Shown here one piece after another: positions 1 through 64,000 of a DNA stretch of 64,000 nucleotides (its first letter is position 1; each line of letters opens with the position of its first letter). The notes below the pieces were generated by a model. The model was not told where the DNA came from. It was given only the letters and a program-made list of their open reading frames with translations, and did not search any database. The DNA comes from Spiroplasma tabanidicola. GTDB taxonomy: Bacteria; Bacillota_I; Bacilli_A; Mycoplasmatales; Mycoplasmataceae. The stretch spans positions 1,178,001 through 1,242,000 of the forward strand of contig NZ_CP046276.1 in assembly GCF_009730595.1 (NCBI RefSeq), given 5' to 3'. A program made the position numbers and the translations under genes.

Positions 1-38
1 TGTGTCATCTCTAACTTACGTCCTAAGATTCCTTTCAT
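1..38 (-). CDS. rplC: 50S ribosomal protein L3, N-terminal fragment
   Basis: Only the first 12 codons lie in the window. They read MKGILGRKLEMT, the typical start of bacterial L3. The ATG at 38-36 is preceded on the minus strand by an AGGAGG-like ribosome binding site. It follows rpsJ, as in the S10 operon of most bacteria. The rest of the gene lies beyond the window edge. Confidence 0.9.
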   Translation of the reverse strand, partial: MKGILGRKLEMT

Positions 39-97
39 ACGATATTTCCTCCTGTGTTATTAATATAAAATGATAATCATGTATACTTTGTTAAATC

Positions 98-406
98 CTA
101 TAATTTTATTTCGATGTTTACACCTGTTGGTAACTGAACTCTTGTTAATGAATCCATTGTTTTTGGTGTTGGTTCGATGATTTCTAGTATTCTTTTGTGT
201 GTTCTCATTTCGAACTGCTCTCTACTATCTTTGTATTTATGAGTAGCTCTCAATATTGTAATAATTTGTTTTTCTGTTGGTAATGGAATAGGTCCACGAA
301 CTTTAGCTCCAGTAGATTCAGCTGCTTCAATTATTTTAGCAATTGATTGATCAACAATAGCGTGATCGTAACCTTTTAATTTGATTTTTATTTTTTGTTG
401 AGCCAT
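98..406 (-). CDS. rpsJ: 30S ribosomal protein S10
   Basis: S10 is a 30S head protein and also a transcription antitermination factor (NusE). The 102-residue product starts [19 protein letters not shown] and contains the family segment [21 protein letters not shown] longer in-frame reading from a GTG at 460 is possible. I chose the ATG at 406 because it has a strong AAGGAGG site 6 bases upstream and matches the usual S10 length. It is the first gene of the S10 operon, with rplC next. The TAG stop is at 98-100. Confidence 0.96.
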
Positions 407-419
407 TTGCATCCTCCTT

Positions 420-450
420 ACACAATGACAACCGCTTCCTGTGTGTTGTC
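420..450 (-). promoter_or_regulatory. S10 leader with competing stems
   Basis: In the rpsJ 5' leader, GACAAC/GTTGTC (427-432 with 445-450) and ACACA/TGTGT (420-424 with 440-444) overlap and cannot both form. The second stem ends right at the rpsJ Shine-Dalgarno. The rest of 407-654 is AT-rich without an ORF and should hold the S10 operon promoter, though I could not choose a -35/-10 pair with confidence. A translational switch is only an inference. Confidence 0.3.
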
Positions 451-654
451 TAATAACCACAAAATATACATGCCAAATTATTATTACACAAAGATTCTAA
501 CAATTCAACATAATTTGAAAAATATTTTCATATAATACTACATAATTTTATACTGTTATACTCCCATTAATACTATGTTTTTTTACAACAAAAAAATAGT
601 TTTTGTGATATGTTAAAAACGTCTAATTTGGGTTTAAATAATATTTTTTAAAAT

Positions 655-662
655 GCTATAAT
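655..662 (+). promoter_or_regulatory. Extended -10 promoter for the permease leader
   Basis: TGCTATAAT is a perfect -10 hexamer with the extended TGn motif. No good -35 lies at 17 bp, which is common with extended -10 sites. It would start a transcript near position 669 that reads through the leader ORF at 749 and the terminator at 896-940 into the permease. Confidence 0.5.
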
Positions 663-748
663 TAAAAAGTGTAAGTTTAATGATCTAATTTTAGATATAT
701 TAAAACCTACCTATTTTAAATTGATAAAAAATAGATCGGAGAAGCGCT

Positions 749-859
749 ATGCAAATATTATCTTTAACCACTAGAAAAGCTATGACAGCCAAAACTACAG
801 GTATATTTACTTTTGAATGTTTTTTGGGTTTTTTAGTTTTGCATAATGCTACTTTTTAA
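749..859 (+). CDS. Possible 36-aa leader peptide
   Basis: A short ORF has an ATG at 749, a GGAG site 8 bases upstream and a TAA at 857-859. The product is MQILSLTTRKAMTAKTTG followed by a hydrophobic tail ending LHNATF. It holds seven Thr codons, five of them in the first 17 residues. It lies between a promoter and a strong terminator that precedes the amino-acid permease at 973. That layout is typical of leader-peptide attenuation or a riboswitch. The stop codon sits inside a palindrome (TACTTTTT/AAAAAGTA, 850-865). Just upstream, CTATTTT/AAAAATAG can form a stem before the ribosome site. I do not recognise the peptide, and the region could instead be a purely structural RNA. Confidence 0.4.
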   Translation: MQILSLTTRKAMTAKTTGIFTFECFLGFLVLHNATF

Positions 860-895
860 AAAGTAATACTTTAAAACAAAATAATATTTAAAAGT

Positions 896-940
896 AAATA
901 TAAATTTAATAACTATTAAATTTATATTTTTTTTATTTTT
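896..940 (+). terminator. Leader terminator (candidate attenuator)
   Basis: Perfect 16-bp arms at 896-911 and 914-929 form an AT-only hairpin followed by a long T-run. It stands 33 bases before the permease start codon and downstream of the leader ORF, so readthrough must be controlled or leaky for the permease to be made from the upstream promoter. The opposite strand has no T-tail. Confidence 0.7.
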
Positions 941-972
941 TTATCAATTATTGAAAAGAAAGGAATTAAGAA

Positions 973-2619
973 ATGGAAAACAAAAATAAAGATAGTGTTA
1001 GAATAGACCCAACACAAAAACTTTATAGCCAGCTTAATAACAAAAAGACGAGAAAGTCAGCTGCTTTTGACTTTTGAAGAGTTTTTTCAATCGTGTTTGG
1101 AAATTCTATTGGTGTTGGAATTTATTTAAAGAGTAAGCAAGCTTTACTTGCTGCTCATAACCCCTACATTGTTATAATAGTTTTGTTTATAATGGCTTTT
1201 GTTGGTGTTTCTATGGTGTTTGTTTTTATCGAACTAGCCACGAGTGCCAAAAACCGCTATCACACGCATACTTCATTTGCAGAGACATTTATTGGAAGAA
1301 GAACAGGAAGCTTATTTTCATTATTTTACTGCATAATTTACATTCCAGTTTATGTAGGATTAATTTCAATAACAGTTTCTTACTATGTATTTAGAGTTAT
1401 TGATGACTATTATGGAAATACAGCTTGAATAAATCCTGATTTAGAAGCATTTTTGATAATATTTATAGCTGTAATAATAATCTTTTTTATGTGTATTTCT
1501 AATGGTCATGCTTCAAATAGTTGATTTAAATATTTTCATATCTTTTTTAATAATTTAAAATTTGTACCATTATTATTTGTAATTGGGCTTGGTATTTATG
1601 CCAAGTTCCACTTAAGTACAACAGCATTTGTTGAGAATAATACTAATCAATGGAAGCTAAGCTACTTCATCTTAGTTATTCCTATGCTATTATTTGAATT
1701 AGATGGATTTATGTATGGATCAAGTATTGAAAAAGAAATAACTCATAAAAGAATGCTTGTTTTTGGTCAAGTAGTTGGTGTAATCTTGGTTGTTGCAGTT
1801 AATGTAACATTTGCTGTTGCATTGTACTTTGGAACAACTGATGCTGATTCATTTTCGCTAATATCTGCACTTCTTTCCAAAACCGGGGCTTTATTGTGTA
1901 AATTATTAATTGCATTTGTAGTACTAGGATCAGTTGCTGGGTTTTCAAGTTTTGGTGTTATAAACTTATCTAGTACAACTGATAATAATGGAGTTCAACT
2001 AGTTTATTATAAAAAAGGTAATGATATGATTTCTTATCGTATGAGTGGATACATTAATTCAGTACTAATTTCTGTAGTATTAATAGTAATATCAACAATT
2101 TCATGATTAATTTATCGTGATTCAATTAATCGTTTAGATCCACTTTCTTCCTATTATTATGTAGGACAAGCGGTTACCTTTTTAATTGATAAAATTTCAG
2201 ATTCAGTTGTAGTAATGGCATTCACAACATATCTTGCGTTAATGCTAGCTGCACTTATGAATCACAAAACCAAAAAAGTTGATGATGTATTAAATGTCAA
2301 AGGAAGTGTCTATTATAATATAATCGCTTCAACAATCATGACAGGATTCTTATTATATATCTATTATGATATTTTCAAAAAATTTACATTAAACGATATT
2401 GGTCAAATTCTTCAGCCACTATTTGTTATAATCTTTTCCTTTTTGCTTTTATTAGCATATTTAATTAATGAGATAAGAATTTCTAAAGTCAATATTGATG
2501 AAAACGATTTTGTTTTAAAAATTAATCCTAAAAACTGAACAAAAAAATATGATAAAACTAAAGCTATACAAGAATATAAAATTAAACATAAAAACTTTTA
2601 TGATAAATTAAAAAATTAA
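973..2619 (+). CDS. APC-superfamily amino acid permease
   Basis: The 548-residue protein has about 12 hydrophobic segments. Near the N terminus, after a basic cytoplasmic stretch, it has the motif FGNSIGVGIYLK, typical of the first helix of APC amino-acid transporters. Several TGA codons encode Trp. A later conserved-looking stretch, FELDGFMYGSSIEKE, resembles the family's G-x-E substrate loop. The start is fixed by AAAGGA 7 bases upstream. It is a single gene controlled by the leader at 660-940 and ended by the hairpin at 2619-2648. Substrate is unknown: an amino acid or polyamine is likely. The C terminus (about residues 515-548) is charged and cytoplasmic. Confidence 0.8.
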
Positions 2620-2648
2620 AACCATTCTTTTAAAGAATGGTTTTTTTA
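2619..2648. terminator. Shared bidirectional terminator
   Basis: The hairpin AACCATTCTT-TAAA-GAATGGTT is followed by seven T on the plus strand, ending the permease gene. It also lies at the stop codon of the convergent ABC gene, whose minus-strand side has a shorter T-rich tail. Confidence 0.8.
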
Positions 2649-4247
2649 TAGGCTTATTACTTTATCAAAATTTTTATTATTTACATCTGTTGTATGTGAT
2701 ATATAAAGAATTGTTTTATTTAAACTTCCTACCAAGTCTTCAATACTTGATCGATTTTCTTTATCTAAACTAGCTGTAATTTCATCTAAAATCATAAACT
2801 CTTTATTTTGAAGCAGTGCTCTAGCAATTGCCATTCTTTGCACTTCTCCTCCAGATAAATTTTTATTATCGTTATCTAAAATTGTATCTAATGAGTTTTG
2901 TTCAAGTCAACTTGATAAATTTACTTTTTTTATTACATCAATAATTTTATCATCACTAATTGAATCATCAAATAATGTAAGATTATCTCTCATACTGACA
3001 TTATATACAATATTGCTTTGTGGAACATATGCTATTAAGTTTCAAATGTCTCTTTTATCAATTTGCTTATAATCTTTTTGATCATTTATAACAATTTTTC
3101 CTTCATAATCATCAATTAATCCAAATATAGTCTTAAATAAAGTTGTTTTTCCTGCTCCTGATTTTCCGACTAATAAATATTTTTTATTTAAGCCAATTTC
3201 TAAATTAAAATCTTTAAAAACTTGTTTTTCATCATAAGATAGTGACAAATTGTTAATATTTAATTTTTTAAATTCAATTGGATTTGGTTCATATTCTTCG
3301 ACATTTTTAACCTCTGTTTTAAATTTTTTATTAATATCTTTAACAGATCACATATTTTTAATAGATCCACATCCATTAAAAATATGACTAAGTAATGTAT
3401 ATGCCATTACAGGTGCTGAAAGTGCAGATCCTGCAGATATATTCATACTTGATGATGTATCATTTAAAGTATACAAATATATTGCCACAAGAGATAATAA
3501 TGTTTGTGAACCAACAGTGATTAAATTTAAAATTCAATTTTCACTATATAATAGTATTTTTAATTTATAGTCATTTTTTTCATAAGGTTTATTTACAGTG
3601 CTGATCATTTTTCTGAATTTTACTTTTTGGTTTCTATATGAAAACTCTTTATATCCACCAATTAAAGATACAGCTTGTGCATTTTTTTCTTCTGCTAATT
3701 GTGAACTTTTATTTTGTCTTTTTAAACTTTTTTTACTAAACAAATATGGTAATAAAATTGCACTAATAGCAGATAAAAATGCAATTAAACCTAAAATTCA
3801 ATTTATTGCATAGAACCCATATGCCATAACCCCTAAACCAGGAATAACTTCTAATATTACAAAAATATCAGAAAAATAATAAGTTTGAATTCTATCTACA
3901 TCATTTGTAAATCATGATATGTATTGCCCTTTTTTATTTTCACTATATTCTGAATATGACATTGCATTAATTTTTAAAGCAATAGTTGTTCTTAAACCGT
4001 TATTTAATATTCTAATAGCTCTTGGTTTAAAAATGAAATCATTTAATAAACTAACAAATAAAGATGCACAAAGTCCCGCAACAGCAAATGACATATGAAA
4101 AATAAATTTGTCTTTATCTTTATTAATTACATCATCAACAACTCAACCTAATGCTAGACTAGCATATACACTTAATCCAGATGCTAGCGTTGCAAATACA
4201 ATAAATATTAAATATATATATCATATTTTTCAATAATATCTTTTCAT
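2646..4247 (-). CDS. ABC exporter, fused membrane and ATPase domains (second of pair)
   Basis: This is a 533-aa half-transporter. The first 300 residues are hydrophobic (about six helices) and the C-terminal ATPase has Walker A VGKSGAGKTTLF near residue 358. The signature NLSGGEVQRMAIARA is near 462 and Walker B FMILDEITASLD near 482. An ATG at 4253 touches the AGAAAGG site, so the ATG at 4247 with 6-base spacing is preferred. It starts 11 bases after the stop of a paralogous ABC gene, so the two probably form a heterodimer. Substrate is unknown; peptide or lipid export is typical of this type. TGA codons are Trp, and no frameshift is present. Confidence 0.85.
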
Positions 4248-4258
4248 ACTCATCCTTT

Positions 4259-5845
4259 CTATAATTTAATAACTTGATCAAAATTTTTATTATCTGCATC
4301 TGTTGTATGCGAAATATATAAAATTGTTTTGTTCAAACTACCAATTAAATTTTCTATGCTTTCTCTGTTTTCTTTATCTAAGCTGGCTGTTATTTCATCC
4401 ATTATCATTACTTGTTTATCTTCAACAATAGCTCTTGCTATTGCAACTCTTTGTAATTCACCACCAGATAAGTTTTTACTTTCAAAGTTAATTACACCAT
4501 CCAAACCATTTTCTTCTAAAACTTTAGATAAATTAACTTTTTTTAGTGCATCAATGATTTTTTCATCACTTATACTTTCATCTCATAAGCTAATATTGTT
4601 TCTTAAAGTATCATTAAAAACACTTGGTTCTTGAGGTAAATAAGAATATAAATGTTTTAAATCTTCAGGTGCTAAATTTTTGTAATTTATATTTTTATTT
4701 ATTTCTAAATCTCCACTGTAGTTTTTAATTATTCCAAATATGATTCTAAATAAAGTTGTTTTACCTTTACCAGATTCTCCAACTACCAAATATTTTTTAT
4801 TTGCATTAATTATTGAATTAAAGTCTTTAAATATTTGTTTGTTTTCTACACTATAATTTAAGCCTTTTATTGCAAGTTCTTCAAAGAAAATATCTTTTCC
4901 TTCAAAATCTTTATCAAAAACAACTGGTGAGAATTTTTTGATTATTTTTTTACCTTTGATTGCAGTTTCAATATTATTTATTAATCCACCAAATCCTTGC
5001 ATGAAATATGCTGAAAAACTTATAGAAACAAGCATTGCTCCTGGTTCTACATAACCTAAATAATATAAAATTCCTGCACCAACAAAAACTCCTTGTTGTA
5101 AAATTACTTGGAATATACCTATTAATAAGCTAGTTATAAAGTTTAAACCTTCTATTTTTATTTTTGTATTTTCAACTTTATTTGAAAAACCTTGAGTCAA
5201 TTTTACAAATAAGCTTTTTTTGTTTCTAAATGCAAATTCAGAATATCCATTAACTAAATTTTCAATACCTTGAGTTAATTCTCCATTTTTTATCATTAAT
5301 TCTTGTTGTTTTTTTGAAGTTATTCCTCCAAAAAATACAGGAACAAAAATTATTAAAATTCCCCCAATTATTGCTGTTACACCAACAATTCAGTGAACAA
5401 AAATAAATAACAAACTAATTGAAACTATACACATTGTTATATTGTGTCAAATTTTTATTAATTTTGCATCTAATGCTAAATAAATTGCAGGGGCATCGTT
5501 TTCATATCATGAAAGCAATTCACCTTTTTTGTATTTTTCTATTTCTTCATCTGTCATAGAGTTGATTTTATAACTTACTACATCTTTAAATCTCATTTTC
5601 ATTTTATATCCTACATAAGAATTTAAAATATTTGAAAGATAAGTTATTGTTAGCGATCCAAGAGTTGCTACAAATGCAAAAACTATTTGTAATCATATAT
5701 CTGTTAACTTTGCATTTTCTGATATTGCTTTGTTAAATATAATGTATGAAAAATAATTTGATCCAATGAAAATTACCTCACCAACAACTTTTAATAACAT
5801 AGAAAATAAAAAACCTACTCAATATTTTCTTACTACTTTACCCAT
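4259..5845 (-). CDS. ABC exporter, fused membrane and ATPase domains (first of pair)
   Basis: This 528-aa paralogue of the next gene has an N-terminal six-helix membrane domain and a C-terminal ATPase. Walker A is VGESGKGKTTLF (about residue 352), the signature NLSGGELQRVAIARA (about 455) and Walker B VMIMDEITASLD (about 477). The last 60 residues are nearly identical to the paralogue (DKENR.SIE.L.GSLNKTILYISHTTD), pointing to gene duplication. AAGAAAGG lies 5 bases before the ATG. A possible -10 (TATAAT on the minus strand, 5895-5900) lies upstream. It is probably an exporter of peptides or lipids together with its partner; substrate unknown. Confidence 0.85.
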
Positions 5846-5949
5846 TTTTTACCTTTCTTATATTAGTGTTATTTTATATTGTTACCACTTTTTTATTATA
5901 AAATAATTATTTTGTTAAATAACAATAACTTTTTCTAGGTCTTTACAAA

Positions 5950-6033
5950 AAAAAAAAAAAATCCACATAACTAACTACAAAAAGTATAAATAATATTTAC
6001 TTTACTTTTGCAAGTTAAATGTGGTTTTTTTAT
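5950..6033. terminator. Terminator after the PAP2 gene
   Basis: CCACAT...ATGTGG arms, extended by AACT/AGTT, enclose a smaller AT hairpin. On the minus strand a run of about 15 T follows the stem, fitting termination of the alaS-PAP2 transcript. On the plus strand seven T also follow. Confidence 0.65.
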
Positions 6034-6046
6034 GAATAAGAACTCT

Positions 6047-7369
6047 TTAAATGCTATTTATGATCTCTTTTCTTACCAAATCAATATTGTATTTTTTAAT
6101 GATTTTTTCAATTTTTTTAGCCTTATTTTTTCCATTATAAAATAAACATACTCGATTATCATAATTTGGTGTTTGTACATATAATACAAATCCTATTTTT
6201 TGCTCTATTATATATCCTTTTGTTTTATTATGATGTTTTGCATTAAACTTGTTTTTTCAACATCTCACATGACGATTTACAAAATAATTTGCTAATGGGA
6301 TAAATCCTATTGCAAAAATTGTTGTAAATTCTAAGTCACTAGCTCAATGAGTTCTTTGAGCCATAAGACCAAATTTCATTGAAGGTAAAATAATTAAAAA
6401 GACAAAGTATATATAAGCTAATTTATATCAAGTCAATTTTCTTTTTTTATTTGGGTTTATAAATAAAAACATTATTGAAACCATTGAAGAAGTAGCAGCA
6501 GTATGTCCTGATGGAAAATCACGGTTTCATCATCCATTGTTATCTTTTTCAAAAGCATTAAATACAAATCAATTTTTAAAGTTTTTAAAAAAGTCATTTG
6601 GAATTCATCATGGTAAATAATCAACATTACTTGTTCCATCTGGTCCTGTTCCAAAATAACCTGTTTCAGGAGTATAAGTTCATCCACTTTCATGAGCTCT
6701 TCTTAAACTATTTTCAAAATCCACTGTATAAGGATAAGGTCTACCAAATGACATTTTCCCTAAAACTACAACAATATACATAAATACAATTCAAACGCAT
6801 CCTTTTAATGCATCCGTTCAATACTCATTTAATAAAATATCTTCGCGCTTTGCAAATTTAAATCTTAAAACTACAAAACCAACAATCATTACACCCAGTT
6901 CTAGTATTTTTATAAATATTGTTGAATAAGTTCTATATTTTTGACTTATAAAAGTATAAGGATCATTTCCTGGTCCATATCCAAAATCTCTTGAAAAACC
7001 TGCTTTTACTGCAATTGCCATTGAAGCAACTCAAATTATAAATCCTAAAGCGTAGTAAATATAAACCATTCATTGATTATTTTTTATAAATTGTTTTTTA
7101 CCAAATTTTTTTTGATAAAAGAAAATAGTTTCTCAAATTACACCAAGCAGGATAAATACAAAACACATCATGTTGTAAATTCCAAACTCTTCCATAAATG
7201 AAGCTCAAATTTTTACTGGAAAATAATCAATCGTTTTAGAAATAACTGCATCAATTTCTCTATCAAAAAAACCTGTTACTAAAAAACTAATTGATGAAAA
7301 TATAACTATAACTAATCCTGGGATAAATAAAAATATAAACTCTTTACTTTTTTTATTTATATCAAACAC
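6047..7369 (-). CDS. PAP2-superfamily membrane phosphatase
   Basis: The 440-aa integral membrane protein carries all three PAP2 motifs in order: GKMSFGRPYP (K-x6-RP), FPSGHTAA (PSGH) and QRTHWASD (R-x5-H-x3-D type). Such enzymes hydrolyse phosphate monoesters of lipids such as phosphatidate or phosphatidylglycerophosphate. No ATG exists near the expected N terminus. I use a GTG at 7369, about 8 bases after an AAGGG site, because the frame is open and hydrophobic from there; the first ATG (7154) would cut a membrane helix. It lies 20 bases downstream of alaS, probably co-transcribed. The C-terminal 60 residues are basic. The exact lipid substrate cannot be read from sequence. Confidence 0.8.
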
Positions 7370-7389
7370 AATTTTTTTCCCTTCTATTG

Positions 7390-10065
7390 TTAAACTATTT
7401 TTCCTTGTGCAAAGTTTTTATTTCCTCCGCCTTTAACTTCAAATTCTTTAGTCGACTTAAATATATCAATTGCACTATATGAATCAGATAGTTTTTGTCC
7501 AACACTAACTATATAAACCTTATTTGTTTTATTAATTAATTTTAAAATTAGATTTTCATACTTATTTTGAAGTTCATCAGATAATGCTTTCATTTCTTTC
7601 ATTTCTAAATCATCTAATTCTAAATCAATATAATTTATTCCATCAACTAATTTTGCTTCTACATTTTTATAACTATCTAATTTTTTTGCAATTAAAATAT
7701 CTTCAACTGATTTTTGATATAATTTAAATTTATTTTTTAAATTAAATACTTTTATTTTTATAATTGCTAGATTTTTTTTATTGATTGATAAATTATTAAT
7801 TTCATTAATTTCTTTTTCTATTTCTTTATTTTCTACATATTTTTTAAACTCATTAAATTTATCAATAGTTGGTCTGATTTCTGCTTTTTGTTTAGCAAAT
7901 TGTTCATTTAAAACAGCAGCTACTTCTTTATGACTAGTTACAGCATGATATCTATAAACTCCACTACCTTTTGACTCAACATTAGTTATTAATAAATCTT
8001 CAATATCTTTTGTATTTAAAACGTGAGTTCCTCCACAAAGTTCACATGAAAATTCTCCAAACTTAATTGCTCTTACAAGTTCTCCATACTTATCTGTAAA
8101 AATAGCTAAAGCATTATGAACATTTAAAGCTTCATCTAATGTACAATAGATTACTTCTCTAGGAATTGCTTCTTTTATAACTCTTTCAATTACTGAATGC
8201 ATTTGATCAATTTCTTCTTGACTAGGTAATCGATTATAACTAATATCAAGTCTTAAGCCATTTTCATCATTATAACTTCCAGATTGTAAAGCAGATTTGT
8301 CTAAAATTTCTCTAATAGCAGATTGTAGAATATGAGTTCCTGAATGATTTTTCATTGTATAAAATCTTTTATCTAGATTTATTTTTGCTTCAACTACATC
8401 ACCAACATTTAAAGTTCCATTTAGTTTAACTTTATGAATGTGTTGCTTATTTGGACCGGTTTGAACATCAATAACATTATGGTTATTTCCATTTTGATCT
8501 ACTAATACTCCATTGTCAGCAGCTTGTCCACCTTTTTCAGCATAAAAAGGAGTTTTATCTAATGTTAAAAAAACTATTTCATCAGTAGCTGACATTATTT
8601 CTTTATCATCTGCAAACATATAGTTTATTTTTGCATTACATTCTTCAACTTCATACCCAATAAACTCACTTTCAACTTTTAAACTTGTTAGTACAGCTGA
8701 TTGTTTATTTCAAGCCTTATCATCTTTTCTAGCATTTCTAGCCACTTCTTTTGCTTGTTCAAATAAATTATAAAAATCTTCAACTTCTACTTTTATATTT
8801 GAGTCGTTTGCAATTTCTACTGTTAATTCAATTGGAAAACCAAATGATTCAAATAATAGTAAAGCATTTTTTCCGCTTACTATTTTTTCTTTATTAATAA
8901 TAGATTCTAAGTGTTCATAACCTTTTGATAAAGTTTGTAAAAATCTATTTTCTTCAATTTCAACTACTTCTCTAATTGTTGAAGCTTTTTCAACAATATA
9001 AGGATAAAAATCTTTCATAGTTTCAATTACTATATCAACTAATTTAAATAAAAATGCATTATTAATTCCAAGTTTTCTTCCATATACACTACTTCTTCTA
9101 ATTAATCTTCTAATTATATATCCTCTGTCTTTATTACCAGGAAATACTCCATCACTAATAGCAAAAACAACAGCTCTAATGTGATCTGCAATAACTTTAA
9201 AAGCAGTATTTATTTTAGTTTGCTCTTTATTTTCTTTAAAATAATTTTCTATTGAGTATTTAAAGCTATTATCACATAATTTTTCCACTGCTTTAATAGT
9301 TGGTAAAAATAAATCTGTTTCAAAATTAGTTGGTGTATCTTGAAAAATAGATACTAATCTTTCAAATCCAGCACCAGTATCAATATTTTTTCTTGGTAAT
9401 TCAGAATAATTATTGTTTCCATCATTATTAAATTGTGAAAACACAATATTTCAGATTTCAATGTAACGATCATTTTCGATATCATCTTCTAAAAGTCTTG
9501 GACCTATTTTTTTCGGGTCTCAAACTTCGCCTCTATCAAAAAATATTTCAGTATTCGGACCACATGGTCCTTGTCCTACATCTCAAAAATTAGTATCTCT
9601 TGTTCCTTTAAAGATGTGATTACTTGCTATTCCGATAGTTTTTGTTCATATTTCATATGCATCATTATCATCTTCAAAAACAGTTATATATAATTTTTCT
9701 TTATCAATGTCAAATCACTCTTTTGAAGTTAACAATTCTCAAGAAAACTCTATTGCTTCTTTTTTAAAATAATCTCCAATTGAAAAGTTTCCCAACATTT
9801 CAAACATTGTTTGGTGTCTTGCTGTTACTCCAACATTTTCAATATCATTTGTTCTAATTGATTTTTGTGAGTTTGTTAACCTTGGTGATGGTGGATTTAA
9901 TCTTCCATCAAAATAGGGTTTTAATGTTGCTACTCCTGAGTTAATTCATAATAAACTTGGGTCATCAACAGGCACTAAACTTACTGGTTCTAAAAAATAA
10001 TGATTTTTTGATTTAAAAAAATCTAATCACATTTTTCTAATTTGATTTGCACTTAGTTTTTTCAT
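7390..10065 (-). CDS. alaS: Alanyl-tRNA synthetase
   Basis: The 891-aa enzyme charges tRNA-Ala. The class II catalytic core occupies the N-terminal half ([18 protein letters not shown] start, [25 protein letters not shown]). The editing domain has the zinc-binding HSGTHILQ near residue 567 and CELCGGTH near 672, and the C terminus has a coiled coil and C-Ala region. Length fits the family. Start is ATG at 10065 with AAGGAGA upstream. Trp residues at many conserved sites are TGA. The PAP2 phosphatase gene follows closely. It is transcribed away from the ABC gene at 10170, whose terminator lies in between. Confidence 0.97.
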
Positions 10066-10144
10066 TTTTATCTCCTTGCAAAAAAATAACAATTTAATTT
10101 TAGCATATTAATAAGGGTGTTTTAACTTGTTGCTAAATTATAAA

Positions 10145-10171
10145 AAGAAAAAGTAAGACAAGCTTACTTTT
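10145..10171 (-). terminator. Terminator of ABC exporter gene
   Basis: AAAAGTAAG/CTTACTTTTT arms with a 5-base loop begin just after the TAA stop of the ABC gene and run into TTTTTCTTTTT on the minus strand. Confidence 0.7.
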
Positions 10172-12158
10172 AATTTTTACTACTATCATAAAGAGTTTTA
10201 AAAATTCCTGGTTCATTTATAAGTTCATTAAATGTTCCTCTTTGTGCAATCCCTAAATTTGGATCTAAAACAAAGATTTCATCAAAGTCTTTAATGGTTG
10301 ACAATCTGTGTGCAATACTAATTGTTGTTCTACCAACCATTAATTTATCAAGTTCTTGTTGAATTTCTTTTTCAACAATATTGTCTAATGCGCTTGTTGC
10401 TTCATCAAGAATTAATACAGCAGGGTCTTTTAAGAAAGCTCTTGCAATGACTAATCTTTGTTTTTGTCCCCCTGAAAGTTGTGCTCCTCTTTCATATAAC
10501 ACAGTTTCATAACCTTTAGGAAGCGCCATTATTAAACTATGTAATTTAGCTTTTTTACAAGCTTCAACTAACTCTTCTTGTGTTCAGCTTTCTAAACCAT
10601 AAGCAACATTTTCAATAATAGTTCCACTAAAGATTTGAGGTTCTTGATCAACATACCCAACATGTTTTAATCAAGATTTTAAATTTAATTCTGCTAAATC
10701 TTGTTTTCCATTAATTAAAATTTTTCCATCGGTTGGATCATAAAATCTTAGTAGTAATTTTGCAATTGTAGATTTACCACTACCTGATGGACCCACAAAT
10801 GCATACTTTTTATTTTTTCTTAATGTTAAATTTAACTTATTAATAATAGTTTTATCAGGTGCATCAGGATATGAAAAGTAAACATCTTTTAAAATAATAT
10901 CTCCGTCAACACTTTCTATTTCTGCTTCTTTGTTGACATCGATTTTTGGCATGCTCGATGTGATTTTATCTATTGTATTAAAACTATTTTTTGCTCGATT
11001 GACACCTTCTAAAATCTCTTTTAATTGAAATAATGGTGTAATAACAACAAATATTCCTGCTGTAAAAGTACTAAAAATTGTTAAAAGTTTAGCAGTTTCT
11101 CCTGTATAAATAAAGTTTCCAAATACAATAGAAGCCATTGTAAAACTACCAATTCCCCCAACTAATAAAGCTGCAATTAAAGTTGTCATAGCTATACTAA
11201 TTTTTTTATCTCTATCTAGTTTTTTGGATTGTGATTTAAATTTTTCTTGTTCTTCTAATCAAGTTCCAGCTGATTTTACTAATCTAATAGCTTGAATTCT
11301 TTCAGCCATTGTGTTGTTTAAGTTTTTTTCTTCTAAATTAATTTTTTTAGTTGGTTTTGAAATTACAAATACAACAAGCAACGCAACTAAAACAACACCT
11401 AAGATTAATGACAATGTACATAGTGTAATTTTTCAATCAATAATTCCAAGAGTAACTGTTGCTCCAACAAAACTACCTAGTATATAAACAATAATAATTG
11501 GTGCTATTTTTAATTGATCTCCAATAAATCCAATATCTTTTACAATAATTGTTACTAAACTTTGAGTTTTATTTGCATTAAAAAAGTTTAAATCCTGAGA
11601 TAAAATTTTTGTTATTGTATCTTTTCTTAAATCAGTTTCTTTTGTTTGAGCTATAAGTCCTGTAAAAAAATAACTTAAATACATTGAAATAACAATTAAA
11701 CCAATATTTCCCATCAATGTATAAATTCATTTACTAAAAGTTAATTCAATTCCAAATATACTTGAATAAATACTTCCATCACGATATAAAACATCTTCAT
11801 TCCCAAGTTTTTTAAGAATTGAGTTTACTAAAGCCTCATTTCTTAATAAAGCATCAACATCAAATTTAGTATCTTCTCCTCCAGTAATTACTCCATTTTG
11901 AATCAAATCTCCAATTATAGTTTGAGATGCTTCATCTTTTTTTGATATCATATCCACTAAATTTTGAGCTGTTAAGATTTTTACTAAATTCTCTGCTATT
12001 TTAATATTAAAAACAGTAAAAAGAATAACTGCAATTATCGAAAAAAGAGTTAGTGCTGCATAAATTGGTTTTTGTTTACAACCTTGCATAAATAATCCAG
12101 CAATAGTTTTTTGTCTAGGTTTTATAAAAATACTAGTGCCTTCATTTTTCTTTTTCAT
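10170..12158 (-). CDS. ABC exporter, MsbA/LmrA-like
   Basis: A 662-aa half-transporter. Residues 1-75 contain a cytoplasmic segment and helix 1. A polar insertion of about 75 residues (rich in Asp, Glu, Lys) follows before helix 2, longer than in most MsbA relatives and presumably extracellular. The ATPase has Walker A VGPSGSGKSTIAKLLLRF near residue 453, the signature LSGGQKQRLVIARA near 558 and Walker B VLILDEATSALD near 578. The H-loop AHRLSTI lies near 612. It is monocistronic, divergent from the HAD gene at 12345, and reads through several TGA (Trp) codons without frameshift. Lipid or drug export is likely; the substrate is unknown. Confidence 0.88.
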
Positions 12159-12256
12159 AAAATCACTCCTTAAAAAATTATATCATTTATTATTTTCACT
12201 TGAAAACAATATAAGTATTTAGTAAAAGATGAAAAAAGTATTCTTTATGAATAACT

Positions 12257-12301
12257 AAAACTTTTTTGTCCTATGGGTTTTAAATCATAGAAAAAAGTTT
12301 T
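12257..12301. promoter_or_regulatory. Long inverted repeat between divergent genes
   Basis: Eleven-base arms (12257-12267 and 12291-12301) are perfectly complementary. After a 3-base bulge a 5-bp CTATG/CATAG stem caps a 10-base loop. It sits between the start of the ABC gene (12158) and the HAD gene (12345), and its right arm abuts TATAAT (12301-12306), a likely -10 for the HAD gene. It could be an operator or a leader stem-loop. It is not a simple terminator, since no gene ends here. Confidence 0.5.
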
Positions 12302-12344
12302 ATAATTTTATCATTAAACTTTTTTAATATAGAAAGGAAATAAT

Positions 12345-13217
12345 ATGAAATTACAACATTTAAATAAAAAACGACTAATTTTAGTTGATTTAGATGGTAC
12401 TGTTTTAAAATCTGATGGTCAAACTATTCATGAAAAAACAGCACAAGTTCTAAAAAAAGCTTGTGAAGATGGTCATACAGTTTGTATAGTAACAGGAAGA
12501 CCACATAGAGCAACAATGCGATTTTATAAACAATTAGGAATTACAAGTTTAATGACAAATTTTGATGGAGCACATATTCATGATCCATACAAAAGAAGAT
12601 TTAAAAGATTAGTATTTCCAATTAGTGAACAAGTTGTTTTTGATATTATTAATAATCCTGTAGTAAAAGAAAATGTAACAAATATTTTAGTTGAATCATA
12701 CAACAAAGCTTTTGTTATGAAAAAAGATGAATTCATTGAAAACTTCTTTCACTTAGATGATGTTGACGATGATGATTATTTTATAGCAAATCCTTATGAG
12801 AGTTGAGAAGGACCTGCAACTAATTTATGTATATTTGCATCAAAAGAAGATAAAAAAGACGATATTATTAGACAACTTGAGAAGTTCAAAAACACTATAA
12901 AAATACAATCAGGTCATATTTATGGAAATATTACAAAAGCATCAACTTTAATGATTACATTGACAAATAAAATTGTAAATAAAGGTTTTGTTGCAAGTAT
13001 ATTAGCTCAGTATTATAACAAAGATATCAGAGATGTAATTGCATTTGGAGACCAAATGAATGATTATGATATGATAAAAACTGTTGGTTATGGTGTTGCT
13101 ATGAAAAATGGTATCACAGAACTTAAAAACGTTGCTGATGGTATTACTAATTTCACAAATGATGAGGGTGGAGTTGGAGAATATTTAGAAAGACTTCTTA
13201 ATGGTGAAGAGGTTTAG
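12345..13217 (+). CDS. HAD-superfamily Cof-type phosphatase
   Basis: The 290-residue protein has the HAD motif I LVDLDGTVLKSDG (nucleophile Asp15, acid/base Asp17) and a motif II-like VTGRPHR. Motif IV is GDQMNDYDM near residue 234. The cap is inserted between motifs II and III, as in Cof/YidA sugar-phosphate or flavin phosphatases. AAGGAA lies upstream of ATG 12345. The peroxiredoxin gene starts 25 bases downstream, so they likely share a transcript. Substrate is unknown; members of this family dephosphorylate sugar phosphates or FMN. Confidence 0.85.
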
Positions 13218-13242
13218 ATTTTTTTAATGGAGGACAAAGAAT

Positions 13243-13719
13243 ATGCTTTTAGAAAATAATATATACGAATTAGATACACAACAAGAAAGTTCATTATCTG
13301 GTTTGATGGGTTCAAGAGGATTGGTCTTATTCTTTTATCCCAAAGCAAGTACACCCGGATGTACTAGAGAAGTAAATGAATATTCTAAATTAAAAAAAGA
13401 GTTTGACTTATTACAATACAATATTGTTGGAGTAAGTGCTGATAATGTTGAAGATCAAAACAAATTTGCATGCAACAATAAATTAGAATTTCCTTTAATA
13501 GCTGATAAAGATAAAAAATTAATTAATGAGTTATCTTTATGAGGGAGTTTTAAAAACACTAATGGTATTTTAATGGAAGGTACAAGAAGATGTACTTTTA
13601 TTATAAATACAAACTTAGAAGTAATTAAATCATTTATGGATGTTAATCCTACAGAACATGTAAAAGAAGTTTTAGAGTTTTTAAAAACCAGAATCAATGA
13701 ATCAAATAAAACAATATAA
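13243..13719 (+). CDS. Peroxiredoxin, Bcp/PrxQ-like
   Basis: The 158-aa thiol peroxidase has the peroxidatic motif ASTPGCTRE with Cys40. The resolving Cys that PrxQ often carries five residues later is absent (Val/Asn/Glu there). Cys77 could serve instead, or an external thiol. A thioredoxin-like fold is suggested by VLFFYPKA and NIVGVSADN. A GGAGG site precedes the ATG. It is cotranscribed with the HAD gene and closed by the strong hairpin at 13720. It likely detoxifies organic and hydrogen peroxides in the cytosol. Confidence 0.85.
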
Positions 13720-13756
13720 CAAAAACCTTTGTACAAAATTGTACAAAGGTTTTTGC
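13720..13756. terminator. Bidirectional terminator
   Basis: AAAAACCTTTGTACAA pairs with TTGTACAAAGGTTTTT. T-tracts on both sides serve the peroxiredoxin gene (plus) and the convergent acetyltransferase gene (minus). Confidence 0.85.
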
Positions 13757-13766
13757 TTTTTATAAA

Positions 13767-14204
13767 CTAAAATTCTAGTTTCATATTTATATGTTCTATG
13801 TTATCAAAAATATATACATCTCCATACTCAATAAATCCAAATTTTTTATAAAACTCCATTGCATAATACTCAGCGTGAATATGAACTTCTTTTGATTTTA
13901 AATGATCAAAAGAAAATTCTTTTAAGTAATTTAGTAATTGTACTCCTAAATTTTTTCCTCTATATTTTTTATCAACTGCAATCCTACCTCATAATAAAAT
14001 TTCTTCATCAAAAAATACTCTTGCACAACAAATAGTCTCGTTTTCATAATATCCAACAATATGATATGCAATATCATCAAAGTCATCTTCATCAGGTGTA
14101 TCAAAACACTCTTGTTCAATAACAAAAATATCTTTTCTTAATTTTATTGCATCATCATACAGATTACTACCTTTACCTTTTTTGTAATTAAAATTCAATT
14201 TCAT
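13767..14204 (-). CDS. GNAT acetyltransferase, ElaA-like
   Basis: The 145-aa protein starts MKLNFNYKKGKG. It shows the early segment LRKDIFVIEQECFDTPDEDD seen in ElaA-type proteins, then the acetyl-CoA loop region IAVDKKYRGKNLGVQLLNYL (R/Q-x-x-G-x-G/A variant RGKNLG). It ends with the family HIHAEYYAMEFYKKFGF segment. The acceptor substrate is unknown. The gene is alone between two terminators. Confidence 0.8.
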
Positions 14205-14245
14205 TTTATATCTCCTATTTTTTATATAAACATTTATAATTGCAT

Positions 14246-14305
14246 AAAAAAATCTTAAACTTATTTAAAAATTATTTTAAATAAAATATTGTTTAAGATT
14301 TTTTT
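14246..14305. terminator. Terminator after pepF
   Basis: AAAAAAATCTTAAAC (14246-14260) pairs with GTTTAAGATTTTTTT (14291-14305), and an inner TTATTTAAA/TTTAAATAA stem extends it. T-runs face both strands. It lies between the pepF stop and the GNAT start. Confidence 0.75.
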
Positions 14306-14307
14306 AA

Positions 14308-16083
14308 CTAAATTAATTTTTTTAATTCTTTTGTTAAGTGATCAATTTCGTTAATTAGTGGCATATATGTTTCTTCTTTATTAAAGTCAACACCACAATC
14401 TTTTAAAATATCTAACGGATCTTTGTGTCCACCAGATTTTAAGAAATTTAAAATACTTTCTGGTCCATTTTTTTTGAAATCATCATAAAGTTTAAAACTA
14501 GCAGTTATATCAACAGCATATTTATAAACATAAAATGGTGAAAAGAAGAAGTGTCCAATGTAAGGTCATTGGAAAGCATCTCTATCTTTATCATCAAAAA
14601 TGTCATAACCATATTTATTTTCAATATCTAAGAATAAATTCATTAAACTATCTGCAGTAATTGGTTCACCTTTTTCAGCCATTTTATGTGCTTGATATTC
14701 AAATTCTGCAAATTGAATTTGTCTATAAAATGTCGAACATAAATCGAATATTCTTTGTTGTAGTAAATAAACTTTTTCTGAATCATCTTTTAAATTTTTA
14801 TATGTGTAATCAAATAAAATGTGCTCATTAAAAGTTGAAGCCACTTCTGCAAGAATTAATGGATAATTCCCTAATGGGAATGGTTGATACTTATTTGATA
14901 AATATGTATGTACTGAGTGTCCTAACTCATGAGCTAGAGTACTTAATGAACTTAATTTATCACTTCAATTCATTAAAATAATAGGTTCAACTCCATATCC
15001 ACCAGATGAATAAGCACCACTTCTTTTAGTTTTATCTTCATAATAATCTATTGCATTAGGCCTTGATGCTTTATCTAAAAATTCTACATATTCATCTCCT
15101 AAAACTTTTAAAGAGTCTTTTACAATTTTAATTCCTTCGTCAACTGAATAAGTTTTGTTAAATTCTTTTGTTAAAACTAATTCTCTATCTGTAGAATTAA
15201 ATTTTTTAAAACCATATTTTTCTTTAATTAGTAAATAGTAATTTTTTAAAACTTGAATATGTTTTTTTCCTGTTTCTAAAAGTTTTTCATATACACTAAC
15301 AGGAACATTATCTCTTTTTAAACTCATTTCTAATGAGCTTTCATAGTTTCTTATTTTATAATTTTCCACATCTTTTAGTAAAATACCTTCATAAATTTTT
15401 GCATATGAATATTTTCTTGATTTATAATTTATAAATCTTTTTTCTCAAACTTCTTTTCTTAAATTTTGATCTTCAGTTGGGTCTGAGTCTTCCATAATTT
15501 TTCTATATAAAGTTGTATCCACAACTTCTTCTTTACCATCAATTAATATTTTTTCTTCAATGTTGTCAGCATAAGCAAGTGTATCATATAATTCTCCTAC
15601 AGCTCCTCTACTTCTTGCCACTTTACTTAGCAAAGATTCACTTTCATCATCAAGAATATGTTTTTGTTTTCTAAATAATTTTTCAAAAATGTAAGTTTCA
15701 CTTTCAAACTCACTACCTTTTAAAAATCCTAAAATAGTTTCTTTACCAACTGATATAACTTCTGGGTCAAAAAAACTTACTTTTGAAAAACACTCTTGAT
15801 ATGTATTTTGAAATAATCCTTGTAATTCTTGTAATTCACTATTTGCTTGATCTACATCATACATATGAATGTATTGATTTAATTTTGCAAATAGATAATC
15901 TATTTCTTTATCTAATTTTAAATATTCTAAAAATTTATTATTGTTATTTAATTGTCCTTTCATACTTTCTAATTTGTCAAATTGTTGTTTTAAAACTTCA
16001 AGATCTTTTTTAAATTCATTTCCATTTTTATATAAATGTGAAAAATCTCACTTGTAGTTTTGTTTTGCTTCATTTCTTTTCAT
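14308..16083 (-). CDS. pepF: Oligoendopeptidase F (M3B)
   Basis: The 591-aa zinc metallopeptidase cleaves short peptides in the cytosol. The active-site motif STLAHELGHSVHTYLS (HExGH, about residue 386) is present, and the C-terminal half shows the family AFQWPYIGHFFFSPFYVYKY-type pattern. Length is normal for the family (about 600). The start is the only in-frame ATG near 16083; no clear Shine-Dalgarno precedes it. The helical N-terminal domain is intact and TGA codons are Trp. It fits a peptide-scavenging lifestyle together with the three aminopeptidases downstream in the window. Confidence 0.93.
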
Positions 16084-16112
16084 AACAAGATTATACTTAA
16101 AAAAATTTTTAA

Positions 16113-16150
16113 ATACTAATTAAAAAAGTAGTTTTCTTATAAAACTTTAA
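16113..16150 (-). terminator. Possible terminator
   Basis: On the minus strand AGTTTT-ATAAG-AAAACT is followed by ACTTTTTT. It overlaps the end of the 110-aa gene. It is a weak stem of A/T pairs. Confidence 0.4.
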
Positions 16151-16469
16151 CTCAAAAACTTGTTTTGGTTGCATTTTTATAATTTAAAACTACTTTTGAT
16201 TTTTTTCTAGAAAGTGCTTTAATGTTAAAACGATATATTTTTTTTGTATAAAATAGTTCGTCTTCTATAAACTCAATGCTTATAGCTTTACTATTTTTAT
16301 TTTTTATGATTAATGAGCTATCTTCTAAAATATTTAAAACTTCTATTTCAATTAAAAGTTTATCTTCAACACCTAATATCATTTCAATATTTTTTGGTTT
16401 ATTTATTTCAGGAGTTTTTTTAAAAACTGTTATTTTTGGAGATGTTAATTGGTTTCCATACATATTCAT
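16137..16469 (-). CDS. Hypothetical protein, 110 aa
   Basis: I do not recognise a family. The frame runs through a TGA (Trp) to TAA at 16137. The product is rich in Lys, Ile and Ser with alternating hydrophobic residues (for example LLIEIEVLNILEDSSLIIKN), suggesting a beta-sheet domain and no membrane segment. It starts at ATG 16469, since the frame upstream is closed by TAA. It follows the small membrane protein gene at 16490 by 20 bases, so the pair is probably one operon. A weak AGAAG site precedes it. Confidence 0.6.
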
Positions 16470-16489
16470 AAGATCTTCTGCTTGATTTA

Positions 16490-16951
16490 TTAAATGTAAC
16501 CATTATCCAAAAATTTATTATATTTTTTAAATACAAAATCGTTATTAATTAATATTTTTGTTATTTTTTTATAATAAATCAGTGTTGTTATTGAACCTAT
16601 TATAAAAAATCAAGACAATATTAAATATGTATTGTATAAATTTTTTATCTTTATGTTTTCATCAAATTTCATTTTAAACAAACTTGTTTTTAATATAAAT
16701 AAAATATTTCCTGAAATCATAAAAACTGTTGCAGCAATATAACCAAAAATCAATCCACCTAATCATTCTGAATCGCTTTTAACATCATCTTTGATAAAAT
16801 AAGAACCTACAATTAAAAGAAACAAGAATAAAAAGCTAACCATAGTTCTTATTAAAAACATATTAAAAACTCATCCGTCAATAATTTTTTTATCTACATC
16901 TTTTCATCAATATTTTCTTGTTAATCAAGATAAACTTTTATCTTTATCCAT
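16490..16951 (-). CDS. Small membrane protein, 153 aa
   Basis: No family was recognised. Three hydrophobic stretches are visible (about residues 29-50, 64-86 and 110-130), with a charged N terminus (MDKDKSLSWLTRKYWWKD). The ATG at 16951 has an AGGAGTG site 8 bases upstream. The frame contains several TGA Trp codons, so it is invisible with the standard code. The preceding gene is the leucyl aminopeptidase at 16976, 24 bases away; the next is the 110-aa gene. It may form a small operon with them. Confidence 0.6.
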
Positions 16952-16975
16952 AAAAAACACTCCTATTTTTTTAGA

Positions 16976-18313
16976 TTACTTATTTAACATTTCAAAAAGA
17001 GTTCTTGCCATTGTTGCTTTTCCTCTTTTATCTTCATAAGCTGTACTTGCAACATCTAAGTGAATATATGGTTTATCTTCACTAAATGCATTTAAAAAGG
17101 CAGCTGCAGTTGAAGAACCTGCAAAACCAGTAGTTCCAGAATTATCTAAGTCAGCTATTTTCGATCCTTGCATAACTTTTAAATGTTCTGAATCCATTGG
17201 TAATCTTCAAATTGTTTCAAAAGATTTTTTTGATCCATTTTCAAACTCATTATAAAATTCGTTATTATTAGAAAATGCACCTGTATATCACGGACCTAAC
17301 GCAACTCTTATTGCACCAGTTAAAGTTGCAACTGTTATTAAACGATCTGCTTTTAACTTTCTAATTGCATAAGTCATACCATCAGCTAAAACCAATCTTC
17401 CTTCAGCATCTGTATTTCCAATTTCAACAGTTTTACCATTCATTGAAGTTAAAACAGATTCAGTTAAAGTCGCATGACCACCAATTCTATTATCAGTTAA
17501 TAATCCAATTGATACAACATTACATTTTGCTTTTTTCTTAGCTAAAGCTAAAACTGCAGCACTAACAATTGCACATCCTGACATATCAAATTTCATGTTT
17601 GCTAAAAATTGTGAACCTTTTAAGTTATATCCTCCAGTATCAAATGTGATTCCTTTTCCTACATATGCGGTTTTAGGTAATTTATCATCTGTACAATATT
17701 CTAAAATTACAACTCTAGCATCAATATGAGATCCTTCATTAACTCCTAAAAGTAATCCCATTTTATTATCTTCAATTTGTTTTTTATTTAAAATTGTAAC
17801 TTTTAATCCATCTATTTTTTTTGCTTTTTCTTCAATTCTATTTGCTATTTCAATTGAAGTTCCAATATTTGGTGGTAAATCTTGTAAGTCTCTTGCAAAA
17901 TTTACATACTCTACTTTAATTTTTGAAGTCTCATAAATATCATTGTATTTGTTATCAAATAATAAACTAAATGATTTAAATTCAGAGTTTTTTTCTTTCA
18001 TTGAAAATTGTTGATGTAAACTAAATAAAATTATTTCTACAACTAGTTGAAATACTTCTTTTTTATTTTCAAAGATATTTAATACTGAATCTAAATCGAT
18101 ATTCATATCATATTTACTTGAAGATACTATTGATGAAAAAGTTTTTTCTAAACTTTTTTTGTTCATTTTATTATCTAAACATAAATATAAAACTTTTTCT
18201 TCAAGCGATAAAGTTGTTGAACCACTTTCGTTTACTATTAAATTATTTTTTAAGCTATCTTTTTCAAAAGCTTTTAATGTTAATTCAAAATTATTTTCAT
18301 TTACTAAAATCAT
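16976..18313 (-). CDS. Leucyl aminopeptidase, M17 family (copy 1)
   Basis: The 445-aa enzyme removes N-terminal residues from peptides. The M17 catalytic domain has YVGKGITFDTGGYNLK (Lys and Asp metal ligands, about residue 216), MKFDMSGCA and IGNTDAEGRLVLADG (about residue 299), including the Asp-Ala-Glu ligands. The N-terminal domain is divergent. One TGA Trp lies near the C terminus (17198-17287 segment). AGGAAT precedes the ATG. Two paralogues lie at 23318 and 24674. It is followed by the membrane protein at 16490. Confidence 0.92.
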
Positions 18314-18376
18314 TTTTCTATTCCTATCTATTTTTATAATATTATATTAAATATTTTTTGAAATTAATTTTTATTA

Positions 18377-18691
18377 TTAATTAAATTTTATAAACTCTTC
18401 ATTTTCACAAGCTCATGATGATAAAGCATCTAAAACCAATTTTAAACTTTTTCCTAATTCAGTTAATGAATAAGTTACTTTTAAAGGAAACTCGTTATTA
18501 GAATTTCGATTTAAAATATTTAATTGTTCTAAATGTTTTAAAGTTTCTACAAGAACTTTTGTAGTGACACCTTTTAAGCTTTTTTTTAATTCGTTAAATC
18601 TTTTTTTTGATACTAATAACTCACGAATTATAAAAATAGTTCATTTATTTTTTAAAACTTTTAAACTTAATTCAACAGGGCAGACTTCCAT
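18377..18691 (-). CDS. HxlR-family transcriptional regulator
   Basis: The 104-aa winged-helix regulator begins MEVCPVELSLKVLKNKWTIF, the family's N-terminal Cys-Pro followed by the helix with a conserved Trp (TGA here). RFNELKKSLKGVTTKVLVETL is the recognition-helix region. Cys4 matches the redox- or electrophile-sensing Cys used by members such as YodB and HypR. It is divergently transcribed from the Cys-rich protein at 18779, with a perfect palindrome (18711-18726) between them. Autoregulation and control of the neighbour in response to thiol stress are likely (inference). Confidence 0.85.
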
Positions 18692-18710
18692 TATTAATCT
18701 CCTTTTTAAG

Positions 18711-18726
18711 GTTACTTAAAAGTAAC
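18711..18726. promoter_or_regulatory. Palindromic operator, probable HxlR site
   Basis: GTTACTT-AA-AAGTAAC is a perfect inverted repeat in the 87-bp gap between the divergent HxlR gene and the Cys-rich protein gene. Its TACT...AGTA core is like the sites reported for YodB-type HxlR regulators. Confidence 0.6.
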
Positions 18727-18778
18727 TACTTTTATTTTTTAATGCTCTATCTTATTATATTAAAGAAAGGAGGTAAAT

Positions 18779-19024
18779 ATGAGTTTAGATAAAAATAATT
18801 ATGTGCATGTCACTAATGGTGATTTTAAGGAAATAGATAAAATTTTGAACGAAGGAAAAACTGTTTTAGCTGCTTTAGAATGTGGAGAAAAATTAAAAGC
18901 ATCACTAGAAGAAGGCAAAATGAGTAATGGTTTTGCAAATGTAGAACTAAAAGAATATAAAGATAATTGTGGAACTTGTGGCTGTGGAAAACCTGCAAAC
19001 TGTTTAGTTTATTTATGAAGATAA
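18779..19024 (+). CDS. Small Cys-rich protein, 81 aa
   Basis: I do not recognise a family. The product has a helical acidic body and a C-terminal cluster NCGTCGCGKPANC (five Cys in 13 residues), with one more Cys in AALECGEK. It ends with Trp (TGA) and Arg. The cluster suggests metal or Fe-S binding, or a redox-active thiol role. A strong AAAGGAGG site precedes the ATG, and the hairpin at 19052 ends the transcript. Divergence from HxlR and the CoA-disulfide reductase just downstream suggest a thiol-redox role (inference). Confidence 0.65.
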
Positions 19025-19051
19025 AAATATTTATTTTTTATCAAATATATA

Positions 19052-19083
19052 AGTCGCTATACATACTTTTGTAGCGATTTTTT
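19052..19083 (+). terminator. Terminator of the Cys-rich gene
   Basis: GTCGCTA...TAGCGAT stem with an 11-base loop and a TTTTTT tail. Confidence 0.75.
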
Positions 19084-19132
19084 AATTTACACTTTTTATT
19101 AAAAAATAAAAAATTAAATGTAATATAATAAG

Positions 19133-19161
19133 TATGTTTTAACAAATTAAGTTAAAGCATA
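19133..19161 (+). promoter_or_regulatory. Inverted repeat in the NADH oxidase 5' region
   Basis: Eleven-base arms (19133-19143 and 19151-19161) with a single T-G mismatch and a 7-base loop lie just after a likely -10 (TATAAT 19124-19129). They end 28 bases before the start codon. No T-run follows. It could be an operator or an mRNA stem. Confidence 0.4.
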
Positions 19162-19189
19162 ACATATTTTATCGTCAAAAGGAGAGAAT

Positions 19190-20509
19190 ATGAAAATAGT
19201 TATACTTGGTGGAGGAGCAACTGGAATGGGAGTTGCTGCTAAAGTTAAAAGAAATGATAAAAACTGTGAAGTTTTAGTAATTGAGACTGGAAATTATGTT
19301 TCATTAGGTGCATGCGGTTTGCCTTATTATGTAGGTAAAAATTTTGATGAACCAAACATGTTATTTGCAAGAACTATTGAAAAATTTAATGAATCAGGAA
19401 TAGAAATAATTATAAATTCAAAAATAAAATTAATTGATTTAAAAAATAAAAAAGTTGTTGTTAATAACAAAGAAATTACTTTTGATAAATTAGTTATTGC
19501 AACTGGTGCTGATGCTATTAGTCCAAATATTAAAGGGCTAAATACTATTGAACATTTTAAATTAACTAAGTTTGAAGATGGACTAGCCTTAAGAAATATT
19601 GTTGAGAAAAAAAATATTAATAATATTTTAATAGTAGGATCTGGTTTTATCGGATTAGAACTTGCAGAAAATTTAAAAGACTTGAATAAAAATGTAACAA
19701 TGGTTGAAATAGAAAAAGATATTTTAAGTAATTTATATGATGCAGAAATATCTGAATTAATCAAAACTACTCTTGAAAAAAATAAAATTAATTTAATGTT
19801 AAATAGTTTTGTTAATAATTTTTATAAAAAAGAAAACAAAGTTATAGCTAACATAAGTGATAAAGAATATGAATTTGATTTAGTTATTACTGCAACAGGT
19901 TTTAAACCTAATACTGAATTATTATTAAATACTGGATTAAATTTTTATAAGAATAATGCAATTATTGTTGATGAGTTTGGAAAAACAAACATAGAAGATG
20001 TTTATGCTGGAGGAGATTGTTGTGCAATCATGAATAAAATTACAAATCAATTTTGTTATTCTCCATTAGCGACAGTTGCATCAAAACAAGCAAAAGTTAT
20101 TGCAAATAATATTTGTAAAATAGAATCAAGATTCAACGGAACAATTCAAAGTTCAATTATAAGATTATTTGACAAAGCAATAGCAAGATGTGGTTTAACA
20201 GTAAGAGAAGCAAATGATTTAAATATTAAAACAAAAGTTTCTTACATAAAGGATAAAGACCATACACATTATTTAAAAGGACAAAGTGATGTACATTTAA
20301 AATTAATTATGAATGAAGATACACATGAATTAATTGGTGCACAAATGTTTTCGCATAAAGATTCAATATTAAGATTTTATAGTTTAGCAACAATGGTTTG
20401 AAGTAAAATTAAAGTTAATGAAGCACTAGAACAAATTGACCTTCCATATTCTCCACCATTCGCAAAATCATTTGATATTATTCATATCGCAATATCAAAA
20501 TTTATATAA
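19190..20509 (+). CDS. CoA-disulfide reductase / NADH oxidase family flavoprotein
   Basis: The 439-residue protein has the FAD-binding GGGATGMGVAAKVKR at the N terminus and the redox Cys42 in LGACGLPYYVG. A second dinucleotide fold follows (ILIVGSGFIGLELAENL, about residue 148), then the FAD motif VYAGGDCC near 275. The single active Cys fits NADH oxidase (O2 to water) or CoA-disulfide reductase; sequence alone does not decide. AAAGGAGAG precedes the ATG. The symporter gene starts 14 bases later and is likely co-transcribed. The HxlR/Cys-rich locus lies upstream, forming a redox neighbourhood. Confidence 0.9.
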
Positions 20510-20523
20510 ATAAGGAGGAAGAA

Positions 20524-22191
20524 ATGCAAATTTTAGCAGAGAATAAAAATAATATTCTAAGAGATTTTTTAGCTATTAGTAAATGACAATCTGCAGTCGC
20601 TATTCTAATTTTTGTTGCATTACAAATTGGATTTTTCATATTTTTAAAAAAAATAAAAATTACTTTTATGTACAGAGTTATTATAGGAATGCTTATAGGA
20701 TTAGTTTTTGGAATTGCTATTCAAGCAATTATTAAGTTTCCTGATCAAGAAACTTTATCAGCAGGATTTAAAGATAGCGAAAGTAATATATATTGAGTTA
20801 ACGAATTAAATATTTGATCTCAATTTTTTAAAAATATTTTTATTAGAGGAATTTATTTGCTTACAATTCCCGTGGTATTTATAGCAATATTTAAAATAAC
20901 AGCTAAACCTGGAGAATCTGGTTTAGCAAGAATAACTTTAAAAGGAATTGCTCTACTTTTAATTAATGTTGGAGTGATGTTTACAATTACATTCTTTTTA
21001 GGGATTGTCACTAAGGTTGGTAAAGGTGTTTTTGATGAAGCAGCAGGATCAACTCCAACAGGAAAAGACAATATTCCTTTACCTCAAATTATTTGAAATT
21101 ATTTACCAGAAAACTTTTTTGCAGCACTTTCAACAAACACTATCATACCTGTCATGGTTATTGCAGCTATTGCAGGAATGTCTGTTAAAATTTTAGCAAA
21201 GAGACACAAAGTTGAAATGGCAGCAATTGTTAAAGGTTCTGAAACCGCTTGAAAAATTACCTCATCAATGCTATCAACATTTATGAAAATAATGCCACTT
21301 GCTGTTATGTCAATGATCTCAACCTCAATTACTGCAAGACCAATTGGTGAACTTGCAAACATTGGAAAAGTAATTGGGGTTGGTTACCTAGGAATTGTTA
21401 TTGCTATAGTTTGATTAAGTTTACAAATATTTTTATCAAGAATAAAATTAGGAGCATGATGGAGACAAGCATGAAGACCTTTAGTGCAAGGTTTTAGTAC
21501 TCAATCATCAAATGCATCATTACCAGTCTCTCTTGAAAGTTTAGAAAAAATGAAAGTTTCAGAAAGAGTTTCAAGTACTGTTGCTCCAATTTCTACAACA
21601 ATGGGATTGATTGCTTGTGCTGGTATTCAAGCTGGGTTAGCAACAAGTATTTTATGAACAGGATCACAGGTTCCACACTCAATGGGGTTATTTACTTACT
21701 TTATAATCTCTTTATTTGTAACAATAGTTGCATCACTTGGAATTGCAGGAGTACCTGGAACCGCAACTGTTGTAACAGTTGGGGTTATTGGAGGAATTGG
21801 ATTTTCAGAATTTATTGCCGCTGTTTTAGCAGTCATCACACCACTTGATGGATTATTTGATATGGGAAGAACTGGTGCAAATGTTCTTGGTGGAGTTGCT
21901 GCTTCAACAATTGTTGCAAAGTCCGAAGGTTTAATAAAAGAAGGGTCAATAATTTTAAATTCTAAAGAAGTTGAAAAACAAAAACAAATATTATTTTTAA
22001 AAAGTTTAAGAGATGAATATAAAAATAACATTTTAAATAGCAAAAAAGAATATGCTAAGGAATTAAAAAGAATAGAGTTGACAAGAGAAGAAAAAAATAG
22101 TTTGAAAAATATTTTAATTAGTCAGCAAAAAGATTTTAAAGAAGCATATTTAAATAAAAGAAAAAAATTTAAAGAAATAAAAAATAAATAA
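20524..22191 (+). CDS. Dicarboxylate/amino acid:cation symporter (DAACS)
   Basis: The 555-aa membrane transporter shows several family features. There is a Ser/Thr-rich re-entrant loop region (GFSTQSSNASLPVSLESLEK), TTMGLIACAGIQAG, GVPGTATVV near residue 409 and DGLFDMGRTGANVLGG near 442. The last matches the transport-domain motif DRFRTMVNV of GltP-type proteins. The arrangement also resembles the L-cystine TcyP branch. The C-terminal 80 residues are a charged coiled-coil tail. AAGGAGGAAG precedes the ATG. Pairing with the CoA-disulfide reductase would fit a cystine substrate, but that is inference. Confidence 0.85.
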
Positions 22192-22222
22192 AAAAAGTTT
22201 TGCTAAGCAAAACTTTTTTTAA
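22190..22222. terminator. Bidirectional terminator
   Basis: AAAAAAAGTTTTGC-TAA-GCAAAACTTTTTTT between the symporter (plus) and acyltransferase (minus) genes, with T-runs on both strands. Confidence 0.85.
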
Positions 22223-23253
22223 TGTTTAGATAATTTTTTAAGTTTTTCTTTTTCTTTTATCAATATCTTTTTTTTAATCCAATAATTTTTATCACAAATT
22301 ATAAATATACCTTTTTTTAAATGCTCAATTATAAGAGTTTGAACTAATGCTGTTATAAAAATTAATAATGTTAAACCTATTAAAGCAAAATTTAATTCTA
22401 CATCATTTAACTTAATTAAATATGTGCTTAGTAAAGAATATAATAAATGATTATAAATTGTCATACATAAATATATTCCTAAGGTAAATGAAGAAATGTA
22501 ATTTATAAATTTACTTTTTATTTTTATGTTATAAAAGATTGTGAAAATAAATAAAGGTAAAACAAAGGCCAATGGATTATTTTCTTTAAAGAATAAACTT
22601 GTTTTTAATAATTCATCATCTTCTATTTTTCCTAAACTTAATATAACATCCATAGCAATTGTTGTAATTACTAAAACTAAAATACTAACAATTAAAAACC
22701 ATTTTTTATTCATTAGATTTACTAAATGTAACCTTGAAAATGATCCAAATAGTGCAACTAAAATTAATCATGTTGCTTGTCATCCTGTATAATTATTAAA
22801 AACAGATAAAGTTATAAGTAAAATAATTAATATTAACAGAAAAACTTTTCAATCTAGTTTTGCCATTTTATCTGAAAAGAAAATATATAATGCAAAAACA
22901 AATATAATCGAAAAAGCATATCATCAAGCTTCAATAGTAAAATTATAAATTGTTGATAAACTTGTTACATCATAATAAAAATACTCTACAAAAAATGACA
23001 CTATGAAATTAAAAGCAAAATAAAAAATTAAAGTTGTAACATACTTAAATAATTTTTTTGGTTTTCCTTTGTTAGCCAAAAAAAATCCTGTAATGAAAGC
23101 AAATGTTGAAATGTGTGTCATATTAATAGGAAAAAGATATGTAAAAAAATATAAATTTGGTGCACTATCGTTCTCTCCTCAAACATGATTTGCAATAACA
23201 AAAAATGCTAAAAATAATCTAAGTAGCTCTATCGAAGAAACTCGATTTTTCAT
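22219..23253 (-). CDS. Acyltransferase 3 (OafA/WecH-like) membrane protein
   Basis: The 344-aa protein has about ten hydrophobic segments. The N-terminal SSIELLRLFLAFFVIANHV is the family's R-x-x-x-L-R-x-x-A/F-x-x-x-V-x-x-x-H pattern with the catalytic-type His. Such proteins transfer acyl groups to cell-surface sugars or lipids. An AAGGAGAG site precedes ATG 23253, and TGA codons are Trp. The gene is isolated between two terminators. Acceptor unknown. Confidence 0.8.
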
Positions 23254-23269
23254 TTTATCTCTCCTTAAT

Positions 23270-23312
23270 AAAAAAACATATATAAAAAATTATAACAACT
23301 TTTTATATATGT
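23270..23312 (-). terminator. Terminator of the LAP3-LAP2 operon
   Basis: On the minus strand, AACATATATAAAAA pairs with TTTTTTATATATGTT, followed by TTTTT. It lies directly after the stop of aminopeptidase copy 2. Confidence 0.7.
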
Positions 23313-23317
23313 TAGTC

Positions 23318-24655
23318 TTATTTATTCAACATTTCAAATAAAGTTCTTGTCATTGGAGCAAGTCCACGTCCATCTCTATCAGCTGTTAAAGCAATGTCTA
23401 AATGAATGTAAGGTTTTTCTTCACTAAACGCATTTAAAAATGCAGCTGCAGTTGAAGAACCTGCTTCTCTAATATTTCCTGTGTTTGATAAATCTGCAAT
23501 TTTTGAGGTTTGCATTACTTTTAAATGTTCTTTAATTAAAGGTAAATTTCACACCGGTTCATTTGCATCTTTTGCAGCATTATTAAATTCTTTTAAGAAT
23601 TCTTCGTTATTAGTAAATGTTCCTGTAAATCATCTTCCTAATGAGAAAGTCATTGCTCCTGTTAAAGTTGCAACAGTTACTAATCTTTCTGCTTTCAAAT
23701 TTCTAATAGCATAAGTCATTCCATCAACTAATACTAATCTTCCCTCAGCATCTGTATTTCCAATTTCAATGGTTTGACCGTTCATTGATTTAACTACTGA
23801 TTCGGTTAAAGTCGCATGCCCACCGATTCTGTTATCTGTTAACATACCAACTGCTACAACATTACATTTTGCTTTTGCTTTTGCTAGTGCCATTACAGTT
23901 GAACTAACAATCGCACAACCTGACATATCAAACTTCATTCCCGCCAATGATGCAGAAGGTTTTAAGTTATATCCTCCTGAGTCAAATGTGATTCCTTTTC
24001 CAACATAAGCTGTTTTTGGTAAAGAACTATCAGTACAATATTCTAAAACAACAATTTGTCCTTCAACATGCGAACCGTCATTTACAGATAAGAATGAACC
24101 CATTCCCAGTTTTTCTGCTTCTGCTCTTCCCATTATACTTACTTTTAATCCCTCAATTAAGCTTGCTTTTTCTTTTATTTTGTTTGCAATTATAACTGAA
24201 GTACCAACATTTGGTGGTAAGTCTTGCAAGTCTCTTGCAAAATTTACAAATTCTAATTTAATTTCTGCTTTATTAAATTCATCTTGATATTTAGAATCAA
24301 AAATTAGATCAAATGATTTTTGTTTTGAGCCTTCTTTTTTCATTTCATATGGTTTATGGTTTAAGAATAAAAACTGCTCAACTATTGCTTGAAATGCTCC
24401 TTCTTTTTCTTCAACTATTTCTAAAAATGAATTAACGTCAACATTCAAGTCATATTTAGCTGATCCCACAATTGAGCTTACAGCATTTGCTAAACATTTA
24501 GCTTTTGCTTTTGGATCTAAACAATAATAAATTGTTTTATCTTCTGATACTAAAGTCAAAGATCCACTTTCTAATATTACTACTGGATTAACTTTTGCAT
24601 CTTTTGTTATTGCTTTAACAGTTATACTGTGTAATTTTTTATTTGTAGTTATCAT
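23318..24655 (-). CDS. Leucyl aminopeptidase, M17 family (copy 2)
   Basis: The 445-aa paralogue of copy 1 has YVGKGITFDSGGYNLKPS, MKFDMSGCAIVSS and IGNTDAEGRLVLVDGMTYA intact, so it should be a working metallopeptidase. The N-terminal 150 residues differ more from the other copies than the catalytic domain does. A GAGAGGA site precedes the ATG. It lies 18 bases after copy 3 (24674) in the same operon and ends at the hairpin at 23270. Confidence 0.92.
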
Positions 24656-24673
24656 ATATAAATTCCTCTCTTT

Positions 24674-26017
24674 TTATTTATTTAATAATTCGTACAATGA
24701 TTTTTGCATTGGCGCTAAACCTCTAGCATCAAAGTCAGCAGTTCCTGCAATATCTAAGTGAAGATATGGTTTTTCTTCACTAAACTGATTTAAAAATGCA
24801 GCAGCTGTACATGAGTATGCTCCATCTTTATTTGATAGTTCACAACTTGCAATATCTGCAATTTTTGTGAATTCAAGTGGCTCTAAATGTTCACTTAACA
24901 ACGGCATTCTTCATATTCTTTCTTGAGCTTTTAATACTCCTTGATTAAATTCTTCAAAAAATTCATCATTATTTGCAAACACTCCTGTTTGTCATTTTCC
25001 TAATGCTGAAAATATTGATCCTGTCAATGTTGCAACAGTAAATAATCTTTCTGCTTTTGCTTCTCTAATTGCATAAGTCATTCCGTCAGCAAGAACCAAT
25101 CTTCCTTCAGCATCTGTATCTGCAATTTCAACATTTAACCCATTCATTGATTTAACAATTGATTCAGGAAGTGTTGCTAATCCACCAATTTTATTATCGG
25201 TTAACATCGCAACTGATACAACGTTACATTTTGCTTTTCTTTTAGCAAGAGCCATTACAGTTGCACTTACCACTGCTGCTCCAGACATATCATATTTCAT
25301 ATTTTTTAAGTAGTTTCCAGGTTTTAAATTATATCCTCCAGAGTCAAAAGTTATTCCTTTTCCAACTAATGCTGTTTTCGGTTTACTTGAATCTCCACAA
25401 TATTCTAAAACTACAATTCTTGGATCAATATTTGATCCTGCATTAACTGCTAAAAATAAATTCATTCCATAACTTACAGCTTCTTTTTTGCCATAAACTG
25501 TTACTTTAATTTCTTTATTTTCTTTTGCTTTTTCAATAATCTTGTCAGCAATAGTTATTGATGTTCCTAAATTTGGAGGCAAATCTTGTAAATCTCTTGC
25601 AAAGTTTTGATACTCTAATTTAATTTTAGAATTTTCATAAATGTTTTCATACTGTGCTGAAAATATTAAATCATATGATTTATGTTTGGTTTCTTCTGTT
25701 TTCATTTCAATTTGCTTGTGATTTGCAAACATAAATGTTTCAACTAGTAATTGCAATACTTCTTCTTTGTTTTGATAAATTTCTACAAAAGAATCTAAAT
25801 CAACATTTAAATCCATATTATTTGATTTTACAAAATCTAAGATAAATGCCTGCATTTTAAATAAAGTCATTTTAGGGCACATACATACATATAAAGTCTT
25901 TTCTTCAGATATTAATGTAAACTCTTTATTTTCTTTAATAACAAGTGGATTTACGTCGCTCTCTTTTGTTATTGCTTTTAATGTGATATTAAAAGACTTT
26001 TGATTACATGTGATCAT
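24674..26017 (-). CDS. Leucyl aminopeptidase, M17 family (copy 3)
   Basis: The 447-aa paralogue has LVGKGITFDSGGYNLKPG and MKYDMSGAAVVSA intact. The core motif reads IADTDAEGRLVLADG: the Asn that starts the near-universal NTDAEGRL is Asp here, and the Gly before it is Ala. The Asp and Glu metal ligands remain. Activity or specificity may therefore differ from copies 1 and 2. AAAGGAG lies 8 bases before the ATG. It is first in a two-gene operon with copy 2. Confidence 0.9.
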
Positions 26018-26060
26018 TTTAAGTTCTCCTTTATTAGTGATATTATCATAATTTTATAAC

Positions 26061-26654
26061 CTAACTAATTATAAATTTATTATTACATTGCTTATTTTTA
26101 CACACTCCAAAAATATAAAGTCTGAACTTTGCCTTATTTTTATCATAAGTTAAATACGTTTTTTTTACACCATGTCCGAAATCACATCTCATTTTCATAT
26201 TAGCTAGTTTTGAATTTATATTTGTAAACTTCGAGCGAAACTGATAAATATAATAAGTTTCTTTTTTTAATCTTTTGTTTTGATCTTCTTCTTGTTTTAA
26301 AATCGCAAATCTAATATTATTTAAATCTTTTTCTTTATAGATTAGCTTTTTTGCAGCAGGTTTGCTATTTTTATAATTGTTGATGTGAGATTTTCATCTT
26401 TTTTTTATATCTTTTGATTCACCAATATAACTAAACTTTAAATTATTACCTAAATCTAAAGAAAAAATTATATATACGCCTGAAATGTTGCTATCTAGTT
26501 TTTCTAAACTTTTAACATCATAAACTTGATATTTTGTAATAACACCACTAATAGCCTTATTGCAATACTCTTGACTAATCATTTTAAATTTTTCTAGTTT
26601 AGATGTTTTTACTTTTTTTATAAGTCAAAGTTTCTTATCATAATCATTTTTCAT
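26061..26654 (-). CDS. GIY-YIG domain protein
   Basis: The 197-aa protein has SGVYIIFSLDLGNN followed by FSYIGESKDIKKRWKSH, the GIY and YIG strands plus the Arg of the GIY-YIG nuclease fold. The C-terminal part holds CDFG and CKNKQC Cys pairs, possibly a small zinc site. The start at ATG 26654 gives a basic N terminus; an internal ATG at 26582 is less likely because GAGAG lies before the first. The gene stands alone. It may be a nuclease of mobile or repair type; the role is unknown. Confidence 0.65.
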
Positions 26655-26786
26655 AAACAAGCTCTCTTAACTATCTATTTATATATATTATTTTAAATGA
26701 ATTGTAAAAAGATATTACCAACTTAAAAATCTTTTAGTTTATAAATTGTTATCATTAATTATATGAATAGAATAGGATAGATATTA

Positions 26787-27611
26787 ATGGAAAATTTAGC
26801 ATGAGCTATAGCTATAGTTTTAGCGGTTTTTATGTGAGCATCACTTTCGATGTTCCCAAACTATTATAGAAACAAAAAAGTTTATTTAACAATCCGAATT
26901 GTATTAGTAGTTTTCTTGCTTTTTACAGAAGTGCAAAGAACTGTATATTTAGGACCCATTCATCAACAAAATTATATTGAAAATAGTAATCCAACAACAT
27001 ATGTAGGACAACAATGGTATCAAAATCCGATAAATTATTTTTTATTATATTTTTGTACAATTTGCTCTTATGTAATAATAATTATCTTAATTTTTCCAAA
27101 TAAACTTTTAATGGAATGTTTTTTTCCATTTATGATAATGGGACCAGTTGTAACATTTATATTCCCAACTGAAAAACCCTTATTTTGAGACTCCAACTTC
27201 TTAAATTGATTTACATTTTTCTTTGGACACGCTTGTATTATGTTTGGTGCACTATATATGTACTTATACGGACATACAGAGTATAAATTTGGAAAACAAG
27301 CACTTCTAAAATCAATGTTAACTGGTTTAATTACTGTTACACTTGTGGAAATATATAATTTATATTTTGGAACTGATTTCATTGTTGGAGAAGTAACTGG
27401 TGCATTTGGATTAAAATGACCTAGACCTTGAGTATTGGTGTTTATTTTATCTGTGGGTAACCTTTATTTATGAATCGGATTAAGTTTAACAATATTTTTT
27501 AAACCAATATATAAAAAAGACAAAGATATGAAATTACACAATACATGATGAGAAGAATTAATAATAAAAATTAAAACAAAATATCAAAATAGAATTAAAA
27601 AAACAAATTAG
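26787..27611 (+). CDS. YwaF-like (TIGR02206-type) membrane protein
   Basis: The 274-aa product has about seven membrane segments. The central region FPTEKPLFWDSNFLNWFTFF-FGHACIMFG, the NLYFGTDF stretch and a late PRPWVL segment resemble the TIGR02206/YwaF integral membrane family common in Firmicutes and Mollicutes. That family has no firmly assigned function. Trp residues are mostly TGA. An AGGATAG site is upstream, and the strong hairpin at 27615 follows. Confidence 0.6.
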
Positions 27612-27614
27612 AAT

Positions 27615-27653
27615 AACAAAACAAAAACCCTTAAGCCTAAGGTTTTTGTTTTG
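27615..27653 (+). terminator. Terminator after the YwaF-like gene
   Basis: AACAAAACAAAAACC-CTTAAGCCTAA-GGTTTTTGTTTTGTT: 15-bp arms ending in a T-rich tail. Confidence 0.8.
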
Positions 27654-27689
27654 TTTATATACATATTTTAATAAAGTTTTTAGTTTTTT

Positions 27690-28074
27690 TAATACCAAAA
27701 AATAATTACTTTGCTTTGTGCTTCAAAATAGTTTTTTGATATGTTAGTTTCATTACCCAATAAATATAAAATAAATTTTTTAACATCAATGTCATTATAA
27801 ATACTTTTATTTAAATGGTATTGAGTTGATCTTATTTTACAAATATCTTATAGTTAGCAAGTTATAATATCATATTCTATTTTATTTTCATTATTTAATA
27901 TTAAATTGTAAAAATGATCTTATTCATATTTATCGGGTTTTTTTATCATACAATTTTGCTCTGAGCTGATTTTGACTCTTAAAAATAATTTTTGTAACTT
28001 GAAATTGATATATAAATCGAGTGTATTAATTCAAACTCTTTATTTTTGAATGTAAAAACAATACTATTATCCAT
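27690..28074 (-). pseudogene. Decayed gene of unknown family
   Basis: From ATG 28074 the frame reads MDNSIVFTFKNKEFELIHSI and then stops. Coding-like fragments continue in other frames up to a segment reading YHLNKSIYNDIDVKKFILYL and NETNISKNYFEAQSKVIIFW, ending near 27690. The stops and frame changes cannot be explained by the UGA code. I read it as a decayed gene; no family recognised. The region 27654-28676 has no intact gene. Confidence 0.4.
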
Positions 28075-28200
28075 ATTTATTTTCTTTTATCAAAACTATT
28101 TAATGCTTTACTAACGTCAGAGTATTTAAAATATGAAGTAGCTATTTTTATTTTTTATGTTAATTTCCTTATTTGATAAACAACTTTCAAATATTTTAGT

Positions 28201-28592
28201 TTAATTTAATTCAGTCAGATTAATAAGATTTCTATGTTTTAAACTTTCTATTACTTTATAAGAAACACAAATAATAACTCCCGCAATTGCTGGAAAAATT
28301 ATGCTTGATAAATATACAACCATAGATGTGTTTTGAAAAAATTTGTGAAATGTAAATGTTAGTATAACAGCTATTATCAAAATTGCTAATATTAAAATAT
28401 AAAATAATTTTAATATTAGAAAGTCAATTTAATGGGTTTATATTTTTTTTAATATTTTTGCTTTGGCAACTCTTTTTTTAAAAGATTATGTCTATATTTT
28501 TTAATTTCTTTATTTATGTCATTATTTATACCTACTATCTTGCAAAAAAATTTAAATCTAATTTCACTAATGTAATTATTATAACTATCCAT
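28201..28592 (-). pseudogene. Decayed small membrane protein gene
   Basis: ATG 28592 opens a frame MDSYNNYISEIRFKFFCKIV that ends in a stop after about 45 codons. A second frame continues with a hydrophobic segment (FLILKLFYILILAILIIAV) and another (VVYLSSIIFPAIAGVIICV), ending HRNLINLTELN at TAA 28201. At least one frameshift and two stops separate them. The original gene was probably a two-helix membrane protein of about 130 aa. Confidence 0.5.
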
Positions 28593-28676
28593 TTAACAAT
28601 AATAAAATAAGTTAATATGTACAGCTAAATAAAAACTATAGAATTATTTTTCTTAGTTAAAAAAGTTATATGTAAT

Positions 28677-29133
28677 TTATATATAAATTACTTTAAATTC
28701 TTCAAAAATAATAACCTCATTTTCGCTAAATGTTATTTGTTTTTTTTCTAAAAGCATCACTAAAAAAAGCAGTATGTTTTTTTCTTCAAGAATTTAAATC
28801 TATATCTTCCCCTTCTTTTTCGCATAAATCAAAAGTCATATCTTTAAAATATAAATAAGTAACTTTTAAGTTTTTAATTATGCATATAGGGTTATTTTTA
28901 AAATCAGTAACTATAGATATATCTCCCACTTTTGGTTTATTTTCTTTTTCTAAATCATATAAAACATCACATGATGTTGTAGCAGTTTTAATACCTCTTG
29001 CAACTAAATCACCTAATTCATCAGCCATCTCTTTTGTGTTGCCAAAATAAAATGCTTCAGTAAATTTTAAGCTCTTACTTAATTTATTTTTTTCTAAATA
29101 CTTATTTCAATAATCATTAACTTTAATACTCAT
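28677..29133 (-). pseudogene. ASCH-domain protein, frameshifted at a poly-A run
   Basis: ASCH (DUF984-type) proteins are small predicted RNA-binding proteins. The N terminus has EAFYFGNTKEMADELGDLVA and GIKTATTS, the family core, then WRKKHTAFFSDAFRKK. At a run of eight A in the coding strand (28740-28747) the frame shifts and stops at 28726 (135 aa). Removing one A continues as QITFSENEVIIFEEFKVIYI to TAA 28677, a normal 151-aa family length with its expected C terminus. It is either a real mutation, slippage-based switching or a sequencing error in the homopolymer. Confidence 0.75.
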
Positions 29134-29142
29134 ATTTTCTCC

Positions 29143-29196
29143 TAAAAAAAATCTTTTTTAAATTAAGTATTAAAACTTATTTTAAAAAAGATTTTT
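29143..29196 (-). terminator. Terminator after tuf
   Basis: AAAAATCTTTTTTAAA pairs with TTTAAAAAAGATTTTTTTT on the minus strand, with an inner AAGT..ACTT stem. It lies just downstream of the tuf stop. Confidence 0.7.
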
Positions 29197-29212
29197 GTTT
29201 TACTTGTTTTAA

Positions 29213-30400
29213 TTATTCAACGATTGAAATTACGCTTCCAGCACCAATAGTTCTTCCACCTTCACGGATTGAGAATTTAGTACCTTGTTCAACAGCAATT
29301 GGTTTAATTAGTTCAACTGTTAATTCAACATTATCCCCAGGCATAACCATATCTGTTCCTTCTGGTAATTTTACTTCACCAGTAACATCAGTTGTACGGA
29401 AGTAGAATTGTGGACGGTATTTATTAAAGAATGGTTTGTGACGTCCACCTTCTTCTTGAGTTAAAGCATAAACAGAAGCTTGTAATTTAGTATGTGGTTT
29501 AATTGTTCCTGGTTTTGCAAGAACTTGTCCACGTTCGATATCTTCTCTGTTTACCCCTCTTAATAAAGCTCCAACGTTATCTCCAGCTTCAGCAAAGTCT
29601 AGTAATTTTCTAAACATTTCTAATCCTGTAACAACAACTTTTTTGCTTTCTTCAACTAATCCAACGATTTCAACTTCTTCGTTAACTTTAACAATTCCTC
29701 TTTCAACTCTACCTGTAGCAACAGTTCCACGTCCTGTAATTGTGAAAACGTCTTCTACTGGCATTAAGAAAGTTTTATCTTTGTCACGTGTTGGAGTTGG
29801 AATGTAATCATCAACTGCGTTCATTAATTCTTCAACTTTAGCAACTCATTTAGCATCACCGTTTAAAGCTCCTAAAGCAGAACCTTTAATAACTGGTGCT
29901 CCGTCTCCATCAAAGTCATAACTTGATAATAAGTCTCTAACTTCCATTTCAACTAAGTCAATTAATTCTTCATCATCAACCATGTCACATTTGTTTAAGA
30001 ATACTACAATTGCAGGAACTCCGACTTGTCTTGATAGTAAGATGTGTTCTCTTGTTTGAGGCATAGGTCCATCAGTTGCAGCAACAACTAAGATAGCCCC
30101 ATCCATTTGTGCAGCACCTGTAATCATGTTTTTAACATAATCGGCATGCCCTGGACAGTCTACGTGTGCGTAGTGTCTTTTATCTGTTTTATATTCAACG
30201 TGAGTTGTATTAATAGTAATACCACGTTCTCTTTCTTCAGGAGCATTGTCGATGTTTGCATAATCTTTAAATTCTGCTCCTCCTTTTTCGGCTAATACTT
30301 TTGTAATAGCAGCTGTTAAAGTAGTTTTACCGTGGTCAACGTGTCCAATGGTACCAATGTTAACGTGAGGTAAACTACGGTCAAATGATTCTTTTGCCAT
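29213..30400 (-). CDS. tuf: Elongation factor Tu
   Basis: EF-Tu (395 aa) delivers aminoacyl-tRNA to the ribosome. It has G1 [10 protein letters not shown], the effector region [14 protein letters not shown]3 [12 protein letters not shown] and G4 [10 protein letters not shown]. The domain 2-3 sequence is intact through [16 protein letters not shown]. One TGA Trp occurs in [11 protein letters not shown], where a standard-code reading would split the gene. AAGGGGAG precedes the ATG. It is the last gene of the str operon, also with its own promoter candidate upstream (30448-30475). Confidence 0.98.
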
Positions 30401-30447
30401 TTTGATTTCTCCCCTTCATTTTGAATTTGCGACAAATGTCTTACTTA

Positions 30448-30475
30448 ATTGTAATTTATTTTTGTCAAAATACAA
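30448..30475 (-). promoter_or_regulatory. Candidate tuf-specific promoter
   Basis: On the minus strand TTGTAT (-35), a 16-base spacer and TACAAT (-10) lie in the 102-bp gap between fusA and tuf. The gap also holds a TTGACA hexamer with worse spacing. An extra promoter would let tuf be transcribed above the rest of the operon. Confidence 0.45.
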
Positions 30476-30502
30476 TAGTTTTTTTTATAGTAGATAAATA
30501 TT

Positions 30503-32572
30503 TTATTTACTTGCGTTTTTAATAATTTCTTCAGCGATGCTTTTTGGTGCTTCGTTGTAGTGACTGAAAATCATAGTGTAATTTCCACGTCCTTGAGTAA
30601 ATGATCTTAGTTCAGTAGCATATCCAAACATTTCTGATAATGGAACTTTTGCTTTAACTGTTTGAGCATTTCCTCTTTGTTCTGATCCTTCAATTAATCC
30701 ACGTTTTGATGAAATATTTCCCATTACATCTCCGTAATATTCATCTGGAACAGTAACTTCAACTGACATAATTGGTTCAAGTATGACAGGTTTTGTTCTT
30801 TTTGCAGATTCTTTTAAAGCCATTGAAGCTGCAATTTTATATGCCATTTCATTTGAATCGACATCATGGTATGATCCATCAACAATTGTTGCTTTAACAT
30901 CGATCATTGGATAACCAGCGATGATTCCGTTTTCTAAAGCATTAATTAATCCTACTCTTGCAGCATTAATATATTCTTTTGAAATTTTTCCTCCAACAAT
31001 TTTGTCAACTCATTCAAATCCTTTATCTGGATTTGGTTCAAATTCAATCACAACGTGACCATATTGTCCACGTCCTCCTGATTGTTTAACATATTTTCCT
31101 TCAGCTTTTGTAGCTTCTCTAATTGTTTCACGATATGAAACTTGTGGTGCTCCAACGTTTGTTTCAACTTTAAATTCACGTTTTAAACGGTCAACTATAA
31201 TGTCTAGGTGTAATTCACCCATACCAGCAATAATTGTTTGTCCAGTTTCTTCGTCTGTATAAGTTCTAAATGTTGGATCTTCTTCTGATAATTTGTTTAA
31301 TGATAACCCTAATTTTTCTTGGTCAGCTTTAGTTTTCGGTTCTAAAGCTAAGTGAATAACTGGTTCTGGGAATATCATTGATTCTAAAATAATAGGATTT
31401 TTTTCATCTGATAAAGTATCTCCAGTTGTTGTATCTTTTAAACCAACTGCAGCTGCAATATCTCCAGCATAAACTTCTTCAATCTCTTCACGATTGTTAG
31501 CATGCATTTTTAATAAACGTCCAACTCTTTCTTTTTTATCTTTAGTTGCATTTAGTACATAACTTCCTTTTGTAAGGATTCCTGAATAAACTCTAAAGAA
31601 TGTTAGTTTTCCTACAAATGGGTCTGTCATAATTTTAAATGCTAAAGCTGAGAAAGGTTCGTCATCTGATGAATGTCTTTCTGATTCAGTTCCATCTAAT
31701 AAATGTCCTTTAATTGAAGGTACATCTAAAGGTGATGGTAAGTAATCTACAACTGCATTTAATAATAATTTAACACCTTTATTTTTAAATGCACTTCCAG
31801 CTAAAACCGGAAAGAATTCTGCAGATATAACTCCTTTACGAATTGCTGATTTTAGTTCTGGAATAGTAATTTCTTGACCATCTAAAAATTTCATCATTAA
31901 TTCTTCATCGTATTCAACTGCTGCTTCAACTAATTGAGCTCTTAATGCTTCAGCTGTATCTTTTAAATCAACTGGGATTTCAATTTCTTTTGCTATTTCT
32001 TCTGCAGCACCATCAAAATGTCATGCTTTCATTTCAACTAAGTCGATGATTCCATCAAATTGATCTTCTGCTCCAATTGGTAATTGGATTGGAGCTGCTT
32101 TTGCTCCTAATCTTGTTCCAATTGTTTCTACTGAATATAAGAAGTCAGCTCCAGTTTTGTCCATTTTGTTAACAAAAACGATTCTTGGAACTTTATAAGT
32201 TGTTGCTTGTCTTCAAACCGTTTCAGTTTGCGGTTCAACTCCACTTTGTCCATCTAAAACTGCAACCGCACCATCTAAAACTCTTAATGATCTTTCAACT
32301 TCAACTGTGAAGTCAACGTGACCTGGAGTATCGATGATGTTAAAACGGTGATCAGCTCAGAATGCTGTTGTTGCAGCAGAAGTAATAGTAATTCCACGTT
32401 CTTGTTCTTGTGCCATTCAGTCCATTTGTGATTCACCTTCGTGAGTTTCACCAATTTTGTGAATTTTACCTGTATGGAATAAAATACGTTCTGTTGTAGT
32501 TGTTTTTCCAGCATCAATATGAGCCATAATACCAAAGTTACGGGTCATATCTAAACTAAATTCTCTTGCCAT
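30503..32572 (-). CDS. fusA: Elongation factor G
   Basis: EF-G (689 aa) drives ribosomal translocation. It has G1 [46 protein letters not shown] and [10 protein letters not shown]. Domains II-V run through the C-terminal [20 protein letters not shown]. Length and domain order are normal. TAGGAGA precedes the ATG. It lies 36 bases after rpsG in the str operon. Confidence 0.98.
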
Positions 32573-32608
32573 ATTTTTTTCTCCTATATATATTTAATTA
32601 ATTTGCTA

Positions 32609-33076
<468 letters not shown>

Positions 33077-33128
33077 TGAGTTGTTTTTCCTTTCATTTTA
33101 TTTAAATTGTTAATTTGTGTATACACTC

Positions 33129-33548
33129 TTATTTTTTTTCTTTTGGACGTTTTGTTCCGTATAAAGAACGACCTTGCATTCTTCCATTTACTCCAGTTGT
33201 ATCTAAAGTTCCACGGATTATGTGGTAACGTACCCCAGGTAAATCTTTTACCCTTCCACCACGAATAAGAACAACACTATGTTCTTGTAAGTTATGACCT
33301 TCTCCAGGAATATAAGCTGTTACTTCCATTCCGTTTGTTAATCTAACCCTTGCATATTTACGTAAAGCTGAGTTTGGTTTTTTAGGTGTCATTGTTGCAA
33401 CCCTTGTACAAACTCCTCTTTTTTGAGGTGAAGATATTTTAGTTACTTTTTTAAGTAATGTATTTACACCTCTATTTAAAGCTGGTGCTTTAGTTTTTCA
33501 AGTTTTTGCTTTTCTTGGTTTTCTAACTAATTGGTTTATTGTTGCCAT
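33129..33548 (-). CDS. rpsL: 30S ribosomal protein S12
   Basis: S12 (139 aa) sits at the decoding centre. It starts [20 protein letters not shown], has the segment [20 protein letters not shown] and [16 protein letters not shown], and carries PNSALRK around the streptomycin-resistance Lys. The N-terminal half is hidden if TGA is read as stop. It is first gene of the str operon, with a promoter at 33605-33632. Confidence 0.97.
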
Positions 33549-33604
33549 TTTTAGGTTTTCCTCTTTTCCACTTTACCGAGTGTATTGTTTCACACACAAA
33601 ATAT

Positions 33605-33632
33605 ATTATATAGTAAAAAGTGATACTGTATA
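33605..33632 (-). promoter_or_regulatory. str operon promoter
   Basis: On the minus strand TATACA, a 16-base spacer and TATAAT precede rpsL by about 57 bases. The region is shared with the divergent gene at 33695. Confidence 0.55.
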
Positions 33633-33694
33633 AAAATTTTTTATTATTATATATAAAAAGGTAAAATATAATAAATATAAAGGAGTACGAAATA

Positions 33695-34045
33695 ATGATA
33701 ACAAATTTATATGCAATGAGTAGTGAAAATAAAACTATTGTAATAGTTGCCTTTTCAATAATTGGTTTTATTTTATTAGTTATTATTCATGGAATTGGTA
33801 TTAACCTTTGATCTTATGCCAAAAAAAGATCACTATTTGCAACTTGTTTCTTTTGATTAACTTCTATTATAACAGTGATTGGTGGAATAACTGTTTTAGC
33901 TTTGGTTGGCATATATGGTGGTATTAGTGGCGGCGGGGGAGGAACATTAGGAGAATATAGAAGTATTATCTGATTTCCTAACCAAATTAAAAAGAGAAAT
34001 AAATTAAACAAAAAAAAGGAAGTTTTAAATGATTATGTTACTTAG
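33695..34045 (+). CDS. Small membrane protein with a Gly-rich tail, 116 aa
   Basis: Not recognised. Two membrane helices (about residues 15-40 and 47-75) are followed by GIYGGISGGGGGTLGEY and a basic C terminus (KKRNKLNKKKE). AAAGGAG lies upstream with slightly long spacing, and TATAAT-like boxes precede it. Its last 8 bases overlap the end of the convergent chitinase-like gene, so no terminator separates them. Confidence 0.6.
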
Positions 34046-35276
34046 CAAAAGTATCTCTAAATCATTTAGCAAAACTTCATTTTTTTCATGTTGTTTGACC
34101 AGCATTTTCTATTGGTCCATCATATCCATCATAATTTAATGCTCAAGTCATTAAACCTCTAATGTTAATATTATTTTGCTTTGTTAACTCATAAAATTTA
34201 TTAATAGCACCTTCATATGCAGCACCTCTTCCTGCAGGCTCATTTGTTGAGGCTCCTAAAACAAATTTATTTGGATCTATTAAATAAAATCCGTTTAAAT
34301 TACTTTTTTTAGTAGTTAAATATTTTGTCATTAAATAATAAAATATACCTCTGTTTGCATAATCATCATTTGTAATTACGCTACCATATCCTAACCCTAG
34401 TTCTGTTGCTTCTTCTTGATCAACATAAGGGCCATAAGCTCATCCATTATAACATTGAGGGTTTATTCAATCATAGTATTTATCTAATTGTTTAAAAAAT
34501 GGTATATAACTATTTCCGCTTGCTTCTGTACTTTCTTTTAAATATGGAAGTTCTGGGGCCATACTTATAAAAAAATGTTTATTTTGTTTTGCTCATTCAT
34601 TTTTTATTTCAATTAATGCTTCAGAAGTTACTTTTTGACTTGTTCTATCCGCCAAACAACTTCCTTCTCAATCTAAATCAATTCCATCTAAATCATATTC
34701 TTTAACTACATTTGAGATAGTTTGTTTTAAATCACTTTTTTGGTTTTCATTAAAACGCATTCCTTCTCCAGTTTGTCCACCCATTGAAATTAACACTTTT
34801 TTATTTTTACTATGTAAGTATTTAATTCCATTTTTAACTTCAGTAGGATTACTTGGTTGAAATATTGGCATTGCGTTTGCAGTTTGTGCATATAAAAATG
34901 ATAAATTTATTACATTATAAGAATCATCAATCTCATTAAAATTAATTTTAATTTGATAATTTCCACCTCAATCATATCAATAACCAATTAATAGTTTATT
35001 TTTTGATCAACCTTCTGGTTCTGAAGGGTTTTCGGGAACAACTGGATTTTCAGGTTCAGTTGGAGTTTGTGGATTATTTGGATTTGATCCAGGATTAGTA
35101 TTTGTTCCTGGATTGTTTGGTTCAGATGGTGTTTGTGGGTTACTTGGGTTTTCTGGTTCTTTTGGATTATCAGTAGTTGTTTGTCCGCTTGTTTCGTTGT
35201 TATTACATGCAACAACGGATAAAGAAACAGAGAATGGAACAAAAACAGAGCTTAAACTAATTAATAATTTTTTCAT
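34038..35276 (-). CDS. GH18 (chitinase-like) lipoprotein
   Basis: The 412-aa product starts with a lipoprotein signal, MKKLLISLSSVFVPFSVSLS then VVAC (lipid-modified Cys24). A Pro/Asn/Glu-rich linker (repeats of NPQTPTEPENP type) spans about residues 35-88. The GH18 domain follows, with VLISMGGQTG and the catalytic DGIDLDWEG (about residues 194-202), including the DxxDxDxE acid. It ends with the GLMTWALNYDG strand typical of family 18. It should be anchored outside the cell and hydrolyse chitin or N-acetylglucosamine chains from an insect host or food. AATTATGA spacing lacks a strong ribosome site. Confidence 0.88.
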
Positions 35277-35328
35277 AATTCACCTCAATAAATATTATTA
35301 ATAGTATAAACAATTTAAAATATATTTT

Positions 35329-36333
35329 CTATTCAATATTTTTATCTAATTGATCAATAAAATCTCCTATTCTTAATAATAAATTATCAATATTATTTTT
35401 CATAAGTCCTGATGTTTCAATAATTGTTATATTTTTATAAGTTTTTTTAAATAAATCTAAATTATTTTTTGCTAACTCTAAATCTATTTTGTTTGCAACT
35501 ACAATTTCTGGTTTTTTATCTAAATCTAAATTATAAGATTTTAATTCATGTCTTATAATCTCATAATTTTTAACTACATTTTCTGTCCCATAGTTTCCAC
35601 TCATATCAATAATGTGACAAACTATTTTACATTTTTCAATATAAGTTAAAAATTCTACACCTAAACCTTTCCCTTGATTTGCTCCTTTTATTAAACCTGG
35701 CAAATCTGCCACTGTAAAGGTTCTATTTTTTTTATCAACGCAAATCCCTAAGTGTGGTTTTAAAGTCGTAAAGGGATAGTTTGCAATTTCAGGTTTTGAA
35801 TTTGATATGACTCTTAACATTGTTGACTTTCCTGCATTGGGAAGTCCTACAAAACCAACATCAGCTAAAACATCTATTTCAATTCTTATATTAAAGTTTG
35901 CTCCTGGTTTCCCATATTCAAATTCATGCATAGTTGCAACTTTATTTTTATCATATAGATTTCTATTTCCTCTTCCTCCTTGTCCACCTTTTGCTATTAC
36001 TATTTTTTGATTATTTATATCAAATCTTGCTAAAAGCTCATTTTTTTCATTAAAAACTGATGTTCCTACTGGCACATAAATAATTGTATCTTTTCCATTT
36101 TTACCGTTTTTATTTTGTTTCTTACCATCAGTTCCATTTTCTGCTATATAAATTTTTTTACTTTTTAAATCCATTAAGTTAGAAACGTTTTTATCACTTA
36201 TAAAAACAATGTTTCCTCCATTGCCTCCGTTTCCTCCATCCGGTTTTCCTTTATAAAAAATATCAAATCCAATGGCACCTTTTCCGCCATTTCCAGATCT
36301 AATATTAAATTTGGCTGTGTCTATAAATCTCAT
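35329..36333 (-). CDS. obg: Obg-family GTPase, lacking the C-terminal OCT domain
   Basis: Obg GTPases act in 50S subunit maturation. The N-terminal glycine-rich OBG fold is present (FNIRSGNGGKGAIGFDIFYK, then GGNGGNGGNIVF). The G domain has G1 GLPNAGKSTM (about residue 161), switch YPFTTLKPHLG, G3 VADLPGLIKGANQGKGLG, G4 NKID and G5 ETSG. The protein stops at 334 residues just after the G domain. Typical Obg proteins from Mollicutes are about 430 aa, so the C-terminal OCT domain is missing. A GAGGAAAA site precedes the ATG. A possible small ORF and terminator lie upstream. Confidence 0.9.
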   Translation of the reverse strand: MRFIDTAKFNIRSGNGGKGAIGFDIFYKGKPDGGNGGNGGNIVFISDKNVSNLMDLKSKKIYIAENGTDGKKQNKNGKNGKDTIIYVPVGTSVFNEKNELLARFDINNQKIVIAKGGQGGRGNRNLYDKNKVATMHEFEYGKPGANFNIRIEIDVLADVGFVGLPNAGKSTMLRVISNSKPEIANYPFTTLKPHLGICVDKKNRTFTVADLPGLIKGANQGKGLGVEFLTYIEKCKIVCHIIDMSGNYGTENVVKNYEIIRHELKSYNLDLDKKPEIVVANKIDLELAKNNLDLFKKTYKNITIIETSGLMKNNIDNLLLRIGDFIDQLDKNIE

Positions 36334-36370
36334 ATTATTTTCCTCATTCTAATTTTTGTTTTTATAAAAC

Positions 36371-36393
36371 AAAAAAATCTAACTTCTGTTAGA
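36371..36393 (-). terminator. Terminator upstream of obg
   Basis: On the minus strand TCTAAC-AGAA-GTTAGA is followed by TTTTTTT. It ends the transcript of the 252-aa gene and the small ORF at 36438 about 40 bases before obg. Confidence 0.7.
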
Positions 36394-36437
36394 CGTAAAA
36401 AAAATTGATCTTACTAAGAAATTATTTGTTTATTAAA

Positions 36438-36485
36438 TTATCTATTATTATGATTGGATCATAGTAAAATCGCTGCTATTGACAC
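36438..36485 (-). CDS. Possible 15-aa peptide ORF
   Basis: A GTG start at 36485 has a full AGGAGG site 9 bases upstream. The reading frame SIAAILLWSNHNNR includes one TGA Trp and ends TAA at 36438. It lies between the 252-aa gene and the terminator ahead of obg. A TATGAT/ATCATA hairpin lies inside it. It may be a leader peptide, a small protein or chance. Confidence 0.3.
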
Positions 36486-36523
36486 TGCCTTATTCCTCCT
36501 ATTAGACTTTAAATTTTTATAAA

Positions 36524-37282
36524 TTAATAAATATTGATATTTGGAACAATACGATTAAATACTTCTTCAGTCATTAATCCTTCTTGTTTTGGATAAGTTA
36601 ATACTAATCTCATAAACAATGCTAATAAGTAAAATGAATTTACATAATCCATTAACATATCTATTTTATCTTTAGTTCAATTAATTTCTTTTGCTTCTGA
36701 TAGTTTTTTATAAGCTAAGAAATATGATTCAAAAAAATCAACTAAATTTTGTACTAAATCTCTAAAAGCTTGTTCTGCTGGAATATTAATAATTTTTTTT
36801 AAACTGTTGTGAATATTTTCATACATGTTTAATTCGCTATCATTTTTTACTCTCTCTTCATAAGCTTTAATAAGTTCATTTGCTTTAACTCCAAATGCTT
36901 GAACAGTTGTTGTTACAATTATATCTAATCCACCCATTTCACTTACAACACCTTTAGGTAGTTTTTCTTCTTCTAAGTTATTATCAATTGACATGATTAC
37001 AACTGCTGCGTTTTGAAAGATTGACATTAAATGATTTAACATAATTAATTGATCACTATTTTCAACTGCTGGTTTTCAATCAGGAAAAGACTTATCAAAT
37101 GTTAGTCCAAAGGTATCTAAATCTTTTTTTGATTTAATTTCTTTTAATTGTTTAAATAAATCTTGAATTGTTTCTGGAACTATAAAGTCTTTTGAAACAT
37201 TTTTTTGAAAATTTTTGTATACTTCATTAATTGCATTAGTTATTATTTTTTCATATTCAATTGGCTTTATTTCTTTTTGCAT
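36524..37282 (-). CDS. Hypothetical helical protein, 252 aa
   Basis: No family recognised. The product is soluble, highly helical and acidic, without signal peptide or membrane segment. It starts MQKEIKPIEYEKIITNAINE, runs through two TGA Trp codons and ends NRIVPNINIY. An AGAAAAGAG site precedes the ATG. It is divergent from the Pro-rich membrane protein at 37366, sharing an 83-bp promoter region with TATAAT at 37332-37337. Confidence 0.65.
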
Positions 37283-37365
37283 TTATTTATACTCTTTTCT
37301 ATGATTATGGAATATTATCTTAATTTGTTATTATAATATCATAGAAGAAAAGAGGTAGCAAGAAT

Positions 37366-38493
37366 ATGGTATGAGGAGAGTCAAATTCAAGGGAATTTCT
37401 AGATTGAGCAGATTTTTGTAGAAATAATGCTTTAAGAACAAGAGGTATTACAAATACTGGTGGACCAAACTTTACAAGTGATAGATCATCACCGCAATAT
37501 CAAGCTACAAAACAACAACTTTTAGATATAATTCAAAAATCAAGAACTATAAGTGTTCAACAATTATATAACTCTTTACCTACTAATTTAGTTTCCAACC
37601 CAACTGTTAAACATGTTTTATTACAGTTATATTACGAAGATAACTTAACTATTCAAAGTCAATCAAAAAGTACAAGTGATCGTGAAACTAATTTTGTTGT
37701 CACTTTTGTTAAAAAAGCTACACCACCAAAACCATCTAAACCAAATTTCCAAGGTGAAAGAAAACAGTCAAACATCGAAGATTTAATTGATAATTCGTGA
37801 AGTGCAACAGGAAGAAAATTAAGTTTTGATAAATTAGAAAAACCAAAAAGAGAAAATTTAAACATTAGTTTAAAAAGAAATTCGACACCAACTGTAAATA
37901 TGCCTGGCGAAAAACCTGTAATTGATGTTAGAAAAAAAGTTGATTCTCCAAAAGTTATCCAGCCAGTTGTGATTACAACACCAAATAAAGCCGACCCACC
38001 GGTTGTTGAACAAAACTTTACTTATATTGAAATTCCTAAACCAAAACCAGAAGTTCAAGCACCAGAACCAGTTGCTCCTGTAGTACAAATTAATCCTGTT
38101 TATAGACCTCCAGTAAAAGAAGAAGTTTATATAGAAGATAGAGTTTTTGCCGGTTTAACCGATTATGAATTATATTATCTTGCAGCGTTTTTAAGGGATG
38201 CTGCCAAATTAGAAAAAGCAAGAAACTCTTATATTGATTCAACAAGAGATTTAGTGTATACCAAAGCAGATATTCAATATTTAAATAATAAAGAGGGATC
38301 TAATATTGGTCTTAAAATTGTTGGGGCAGTGTTATGTATTGTAATCATTGGTATTTTTATTCTTATTTCAGCAAGTAAAAATAAAATCAAAGCAAAAGCA
38401 ACAAAAGACTATTTTAAAGAACTAAAAAACGTTGGATATGACGATTTAAAAGTAGAGTTAAAATCTAAATATCCTAAAATAATTGAGTTTTAA
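37366..38493 (+). CDS. Pro-rich protein with one C-terminal membrane helix, 375 aa
   Basis: No family recognised. The N-terminal 100 residues are polar and look folded. A Pro/Lys/Val-rich linker (PKPEVQAPEPVAPVVQIN and similar) covers about residues 170-245. A helical region with LTDYELYYLAAFLRDAAKLE follows, then one membrane helix (VGAVLCIVIIGIFILIS, about residues 322-340) and a short basic C terminus. This topology suits a tail-anchored cytoskeletal or surface-link protein. AAGAGG lies upstream; TATAAT at 37332-37337 is a likely -10. The IS remnant follows its stop by 27 bases. Confidence 0.65.
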
Positions 38494-38520
38494 CTAAAAA
38501 AATCACAATTGATATAAACA

Positions 38521-39705
38521 GGGAAAAATAAATTCTACACAAGAAAGAGGTGTAGAATTTTTTATGTCAAAAATTTATCAATAGAACAATGAGTTGAAAT
38601 AATTGGAATATATAAAAAACAAGGAATTAAAATAACTGAACAAAAGTTTCGTAAATTTAAAGCAAAAGAAATTAAATTTTTGCGAATTCTTCAAAAAAGA
38701 ATAAAACAAAAGGCTTATTTATTAGATAATTATGGTATGAAAAGTTTAAACAGAAAAAAGGTTCAGGAAGATATAAAAAGAGAGATGATTCTGACATCCC
38801 TGGAATAATTGATGATCTAACAGAAGAACAAAAACACGAATAATTGAAGATTGAATAAAAAATCAAAGAGATAAAAGAAAAAAAGAAGCAATTAATAAAA
38901 TAACATCCCTAAATATTAGTATGAAAGCAAGAATTATATCAATGTATATAACAACTTTTTATAAAAAACAAAAAATTAGAAGTTATAAATACAATAATTT
39001 AAAAAGTGAAGTTATGAATATATTAAGTGAGTCTAAGTTTATCTATGGCAGCAGAAAAATAAGTATATTACTAGAAAAAGAAAAAATATTTATAAATGAT
39101 AGAACTTTAAGACATTATTTAAAAAGATGAGGTTTTGTAATAAAAACAAGAATAAAAAAATATTTATGCTAAATATAAAGACTTAGTTAAACGTGATTAT
39201 AATCCAATCATTGATAATATTATTGCAACTGATGTATCTTACATACCTGGTTTGGTTGAAGGAAATAATTATTATTTATCTGCAGCTATTAGTCATAAAA
39301 CTAAAAAAATTGAGTCATGATGCTTGTCAAAAAATAACAATACACAGTTGGTTGTTGATACTATAACTAAAATTAATAAATCTAACTTTATTCTACATTC
39401 AGATCATGGTTCTCAATATTCAAGTAACGAGGTTACTGAATTAGTAAAACAAATGAATTGCCAAACTTCAATAAGTAGAATTGGTAATTCCTTAGATAAT
39501 AGAGAAATTGAATATTTTTTTAGTTGTTTAAAAGGAGAATAGCTAAATCATATTAATACAAGCAAAATGAACTTTAATGAAATTTTTAACCATATAAATT
39601 GGTATGTAGATTGGTATAATAACAAAAGAATACAAAAAGTTTTAAATAGAAAAACGTCAGCTTGTGCTGACGTTAATATTTAAAACTGTAGAATTTATTT
39701 TTCCC
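38521..39705 (+). mobile_element. IS3-family insertion sequence, decayed
   Basis: A 1185-bp element is bounded by 19-bp perfect inverted repeats GGGAAAAATAAATTCTACA (38521-38539 and, reversed, 39687-39705). The left end also folds into AATTCTACAC...GTGTAGAATT with a T-run (38531-38563), like a terminator that blocks outside transcription. The transposase frame is broken several times. I see no clear target duplication (flanks aaca and agat differ). Confidence 0.85.
38564..39683 (+). pseudogene. IS3-family transposase, multiply frameshifted
   Basis: The OrfA part begins MSKIYQ then stops. WVEIIGIYKKQGIKITEQKF appears in the next frame, then DDSDIPGIIDDLTEEQKHE in another, then RIIEDWIKNQRDKRKKEAIN through FIYGSRKISILLEKEKIFIN in another. 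The OrfB catalytic part is recognisable: DNIIATDVSYIPG (first Asp), FILHSDHGSQYSS (second Asp) and SRIGNSLDNREIEYFFSCLK (Glu), followed by a TAG inside the C terminus. The stops are TAA/TAG as well as frame changes, so the UGA code does not rescue it. It cannot move itself. Confidence 0.85.
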
Positions 39706-39736
39706 AGATTATGATATTTGATTTTTTTTATTAAAA

Positions 39737-39931
39737 TTACATATTTGAGCTTTTGTAACTTGATTTGACTAATTTTTTTTCAGATTTGATATTTTTTAAT
39801 TCTCTCTTTAGTTTTTTTAAACGAATATTTGCTCTTTTTATTTCTTGTTTTTGATTTTGAATTTCTTCGTGTTTAGCTGAAGCTTTATCATCAATACTTA
39901 CCACTTTTTGTTTTAACTCTTCTTTTGTCAT
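39737..39931 (-). CDS. Small coiled-coil protein, 64 aa
   Basis: No family recognised. Nearly the whole product (MTKEELKQKVVSIDDKASAK onward) is charged and helical, ending KKLVKSSYKSSNM. The ATG at 39931 has AAGGAGA 7 bases upstream; a longer in-frame extension to 40030 is not supported by a ribosome site. It lies 80 bases after the membrane protein gene at 40011. Confidence 0.55.
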   Translation of the reverse strand: MTKEELKQKVVSIDDKASAKHEEIQNQKQEIKRANIRLKKLKRELKNIKSEKKLVKSSYKSSNM

Positions 39932-40010
39932 ACTATTCTCCTTGCTAATACAATATATTAATTTTATCATTTTTCTACATATTAGCAACAAATTAGTAAC
40001 ATTGATTAAA

Positions 40011-40901
40011 TTAAAAAATAAAAAAGTCATTTCAAATATTTATATAAATAATTAAAACGTTTCTTAATTTTTTTATTATAGCTTTATTTTTTTTGTGATC
40101 TGCTTGTCTAAAAATTGTGTATAACTGTGTATACTCTTTTCATAATTCTTTATATCGATTTAGGATTTTTTCATTTGTTTCTCTGATTATTTTTTTATCT
40201 TCTTCATCGAATGTTTTTGAACACAATAAGAAAATATTATGTTTAGATTTTAAATTATATTCTTCAAAATTAACATGAGTATAATTTGAATCAAACTTAG
40301 CATCTTCAAATAAATCTTTTAAACTATCGAATTGAGCTGTTAAATAGTGATTTAATAATTTTTTATATTTATTTATTATTTCTAAAATAGTTTCAAACAT
40401 TTTAACAAATGCAGGAATTAACAATAAGTGAATTGAAAGTATACCGATTTCTACATAAATCTTATGACTTGTGTATTCTTCAAAAGTTGTATATATTAAA
40501 TATGAAAATATTAAAGTTGAAGCAAAACTTGATACTATATTTATAAAAATATATCTTACAGAGTTTAACTCTACGATTCTAAAAATTTTAGTTTGTGAGT
40601 TTTTCAAATTTATATCATATTCAAAAACTTTTAAATTATTGTAATAATACTCTGTAGAAAATCACCCAATTATAGTAAATATAAATATTAAATATATAAA
40701 AAAAGCAATACAAACATAATTAACTTTTAACTTAACTTTTAAATTATGTTTAAAAACGATTTCATTAATAATAACTACAGCAAATAAAATAATAAATAAA
40801 ATAATATTGTATAAAAAGTTACGATAAGTTTTTTTTGATTGTGTATATAATTGTTTTATATTTTTTTCACATTTTGCTATTATAGAATTTTTTTCAGTCA
40901 T
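40011..40901 (-). CDS. Membrane protein of unknown function, 296 aa
   Basis: No family recognised. The polar N terminus (MTEKNSIIAKCEKNIKQLYT) leads to four membrane helices, in two pairs (about residues 28-50, 58-80, 117-140 and 150-170). A cytosolic helical tail rich in Lys/Glu follows. It resembles in layout the bacterial SLATT-type two-helix-plus-tail effectors, but I cannot assign it. Two TGA Trp codons occur. The upstream neighbour at 40970 is another membrane protein. Confidence 0.55.
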
Positions 40902-40969
40902 TGTAAATCTCTTTTCTATTAAATAACAAGTTAATTTAAATTTTGATTAATATTTATTAACTGTCTTTT

Positions 40970-41539
40970 TTATTCATCTTTATTATCTTCTATAGTTTTT
41001 TTAAATTTTTCAAATCTATCTTCTGAATCATCTTTTGGTTTTTGAGCTTGATTATATTTTTTCATATAAACCGCATCCTTATTTAAAGTATAAATTACAT
41101 ACTTATGACAAAAAACAATTATAGGAAAAAGTAAATCAGTTAAAACAAATATATGCAAAATACTTAGATAAGATAATATTTTATGTAGTTTTTTATTTTT
41201 AAACTTAAAAATATTTAAAGCAAACAATATTTGTGTTGTTAAAATAAACACTTCATAAAAAAATAAAATTATACAAACATAAATTGAATATGATTCAAAA
41301 CTACTTTCTTTAACTAAACCAAGTAGATATGGTACATTTACTAAAATAATAACTAAACAAATATCTGTAAATTTTAATTGAAAAATAGTAAACTCAGGTC
41401 CGTTTTTAAAATCAATTACACTAAGTGAAATAATTGCACATAATAAAAGGACACCGTTTAGACCTACTCAAGCTCAAGCAAACTTACCTAATGATTTTGA
41501 CATTTGCGACCTAATTCTAGGTTCTTTATCTATATACAT
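40970..41539 (-). CDS. Membrane protein of unknown function, 189 aa
   Basis: No family recognised. Four or five hydrophobic segments are followed by a hydrophilic C terminus ending KFKKTIEDNKDE. The start at ATG 41539 is preceded by GGGGTG; an internal ATG (MSKSLGKFAWAW) is an alternative. It probably shares a transcript with the 296-aa gene 68 bases downstream. Confidence 0.5.
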
Positions 41540-41567
41540 CGTTTCACCCCAATAAATAGATTATAAT

Positions 41568-41597
41568 AAAAAAATTCCTTTAAAAGGAATTTTTTTA
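41568..41597 (-). terminator. Terminator of the nrd operon
   Basis: AAAAAAATTCCTTT-AAAGGAATTTTTTT at the nrdE stop codon; a T-run follows on the minus strand. Confidence 0.8.
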
Positions 41598-43766
41598 AAC
41601 AACACAAGCGTCACACTCATAATTTTCACTATCTTCTAAAACTTCTTGTCTTACTCTTACGTAATAAATTGATGCGCAGCCTTGTTTAAAGGCTTTAATA
41701 TAAGCTTTATTTAAATCACGTGTTGTTGCACTATCTGTCATAAATAGAGTTAGTGAAATTGCTTGATCAACATGTTGTTGTGCCGCTGCACAAATGTCAA
41801 TAATTGGATTGGGACCAACTTCATATGCCCCTAATGCATAATAAGCCATATTTTCAAAGTTTATGTTATATGCAGGCACATAAATTCTGCCCAATTTTCC
41901 TTCTTTTCTAGTTTCAACTGGTGCTACAACTGGTTGCAAACTTGGTGTACATGAAGATAAATAACTAATTGAACCAGTTGGTGCAACTGCTAGTAAATGT
42001 GAATTTGCAATACCATTTACTTTTATATCTTCTACCAATTCTTTTCAATCTTGTTGAGTCGGAATTGAGACATTGTATTTTTTAAATAACTCTTTAACTG
42101 TAACAGTGTCTGGAGTTCATTTAGATTCTTCACAATTTGTGTATTTGTCAAAATATGATCCATCTGCAAATGATGATTTTGCAAATGATTTAAATGGTCC
42201 ATATTCTTTTGCTAATCTATTTGAAGCTTTAAAAGCATGGAATGCCATTGTGTAAAAGAACATGTTTGTAAAATCAACTGCTTCTTTTGAGTTGTAGTAA
42301 ATAAAGTTTGTTGCTAAAAATCCGTGTAAGTTCATTGCTCCTAATCCAACGGCGTGGTTATTATCATTTCCTTTTTTAATTGAAGGAGCGCTTGATAAAT
42401 TACTTGCTCTTGAAACTAAATCTAAAGCAGCAATTGATCTAAAAATAACATCTGAGAATTCTTGTCCACTTTCCATAGTTTTTGCAATATTCATACTTCC
42501 TAAGTTACAACAAATATCTTCTCCAACTTTGCTAAATCCTAAGTCATCTGTAAATTCACTTGGTGTGCTTACTTGTACAATTTCACTACATAAGTTACTC
42601 ATAACAATTCTTCCTGTTTGACAATGAGCATTTCTATTATTTACAGTGTCATCAAATAAAATGTAAGGGTATCCACTTTCAAAGTGTAATTCAGCAATTG
42701 TTTGGAACAATTTTCTTGCATTAATGTATGTTTTTTTGATTTCAGGATTATTTACCATATTGTAATATTCTTGTGTAATTGAAATATCTGACATTGGTTT
42801 TTTATAAACTCTTTGAACATCATATGGACTAAATAAAGCCATTTCCTCATTATTTTTTGCTAATTCAAATGTAATATCAGGAATTACCACTCCTAATGAT
42901 AATGATTTAATACGAATTTTTTCATCAGCATTTTCTCTTTTAGTATCTAAGAAACTCATAATATCTGGGTGGTGAGCTTGTAAATAAACTGCACCCGCAC
43001 CTTGTCTTTGCCCCAATTGATTCGCGTATGAAAATGAGTCTTCTAAAATTTTCATAACAGGAATTACTCCAGTTGCTTGGTTAGCAATTTTTTTAATGGG
43101 AGCTCCATATTCCCTTAAGTTAGTTAAACATAAAGCCACTCCACCACCACGTTTTGATAATTGTAAAGAAGTTGTAACCGCTCTACCAATTGATTCCATA
43201 TTATCTTCTACTCTTAATAAATAACATGAAACATATTCTCCACGTTGTTGTTTTCCTGCATTTAAAAATGTTGGTGTTGCTGGTTGAAATCTTCCTAACA
43301 TAATTTGCTTCATTATAGCTCTTGCATCTTCAAACTTCCCATTTCCTAAGAACAATGCATTCATAACAACTCTATCTTCATAATTTTCTAAGTATTGTTT
43401 TCCATCAAAAGTTTTTAATCCATAAGCATTATAAAACTTCAAAGCCCCCATAAAACTTGGAAATTCTCTATTAAATCCATAAGCTTCTTTTGTGATTTGA
43501 TCTATTTGTTCAATTGTATATAAATCAATCACTTCTTTTTCATAATATCCATTTTCAACTAAAAATTTAATTCTTTCCTCTGTTGATTTAAATTTTACAG
43601 AATTTGGTTCTACATGATTTTTTAAATATACTTTTGCAGCCTCAGCGTCTAATTTAAAATTATCATCACCTTTAGCTGTAAATAATTTAGCTCTCGCATT
43701 TAATGTTATATACTCATCAGACTCTTTAGCACCTGATAAAGTCAATACTTTTTCTTTTGTTTCCAT
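41595..43766 (-). CDS. nrdE: Ribonucleotide reductase class I large subunit
   Basis: NrdE (723 aa) makes dNDPs from NDPs. The ATP-cone region is short, as in class Ib. The catalytic domain shows [24 protein letters not shown] and [12 protein letters not shown]. It ends with the redox Cys pair ECDACVV used for re-reduction. One TGA Trp stretch (42039-42116) would split the gene under the standard code. It is the last gene of nrdF-nrdI-nrdE. It works with the Val/Pro/Lys-type NrdF encoded upstream. Confidence 0.96.
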
Positions 43767-43782
43767 AAATCTCCTATTCTTG

Positions 43783-44229
43783 TCAAAAGTCCTTAATTAT
43801 TTTTCTAATTTCTTTAACATCATGTTCGGTTCCTAAAAGCTCAAATTGGTACAACAAAGGAACTTGCAGTTTCTTTGAAATAATTGGTCCTGCAATCGCA
43901 TATGTGTCTCCGAAGTTGGTATTACCAGAAGCTATTACGCCCCTACAGTAACTTCTGTTTGTTTCGTTATTTAAAAACTTTATGACTTGCTTTGGAACAG
44001 CTCCTGCTGTAATGGTTCCTCCGCCCGCATATGTTGGTGTTATTAAAATATAATCTTGATTTACATTTAATTGTTCTTCTAAATCATAAGGTATTCTTTG
44101 ATTTGGTAAGTCCAATTTTTGCATAAATCTGTGTGTATTATTTGATATTGAAGAGAAATAAACTACCATTATTTCTCCTTTTGGTCTTACGACGTTTTCG
44201 CTATTAACTCTAATTACATCGTCATGCAT
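43783..44229 (-). CDS. nrdI: Flavodoxin-like NrdI
   Basis: NrdI is an FMN protein that supplies the oxidant for radical generation in NrdF. The frame reads [20 protein letters not shown] followed by the flavodoxin start [15 protein letters not shown] (P-loop for FMN) and later [12 protein letters not shown]. Two starts are possible. ATG 44229 overlaps the nrdF stop as TAATG, favouring coupling (148 aa). ATG 44169 has a strong AAAGGAGA site (128 aa). I keep the long form because its N-terminal PKG-x-VVYFSS extension is seen in mollicute relatives. Confidence 0.9.
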
Positions 44230-45254
44230 TAGTCAAATTCTCAGTCTTCATCCAATGTTTCTTCAGTAACACCCATTACATAAGAAGATCCATTACCTGA
44301 GAAGAAATCATGATTTTCATCTGCTCTAGCAGATAATTGTGTAAATATTTCGGGTTCAATTCTTGTTTCTTCTTCACTGAATGGTGATTCATAACCAAGG
44401 TTTTGTAAAAATTTACCTGCATTGTATACACTAAATCTAATTGCATCTTCTGCAAGACCAAATCCATCGTAAAGTTCATAAAGATAAGCTTTTTCTAAAT
44501 CAATTAATTTATATAAAAGGTCGAAAACAAATTCTTTCATTTCTGCTTTCTTTTGATCGCTTAGCTTTTCAATTTTTCTTTGATATTTATAACCACTATA
44601 ATAATTATGAATAACTTTATCTCTTAAAATTAGTCTAATTATATCTGAGGTATTTGGTAATTTACCTCTTGAAGATAAATAAAATGGTAAATAAAACCCT
44701 CCATATAATAAAAATCCTGGCATCAATGCTGCTGCTACTTTAGATTTTAATGGATCACTACTAGTGTAGTAAGGTATTAATTCCTTTGCTCTTTCTTGCA
44801 AAGATTTACAATTTATTACTCATTCGTGTGCTTCTTCAATTTGGTCACTTGAACATAGTGTTGAAAAGATAGTTCCATAACTTCTGGCATGAACTGCTAC
44901 CATAAATGCAAAGTTAGTATAAATAACTTGTTCATGATCTGTTAATGAGTGATCAATTTGAGCTACATCTCCAATAGTAGCTTGAATTGTATCCAACAAG
45001 GTTAAACCTGTAAATGTTCTTGTAATTAATTGTTGTCAATCTGGTGTTAATTCAGATCAAGATTTAAGATCGTTTGATACCGGGATTTTTTCAGGTAATC
45101 AAAAATTTTGTGTAATTCTATTTCAAACTTCTAAATCCTTTTCGTCATTAATCACATTTCAGTTTACTGATCTCATTTTTCCTTTAAATCCATCCAGTGC
45201 GTATTGTAAAGGTGAAACTGAGTCGTTATAGTAGCTATTTTTTTGTTTTGCCAT
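44229..45254 (-). CDS. nrdF: Ribonucleotide reductase small subunit, Val/Pro/Lys (class Ie) type
   Basis: NrdF (341 aa) holds the radical used by NrdE. Against class Ib NrdF, the carboxylate metal ligands are replaced. The first ligand Asp88 and the His residues (His122, His216) remain. The three Glu ligands are Val119 ([11 protein letters not shown]), Pro179 ([11 protein letters not shown]) and Lys213 ([12 protein letters not shown]). Tyr126, the radical tyrosine position, is kept. This matches the metal-free, DOPA-radical R2 described for Mesoplasma florum and other Mollicutes. The frame reads a TGA Trp three codons before TAA. AGAGAGGA precedes the ATG. Confidence 0.95.
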
Positions 45255-45276
45255 AATAATGAATCCTCTCTCAACT

Positions 45277-45317
45277 GTGATTAATTTATTTCCAAATTAT
45301 ATTCTCTCTTTAATCAC
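45277..45317. promoter_or_regulatory. Inverted repeat over the nrd promoter
   Basis: GTGATTAA (45277-45284) and TTAATCAC (45310-45317) are perfect inverted copies 25 bases apart. TATAAT, the likely -10 of the nrd operon on the minus strand, lies between them. Two half-sites flanking a -10 are a classic repressor layout. It does not match the NrdR box. Confidence 0.5.
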
Positions 45318-45372
45318 TTATTTTTAACAACTATAAACAGCTTTTATTTTGTTTTTTGCATATAAAGACAAC

Positions 45373-45544
45373 AAAAAAAGCGCCCTTATGAAACTAAAAA
45401 ATATTGGAAAGAAATTTAGAATATGTAAGTAAAGTTTAAAACTTGTTCATATGATTGTTTTGTATAAAAGTAAAAGTTTAATTGATATTCTTTAATTATT
45501 TGCTTTAAACCTTTATAAAGCACTTGTAAAAAAGCCCTTATTTG
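45373..45544 (-). repeat. Repeated GGGC-T-run motif in the nrd upstream region
   Basis: The 376-bp gap between nrdF and the nuclease-like gene holds no ORF. On the minus strand ATAAGGGCTTTTTT (45528-45544) and ATAAGGGCGCTTTTTTT (45373-45390) recur about 155 bp apart, and a related AGGGGCAAATG lies at about 45550. I could not find the 2'-deoxyguanosine riboswitch known near this operon in M. florum. Confidence 0.35.
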
Positions 45545-45630
45545 CTTACATTTGCCCCTAAATTTCATGCTGTTTAGTTGCAAGATAATAATACTATGAA
45601 AAGAATAAAAAGTGTGTGAAATTTACAAAA

Positions 45631-46320
45631 TTAAAAATTTTTTGCAAAAATGATTTTTTCCAGAGATTTTTTAGGTTTTTGATATTCTTGTATGACTTTG
45701 TTTTCTCGAATGTTTAATATAAAGGATTCTTTTATCTTAATTTCCTTAGAATCTTCTATTAAAGCTTTATTTAAAAATAAACTAGCGTTGTTTTTTTCAA
45801 TGAAATTTACTTTACTTGTTTTAATTTCAATTTGAAAATATTCGTCTTTTGACTTTAATAATAGATCAACTCGTCCAATAAATGGTGTTTTATAAGAAAT
45901 GTGCATAAATATCTTATTTGCAAATACCTCATGAATCTTGTGCTTATAAATAAAAGCATTAATCTCAGTTATAAATCTTTTTACCATATTAATATGAACT
46001 TTATTATTGCATTCATTTTTTATAAATCTTAAATTTTGTTCTTTTTTATGATAAACACTTTTATAAATCATATCTTTTACACATTCTTGTTGATTTATAG
46101 AATTATTTATTGTGTCTTTACTTAAGTTATTAATATATGGGAAGTTTTCTATTAGAATATCATAAGTATTCATAATGTTGATATATCCACCCGTGCAGTT
46201 TTTACGAAGTTTTTCTAAGTATATATTAGCTGGTTTAAAATCCTTTTTTATAAAAAACTTTTGTTCATTTATGCCATAACTGACATAACTAGATATATCA
46301 TTCATCGAGATTTTTTTCAT
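45631..46320 (-). CDS. PD-(D/E)XK nuclease-like protein
   Basis: The 229-aa basic protein has FIGRVDLLLKS (Asp about residue 149) followed by YFQIEIKTSK (Glu-x-Lys about residues 164-166). This is the D...(D/E)-x-K core of restriction-enzyme-like nucleases; a preceding helix with HKIHEVFANKIFMHI could carry the upstream acidic residue. I chose ATG 46320 because an earlier in-frame start at 46356 would lie inside the terminator of the upstream gene. No obvious ribosome site precedes 46320. Function (repair, defence or mobile) is unknown. Confidence 0.55.
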   Translation of the reverse strand: MKKISMNDISSYVSYGINEQKFFIKKDFKPANIYLEKLRKNCTGGYINIMNTYDILIENFPYINNLSKDTINNSINQQECVKDMIYKSVYHKKEQNLRFIKNECNNKVHINMVKRFITEINAFIYKHKIHEVFANKIFMHISYKTPFIGRVDLLLKSKDEYFQIEIKTSKVNFIEKNNASLFLNKALIEDSKEIKIKESFILNIRENKVIQEYQKPKKSLEKIIFAKNF

Positions 46321-46334
46321 ACTTATATAGTATA

Positions 46335-46361
46335 AAAAAATAATGGTATTAACCATTATTT
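46335..46361 (-). terminator. Terminator after the 1003-aa repeat protein
   Basis: AATAATGG-TTAATA-CCATTATT followed by TTTTTTT on the minus strand, overlapping the stop codon. Confidence 0.75.
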
Positions 46362-49360
46362 TGATTATAAGTATGTCTTTTTGTTAAAATATCAATTATT
46401 GATTTTGGACTTGTATTTTTCATACTACCAACATCATTACTAATTTTGTCTAATTGTTTAGTGATTTGTTCAAATTGATCTTTTAAAGCATTCATTGCTT
46501 TATCATTATTTAAAGAGCTTATTGCACTTTCAAGTCTTTCCATTCTTTTTTCTAATTCTGAAACAATTTTTTCATCTAAAACTGAATTTGATGCATTTGA
46601 TACACTAGGAGTTTCAATGCTTTTATGTAATAATGAGCTATTTTCGCTTGCCTCAAAAGTGTTAGCAGTTACATTAATTTCTTGTACTGTAGGTATTGAA
46701 GGAACTATGTGTTCTTCTTCGAGTTCTTGTACTGTAGGCATTGAAGGAACTATGTGTTCTTCTTCGAGTTTTTGTACTGGAGGCATTGAATTGGTTGAGT
46801 TTTGTTCAATAATTTCTTCTTTTATAGAATCAGCTTTTGGTGCAATAAAACTATTTGGCATTTCTTGATTTTCATCTATATCAACAAATCCAGCATTAAT
46901 GAAACTTGGTGGAGCAGAGATTGTTCCTGGCATAGTTCCAAGCTCTTGAGCTTTTTTTGCTATTACTTCTTCTTGATGCTGTTTTTTTTGAGCAACTTCA
47001 AGCAGTTTATTTTCAAATTTAAAGTTTTTATCTTTTAAAATTTGACTTAATAATGAAATTGATAATGAGTCACCTTCTCTTAAATCGCTAAAATGAATAT
47101 TAACAGCATTTTGTTTGTATCTATTTAGACTTTCTTTATATTGTCTAATAGATTCTGCTTCATCATTTTTTAACACTTTAGTTTGAGGTGCTACAAATCT
47201 ATTTGGCATTTCTTGATTTTCATCTGTATCCTCAAATCCAGCATTAATGAAACTTGGTGGAGCAGAGATTGTTCCTGGCATAGTTCCAAGCTCTTGAGCT
47301 TTTTTTGCTATTACTTCTTCTTGATGCTGTTTTTTTTGAGCAACTTCAAGCAGTTTATTTTCAACTTTGAAGTTTTTATCAGAATAAACATCTTTTATTA
47401 AGTCGACAGAGTCATAACTTGCAGAAGGTAATTCATTTAAATCTTCATTTACGGCATTTTTTACATACTGATCAAGATTTTTTTTGTAATTTTCTTTAGA
47501 CTCAATAACTCTTTCATTTCCTTTGATTTTAGGAATAACAAAGTTGTTATCATTTGTATCTGAATTTGTATCCTCAAATCCAACATTAGTGAAACTTGGT
47601 GGAGCAGAGATTGTTCCTGGCATAGTTCCAAGCTCTTGAGCTTTTTTTGCTATTACTTCTTCTTGATGCTGTTTTTTTTGAGCAACTTCAAGCAGTTTAT
47701 TTTCAACTTTGAAGTTTTTATCAGAATAAACATCTTTTATTAAGTCGACAGAGTCATAACTTGCAGAAGGTAATTCATTTAAATCTTCATTTACGGCATT
47801 TTTTACATACTGATCAAGATTTTTTTTGTAATTTTCTTTAGACTCAATAACTCTTTCATTTCCTTTGATTTTAGGAATAACAAAGTTGTTATCATTTGTA
47901 TCTGAATTTGTATCCTCAAATCCAACATTAGTGAAACTTGGTGGAGCAGAGATTGTTCCTGGCATAGTTCCAAGCTCTTGAGCTTTTTTTGCTATTACTT
48001 CTTCTTGATGCTGTTTTTTTTGAGCAACTTCTTTTAATAGATTTTTTTCGACAAAGTTTTTATCATTATAAACTTCAACTTTACTTGCATTTGCATTTTC
48101 TCCACTTACTTTTAAGTCATTAAAATCTAAGTTGATTGCATATGCCATAAACTGTTTAAGTTGATTTTCATAGTTTTGTCTTGATAGTTGAGTTCTTTTA
48201 ACTGAGGTTTCAGGAATTACAAAATCTTGAGGTATACCAGGTTTATTTCCGCCACTATATCTTTCATGCATATCTTCAATATCATAATCAATAGCAGTTG
48301 ATGAGTCTCCTCCAAATGCAGAAGTTGCTTCATCAATTGAACTTGTTTGGAAGTTTGTATTTACAACTTCACTTAATTCATTTTCAATGTTTAAGTTTTC
48401 AGATATTGTTTCTACAGATTTTTCTTCATCAAATGTTAGATATTTAACTTTATATTCATCTGGTAAGTTTAAATGACTTGCTAAACAATTTAGTTTTAAA
48501 ACTTTACTATTAAATTTGTTAGCAAATTTTGTTTTAACATTTTCATTTAATTTATCAGATTTACTAGTTAGATCAATTCTTAAAGTTTCAAGTTGATCTT
48601 TTTTAGATTTTCAAACCAAATAAGCTTTACTTGAGTTATTTACTTTTTCTTCTTTATTTATTTCTTCAGATAATTCTACTTTTTGAGTTGTTTCTAAAGA
48701 GCTTGAATTAGGCAACGCAGAATTATCAATTGTGTTTGCTTTCTCAGTTAGGTCCAACACCTTTTTTAATTTGTTTTGGACTACTGAATCTGCGTTGCCA
48801 GTGAACTTTCCCTCTTTATTTACCTCTCTTTCAAATTTTCTTTCTTCTTTATAAATTGAAATTAGGTTTCTTTCTTCTGCATAATTGTTTAATGCTTCAG
48901 AATCAAACAATACTGCTTCTAATAATATTCATGCTAAAATCAAAGTTCCTGATAATAACAATGTTATTACTTGCCCGTATAGTAATCCTAATACTGGCAA
49001 TAAAACTAAAACAGCTTTAACGTAAGGTTTTGATATTTTTTGACGTTTTTTAGCTCTTACAAGCTCAACTATTGCAATCACATATAAGAATACTGCTATA
49101 ATTATCATTACAGCTGCAATTATAATAATTGTTGTTTGAGTAATACTTCCTGCAGCTACATTTTGTAATGAAACAGCTGATTTTCCTGATTTAAAGAAAT
49201 TTAAGCCAAAAGGTTGATTTGAGAAAAAGTTGAATAGATTTTGCATAAATGCACTAGATGATCACATCTTTATTAACAAAGATAAAACACCAAATGCCAT
49301 TAGAAATGTTGCACCGACCATAACTGATGATCATGCAAGTATTATAAGTAATAAAAACAT
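46349..49360 (-). CDS. Large membrane-anchored repeat protein, 1003 aa
   Basis: No family recognised. One frame runs from ATG 49360 (strong TAGGAGG site) through several TGA Trp codons to TAA 46349. The N terminus has three membrane helices: residues 2-34, about 74-100 and about 107-130. The long remainder is Ser/Glu/Asn-rich. Four copies of a unit with KKQHQEEVIAKKAQELGTMP start near residues 444, 558, 672 and 788, and the first pair of tandem units (114 aa) is identical in DNA. The C terminus has a VPS-PTVQELEEEH repeat and a coiled coil (LEKRMERLESAISSLNND). It follows the 855-aa gene by 12 bases; together they look like surface or cytoskeletal proteins. Confidence 0.75.
46906..48030 (-). 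repeat. 342-bp tandem coding repeats
   Basis: Inside the 1003-aa gene the 342-bp unit from 47572 recurs at 47914 with essentially no change. A partial third copy begins near 47230 and a diverged fourth near 46885. The core that encodes the KKQHQEEVIAKKAQELG block is kept in all four. Near identity suggests recent duplication or gene conversion and allows copy-number change by recombination. Confidence 0.85.
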
Positions 49361-49372
49361 ATTTCGGTCCTC

Positions 49373-51940
49373 CTATTTATTTAATTTGCTTCAATCACCA
49401 GTTACTTTTAAAAGATTTTCATCTTTCTGTCCTCCCTGTTGATATTTACTGTCTGCAATATTAATTGCCGGTCTTTGCGCAAATGTTGTAGCCATATCTC
49501 TCAATTTTCCATTGACTTCGTCATAGCTTCTTGGGTCTAGTGCTACATTCTTTGCCACTAAACTTGAGTTGTTTGTATCAAAATGATTTATAAAACTATT
49601 GTTTTGATTTTGTTTGTATTGTAATTCATTGTTTTCGACAAGGATTGCAGGATTGAATCCAACCCTTCCTCCTTGTCTTTCTAAACGCTCTTCTTCTTCT
49701 AATCTTTCTCTCTCTTTAAGCTCTTGTTCTTTTCGTTTTAAATTTAAATCTATTCGAATTCTAATGCTTTTATCAATTCCTGAATCATATTCTTCTTTTT
49801 GAACTTGATCTTCTTCTTCAATTTTTAAACTACTTGGAAATCCAAAACTTACATTTGATTGAGATTGATTTATCATTGGTTGATTTATTGGTAAATCAAA
49901 TCCAGGGTAAGTCGGTATAGAAGAGTGGTTTTGATTGTTGTTTGAATAATGATTTTCCATATTTAAGTTCATTTCACCCAAAGGTGATTTTAGTGATGAA
50001 CTAACTAAATTATCTCTAGGTTGATTTATATTTTGATCAAAACTTGTTTGTTGGTTTTGTGTAAAACTACTTAAATTATTTTCGTTTGGTATCCCAAATG
50101 CATGTTCGCTGGGAAATTTTAATAAATCATCACTTGAAAAGTTATAAGTATCAGTTGTATTTACAAAATCATTTTGCTCAAATAATGGTGGTTCAACTTG
50201 ATTGTTAAATACTTTTGCTTTATGAGTTTCATTTTCAAAAATAGCTATTTCAACTAAATGATTTATTTTTTTCAATAATTCACTATCTTTAAAGTCTTTT
50301 AAAATGTGAGCACTTATGTCAAATACAAATTTAATTGGTTTTACTTTATGCAGTATTTTGTATAAAAAGCTTAAACTTTCATAAATTTTTATTTCATCCA
50401 ATTTTTCAAAACCTTTTAATACTACAAAGATTGATTTATCCAATAACTTATATCCATTTAATAATGATTTGAACTCACTTTTTATTGAACCAATTGGATC
50501 AAATATATCCATTTCCTCAATAATATCATCAACATCAGAACCTGTTTTTCCATATTCTGTCGCCACTAAAAACAATGAACATTTTTCTCATAATACTCTT
50601 TTATCTTCTAAATCAACTTCTGGAAGTGAGCTTATAAGTTGTTTTAATAAAAATAAGTAGGGTGTTCCATATAAGAAAACTTCTTCAAGTTCAATCTCTT
50701 CAATTTTATCCATATCAATTAAATCAACAAAATCTTCAGACAGTTTCTTAGAACCATTTTCTACTAGTCCATAAAATTGTTTTTTCAAACTATTTTTTTC
50801 AACATTTTCAATTAAATCTTTAAACATTAAGCAAGCTACTTTTGGATCAATAAATCTATTTTTTTCTATTTCTTGAGATTCAAAAGTTAATGGTTTAATA
50901 TTATTTTTTTGATAACTATTTTTAAAAGTTTGCTCATCAAAGTCAGATGATAAAATACTTTTTATGGGTCCAGGTAGGTCTTTTTCAAAATCATTGTTAT
51001 TTTGGTTAAACGTTTCTTTGCTTTGATTTGGTATGTCCATTGGTTGAGTCATATTTGGTTGATTAAAACTTGGCATTTCCATTGGTTGAGTCATATTTGG
51101 TTGATTAAAACTTGGCATTTCCATTGGTTGTTGTGCAAAACTTTGTGTAACACTTGGTTGTGCAAAACTTGGTTTTGGTATGTCCATTGGTTGAGGCATA
51201 TTTGGTTGATTAAAACTTTGCATTTCCATTGGTTGTTGTGCAAAACTTTGTGTAACACTTGGTTGTGCAAAACTTGGTTTTGGTATGTCCATTGGTTGAG
51301 GCATATTTGGTTGATTAAAACTTGGCATTTCCATTGGTTGTTGTGCAAAACTTTGTGTAACACTTGGTTTTGGTATGTCTATTGGTTGAGGCATATTTGG
51401 TTGATTAAAACTTGGCATTTCCATTGGTTGTTGTGCAAAACTTTGTGTAACACTTGGTTGTGGAAAACTTGGTTTTGGTATGTCTATTGGTTGAGGCATA
51501 TTTGGTTGATTAAAACTTGGCATTTCCATTGGTTGTTGTGCAAAACTTTGTGTAACACTTGGTTGTGCAAAACTTGGTAAGTGTTCATTTAAATGGTTTG
51601 TATTAAAATTATTTAAAATGCTTTGATCACTTGTAAGTGGTAATTCAGATATATTTGGAATATTAATTTTTTTGCTTTCATTTTCAAAGCTTGTAATAGT
51701 ATTATCTGTGCTTGAAATAGGTTCATTTGAAGTGATTGACATCCCAAATGGAGGAATATTTTTGTTTTTTTGTTCTCCAATTAGACTTTTGATAAAAGAA
51801 GGCATAATTCCTTTTTCTTGAGTCAACCCCATTTGTGCCCCTAATCTTGCATATTTTTCACGTTCTTTTTCAGCTTCTAATTTTGCTTTTTCTTCATCTT
51901 CTCTTTTTTTACGCATTCTTTCAAACGGGTTTACATACAT
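49373..51940 (-). CDS. Large Pro/Gln/Asn-rich repeat protein, 855 aa
   Basis: No family recognised. ATG 51940 with AAAGGAGG upstream and an extended -10 (TGTGCTATAAT) before it. The charged coiled N terminus (MYVNPFERMRKKREDEEKAK) is followed, about residues 117-307, by five copies of a 35-residue unit built on SVTQSFAQQPMEMPSFNQPN. A helical domain follows, about residues 320-600. A second Asn/Gln-rich linker leads to an Arg/Glu coiled coil (NLKRKEQELKERERLEEEER). No signal peptide or membrane helix is visible, so it is probably cytoplasmic. Two TGA Trp codons at 50588 and 49391 were read through. The Pro/Gln-rich layout recalls mycoplasma attachment-organelle cytoskeletal proteins, without clear homology. 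Confidence 0.7.
51040..51585 (-). repeat. 105-bp tandem coding repeats
   Basis: Copies of the unit begin at 51141, 51246, 51351, 51441 and 51546 (measured at a common landmark). Spacing is 105 bp except one of 90 bp where five codons are missing. They encode the 35-residue PMEMPSFNQPN-type units. Short 45-bp partial repeats continue to about 51040. Confidence 0.85.
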
Positions 51941-52038
51941 AGAAATACCTCCTTTTTAACACTTTAATTATAGCACAAAAAATGTAAAAAAGTTGTATAA
52001 ATTGTTGCAATAGCAATTATACTTTGGTATTATATATT

Positions 52039-52548
52039 CTATCTTTTTATAGATTTACTAGTAAAATCAAGGATTTTTGAAGGTTTTGCATCTAAAAAAT
52101 CTGTATAAAAACAATTCTTTTTTCCTATAAAATTTTCAAGTTCTGTTTGATTTGATAAAAATTTTTCATTTGAAATATTTACACTTGTTGAAAAAATAGG
52201 ACCTACATTTTCAATTATTTCACAAATATCTTTTCTTTTAACTAAACGAATTGCATATGTTTCATTAGCAAACTCTTTTTTAAAAATAGCAGTTGTTGGT
52301 TGATCATCTTTTAAAACTTTTATTATTTCTTCATTTAAGTCAATAAACTTGCTAGCTTGATCTAAGCTGGAAACTAAAATTATTAATGGTTTATCTAAAG
52401 AACTATTTTTCTTTTTATTTATTTTAATTCTATTTTCTTCACTAACTAAAGCACTTAATCCATATATAGTGTCTGTTGGTAATATTATTATTTCATTACT
52501 TTTCAAAAGCTTAATTGCTAATTCTTTTTGTAAAGGACTTAAAAGCAT
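52039..52548 (-). CDS. tsaC: Threonylcarbamoyl-AMP synthase (Sua5/YciO/YrdC)
   Basis: The 169-aa enzyme makes threonylcarbamoyl-AMP for the t6A37 tRNA modification. It shows EIIILPTDTIYGLSALVSE near the N terminus, KKKNSSLDKPLIILVSS and later IFSTSVNISNE, the family's nucleotide-binding features. It is shorter than the usual 180-200 aa YrdC core and lacks the extra Sua5 C-terminal domain. It lies between the repeat-protein operon and the prfA operon, with its own 5' region. Confidence 0.9.
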   Translation of the reverse strand: MLLSPLQKELAIKLLKSNEIIILPTDTIYGLSALVSEENRIKINKKKNSSLDKPLIILVSSLDQASKFIDLNEEIIKVLKDDQPTTAIFKKEFANETYAIRLVKRKDICEIIENVGPIFSTSVNISNEKFLSNQTELENFIGKKNCFYTDFLDAKPSKILDFTSKSIKR

Positions 52549-52594
52549 TTTATATACCCCTTTTAATAAAATTGTAGCATAAAAGAAACATTAC

Positions 52595-52626
52595 CAAAAA
52601 AACTCCTTATAAGGAATTTTTTTTGC
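52595..52626 (-). terminator. Terminator of the prfA operon
   Basis: AAAAAATTCCTTATAAGGAGTTTTTTT on the minus strand; the stem contains the stop codon of the last gene of the operon. Confidence 0.8.
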
Positions 52627-53962
52627 TATTGTTTTGCAAGTTGTTATTCTGTGAAGAATCTATAAACTTTGCTTTTTTAATTACATCTCTCATTTTAGAT
52701 ACTAATATAATATTAACTGTTAAAGTCACGCATAAAGAAATTATAATTTCACAAGTAAATTGATTTCCTGATAATCATGGATATGAAATCTCATTATTTA
52801 AAAAGTTAGTATTTAAAAATGGTATTCTATCAACATAATTTGCAATTGAGCTTACTAAATCTTTTTCTTTTCATACATCAATTAGTCGATTTATTTCATG
52901 ATTTGAATAAGAATTTATTCCTATAACAACTAATATTTCAATAAACATGCATAAAAATTGAGATATAAAAAATGTTCTTGTAGTTTCAATTCGTTTCACA
53001 TAAATAATTGCAAACACACAAATTGTTGCTAGTAAAAATGAAGATGCAACAATTGGTAAATGAACAACTATAAAATAGGATAAATTTAAATCGCTAATCG
53101 CATTATAAAATTCTGTTGCTTGATCTTTTAACAAAGATGAAGCAATAAATGATCATTGCAGTATTGAAGACAATAATGAGTTTGAAGAAGACAAGTTTAT
53201 AACAAAAGCAAACTGAGTTACAAAAATTATAGATGAGCTAATTAATAAAATTATACTTATATTTTTTTCTGAACTTAAACTTAATTTGCTAATTAATAAT
53301 CCGATTTTACTTTCACCTAAGTTTTTTTTGACAACAGTTGCTTCTTCAGAACTTGATTTAGTTCTAGTTTTAAAATTATTATTGAACATTGAAAAATAAA
53401 TAATGATCATAATAGTTTGAAATAGACAAACTCATCAAGAAAGAATATCTCCACTTCATTGAAAATTGTAATTATTTACATAATTGTTACTATATAAATC
53501 AATAATATTATTTAAAGTTTCATTATCTGTTTTATTCATTTGAGCAATATAACAATATAAGCTGTAAAAAAAAGAATAATTATATTCTGCTATTGTAAAA
53601 AGAGCACTTGATATTAATAACAAGGCAATAATCATAACTATGTAAATATGTAATAAATAACTTTTTTTAGCTTTTTTTCTATAAACAAATTTTGAACATA
53701 ATATATTTATAAAAGCGATTAAAAGAAGTGATAAACCCATTCACATTGCTATTTCCATAAATAAAGGTGATGGAGCTGCTTTATAACCAAAAATATCATT
53801 AATCATTTGGTAATTTTTTACATATACTCTCATATTTGGATTACCATAATAAATACCTATAAATGTTATTGATGATAAAAATATTAAAAGAAAAACACCG
53901 CAAGCTATAACTGATTTTGCGGTTAAGTTATCTTTTTTGTCATGTATCAAATTTTTAGTCAT
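52607..53962 (-). CDS. Polytopic membrane protein, 451 aa
   Basis: No family recognised. About nine or ten membrane helices with a Lys-rich cytoplasmic loop in the middle and a hydrophilic Asn/Gln C terminus. Several TGA Trp codons lie in the frame. The ATG overlaps the prmC stop by 8 bases (ATGACTAA), so translation is coupled. It is the last gene of the operon; the stop codon is inside the terminator stem. A transporter or envelope role is possible but not shown. Confidence 0.65.
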
Positions 53963-54791
53963 AAGTCTCCTTATTTGTGATTTTAAAATATCTTCAGTGA
54001 CCAGAATAATCTTTATTAAATTCTATTTTATATTTTACTCTATATTTTTCAAAATTTAATTCTAATTGCTCCTTTTGATTAAAACCAAACTCGCAAATAA
54101 TTACTAAATTCTTATTAATTAAAAATAATCTATCTAAATCAGCAAATAATATATTATAAAATTTATATCCAAGTTGATCTGCAAATAATGCTAAACTGGG
54201 CTCATGTTTTAAAGTACTAGTACCAATGTTTTTATCATCAATTTCAATATAAGGTGGGTTAATTACTAAAAAGTCTGGAGTTAAATTGTTTTTAAATATA
54301 ACATTTAAAAAATCTTCTTTATAAACTTTTGCTTCAATATTAAAGCGTTTTAAATTTTTTTTAGTAACTTTTAAACATTGTTTTGATATGTCTGATAAAA
54401 ATAAATCTGCATTTTTATTTTTTAGTTTAATACTTATACCAATGCAACCAGAGCCACAACAAATATCAATTATAATTTTTTTAATTAAATCGTATTTTAA
54501 TAACTCTTCAACTAGTAATTCACTTTCCGGTCTAGGAATTAAAACTTTTTTATTAACAAAAAAATCATTTTCAAAAAAGTATTTTTTCTTAGTTATATAT
54601 TCTAAAGGATAATCTTTTTTTATTTTATTTAAATACTTATTAAATTTTTTAATTTCTGTTTTAGATAAAAAAATATCATACAAAAAAGTTTTTGAAGATA
54701 TTTTTTTTATATGCATGATTAATTCTTCAAACTGGTTTTTTTGAATAATATTTTTGTTTTTTTCAAATAATTCTCTAGCTTGCATTTTCAA
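53955..54791 (-). CDS. prmC: Release factor glutamine methyltransferase
   Basis: PrmC (278 aa) methylates the Gln of the GGQ motif in release factors, here the neighbouring prfA product. It has the SAM-binding segment [17 protein letters not shown] and the catalytic [10 protein letters not shown]. The frame reads a TGA Trp near the C terminus (53994) and ends TAA at 53955. The start overlaps prfA by 17 bases; the second ATG (54785) is equally possible. Confidence 0.93.
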
Positions 54792-55866
54792 TTTGATCAG
54801 CGATTAATTGTTTTTGAGCCTCATTAATTAACTCAACAATTATTTCGTCTATGTTTCCTTCCATAAATTGATCAAGTTTATTCAAAGATACATTTACTCT
54901 ATGATCTGTCACTCTGTTTTGGGCATAATTATAAGTTCTTATCTTTTCACTTCTTGCTCCAGTACCAACAGCATTTTTTCTTAAACTTGCTGCTTCTGAC
55001 TGTTGTTTTTCTAAAAGACTTTCATAAATTCTTGCTCTTAACATTGTCATTGCTTTGTCTTTATTATCATGTTGACTTCTTCCGTCTTGAGATGAAGAAA
55101 CTATTCCTGTTGGAATATGAGTAATACGAACTGCTGAGTCAGTTGTGTTAATATGTTGACCTCCAGCTCCACTTGCTCTATAAGTATCTATTCTCAAGTC
55201 TGATGGTTTAATATCTATTTCAACATCACTAATTTCTGGTAATACCGCTACTGTTGCTGTTGAAGTTTGAATTCTTCCTTTTGATTCTGTTTTAGGAACT
55301 CTTTGAACTCTATGACTTCCTGATTCATATTTCATTTTTGAATATACTCCATCACCTTTTACCATAAATGAAATTTGACTAAATCCCCCAGCTGTTGATT
55401 CATATTGATCAAGAATATCTATTTTTCAGTTATTTTTTTCTGCATACTTTGTATACATTCTAAATAAATCTCCCGCAAAGATATTTGCCTCATCTCCTCC
55501 AGCAGCTCCTCTAATTTCAAAAATAACATTTTTATCATCGTTAGGATCTCTTGGTAAAAGCAACAGTTGTATTTCATCTTCTAATTTTTCAATTTGAGTT
55601 TGTGCTTCTTCAAGTTGCATTTTTGCAAGCTCTCTCATTTCAGGATCTTTTTCATTTGTCAAAACATCTTTTGCATCATCTAGTTCAGTTAAAACTTTTT
55701 TATACTCTAAATATTTATTTGCTTTATCTTCAAGAGTTGATCTTTCTTTATTTAGTTCTGTCATTAATTTGATATCTGAAATAATATTGTCTTTTAATAA
55801 ATCTTCATCAATCTTTTCTACTCTTTTTAAAATTGTATCTAACGCTTCTATTGTTTTTTTATTCAT
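54775..55866 (-). CDS. prfA: Peptide chain release factor 1
   Basis: RF1 (363 aa) ends translation at UAA and UAG. The GGQ motif occurs in [17 protein letters not shown] near residue 229, and the codon-recognition region lies in domain 2. One TGA Trp is read at 55425. RF1 is the only release factor expected where UGA is Trp. It lies between tdk (15 bases upstream) and prmC (overlapping). Confidence 0.96.
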
Positions 55867-55881
55867 AATAAAATTCCTTTT

Positions 55882-56475
55882 CTAATTTGGAGCAATGTAA
55901 CAATGTCTACATCTTGCTTCATATTTGTCATATCCAGATATTTGAACTAAAGGTTCATCTAATTTTGCAGCCACTCCATTAACAATTCTTTGAGTTCTAC
56001 TTGCATTTCCACCACATTCAAAACATATTGCATAAAGTTTATCAACATACTCTGCTATATATAAAAGTTTATCAACATTTTGAAATGGATCATTTCTATA
56101 ATCTTTATCTAATCCACTTACTATAATTATTTTTCCTTGATTTGCAAAATCATCTAATATAGAAATTATATTTGTATCAAAAAATTGTACTTCATCAATT
56201 GCTAAAACATCAAAGTCGTGATCTTTATTTATAACTTCTAAAAGTTGCTCACTATTTGAAACAGAATATGCAGGAACTTTTATTCCTGAGTGAGAAACAA
56301 CACTCTTTTCTGCATATCTTTTATCCATTTCAGGTTTAAAAACTAAAACTTTTTGTCTTGCATATTCATAACGTTTTATTCTTCTAATAAACTCTTCTGT
56401 TTTTCCAGCAAACATACAACCAGTTATTAATTCTATTCAACCTGTTTTACTTTTAGGATTTATTCTGTAACTCAT
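55882..56475 (-). CDS. tdk: Thymidine kinase, type II
   Basis: The 197-aa enzyme salvages thymidine to dTMP. It has the P-loop ITGCMFAGKTEEFIRR (about residues 17-32), the VLAIDEVQFFD motif and the zinc-binding Cys pairs CFECGG and CRHC. Residues 1-20 precede the first Met of the standard-code ORF and contain a TGA Trp (KTGWIELI). GAAGAGGAA precedes ATG 56475. It lies in the operon with nrnA and prfA. Confidence 0.95.
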
Positions 56476-56502
56476 ATAATTTCCTCTTCAAAAACTTTTA
56501 CG

Positions 56503-57462
56503 CTATAGTTTATTATCAAGTAATTTTTTTAAATCTTCAATCAAATTATCTACTTCTTTAAAATTATTTAGTTTTGCTCCACTTGCAAGTTTGTGTCCAC
56601 CACCATTATACATTTTTGCTACTTTATTTACATCATAATCTCTTGATCTAATTGAAACTTTTATTTTGTCTGAAAGAATTGATTCATATGCAATAAATCA
56701 AATTGCTATTTCTTTTATATTTGACATTGTATATAAAGCTGATTTAACTTCTTCTTCGTGTAGGTTTAAATTTTCATGATCTGCATTTTCAATTTTTATA
56801 AAAGCAATTGGATATCCCATAACAAATTCAGCCTTTTGAAAAGCTTTATTCAATCATTTAACTGACTTTAAATTTTTCAAATATAATGAGTCATATATTT
56901 TTTTTATTTCAATTCCAAAACTTATTAAAAACATTGCAGCTTCAAATGTTTCATTGTTTGTTTTATCATACATAAAACGATTTGAATCTGTAATTAATCC
57001 ATAGTACAAACCTTCTGCACCTTGCTTTGTAAGTGTAAAACTATTTTCTTTTGCTCATAAAGCAATTATTTGAGTACAAGCAATTGCTGACTCATCAACT
57101 AATTCTTCGTTTCCATAATTATCAACTTTAATATGATGATCAACTTTAAAAATTTCTTTTACTTCATTTTTATTTTGAAAGTCTAATCTTTCTAAATTTG
57201 CTGTATCAACAGTTATTAATAAAGATGATTTTATAATTTCGTCATTAAGTAGTTTTTCATCTTCAAAAATTTTTGTTTCGTCTCCAACAATATGTCCTAC
57301 AATAAAAACATTTTTATTTTGAAAGTTATTCACAATTATATCTTTCATGCCAATAGCACTACCTTGTGCATCTCAATCTGGACTTTCATGTTTTGCAATT
57401 ATTATGTTTTTATATTCTTTTATTTTATTCACTAATTTTTGTGAATCTTTTTTATTAAACAT
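56503..57462 (-). CDS. nrnA: DHH/DHHA1 oligoribonuclease or pAp phosphatase
   Basis: The 319-aa protein has the DHH-family motifs: KHESPDWDAQGSAIG, the DTAN segment, VDHHIKVDNYG and the C-terminal DHHA1 motif GGGHKLASGAKL. Members degrade nanoRNA and 3'-phosphoadenosine 5'-phosphate. Most of the frame is open only with TGA as Trp. AGGAGG precedes ATG 57462. It lies 8 bases after the ABC-like gene and 27 bases before tdk. Confidence 0.88.
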
Positions 57463-57470
57463 ATTGCCTC

Positions 57471-59336
57471 CTATATAAATTTAAGTATTGAATCTTTTGT
57501 TAGATAAACTTTTATTTTTTCTTTTCCTTCATATTTATTAGGTGAATAAAAAAATAATTTTATACCATGTTTAGAATTAAACTCATAAACATTTTTATCT
57601 TTGAATGAATCTGTTAAATTTACAATTCCAGAAAATTCTATACAATCTCCTTGAGAATCTTTTTTTGTTGAAAAAATTTTTAAAGGATCAACAAGTAGTT
57701 GTCCTTTTTCATTTAGTTTTAAATTTTCTTCTTTTAATTTAAATTTTTCTTTTGCTATTTTTAAATTTTTACCATCATATGTATAAGCTAATCTATTTTT
57801 ATTATGAAAAAAAGCACTTCCATATGTATTTCATTTTTCTTTTAATATTTTTGAAAAATTTGTTTCCTCAATTTTTGATTCTTGAACTAAATAAACTCTA
57901 TCTTTTAATTTATAAATATTTTCTAAACTGTTTTCTAAAAATACTACACAAAATTTTTTGTTAACTTTTTTTAAGTTTTGTACAACTTCAACTAATTGAT
58001 CACTTTCTTCACGTGATAATTTTTGAAACACATTGTAAAAAACTATGTTGTATTTCTTATTATAGATTGCTTCTAACAGCTGAAAGTAAACATTGTTAAT
58101 AGAACTGAACTTAAATAAATTGTTTTTAATACTAAAGTTCATCTTTAAATCTTTTGCAGTTAAATCGATTCATTCATTTGCTTGAACAGATATTTTTTTT
58201 ATAGCATCTTTATACTCTTGCTTACTTTTATTAAATTCTTTTTTATTTCCATCTTCAATTTTATTTTCCAAAACATATTTATGATACTTATGCATAACTT
58301 CAACTATTTTTCCTCTAATCATAGTTGACTCATCTAATAATGCTTCAAAAAACATTTTTTCTTGTTTTTTTCTAAATTCAAAACGTTGATCAATTGCAAG
58401 TTGTCTTCAATTAAACAATCCATCAACAGTTCTTATTTTTTTTATAAAAAAGTTTTCTAATTTTGTAATTTCAAATTTAATTTGGTTTTCTAAGCTTTTA
58501 ATAATAAATCTATTTTTTGTAAGCTTTCTTTTTATTGTGCTAATTTTTAAATCTATAATTTTTAACTGTTTTCTGATAACAAAATTTTGTTGTTTAAAAG
58601 AAAGTTCTTTTGCTTTTTTCTTTATAGATTTATCTTTATTATTTTTTGCATTATACTCACAATTACATAAAGAATTTAAATCTATAAAAGAATAAACTTT
58701 ATCTCAAAGACTTTGTAAAAAAGTTTGTAGTAATTCAAGATTGCTATTAGTTTCTTTTAAAAAATAATAATCTTTAATAATAATTTTAATGTGATCTGGG
58801 ATTTCGTTATTATCGTTATCAATTTTTGTATCATTAAAATCAATAATATGATCTAAAAATTCTTTTAATCATTGTTCTTCTATTTCAATAGAGTTTTTGA
58901 TAAACTTTTCAACCATTTCTTCAACTTTATCTCTCATCTCTAAATCAGTTTTATTGTTTTTAGAAGTTGCAAAAGAAAGATAAGTGTATTTAGAATTTAT
59001 AAAGTTTATTTTTGCTTGACTATAAAAGTTCTTATTTAACAGTAAAGAATAGTATAGTCATAATTTTTCTGGTCATTTTCTTAAAAGTTTCACTCCTGGC
59101 TTTATAAGAGCTACTTTTTTACTAGTTCAGTTTTTATTAACTTTGTCATATCCATCAACTTTAAAATAACCACTTTTTACTAAATGTTTTCCTTGTAATA
59201 TATTTTTGAAGTTTTTTAATAAATTTTTTTCACTTGAAATTACATTAATTATTTCTCCATCATTTAAATCAAAAGTAACATCTTGAGGAAGTACTTTTTT
59301 ATTTAAAAACTTGGCATTTCTTATATAAAAACTCAT
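57471..59336 (-). CDS. ABC-ATPase-like protein with no Walker A and a large helical insertion, 621 aa
   Basis: The N-terminal 70 residues look like the start of an ABC ATPase (FDLNDGEIINVIS, then LVKSGYFKVDGYDKV). Where Walker A should be it reads SSEKNLLKNF, without the Gly-rich loop or Lys-Thr/Ser. About 300 residues of Lys/Glu-rich helix follow, including SFKQQNFVIRKQLKIIDLK-type coiled coils. ABC-like sequence returns near residue 415 with FQKLSREESDQLVEVVQNLK and the FCVVFLENS and VYLVQESKIEE strands. A beta-rich tail ends VYLTKDSILKFI. The signature and Walker B are not recognisable. AGGAGGTA precedes the ATG. It is first gene of the prfA operon. Confidence 0.6.
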
Positions 59337-59591
59337 ATAGTACCTCCTTTGCTCTTTTTATTGTATAACAAAAACCCTAAAATAAATAAAACCTTATTAA
59401 ACATATATAAGGTTGTTTGATAATAACAACATATAAATGCTAAAATAAATTAAAATTAAGCAAAGCTAAAAGCTTTATGTTGGAAAATCATAAGACTTAA
59501 AACGGTTAAAAAAACTAAAAATAAATTTAATAAAAAAAACTATAAAATGAAATTAATAGTAAAATTTAAATTATTAGAGAGAGGATATTTT
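59337..59591 (+). other. Intergenic region upstream of the coiled-coil island
   Basis: No ORF. AACCTTAT...ATAAGGTT and GTTGTT...AACAAC palindromes lie near 59390-59430. The last 65 bases closely match the sequence ahead of the gene at 60394, so they belong to the duplicated module. Confidence 0.5.
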
Positions 59592-59833
59592 ATGGATGAT
59601 TTTTTAAAAAGCACGAACAAAGAATGAAAAAACTTGATAAGTGAAATGATGAAATAAATAAAAGAAATGAAGAAACAAATAAAAAACAAAAAGAAGTTGG
59701 AAAAGAATCCTTAATATTATTAGAAAAGTGAGATTATATTGAACAAGAACTTAGAAGCATAGCTCATGATATTAATATGAAAATTAAAAGATTTTTAGAT
59801 TCAGATAATCAAGATAGAGATTTTGATGCTTAA
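59592..59833 (+). pseudogene. Coiled-coil gene, copy 1, frameshifted
   Basis: ATG 59592 with GAGAGGA upstream opens MDDFLKSTNKEWKNLISEMM then stops. One base too few after codon 6 explains it: with the frame restored it reads MDDFLKEHEQRMKKLDKWNDE, then KQKEVGKESLILLEKWDYIE to FDA and TAA. That is about 81 aa, matching the intact copy at 60394 except that the heptad repeat is shorter. Copy 1 lost function, or a protein starts downstream. Confidence 0.75.
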
Positions 59834-59910
59834 AAATAAAAAATTAATTAATGTTTTTTTAAGAATTTTAATTTAAAGTGATAGTACATTTAAAATTTAA
59901 AATAAATCAT

Positions 59911-60046
59911 TTGTACTTGAAAATAGAAAATATATAATATAAAATATTCTTAATCAAATATAAATGGTTTGGGTTGGCAAAAGCCATTACACAGACAGGG
60001 TTGAAAAAACCCGAGGATAAAAAAGGAAACAATGTTTCCTTTTTTT
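59911..60046 (+). ncRNA. Structured RNA A, copy 1, with promoter and terminator
   Basis: TTGTAC (59911-59916), a 16-base spacer and TATAAT (59933-59938) give a good promoter; a transcript of about 100 nt would start near 59945. It holds TGGC-AAAA-GCCA (59975-59986) and GGGTT-GAAAA-AACCC (59998-60012). The terminator AAGGAAAC-AAT-GTTTCCTT with a T-run follows (60023-60046). A second copy at 62355 keeps both stems with sequence changes. No ORF fits. I did not recognise it as a known family. Confidence 0.65.
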
Positions 60047-60122
60047 GATTTATAGTGAGTTTGGTTAAAAATTACAAATAAAAGTTAAATTTATAAATAA
60101 TTTAATTATTAAAAATATCTTG

Positions 60123-60228
60123 TATAATATTAATACTTCCAAAAAAAGGAAGAGATACAGGCCTAAGTATTTTTAGGTAGGGTGGCCCCTTTGAACATGA
60201 TTTAAAGCACTTTTAGTGTTTTTTTTAT
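60123..60228 (+). ncRNA. Structured RNA B
   Basis: An extended -10 (TGTATAAT, 60121-60128) precedes a short transcript starting near 60135. Stems visible: CTTCC/GGAAG (60136-60140, 60148-60152), CCTAA/TTAGG (60162-60166, 60173-60177) and GGCC repeats that could pair. The terminator is AAGCACT-TTT-AGTGTTT plus T-run (60205-60228). No family recognised. It lies between RNA A copy 1 and the coiled-coil gene at 60394; 60229-60393 holds only the duplicated upstream sequence of that gene. Confidence 0.5.
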
Positions 60229-60393
60229 TAAAAATCACTATAAAAAATTTAATTAATATATTTTTGCACTAAAATTAAAGAACAGTTTATATAATAAATT
60301 GTTAATGATCTAAATTTAAAATAAATTTAATAACAAAAAAACTATAAAATGAAATTAATAGTAAAATTTAAATTATTAGAGAAAGGATATTTT

Positions 60394-60783
60394 ATGGATG
60401 ATTTTTTAAAAGAGCATAAAAAATGAATGAAAAAAACAAATAAAAAAATTGAAGAAACAAATAAAAAATTTAATCAAGCTTTGAAATGAAATGAAGAAAT
60501 AAATAAAAGAAGTGAAGAAACAAATAAATGAAATGAAGAAATAAATAAATGAAATGAAGAAATAAATAAAAGAAGTGAAGAAATAAATAAATGAAATGAA
60601 GAAATAAATAAAATAAGTGAAGAAACAAATAAAAAACAAAAAGAAGTTTGAAAAGAATCACTAATATTATTAGAAAAGTGAGATTATATCGAACAAGAAC
60701 TTAAAGGCATAGCTTATGATATTAATATGAAAATTAAAAGATTTTTAGATTCAGAAGAAAACGAAAGAATTTTTGATGCTTAA
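60394..60783 (+). CDS. Small coiled-coil protein with 7-residue repeats, 129 aa
   Basis: No known family. It starts MDDFLKEHKKWMKKTNKK with GAAAGGA upstream. The middle is an array of heptads, WNEEINK and variants RSEETNK and ISEETNK, about nine in all; the DNA is therefore a 21-bp tandem repeat. The C-terminal half (ESLILLEKWDYIEQELKGIA and DINMKIKRFLDSE) is conserved in the broken copy at 59592. All Trp codons are TGA. The product should be a parallel coiled coil; function unknown. RNA A copies lie on both sides of the module. Confidence 0.65.
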
Positions 60784-60823
60784 AAATAAGAATTTATTAA
60801 TTTTTATTTAAAGTGATAGTGAC

Positions 60824-60852
60824 ATTTAAAGTTTAATATAAATAATTTATAC
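60824..60852. repeat. 29-bp target-site duplication, left copy
   Basis: The 29 bases before the ISNCY element (starting ATTTAAAGTTTAATATAAAT) are exactly repeated after it at 62332-62360. Confidence 0.9.
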
Positions 60853-62331
60853 TGTCAATAACTAATCAATTTTTCCCAAAACTTTATTTTTAGAGTTTTT
60901 GTAAAATATTCAATTAGTATATTTTCATGGACTATTTGTTTTAATTTGCTTATGTGTTTTTTGTATATCATAAACACTTTTATCTTCATAAGCTTCTTTA
61001 TAAGTGGAGTTTTGTTGAACTTCAATTAAAGGCATTCATTCACTAAAAGAGTTTGAATATAATTGCCCATCAAAAGTTTCTACTACAAAAATTTTTGTTT
61101 TATTTTTATAAAAGACTGGCTCGCCATTCGAATGTGGTAAATAAAATTTATTTTGGTATTTTATTGTAGAACCTTTATTAATAGTTCTTTCAAATCTTCT
61201 TGATAAATAAAAGTCAATGTTTTTATGTTCTTTAAAAATAGCAAAAGAGTTAATGATATTATTTAATTGAAGGGAAAACTGTGAATTATATTTTTTAATA
61301 TATTCATTTAAAAATGAATTTGCTTCATTTATATTTGATATATTATTTTCTTTGAGTTCCTTTGGTAGGCGATCTTGAAGTGTATTTCACAACCTTTCAA
61401 TACGGCCTTTTGTTTGAGGAACACTTGAAGTTGTTAGCTTTATTCCTAAGTTATGACATAAGAATCCGTATTGTGTTAAAGAGTCAGAGTGAAGATCTGA
61501 CTCTTTTTCTTTTTGACTTCAAAATACAGTCCTTTTGTCAGTAAGTATCTCCTTTGGAACCCCATACTCCAATAAAACTTTTTTTGTTATATTGTAGTAT
61601 CCCATAAGAGTTTCTTCTTTATCAAAATATAAAGCTAAAACTTTACCTGTTGCATCATCTATAAAACCATGTAAATACCATTTCTCATTATCAACTCAGT
61701 AGTGGACTGAAGCATCAGTTTGCAAGCGCTCACCAAACTCTGTTTTTCGATTCTGCATAGGATGAATATTTTCTATTGAAAGCAAAGTATTCAAATACTC
61801 TCGTTTCTCAAGTTTTTTAATATTTTCATTTTTTAATAAGTTAGTAATTTTTTGTTTAATCATTTTTTTAGTTACTTTATGAATTCTTGGTGAATATAAA
61901 TTATTCTTTTTTAATAAATTGATTAAGTAAGTATATGAAACACTTATTTGATGGTTTGATAAAAGCTTTTCTAAAAAGTGTTTATAATTATATTCTTCAT
62001 ATTTATTAATGTACAAGTCAATAATTTGATCACTTATTTGATGTTTTATTTTTTTATTTGATATTCTTCCAGTATTTTTGTGGATAAATGCTGTGTAACC
62101 ATACTTTTTATATTTGTTAATTAATAAGTTAACATTTCTTATTGTTTGACAGATTTTTATAGCTGCAGCTTTTTTAGATAGTTTTTCATCAATTACAGCT
62201 TTAATTATTTCCATTTTATTTTTTTCATTCATTTTTAAATATCTCCTCATATTTAAATCCCCCATTATAAATTATATATTTGGGAAATTTTTATTTGTTA
62301 TATATAGGGAAAATATCATATGTTATTGACA
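60853..62331 (-). mobile_element. ISNCY-family (IS1202-like) insertion sequence, intact
   Basis: A 1479-bp element. Its ends are imperfect inverted repeats TGTCAATAAC...TTTTCCC. It encodes one intact transposase on the minus strand and is bounded by a perfect 29-bp direct repeat. Long duplications of this order are known for IS1202-type elements. It split a module made of the coiled-coil gene and RNA A copy 2. Confidence 0.9.
60862..62265 (-). CDS. ISNCY-family transposase
   Basis: The 467-aa product (or 456 aa from the internal MNEKNKM) has an N-terminal helix-turn-helix (KAAAIKICQTIRNVNLLINK) and an IS481-like second HTH region. The integrase core has LQTDASVHYW and WYLHGFIDDATGKVLALYFD (first Asp pair), GVPKEILTDKRTVF (second) and TTSSVPQTKGRIERLWNTLQ (Glu). 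The frame is uninterrupted with TGA as Trp, ending TAG at 60862. It may still be active. Confidence 0.88.
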
Positions 62332-62360
62332 ATTTAAAGTTTAATATAAATAATTTATAC
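62332..62360. repeat. 29-bp target-site duplication, right copy
   Basis: Identical to 60824-60852. Its last bases (TTATAC) supply the -35-like element of RNA A copy 2, so insertion left that promoter usable. Confidence 0.9.
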
Positions 62361-62492
62361 TTGAAAATAGAAAATATATATTATAAAATATTCTTAATCA
62401 AATCTAAATGGTTTGGGTTGGCGAAAGCCATTACGAGGAAAGGGTCGAAATATACCCGATGATAAAAAAGGAAACTATGTTTCCTTTTTTTG
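62355..62492 (+). ncRNA. Structured RNA A, copy 2
   Basis: The homologue of 59911-60046. It keeps TGGC-GAAA-GCCA (a GNRA-type loop here) and GGGT...ACCC with a different loop and flanking bases, plus the same GGAAAC/GTTTCC terminator. The -10 region is weaker (TATATT/TATTAT). Both copies share the segment AAATGGTTTGGGTTGGC. Stems persist while loops vary, as expected of a real RNA. Confidence 0.65.
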
Positions 62493-62693
62493 ATTCAAAA
62501 TATACTTTTAAAGCTATAAGATATCTATTTAGATTCTATTATTTTCATTTAAAATATCAAAAAGGTCTTTTAATTAATATAAAGTTGATTAATATTAATT
62601 AAGTTTTTTTTAGTCTATAAATTACCTTAAAATATATTATTTTTTTATTAATTATAAAATATATCAAAAGCAAGTCTAAGGAAAGGGATATTT

Positions 62694-63277
62694 ATGAAAG
62701 ATTTTATAAATTTTTTAGAAAAATACATAAAAAGATTTAAAAAAAAATGTTGATAAAAGAGATAGACTTATAAAACTAGCAGCAGAGAATAAAAACTTAA
62801 ATAAAAAAGTTGATTTATATGAAAAACAACTTAAAAATTATTTGATATTTGTAAAATAGGTGTGGAAAAAGCTGCATTATTAGCCACTGAAAAAAAGGAT
62901 ATAATAGAAAATGAAGAAATAAAACTTAAAGAAATGAAGGAAATAATAGCAATTTATGATGATAAATCTTATTTAGAAAATGAAGATTTTATAAAATTAA
63001 CTAATCTACAAGACGAATACGAGATTGAGTTTAACGAACTAAGTGAAATTCAAGATATGTTTATTCATTTAGTAAAAGCTGCATTAGATAAAGCCATGAA
63101 GATTAGTGAAAAACTAGCAGAATGTGAGGTTAAATATAACAATAATATAAAAAACTTAAGGAAGCTCTTCCTCAGTATAACAAGGATTGAAGAATGATAA
63201 ATGATAGATCTAGTCCTGTTCAAGAAGAAATATCTAAATTTATTGATAAGCATCTTAAAAAAGTTTTTGATAATTAA
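62694..63277 (+). pseudogene. Coiled-coil protein gene with three frame breaks
   Basis: ATG 62694 (AAAGGGA upstream) gives MKDFINFLEKYIKRFKKKCW then stops after a run of nine A (62739-62747). With one A fewer it continues NVDKRDRLIKLAAENKNLNK, then a second shift leads to CKIGVEKAALLATEKKDIIE. After that it runs to about NNNIKNLRK, and a third shift to EALPQYNKDW and FIDKHLKKVFDN with TAA 63277. The restored protein would be about 190 aa, all coiled coil. It follows RNA A copy 2 as the intact gene follows copy 1. I see nothing else in 62493-62693 apart from a TATAAA box. Confidence 0.65.
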
Positions 63278-63292
63278 ATATTAATTGAATAA

Positions 63293-63334
63293 AAAAATCT
63301 TAAATACAATTTAAGTATTCAAGATTTTTTTATA
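63293..63334. terminator. Bidirectional terminator
   Basis: AAAAAATCTTAAATAC pairs with GTATTCAAGATTTTTTT (one mismatch); T-runs on both sides serve rpmE (minus) and the coiled-coil region (plus). Confidence 0.75.
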
Positions 63335-63348
63335 AAGATTTCGAAAAA

Positions 63349-63639
63349 CTATTTAGACTTTGCAGACTTATTAGCTTTGTTAGCTTCTTTTTGTTTATTA
63401 CTTGCTGCTTCTTTTTCGGCAACCTTAGCTTCTTTTTTAACAAATTTTTCTTTAAATTTTTCAACTCTTCCTTCTGCATTTGCAAAATTTTGTTTACCTG
63501 TGTAGAAAGGATGACAGTTTGAACAAGTATCTATTCTAACTTCTTCTCCTTTAGTTGAACCTGAAATAAATTCATTAGAGCATGTTGTACATACAAATTT
63601 AGCTTCGAAGTACTTTGGATGTATATCTGTTTTTGGCAT
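63349..63639 (-). CDS. rpmE: 50S ribosomal protein L31, zinc-binding type
   Basis: L31 (96 aa) bridges the subunits. It starts [20 protein letters not shown] and has the four zinc Cys as [10 protein letters not shown] and [16 protein letters not shown]. An unusually long Lys/Ala/Glu-rich tail of about 30 residues ([20 protein letters not shown]) extends it beyond the usual 65-70 aa. An AAAGGAG-like site precedes the ATG. Confidence 0.95.
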
Positions 63640-63732
63640 ATTTCCAACTCCTTTTTTAAAACCATATAATATAGGTCATACAAAAGTAATAATACCATAT
63701 TTTTTAAATATATAGTAAATATTTAATTAACA

Positions 63733-64000
63733 TTATTTTTTTAATTTAAACAGTAATGAATTTAATAATACTAATAATGTTGAAAAAAACATTGCTATCA
63801 TTCCTATAAATGGAGTTAATATTGCAAAAATCGCAAGTGGTAATACAATAGCGTTATATATAAACGCTCAAAATAAATTAGTAAATATTATTTTTTTTGT
63901 ATACTTGGCATATTTTATTGATTCAACTATTAAATCAATATTTGGATTTAATAAGCTAATATCAGACTCAAGATTTAAAAAAGCATTTTTTGATAATATT
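63733..64000 (-). CDS. Heavy-metal P-type ATPase, C-terminal fragment
   Basis: Only the last 88 codons lie in the window. ILSKNAFLNLESDISLLNPN then YTKKIIFTNLFWAFIYNAI resembles the end of the cytoplasmic P domain and the last two helices of CPx-type (copper or similar) ATPases. It ends LLVLLNSLLFKLKK and TAA. The metal cannot be inferred without the missing CPx motif. Confidence 0.7.

Follow-up and report, generated by a model that had tools for sequence, protein, structure and literature searches.

The repeated intergenic element described here, RNA A, is best explained as a new small RNA with a narrow distribution on Spiroplasma plasmids and genomic islands, most likely a base-pairing regulator, a working hypothesis in which we place moderate confidence. 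According to this proposal, RNA A would be a gene in its own right for a small RNA of ~97-100 nt, borne by plasmid-type DNA and small genomic islands of Spiroplasma; transcription would start from its own -10-based promoter and stop at an intrinsic terminator. Its largely unstructured, sequence-conserved middle may pair with an RNA of the element or of the host, in a mode analogous to that of plasmid-borne regulatory small RNAs. To our knowledge, few small RNAs have been assigned in Spiroplasma, and the regulation of Spiroplasma plasmids is poorly known; an RNA gene that is linked to plasmids, and is also kept on its own in a chromosome, offers a testable candidate regulator. For the plasmids of S. 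citri, no identified replication protein or origin has been reported (PMC2386487).

The window, that is, the whole stretch of 64,000 nucleotides analysed, lies in a host genome of the genus Spiroplasma that forms a 1.28-Mb single contig and reads TGA as Trp. As noticed in a sequence-only reading of this DNA, two copies of RNA A are present ~2.4 kb apart (spacing about 2.44 kb), named here copy 1 (w1) and copy 2 (w2). Each has the promoter TTGAAA-17 nt-TAAAAT and, 6 bases on, an A; the body is 67-68 nt long and the terminator stem measures 12 bp. The features, in window coordinates unless another sequence is named, are as follows:

59337-63348 (no strand): island unique to the host genome; the 19 further genomes of the genus have a 621-aa gene immediately before rpmE
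59592-59833 (+): coiled-coil gene, shortened or disrupted, 5' of copy 1; query residues 55-129 match at 68% identity
59917-59945 (+): copy 1 promoter, TTGAAA-17-TAAAAT, 6 nt to A, predicted start 59952
59917-60046 (+): copy 1 including its promoter
59940-60046 (+): copy 1, from -10 box to terminator end
59952-60049 (+): predicted copy 1 transcript of ~97 nt, 99.9 bits with sequence model R1
59975-59986 (+): hairpin 1 of copy 1, TGGC-AAAA-GCCA, weakened in homologues
59998-60012 (+): hairpin 2 of copy 1, GGGTT-GAAAA-AACCC, broken in both outgroups
60019-60046 (+): intrinsic terminator of copy 1, 12-bp stem, the same in each full copy (four in all)
60150-60226 (+): RNA B, a second conserved non-coding element adjoining RNA A
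60395-60783 (+): coiled-coil protein gene of 129 aa (TGA=Trp) 5' of copy 2, the duplicated partner
60854-62330 (-): insertion sequence with a 467-aa DDE transposase, between the coiled-coil gene and copy 2
62361-62389 (+): copy 2 promoter, TTGAAA-17-TAAAAT, 6 nt to A at 62396
62361-62491 (+): copy 2 including its promoter
62384-62491 (+): copy 2, from -10 box to terminator end
62396-62494 (+): predicted copy 2 transcript, 107 bits, nearest to the copies of other species
62444-62454 (+): the 11-mer GTCGAAATATA in copy 2, found unchanged in G012 and on the plasmid; copy 1 has diverged here
62464-62491 (+): terminator of copy 2
G012:C1:1038586-1038689: RNA A in another Spiroplasma species, between glnA and coaX
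NZ_CP022536 5210-5313: full RNA A copy on a plasmid of Spiroplasma corruscae
NZ_CP022536 4404-4479: truncated RNA A copy (5' half) on the same plasmid
NZ_CP022536 4592-4668 and G018:C1:735425-735498 (-): homologues of RNA B

The sequence model found RNA A in 3 of 320 genomes of the order, with R1 E-values of 1e-27 to 1e-31 across the three Spiroplasma carriers: the host genome, G012 and the 29,239-bp plasmid NZ_CP022536 of S. corruscae, a same-genus relative (G006). Cross-species homology spans the -10 box to the terminator and ends there, and the 80-nt flanks are no closer across species than shuffles, bar one weak value (G012 against plasmid upstream, p=0.03). Since homology is limited to this block, the conserved block is taken to be a separate transcription unit. 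Comparison of these sequences shows that the unit exists and where it ends on either side, that it has homologues, that it was duplicated and that a plasmid carries it. Across species, the RNA A body is 63-81% identical and the terminator hairpin 89-100%; in particular, the bodies of copy 2 and G012 are 81% identical, and the core gene coaX is 75% identical in the same two genomes. The primary sequence that is kept comprises GTCGAAATATA, GC-N2-AAG and the terminator. These figures come from only four full RNA A sequences, two of which are recent duplicates, and recent transfer, rather than selection, could account for part of the cross-species likeness. In the host genome, the gap between glnA and coaX is present and holds no RNA A. 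Exact patterns searched in viral contigs gave no RNA A match, and the gene that precedes RNA A on the plasmid had no relative there. An exact 17-mer searched in the genome collection hit unrelated organisms only, and its single Mollicutes match is a chance one. The search for homologues also covered phages and plasmids by blastn.

The second non-coding element, RNA B, reads AGGCCTA..TAGGTAGGGTGnnCCCTTTnAACAnGAT followed by an AAAGCAC/GTGCTTT terminator; it has three strong homologues among 60 genomes of the family (E about 1e-16) and no match in Rfam. The order gene - RNA A - RNA B - gene - RNA A is the same in the window and on the plasmid, where the first RNA A is the truncated one, and at both places RNA A lies 45-120 nt 3' of a small same-strand gene. 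One may speculate that RNA A and RNA B are a two-member non-coding system of Spiroplasma plasmids that would control accessory genes or copy number by a mechanism undescribed in Mollicutes, with one host lineage having retained RNA A alone in the glnA-coaX gap, an extension that we regard as tentative and rather unlikely.

Several side observations concern these surroundings. RNA B sits upstream of a gene both on the plasmid and in the window, and by eye only it resembles the AGGGTGG motif of T-boxes. At about 5505-5610 of NZ_CP022536, a GC-richer stretch with a terminator (GGGAGGTCTTGTACCTCTTTTTTTT) lies upstream of SCORR_RS05235 and may be a third non-coding element. In addition, several otherwise unlike small proteins share a lysine-rich C-terminal tail like STLxVNKNRTFEDIKRSKAIEKKKEIKK (NZ_CP022536 3891-6136 and 5257-6006; ~70-82 kb of the host genome); STLKVNKN... 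relatives thus tailed occur in the host genome, and the tail might serve in the sorting or secretion of plasmid proteins. At positions 70000-88000 of the host genome, a plasmid-like block of genes, coiled-coil genes among them, is present as two long tandem copies, together with a lipoprotein gene and a large surface-protein gene; the gene order resembles that of the S. corruscae plasmid, and RNA A is absent. Likewise, no RNA A lies close to the further copies of the coiled-coil gene in this genome (72-85 kb region).

The main competing explanation is that RNA A is a DNA-level plasmid signal, its hairpins serving in single-stranded form as a site for replication, transfer or single-strand conversion. 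A precedent is found in the inverted-repeat regions (IRRs) of the S. citri pSci plasmids, which are hairpin clusters with several partly incomplete copies per plasmid and have been proposed as replication or conjugation signals (PMC2386487). Those of pSci and of S. kunkelii pSKU146 are like RNA A in placing hairpins between small genes in several, partly incomplete copies (PMC2386487). In keeping with such a signal, both RNA A and RNA B bear hairpins, the S. corruscae plasmid carries RNA A more than once and in part truncated, and the 12-bp palindrome of RNA A is sequence-invariant. However, the conserved unit opens at a -10 box and closes with a T-run terminator, the structure of its body is not kept, and two of the three carriers have no match to a MobL relaxase. 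Moreover, the R1 search finds no homologue in other genomes of the Spiroplasma family, and no sequence relation to the IRRs came up in it, these being compared here by description. The published IRRs are DNA signals that lie upstream of pF and consist of the inverted repeats IR1-IR6 (PMC2386487); RNA A has a promoter-plus-terminator layout. We consider a DNA signal of this kind unlikely.

In contrast to a DNA signal, a free-standing regulatory small RNA of a mobile replicon is what the layout of the block and its pattern of conservation suggest. The consensus promoter of S. melliferum has a -10 box TAWAAT, a commonest spacer of 6 nt, an initiator G or A and a -35 box TTGACA (PMC5138195). All four full copies of RNA A have a -10 hexamer, then 6 nt, then an A, which is the spacing mapped in S. 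melliferum, and the RNA A promoter layout agrees with this consensus from another Spiroplasma species. The G012 copy has no clear -35 box. Because promoter-like matches in the AT-rich stretch are not above chance in number, the case for a promoter rests on conservation and not on the match itself. The conserved block is bounded by a predicted promoter of its own and an intrinsic terminator, as in an independent small RNA, with a poor -35 in G012, and from this arrangement we infer that RNA A is transcribed. One may argue that RNA A is instead merely the 3' untranslated region and terminator of the preceding gene, as the small same-strand gene upstream of it in the window and on the plasmid would allow. 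Nevertheless, RNA A is retained in species whose upstream genes differ, and a correctly spaced -10 box marks the beginning of the conserved block. In particular, the adjacent upstream gene in G012, glnA, is on the opposite strand, thus RNA A there cannot be the 3' end of glnA, and a 3' untranslated region appears improbable.

The two copies in the window are a tandem duplicate, whose unit runs from the leader of the coiled-coil gene through the end of the RNA A terminator, with no match past the terminator. Identity between the duplicates is 89% in the leader, 90% in the 3' part of the gene, 97% in the promoter, 86% in the RNA body and 97% in the terminator; on these values, the RNA A body has diverged no slower than the adjacent coding DNA. 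The coiled-coil protein gave Pfam matches below threshold only. The 2.4-kb gap between the RNA A copies is mostly an insertion sequence of ~1.48 kb, flanked by an exact 30-bp direct repeat taken as the target duplication (60824-60853 and 62332-62361), with imperfect inverted repeats of ~24 bp at its ends and a transposase whose rve domain scores below the cutoff. This arrangement indicates that the insertion sequence entered the second gene and RNA A unit after the duplication. It is like the IS1202 family in size and ends, and one subgroup of that family creates target duplications of >15 bp (PMC10132070). It landed right at the RNA A promoter of copy 2, with the -35 region kept by the target duplication. 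On the 3' side of copy 2, degenerate reading frames at window positions 62695-63275 look like a decaying gene of the island.

RNA A itself might also be a miniature mobile element whose short inverted ends would be AATCAAA...TTTGATT. Its sites in the three genomes are unrelated and share no flanking homology, and the short inverted ends are found in copies 1 and 2 and, with one mismatch, in G012. Against this, local duplication aside, each genome has a single site, the plasmid copy has no matching ends and the conserved block starts ~10 nt outside the supposed inverted end, which together make mobility of RNA A in its own right quite improbable.

The structure of RNA A deserves particular care, as the sequence-only reading had titled it a conserved small RNA with compensatory changes and had proposed alternative folds as in a switch. 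The elements it described are there: both copies contain TGGC-AAAA/GAAA-GCCA and GGGT..ACCC as hairpins, the terminator AAAAAAGGAAAC-NNN-GTTTCCTTTTTT and the sequences for the alternative pairings (the first GGGT with the later ACCC; AATGG with CCATT). The title nevertheless overstates the finding. A conserved small RNA stands, with homologues in two other Spiroplasma species, while compensatory changes do not, for no pair is altered on both sides between the copies, and the switch lacks support. The copies differ at 11 positions (10 substitutions and 1 indel), all outside the stems common to both, and one difference leaves copy 2 with 4 pairs in hairpin 2, against 5 in copy 1. Avoidance of all 40 stem bases has p=0.002, a value driven by the invariant terminator; for the body alone (10 differences) p=0.06. 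Since the body diverged as fast as the neighbouring DNA, the hairpins common to both copies are not independent evidence, and the copies, being a tandem duplicate, are weak evidence for structure.

Structure was tested by RNAalifold, by counting changes in three explicit structures and by shuffled folding, all with four sequences and hence low power. The full transcripts fold better than shuffles (z -3.9 and -3.4 for copies 1 and 2); with the terminator removed and dinucleotides shuffled, z is -3.2 for w1, -1.25 for w2, -0.6 for G012 and +1.15 for the plasmid copy. In the originally proposed structure, none of 20 pairs is changed on both sides over the four sequences, and hairpin 1 and hairpin 2 are each short of one pair in G012 and of two in the plasmid copy. 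Within the limits of four sequences, no covariation was found, an outcome that the sequence-only reading had itself named as refuting its claim, and RNA A shows no covarying conserved structure of the riboswitch kind at this low power. Together, these comparisons indicate that the RNA A body is conserved in sequence rather than in structure.

A riboswitch or attenuator, in which two alternative folds would control the next gene, is accordingly hard to reconcile with the homologues, although the sequences of copies 1 and 2 allow several mutually exclusive helices to be drawn. In G012, two one-sided changes preserve the GGGT/ACCC alternative, and the 5' hairpin TCAAATC/GGTTTGG has one both-sided change; the latter is equally reached by shuffles. 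The plasmid copy retains none of these helices, since GGGT/ACCC loses 3 of 6 pairs there and the 5' hairpin breaks, and the folding of the body is unremarkable in three of the four sequences. Furthermore, no consistent class of downstream gene was found, the sites being followed by RNA B and the coiled-coil gene, by degenerate frames, by coaX and by an unknown gene, and no Rfam family (Rfam 15) matches at its gathering score. RNA A is probably not a riboswitch, the two-fold switch in particular being very improbable, and the general understanding of riboswitches is unchanged by it. A short protein-coding gene (MVWVGxSHY...) is hardly credible: a 64-codon frame runs through copy 2 and the w2 and G012 translations are alike owing to DNA similarity, but G012 and the plasmid have no start codon in the same place, the plasmid copy contains stops, copy 1 has an indel and the differences are mostly amino-acid-changing.

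Because there is no covariation and the folding of the body is mostly insignificant, a sequence-constrained, pairing-type RNA fits better than a structured one, which brings us back to RNA A as a candidate base-pairing regulator. Duplex scans of the plasmid, the window and the 70-88 kb region of the host genome gave nothing better than shuffled queries, and a duplex of RNA A with RNA B is within the shuffle range. The complement of GTCGAAATATA, TATATTTCGAC, is absent from all three carrier genomes save opposite RNA A itself; thus this stretch is unlikely to act as a long perfect seed. No convincing gene lies opposite RNA A in any copy, as a cis-antisense RNA would have.

Among known RNAs, the best sub-threshold Rfam match is sraA (RF02029), at 25.4 bits against a gathering score of 56; the likeness lies in an A/T-rich 3' terminator hairpin, through which the match mainly arises, and RNA A is not a member of this family. 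Regulatory small RNAs borne on plasmids are antisense copy-number RNAs or trans-acting RNAs. RNA A differs from them in having no overlapping antisense target gene and no trans target found, and it resembles them in its length of ~100 nt, its own predicted promoter, its intrinsic terminator, its weakly structured middle and its carriage on a plasmid. Intergenic small RNAs are also known, by prediction or mapping, from M. hyopneumoniae and M. pneumoniae (PMC5088518). These belong to other genera, and they are like RNA A in being intergenic, in matching no known family and in occurring in Mollicutes.
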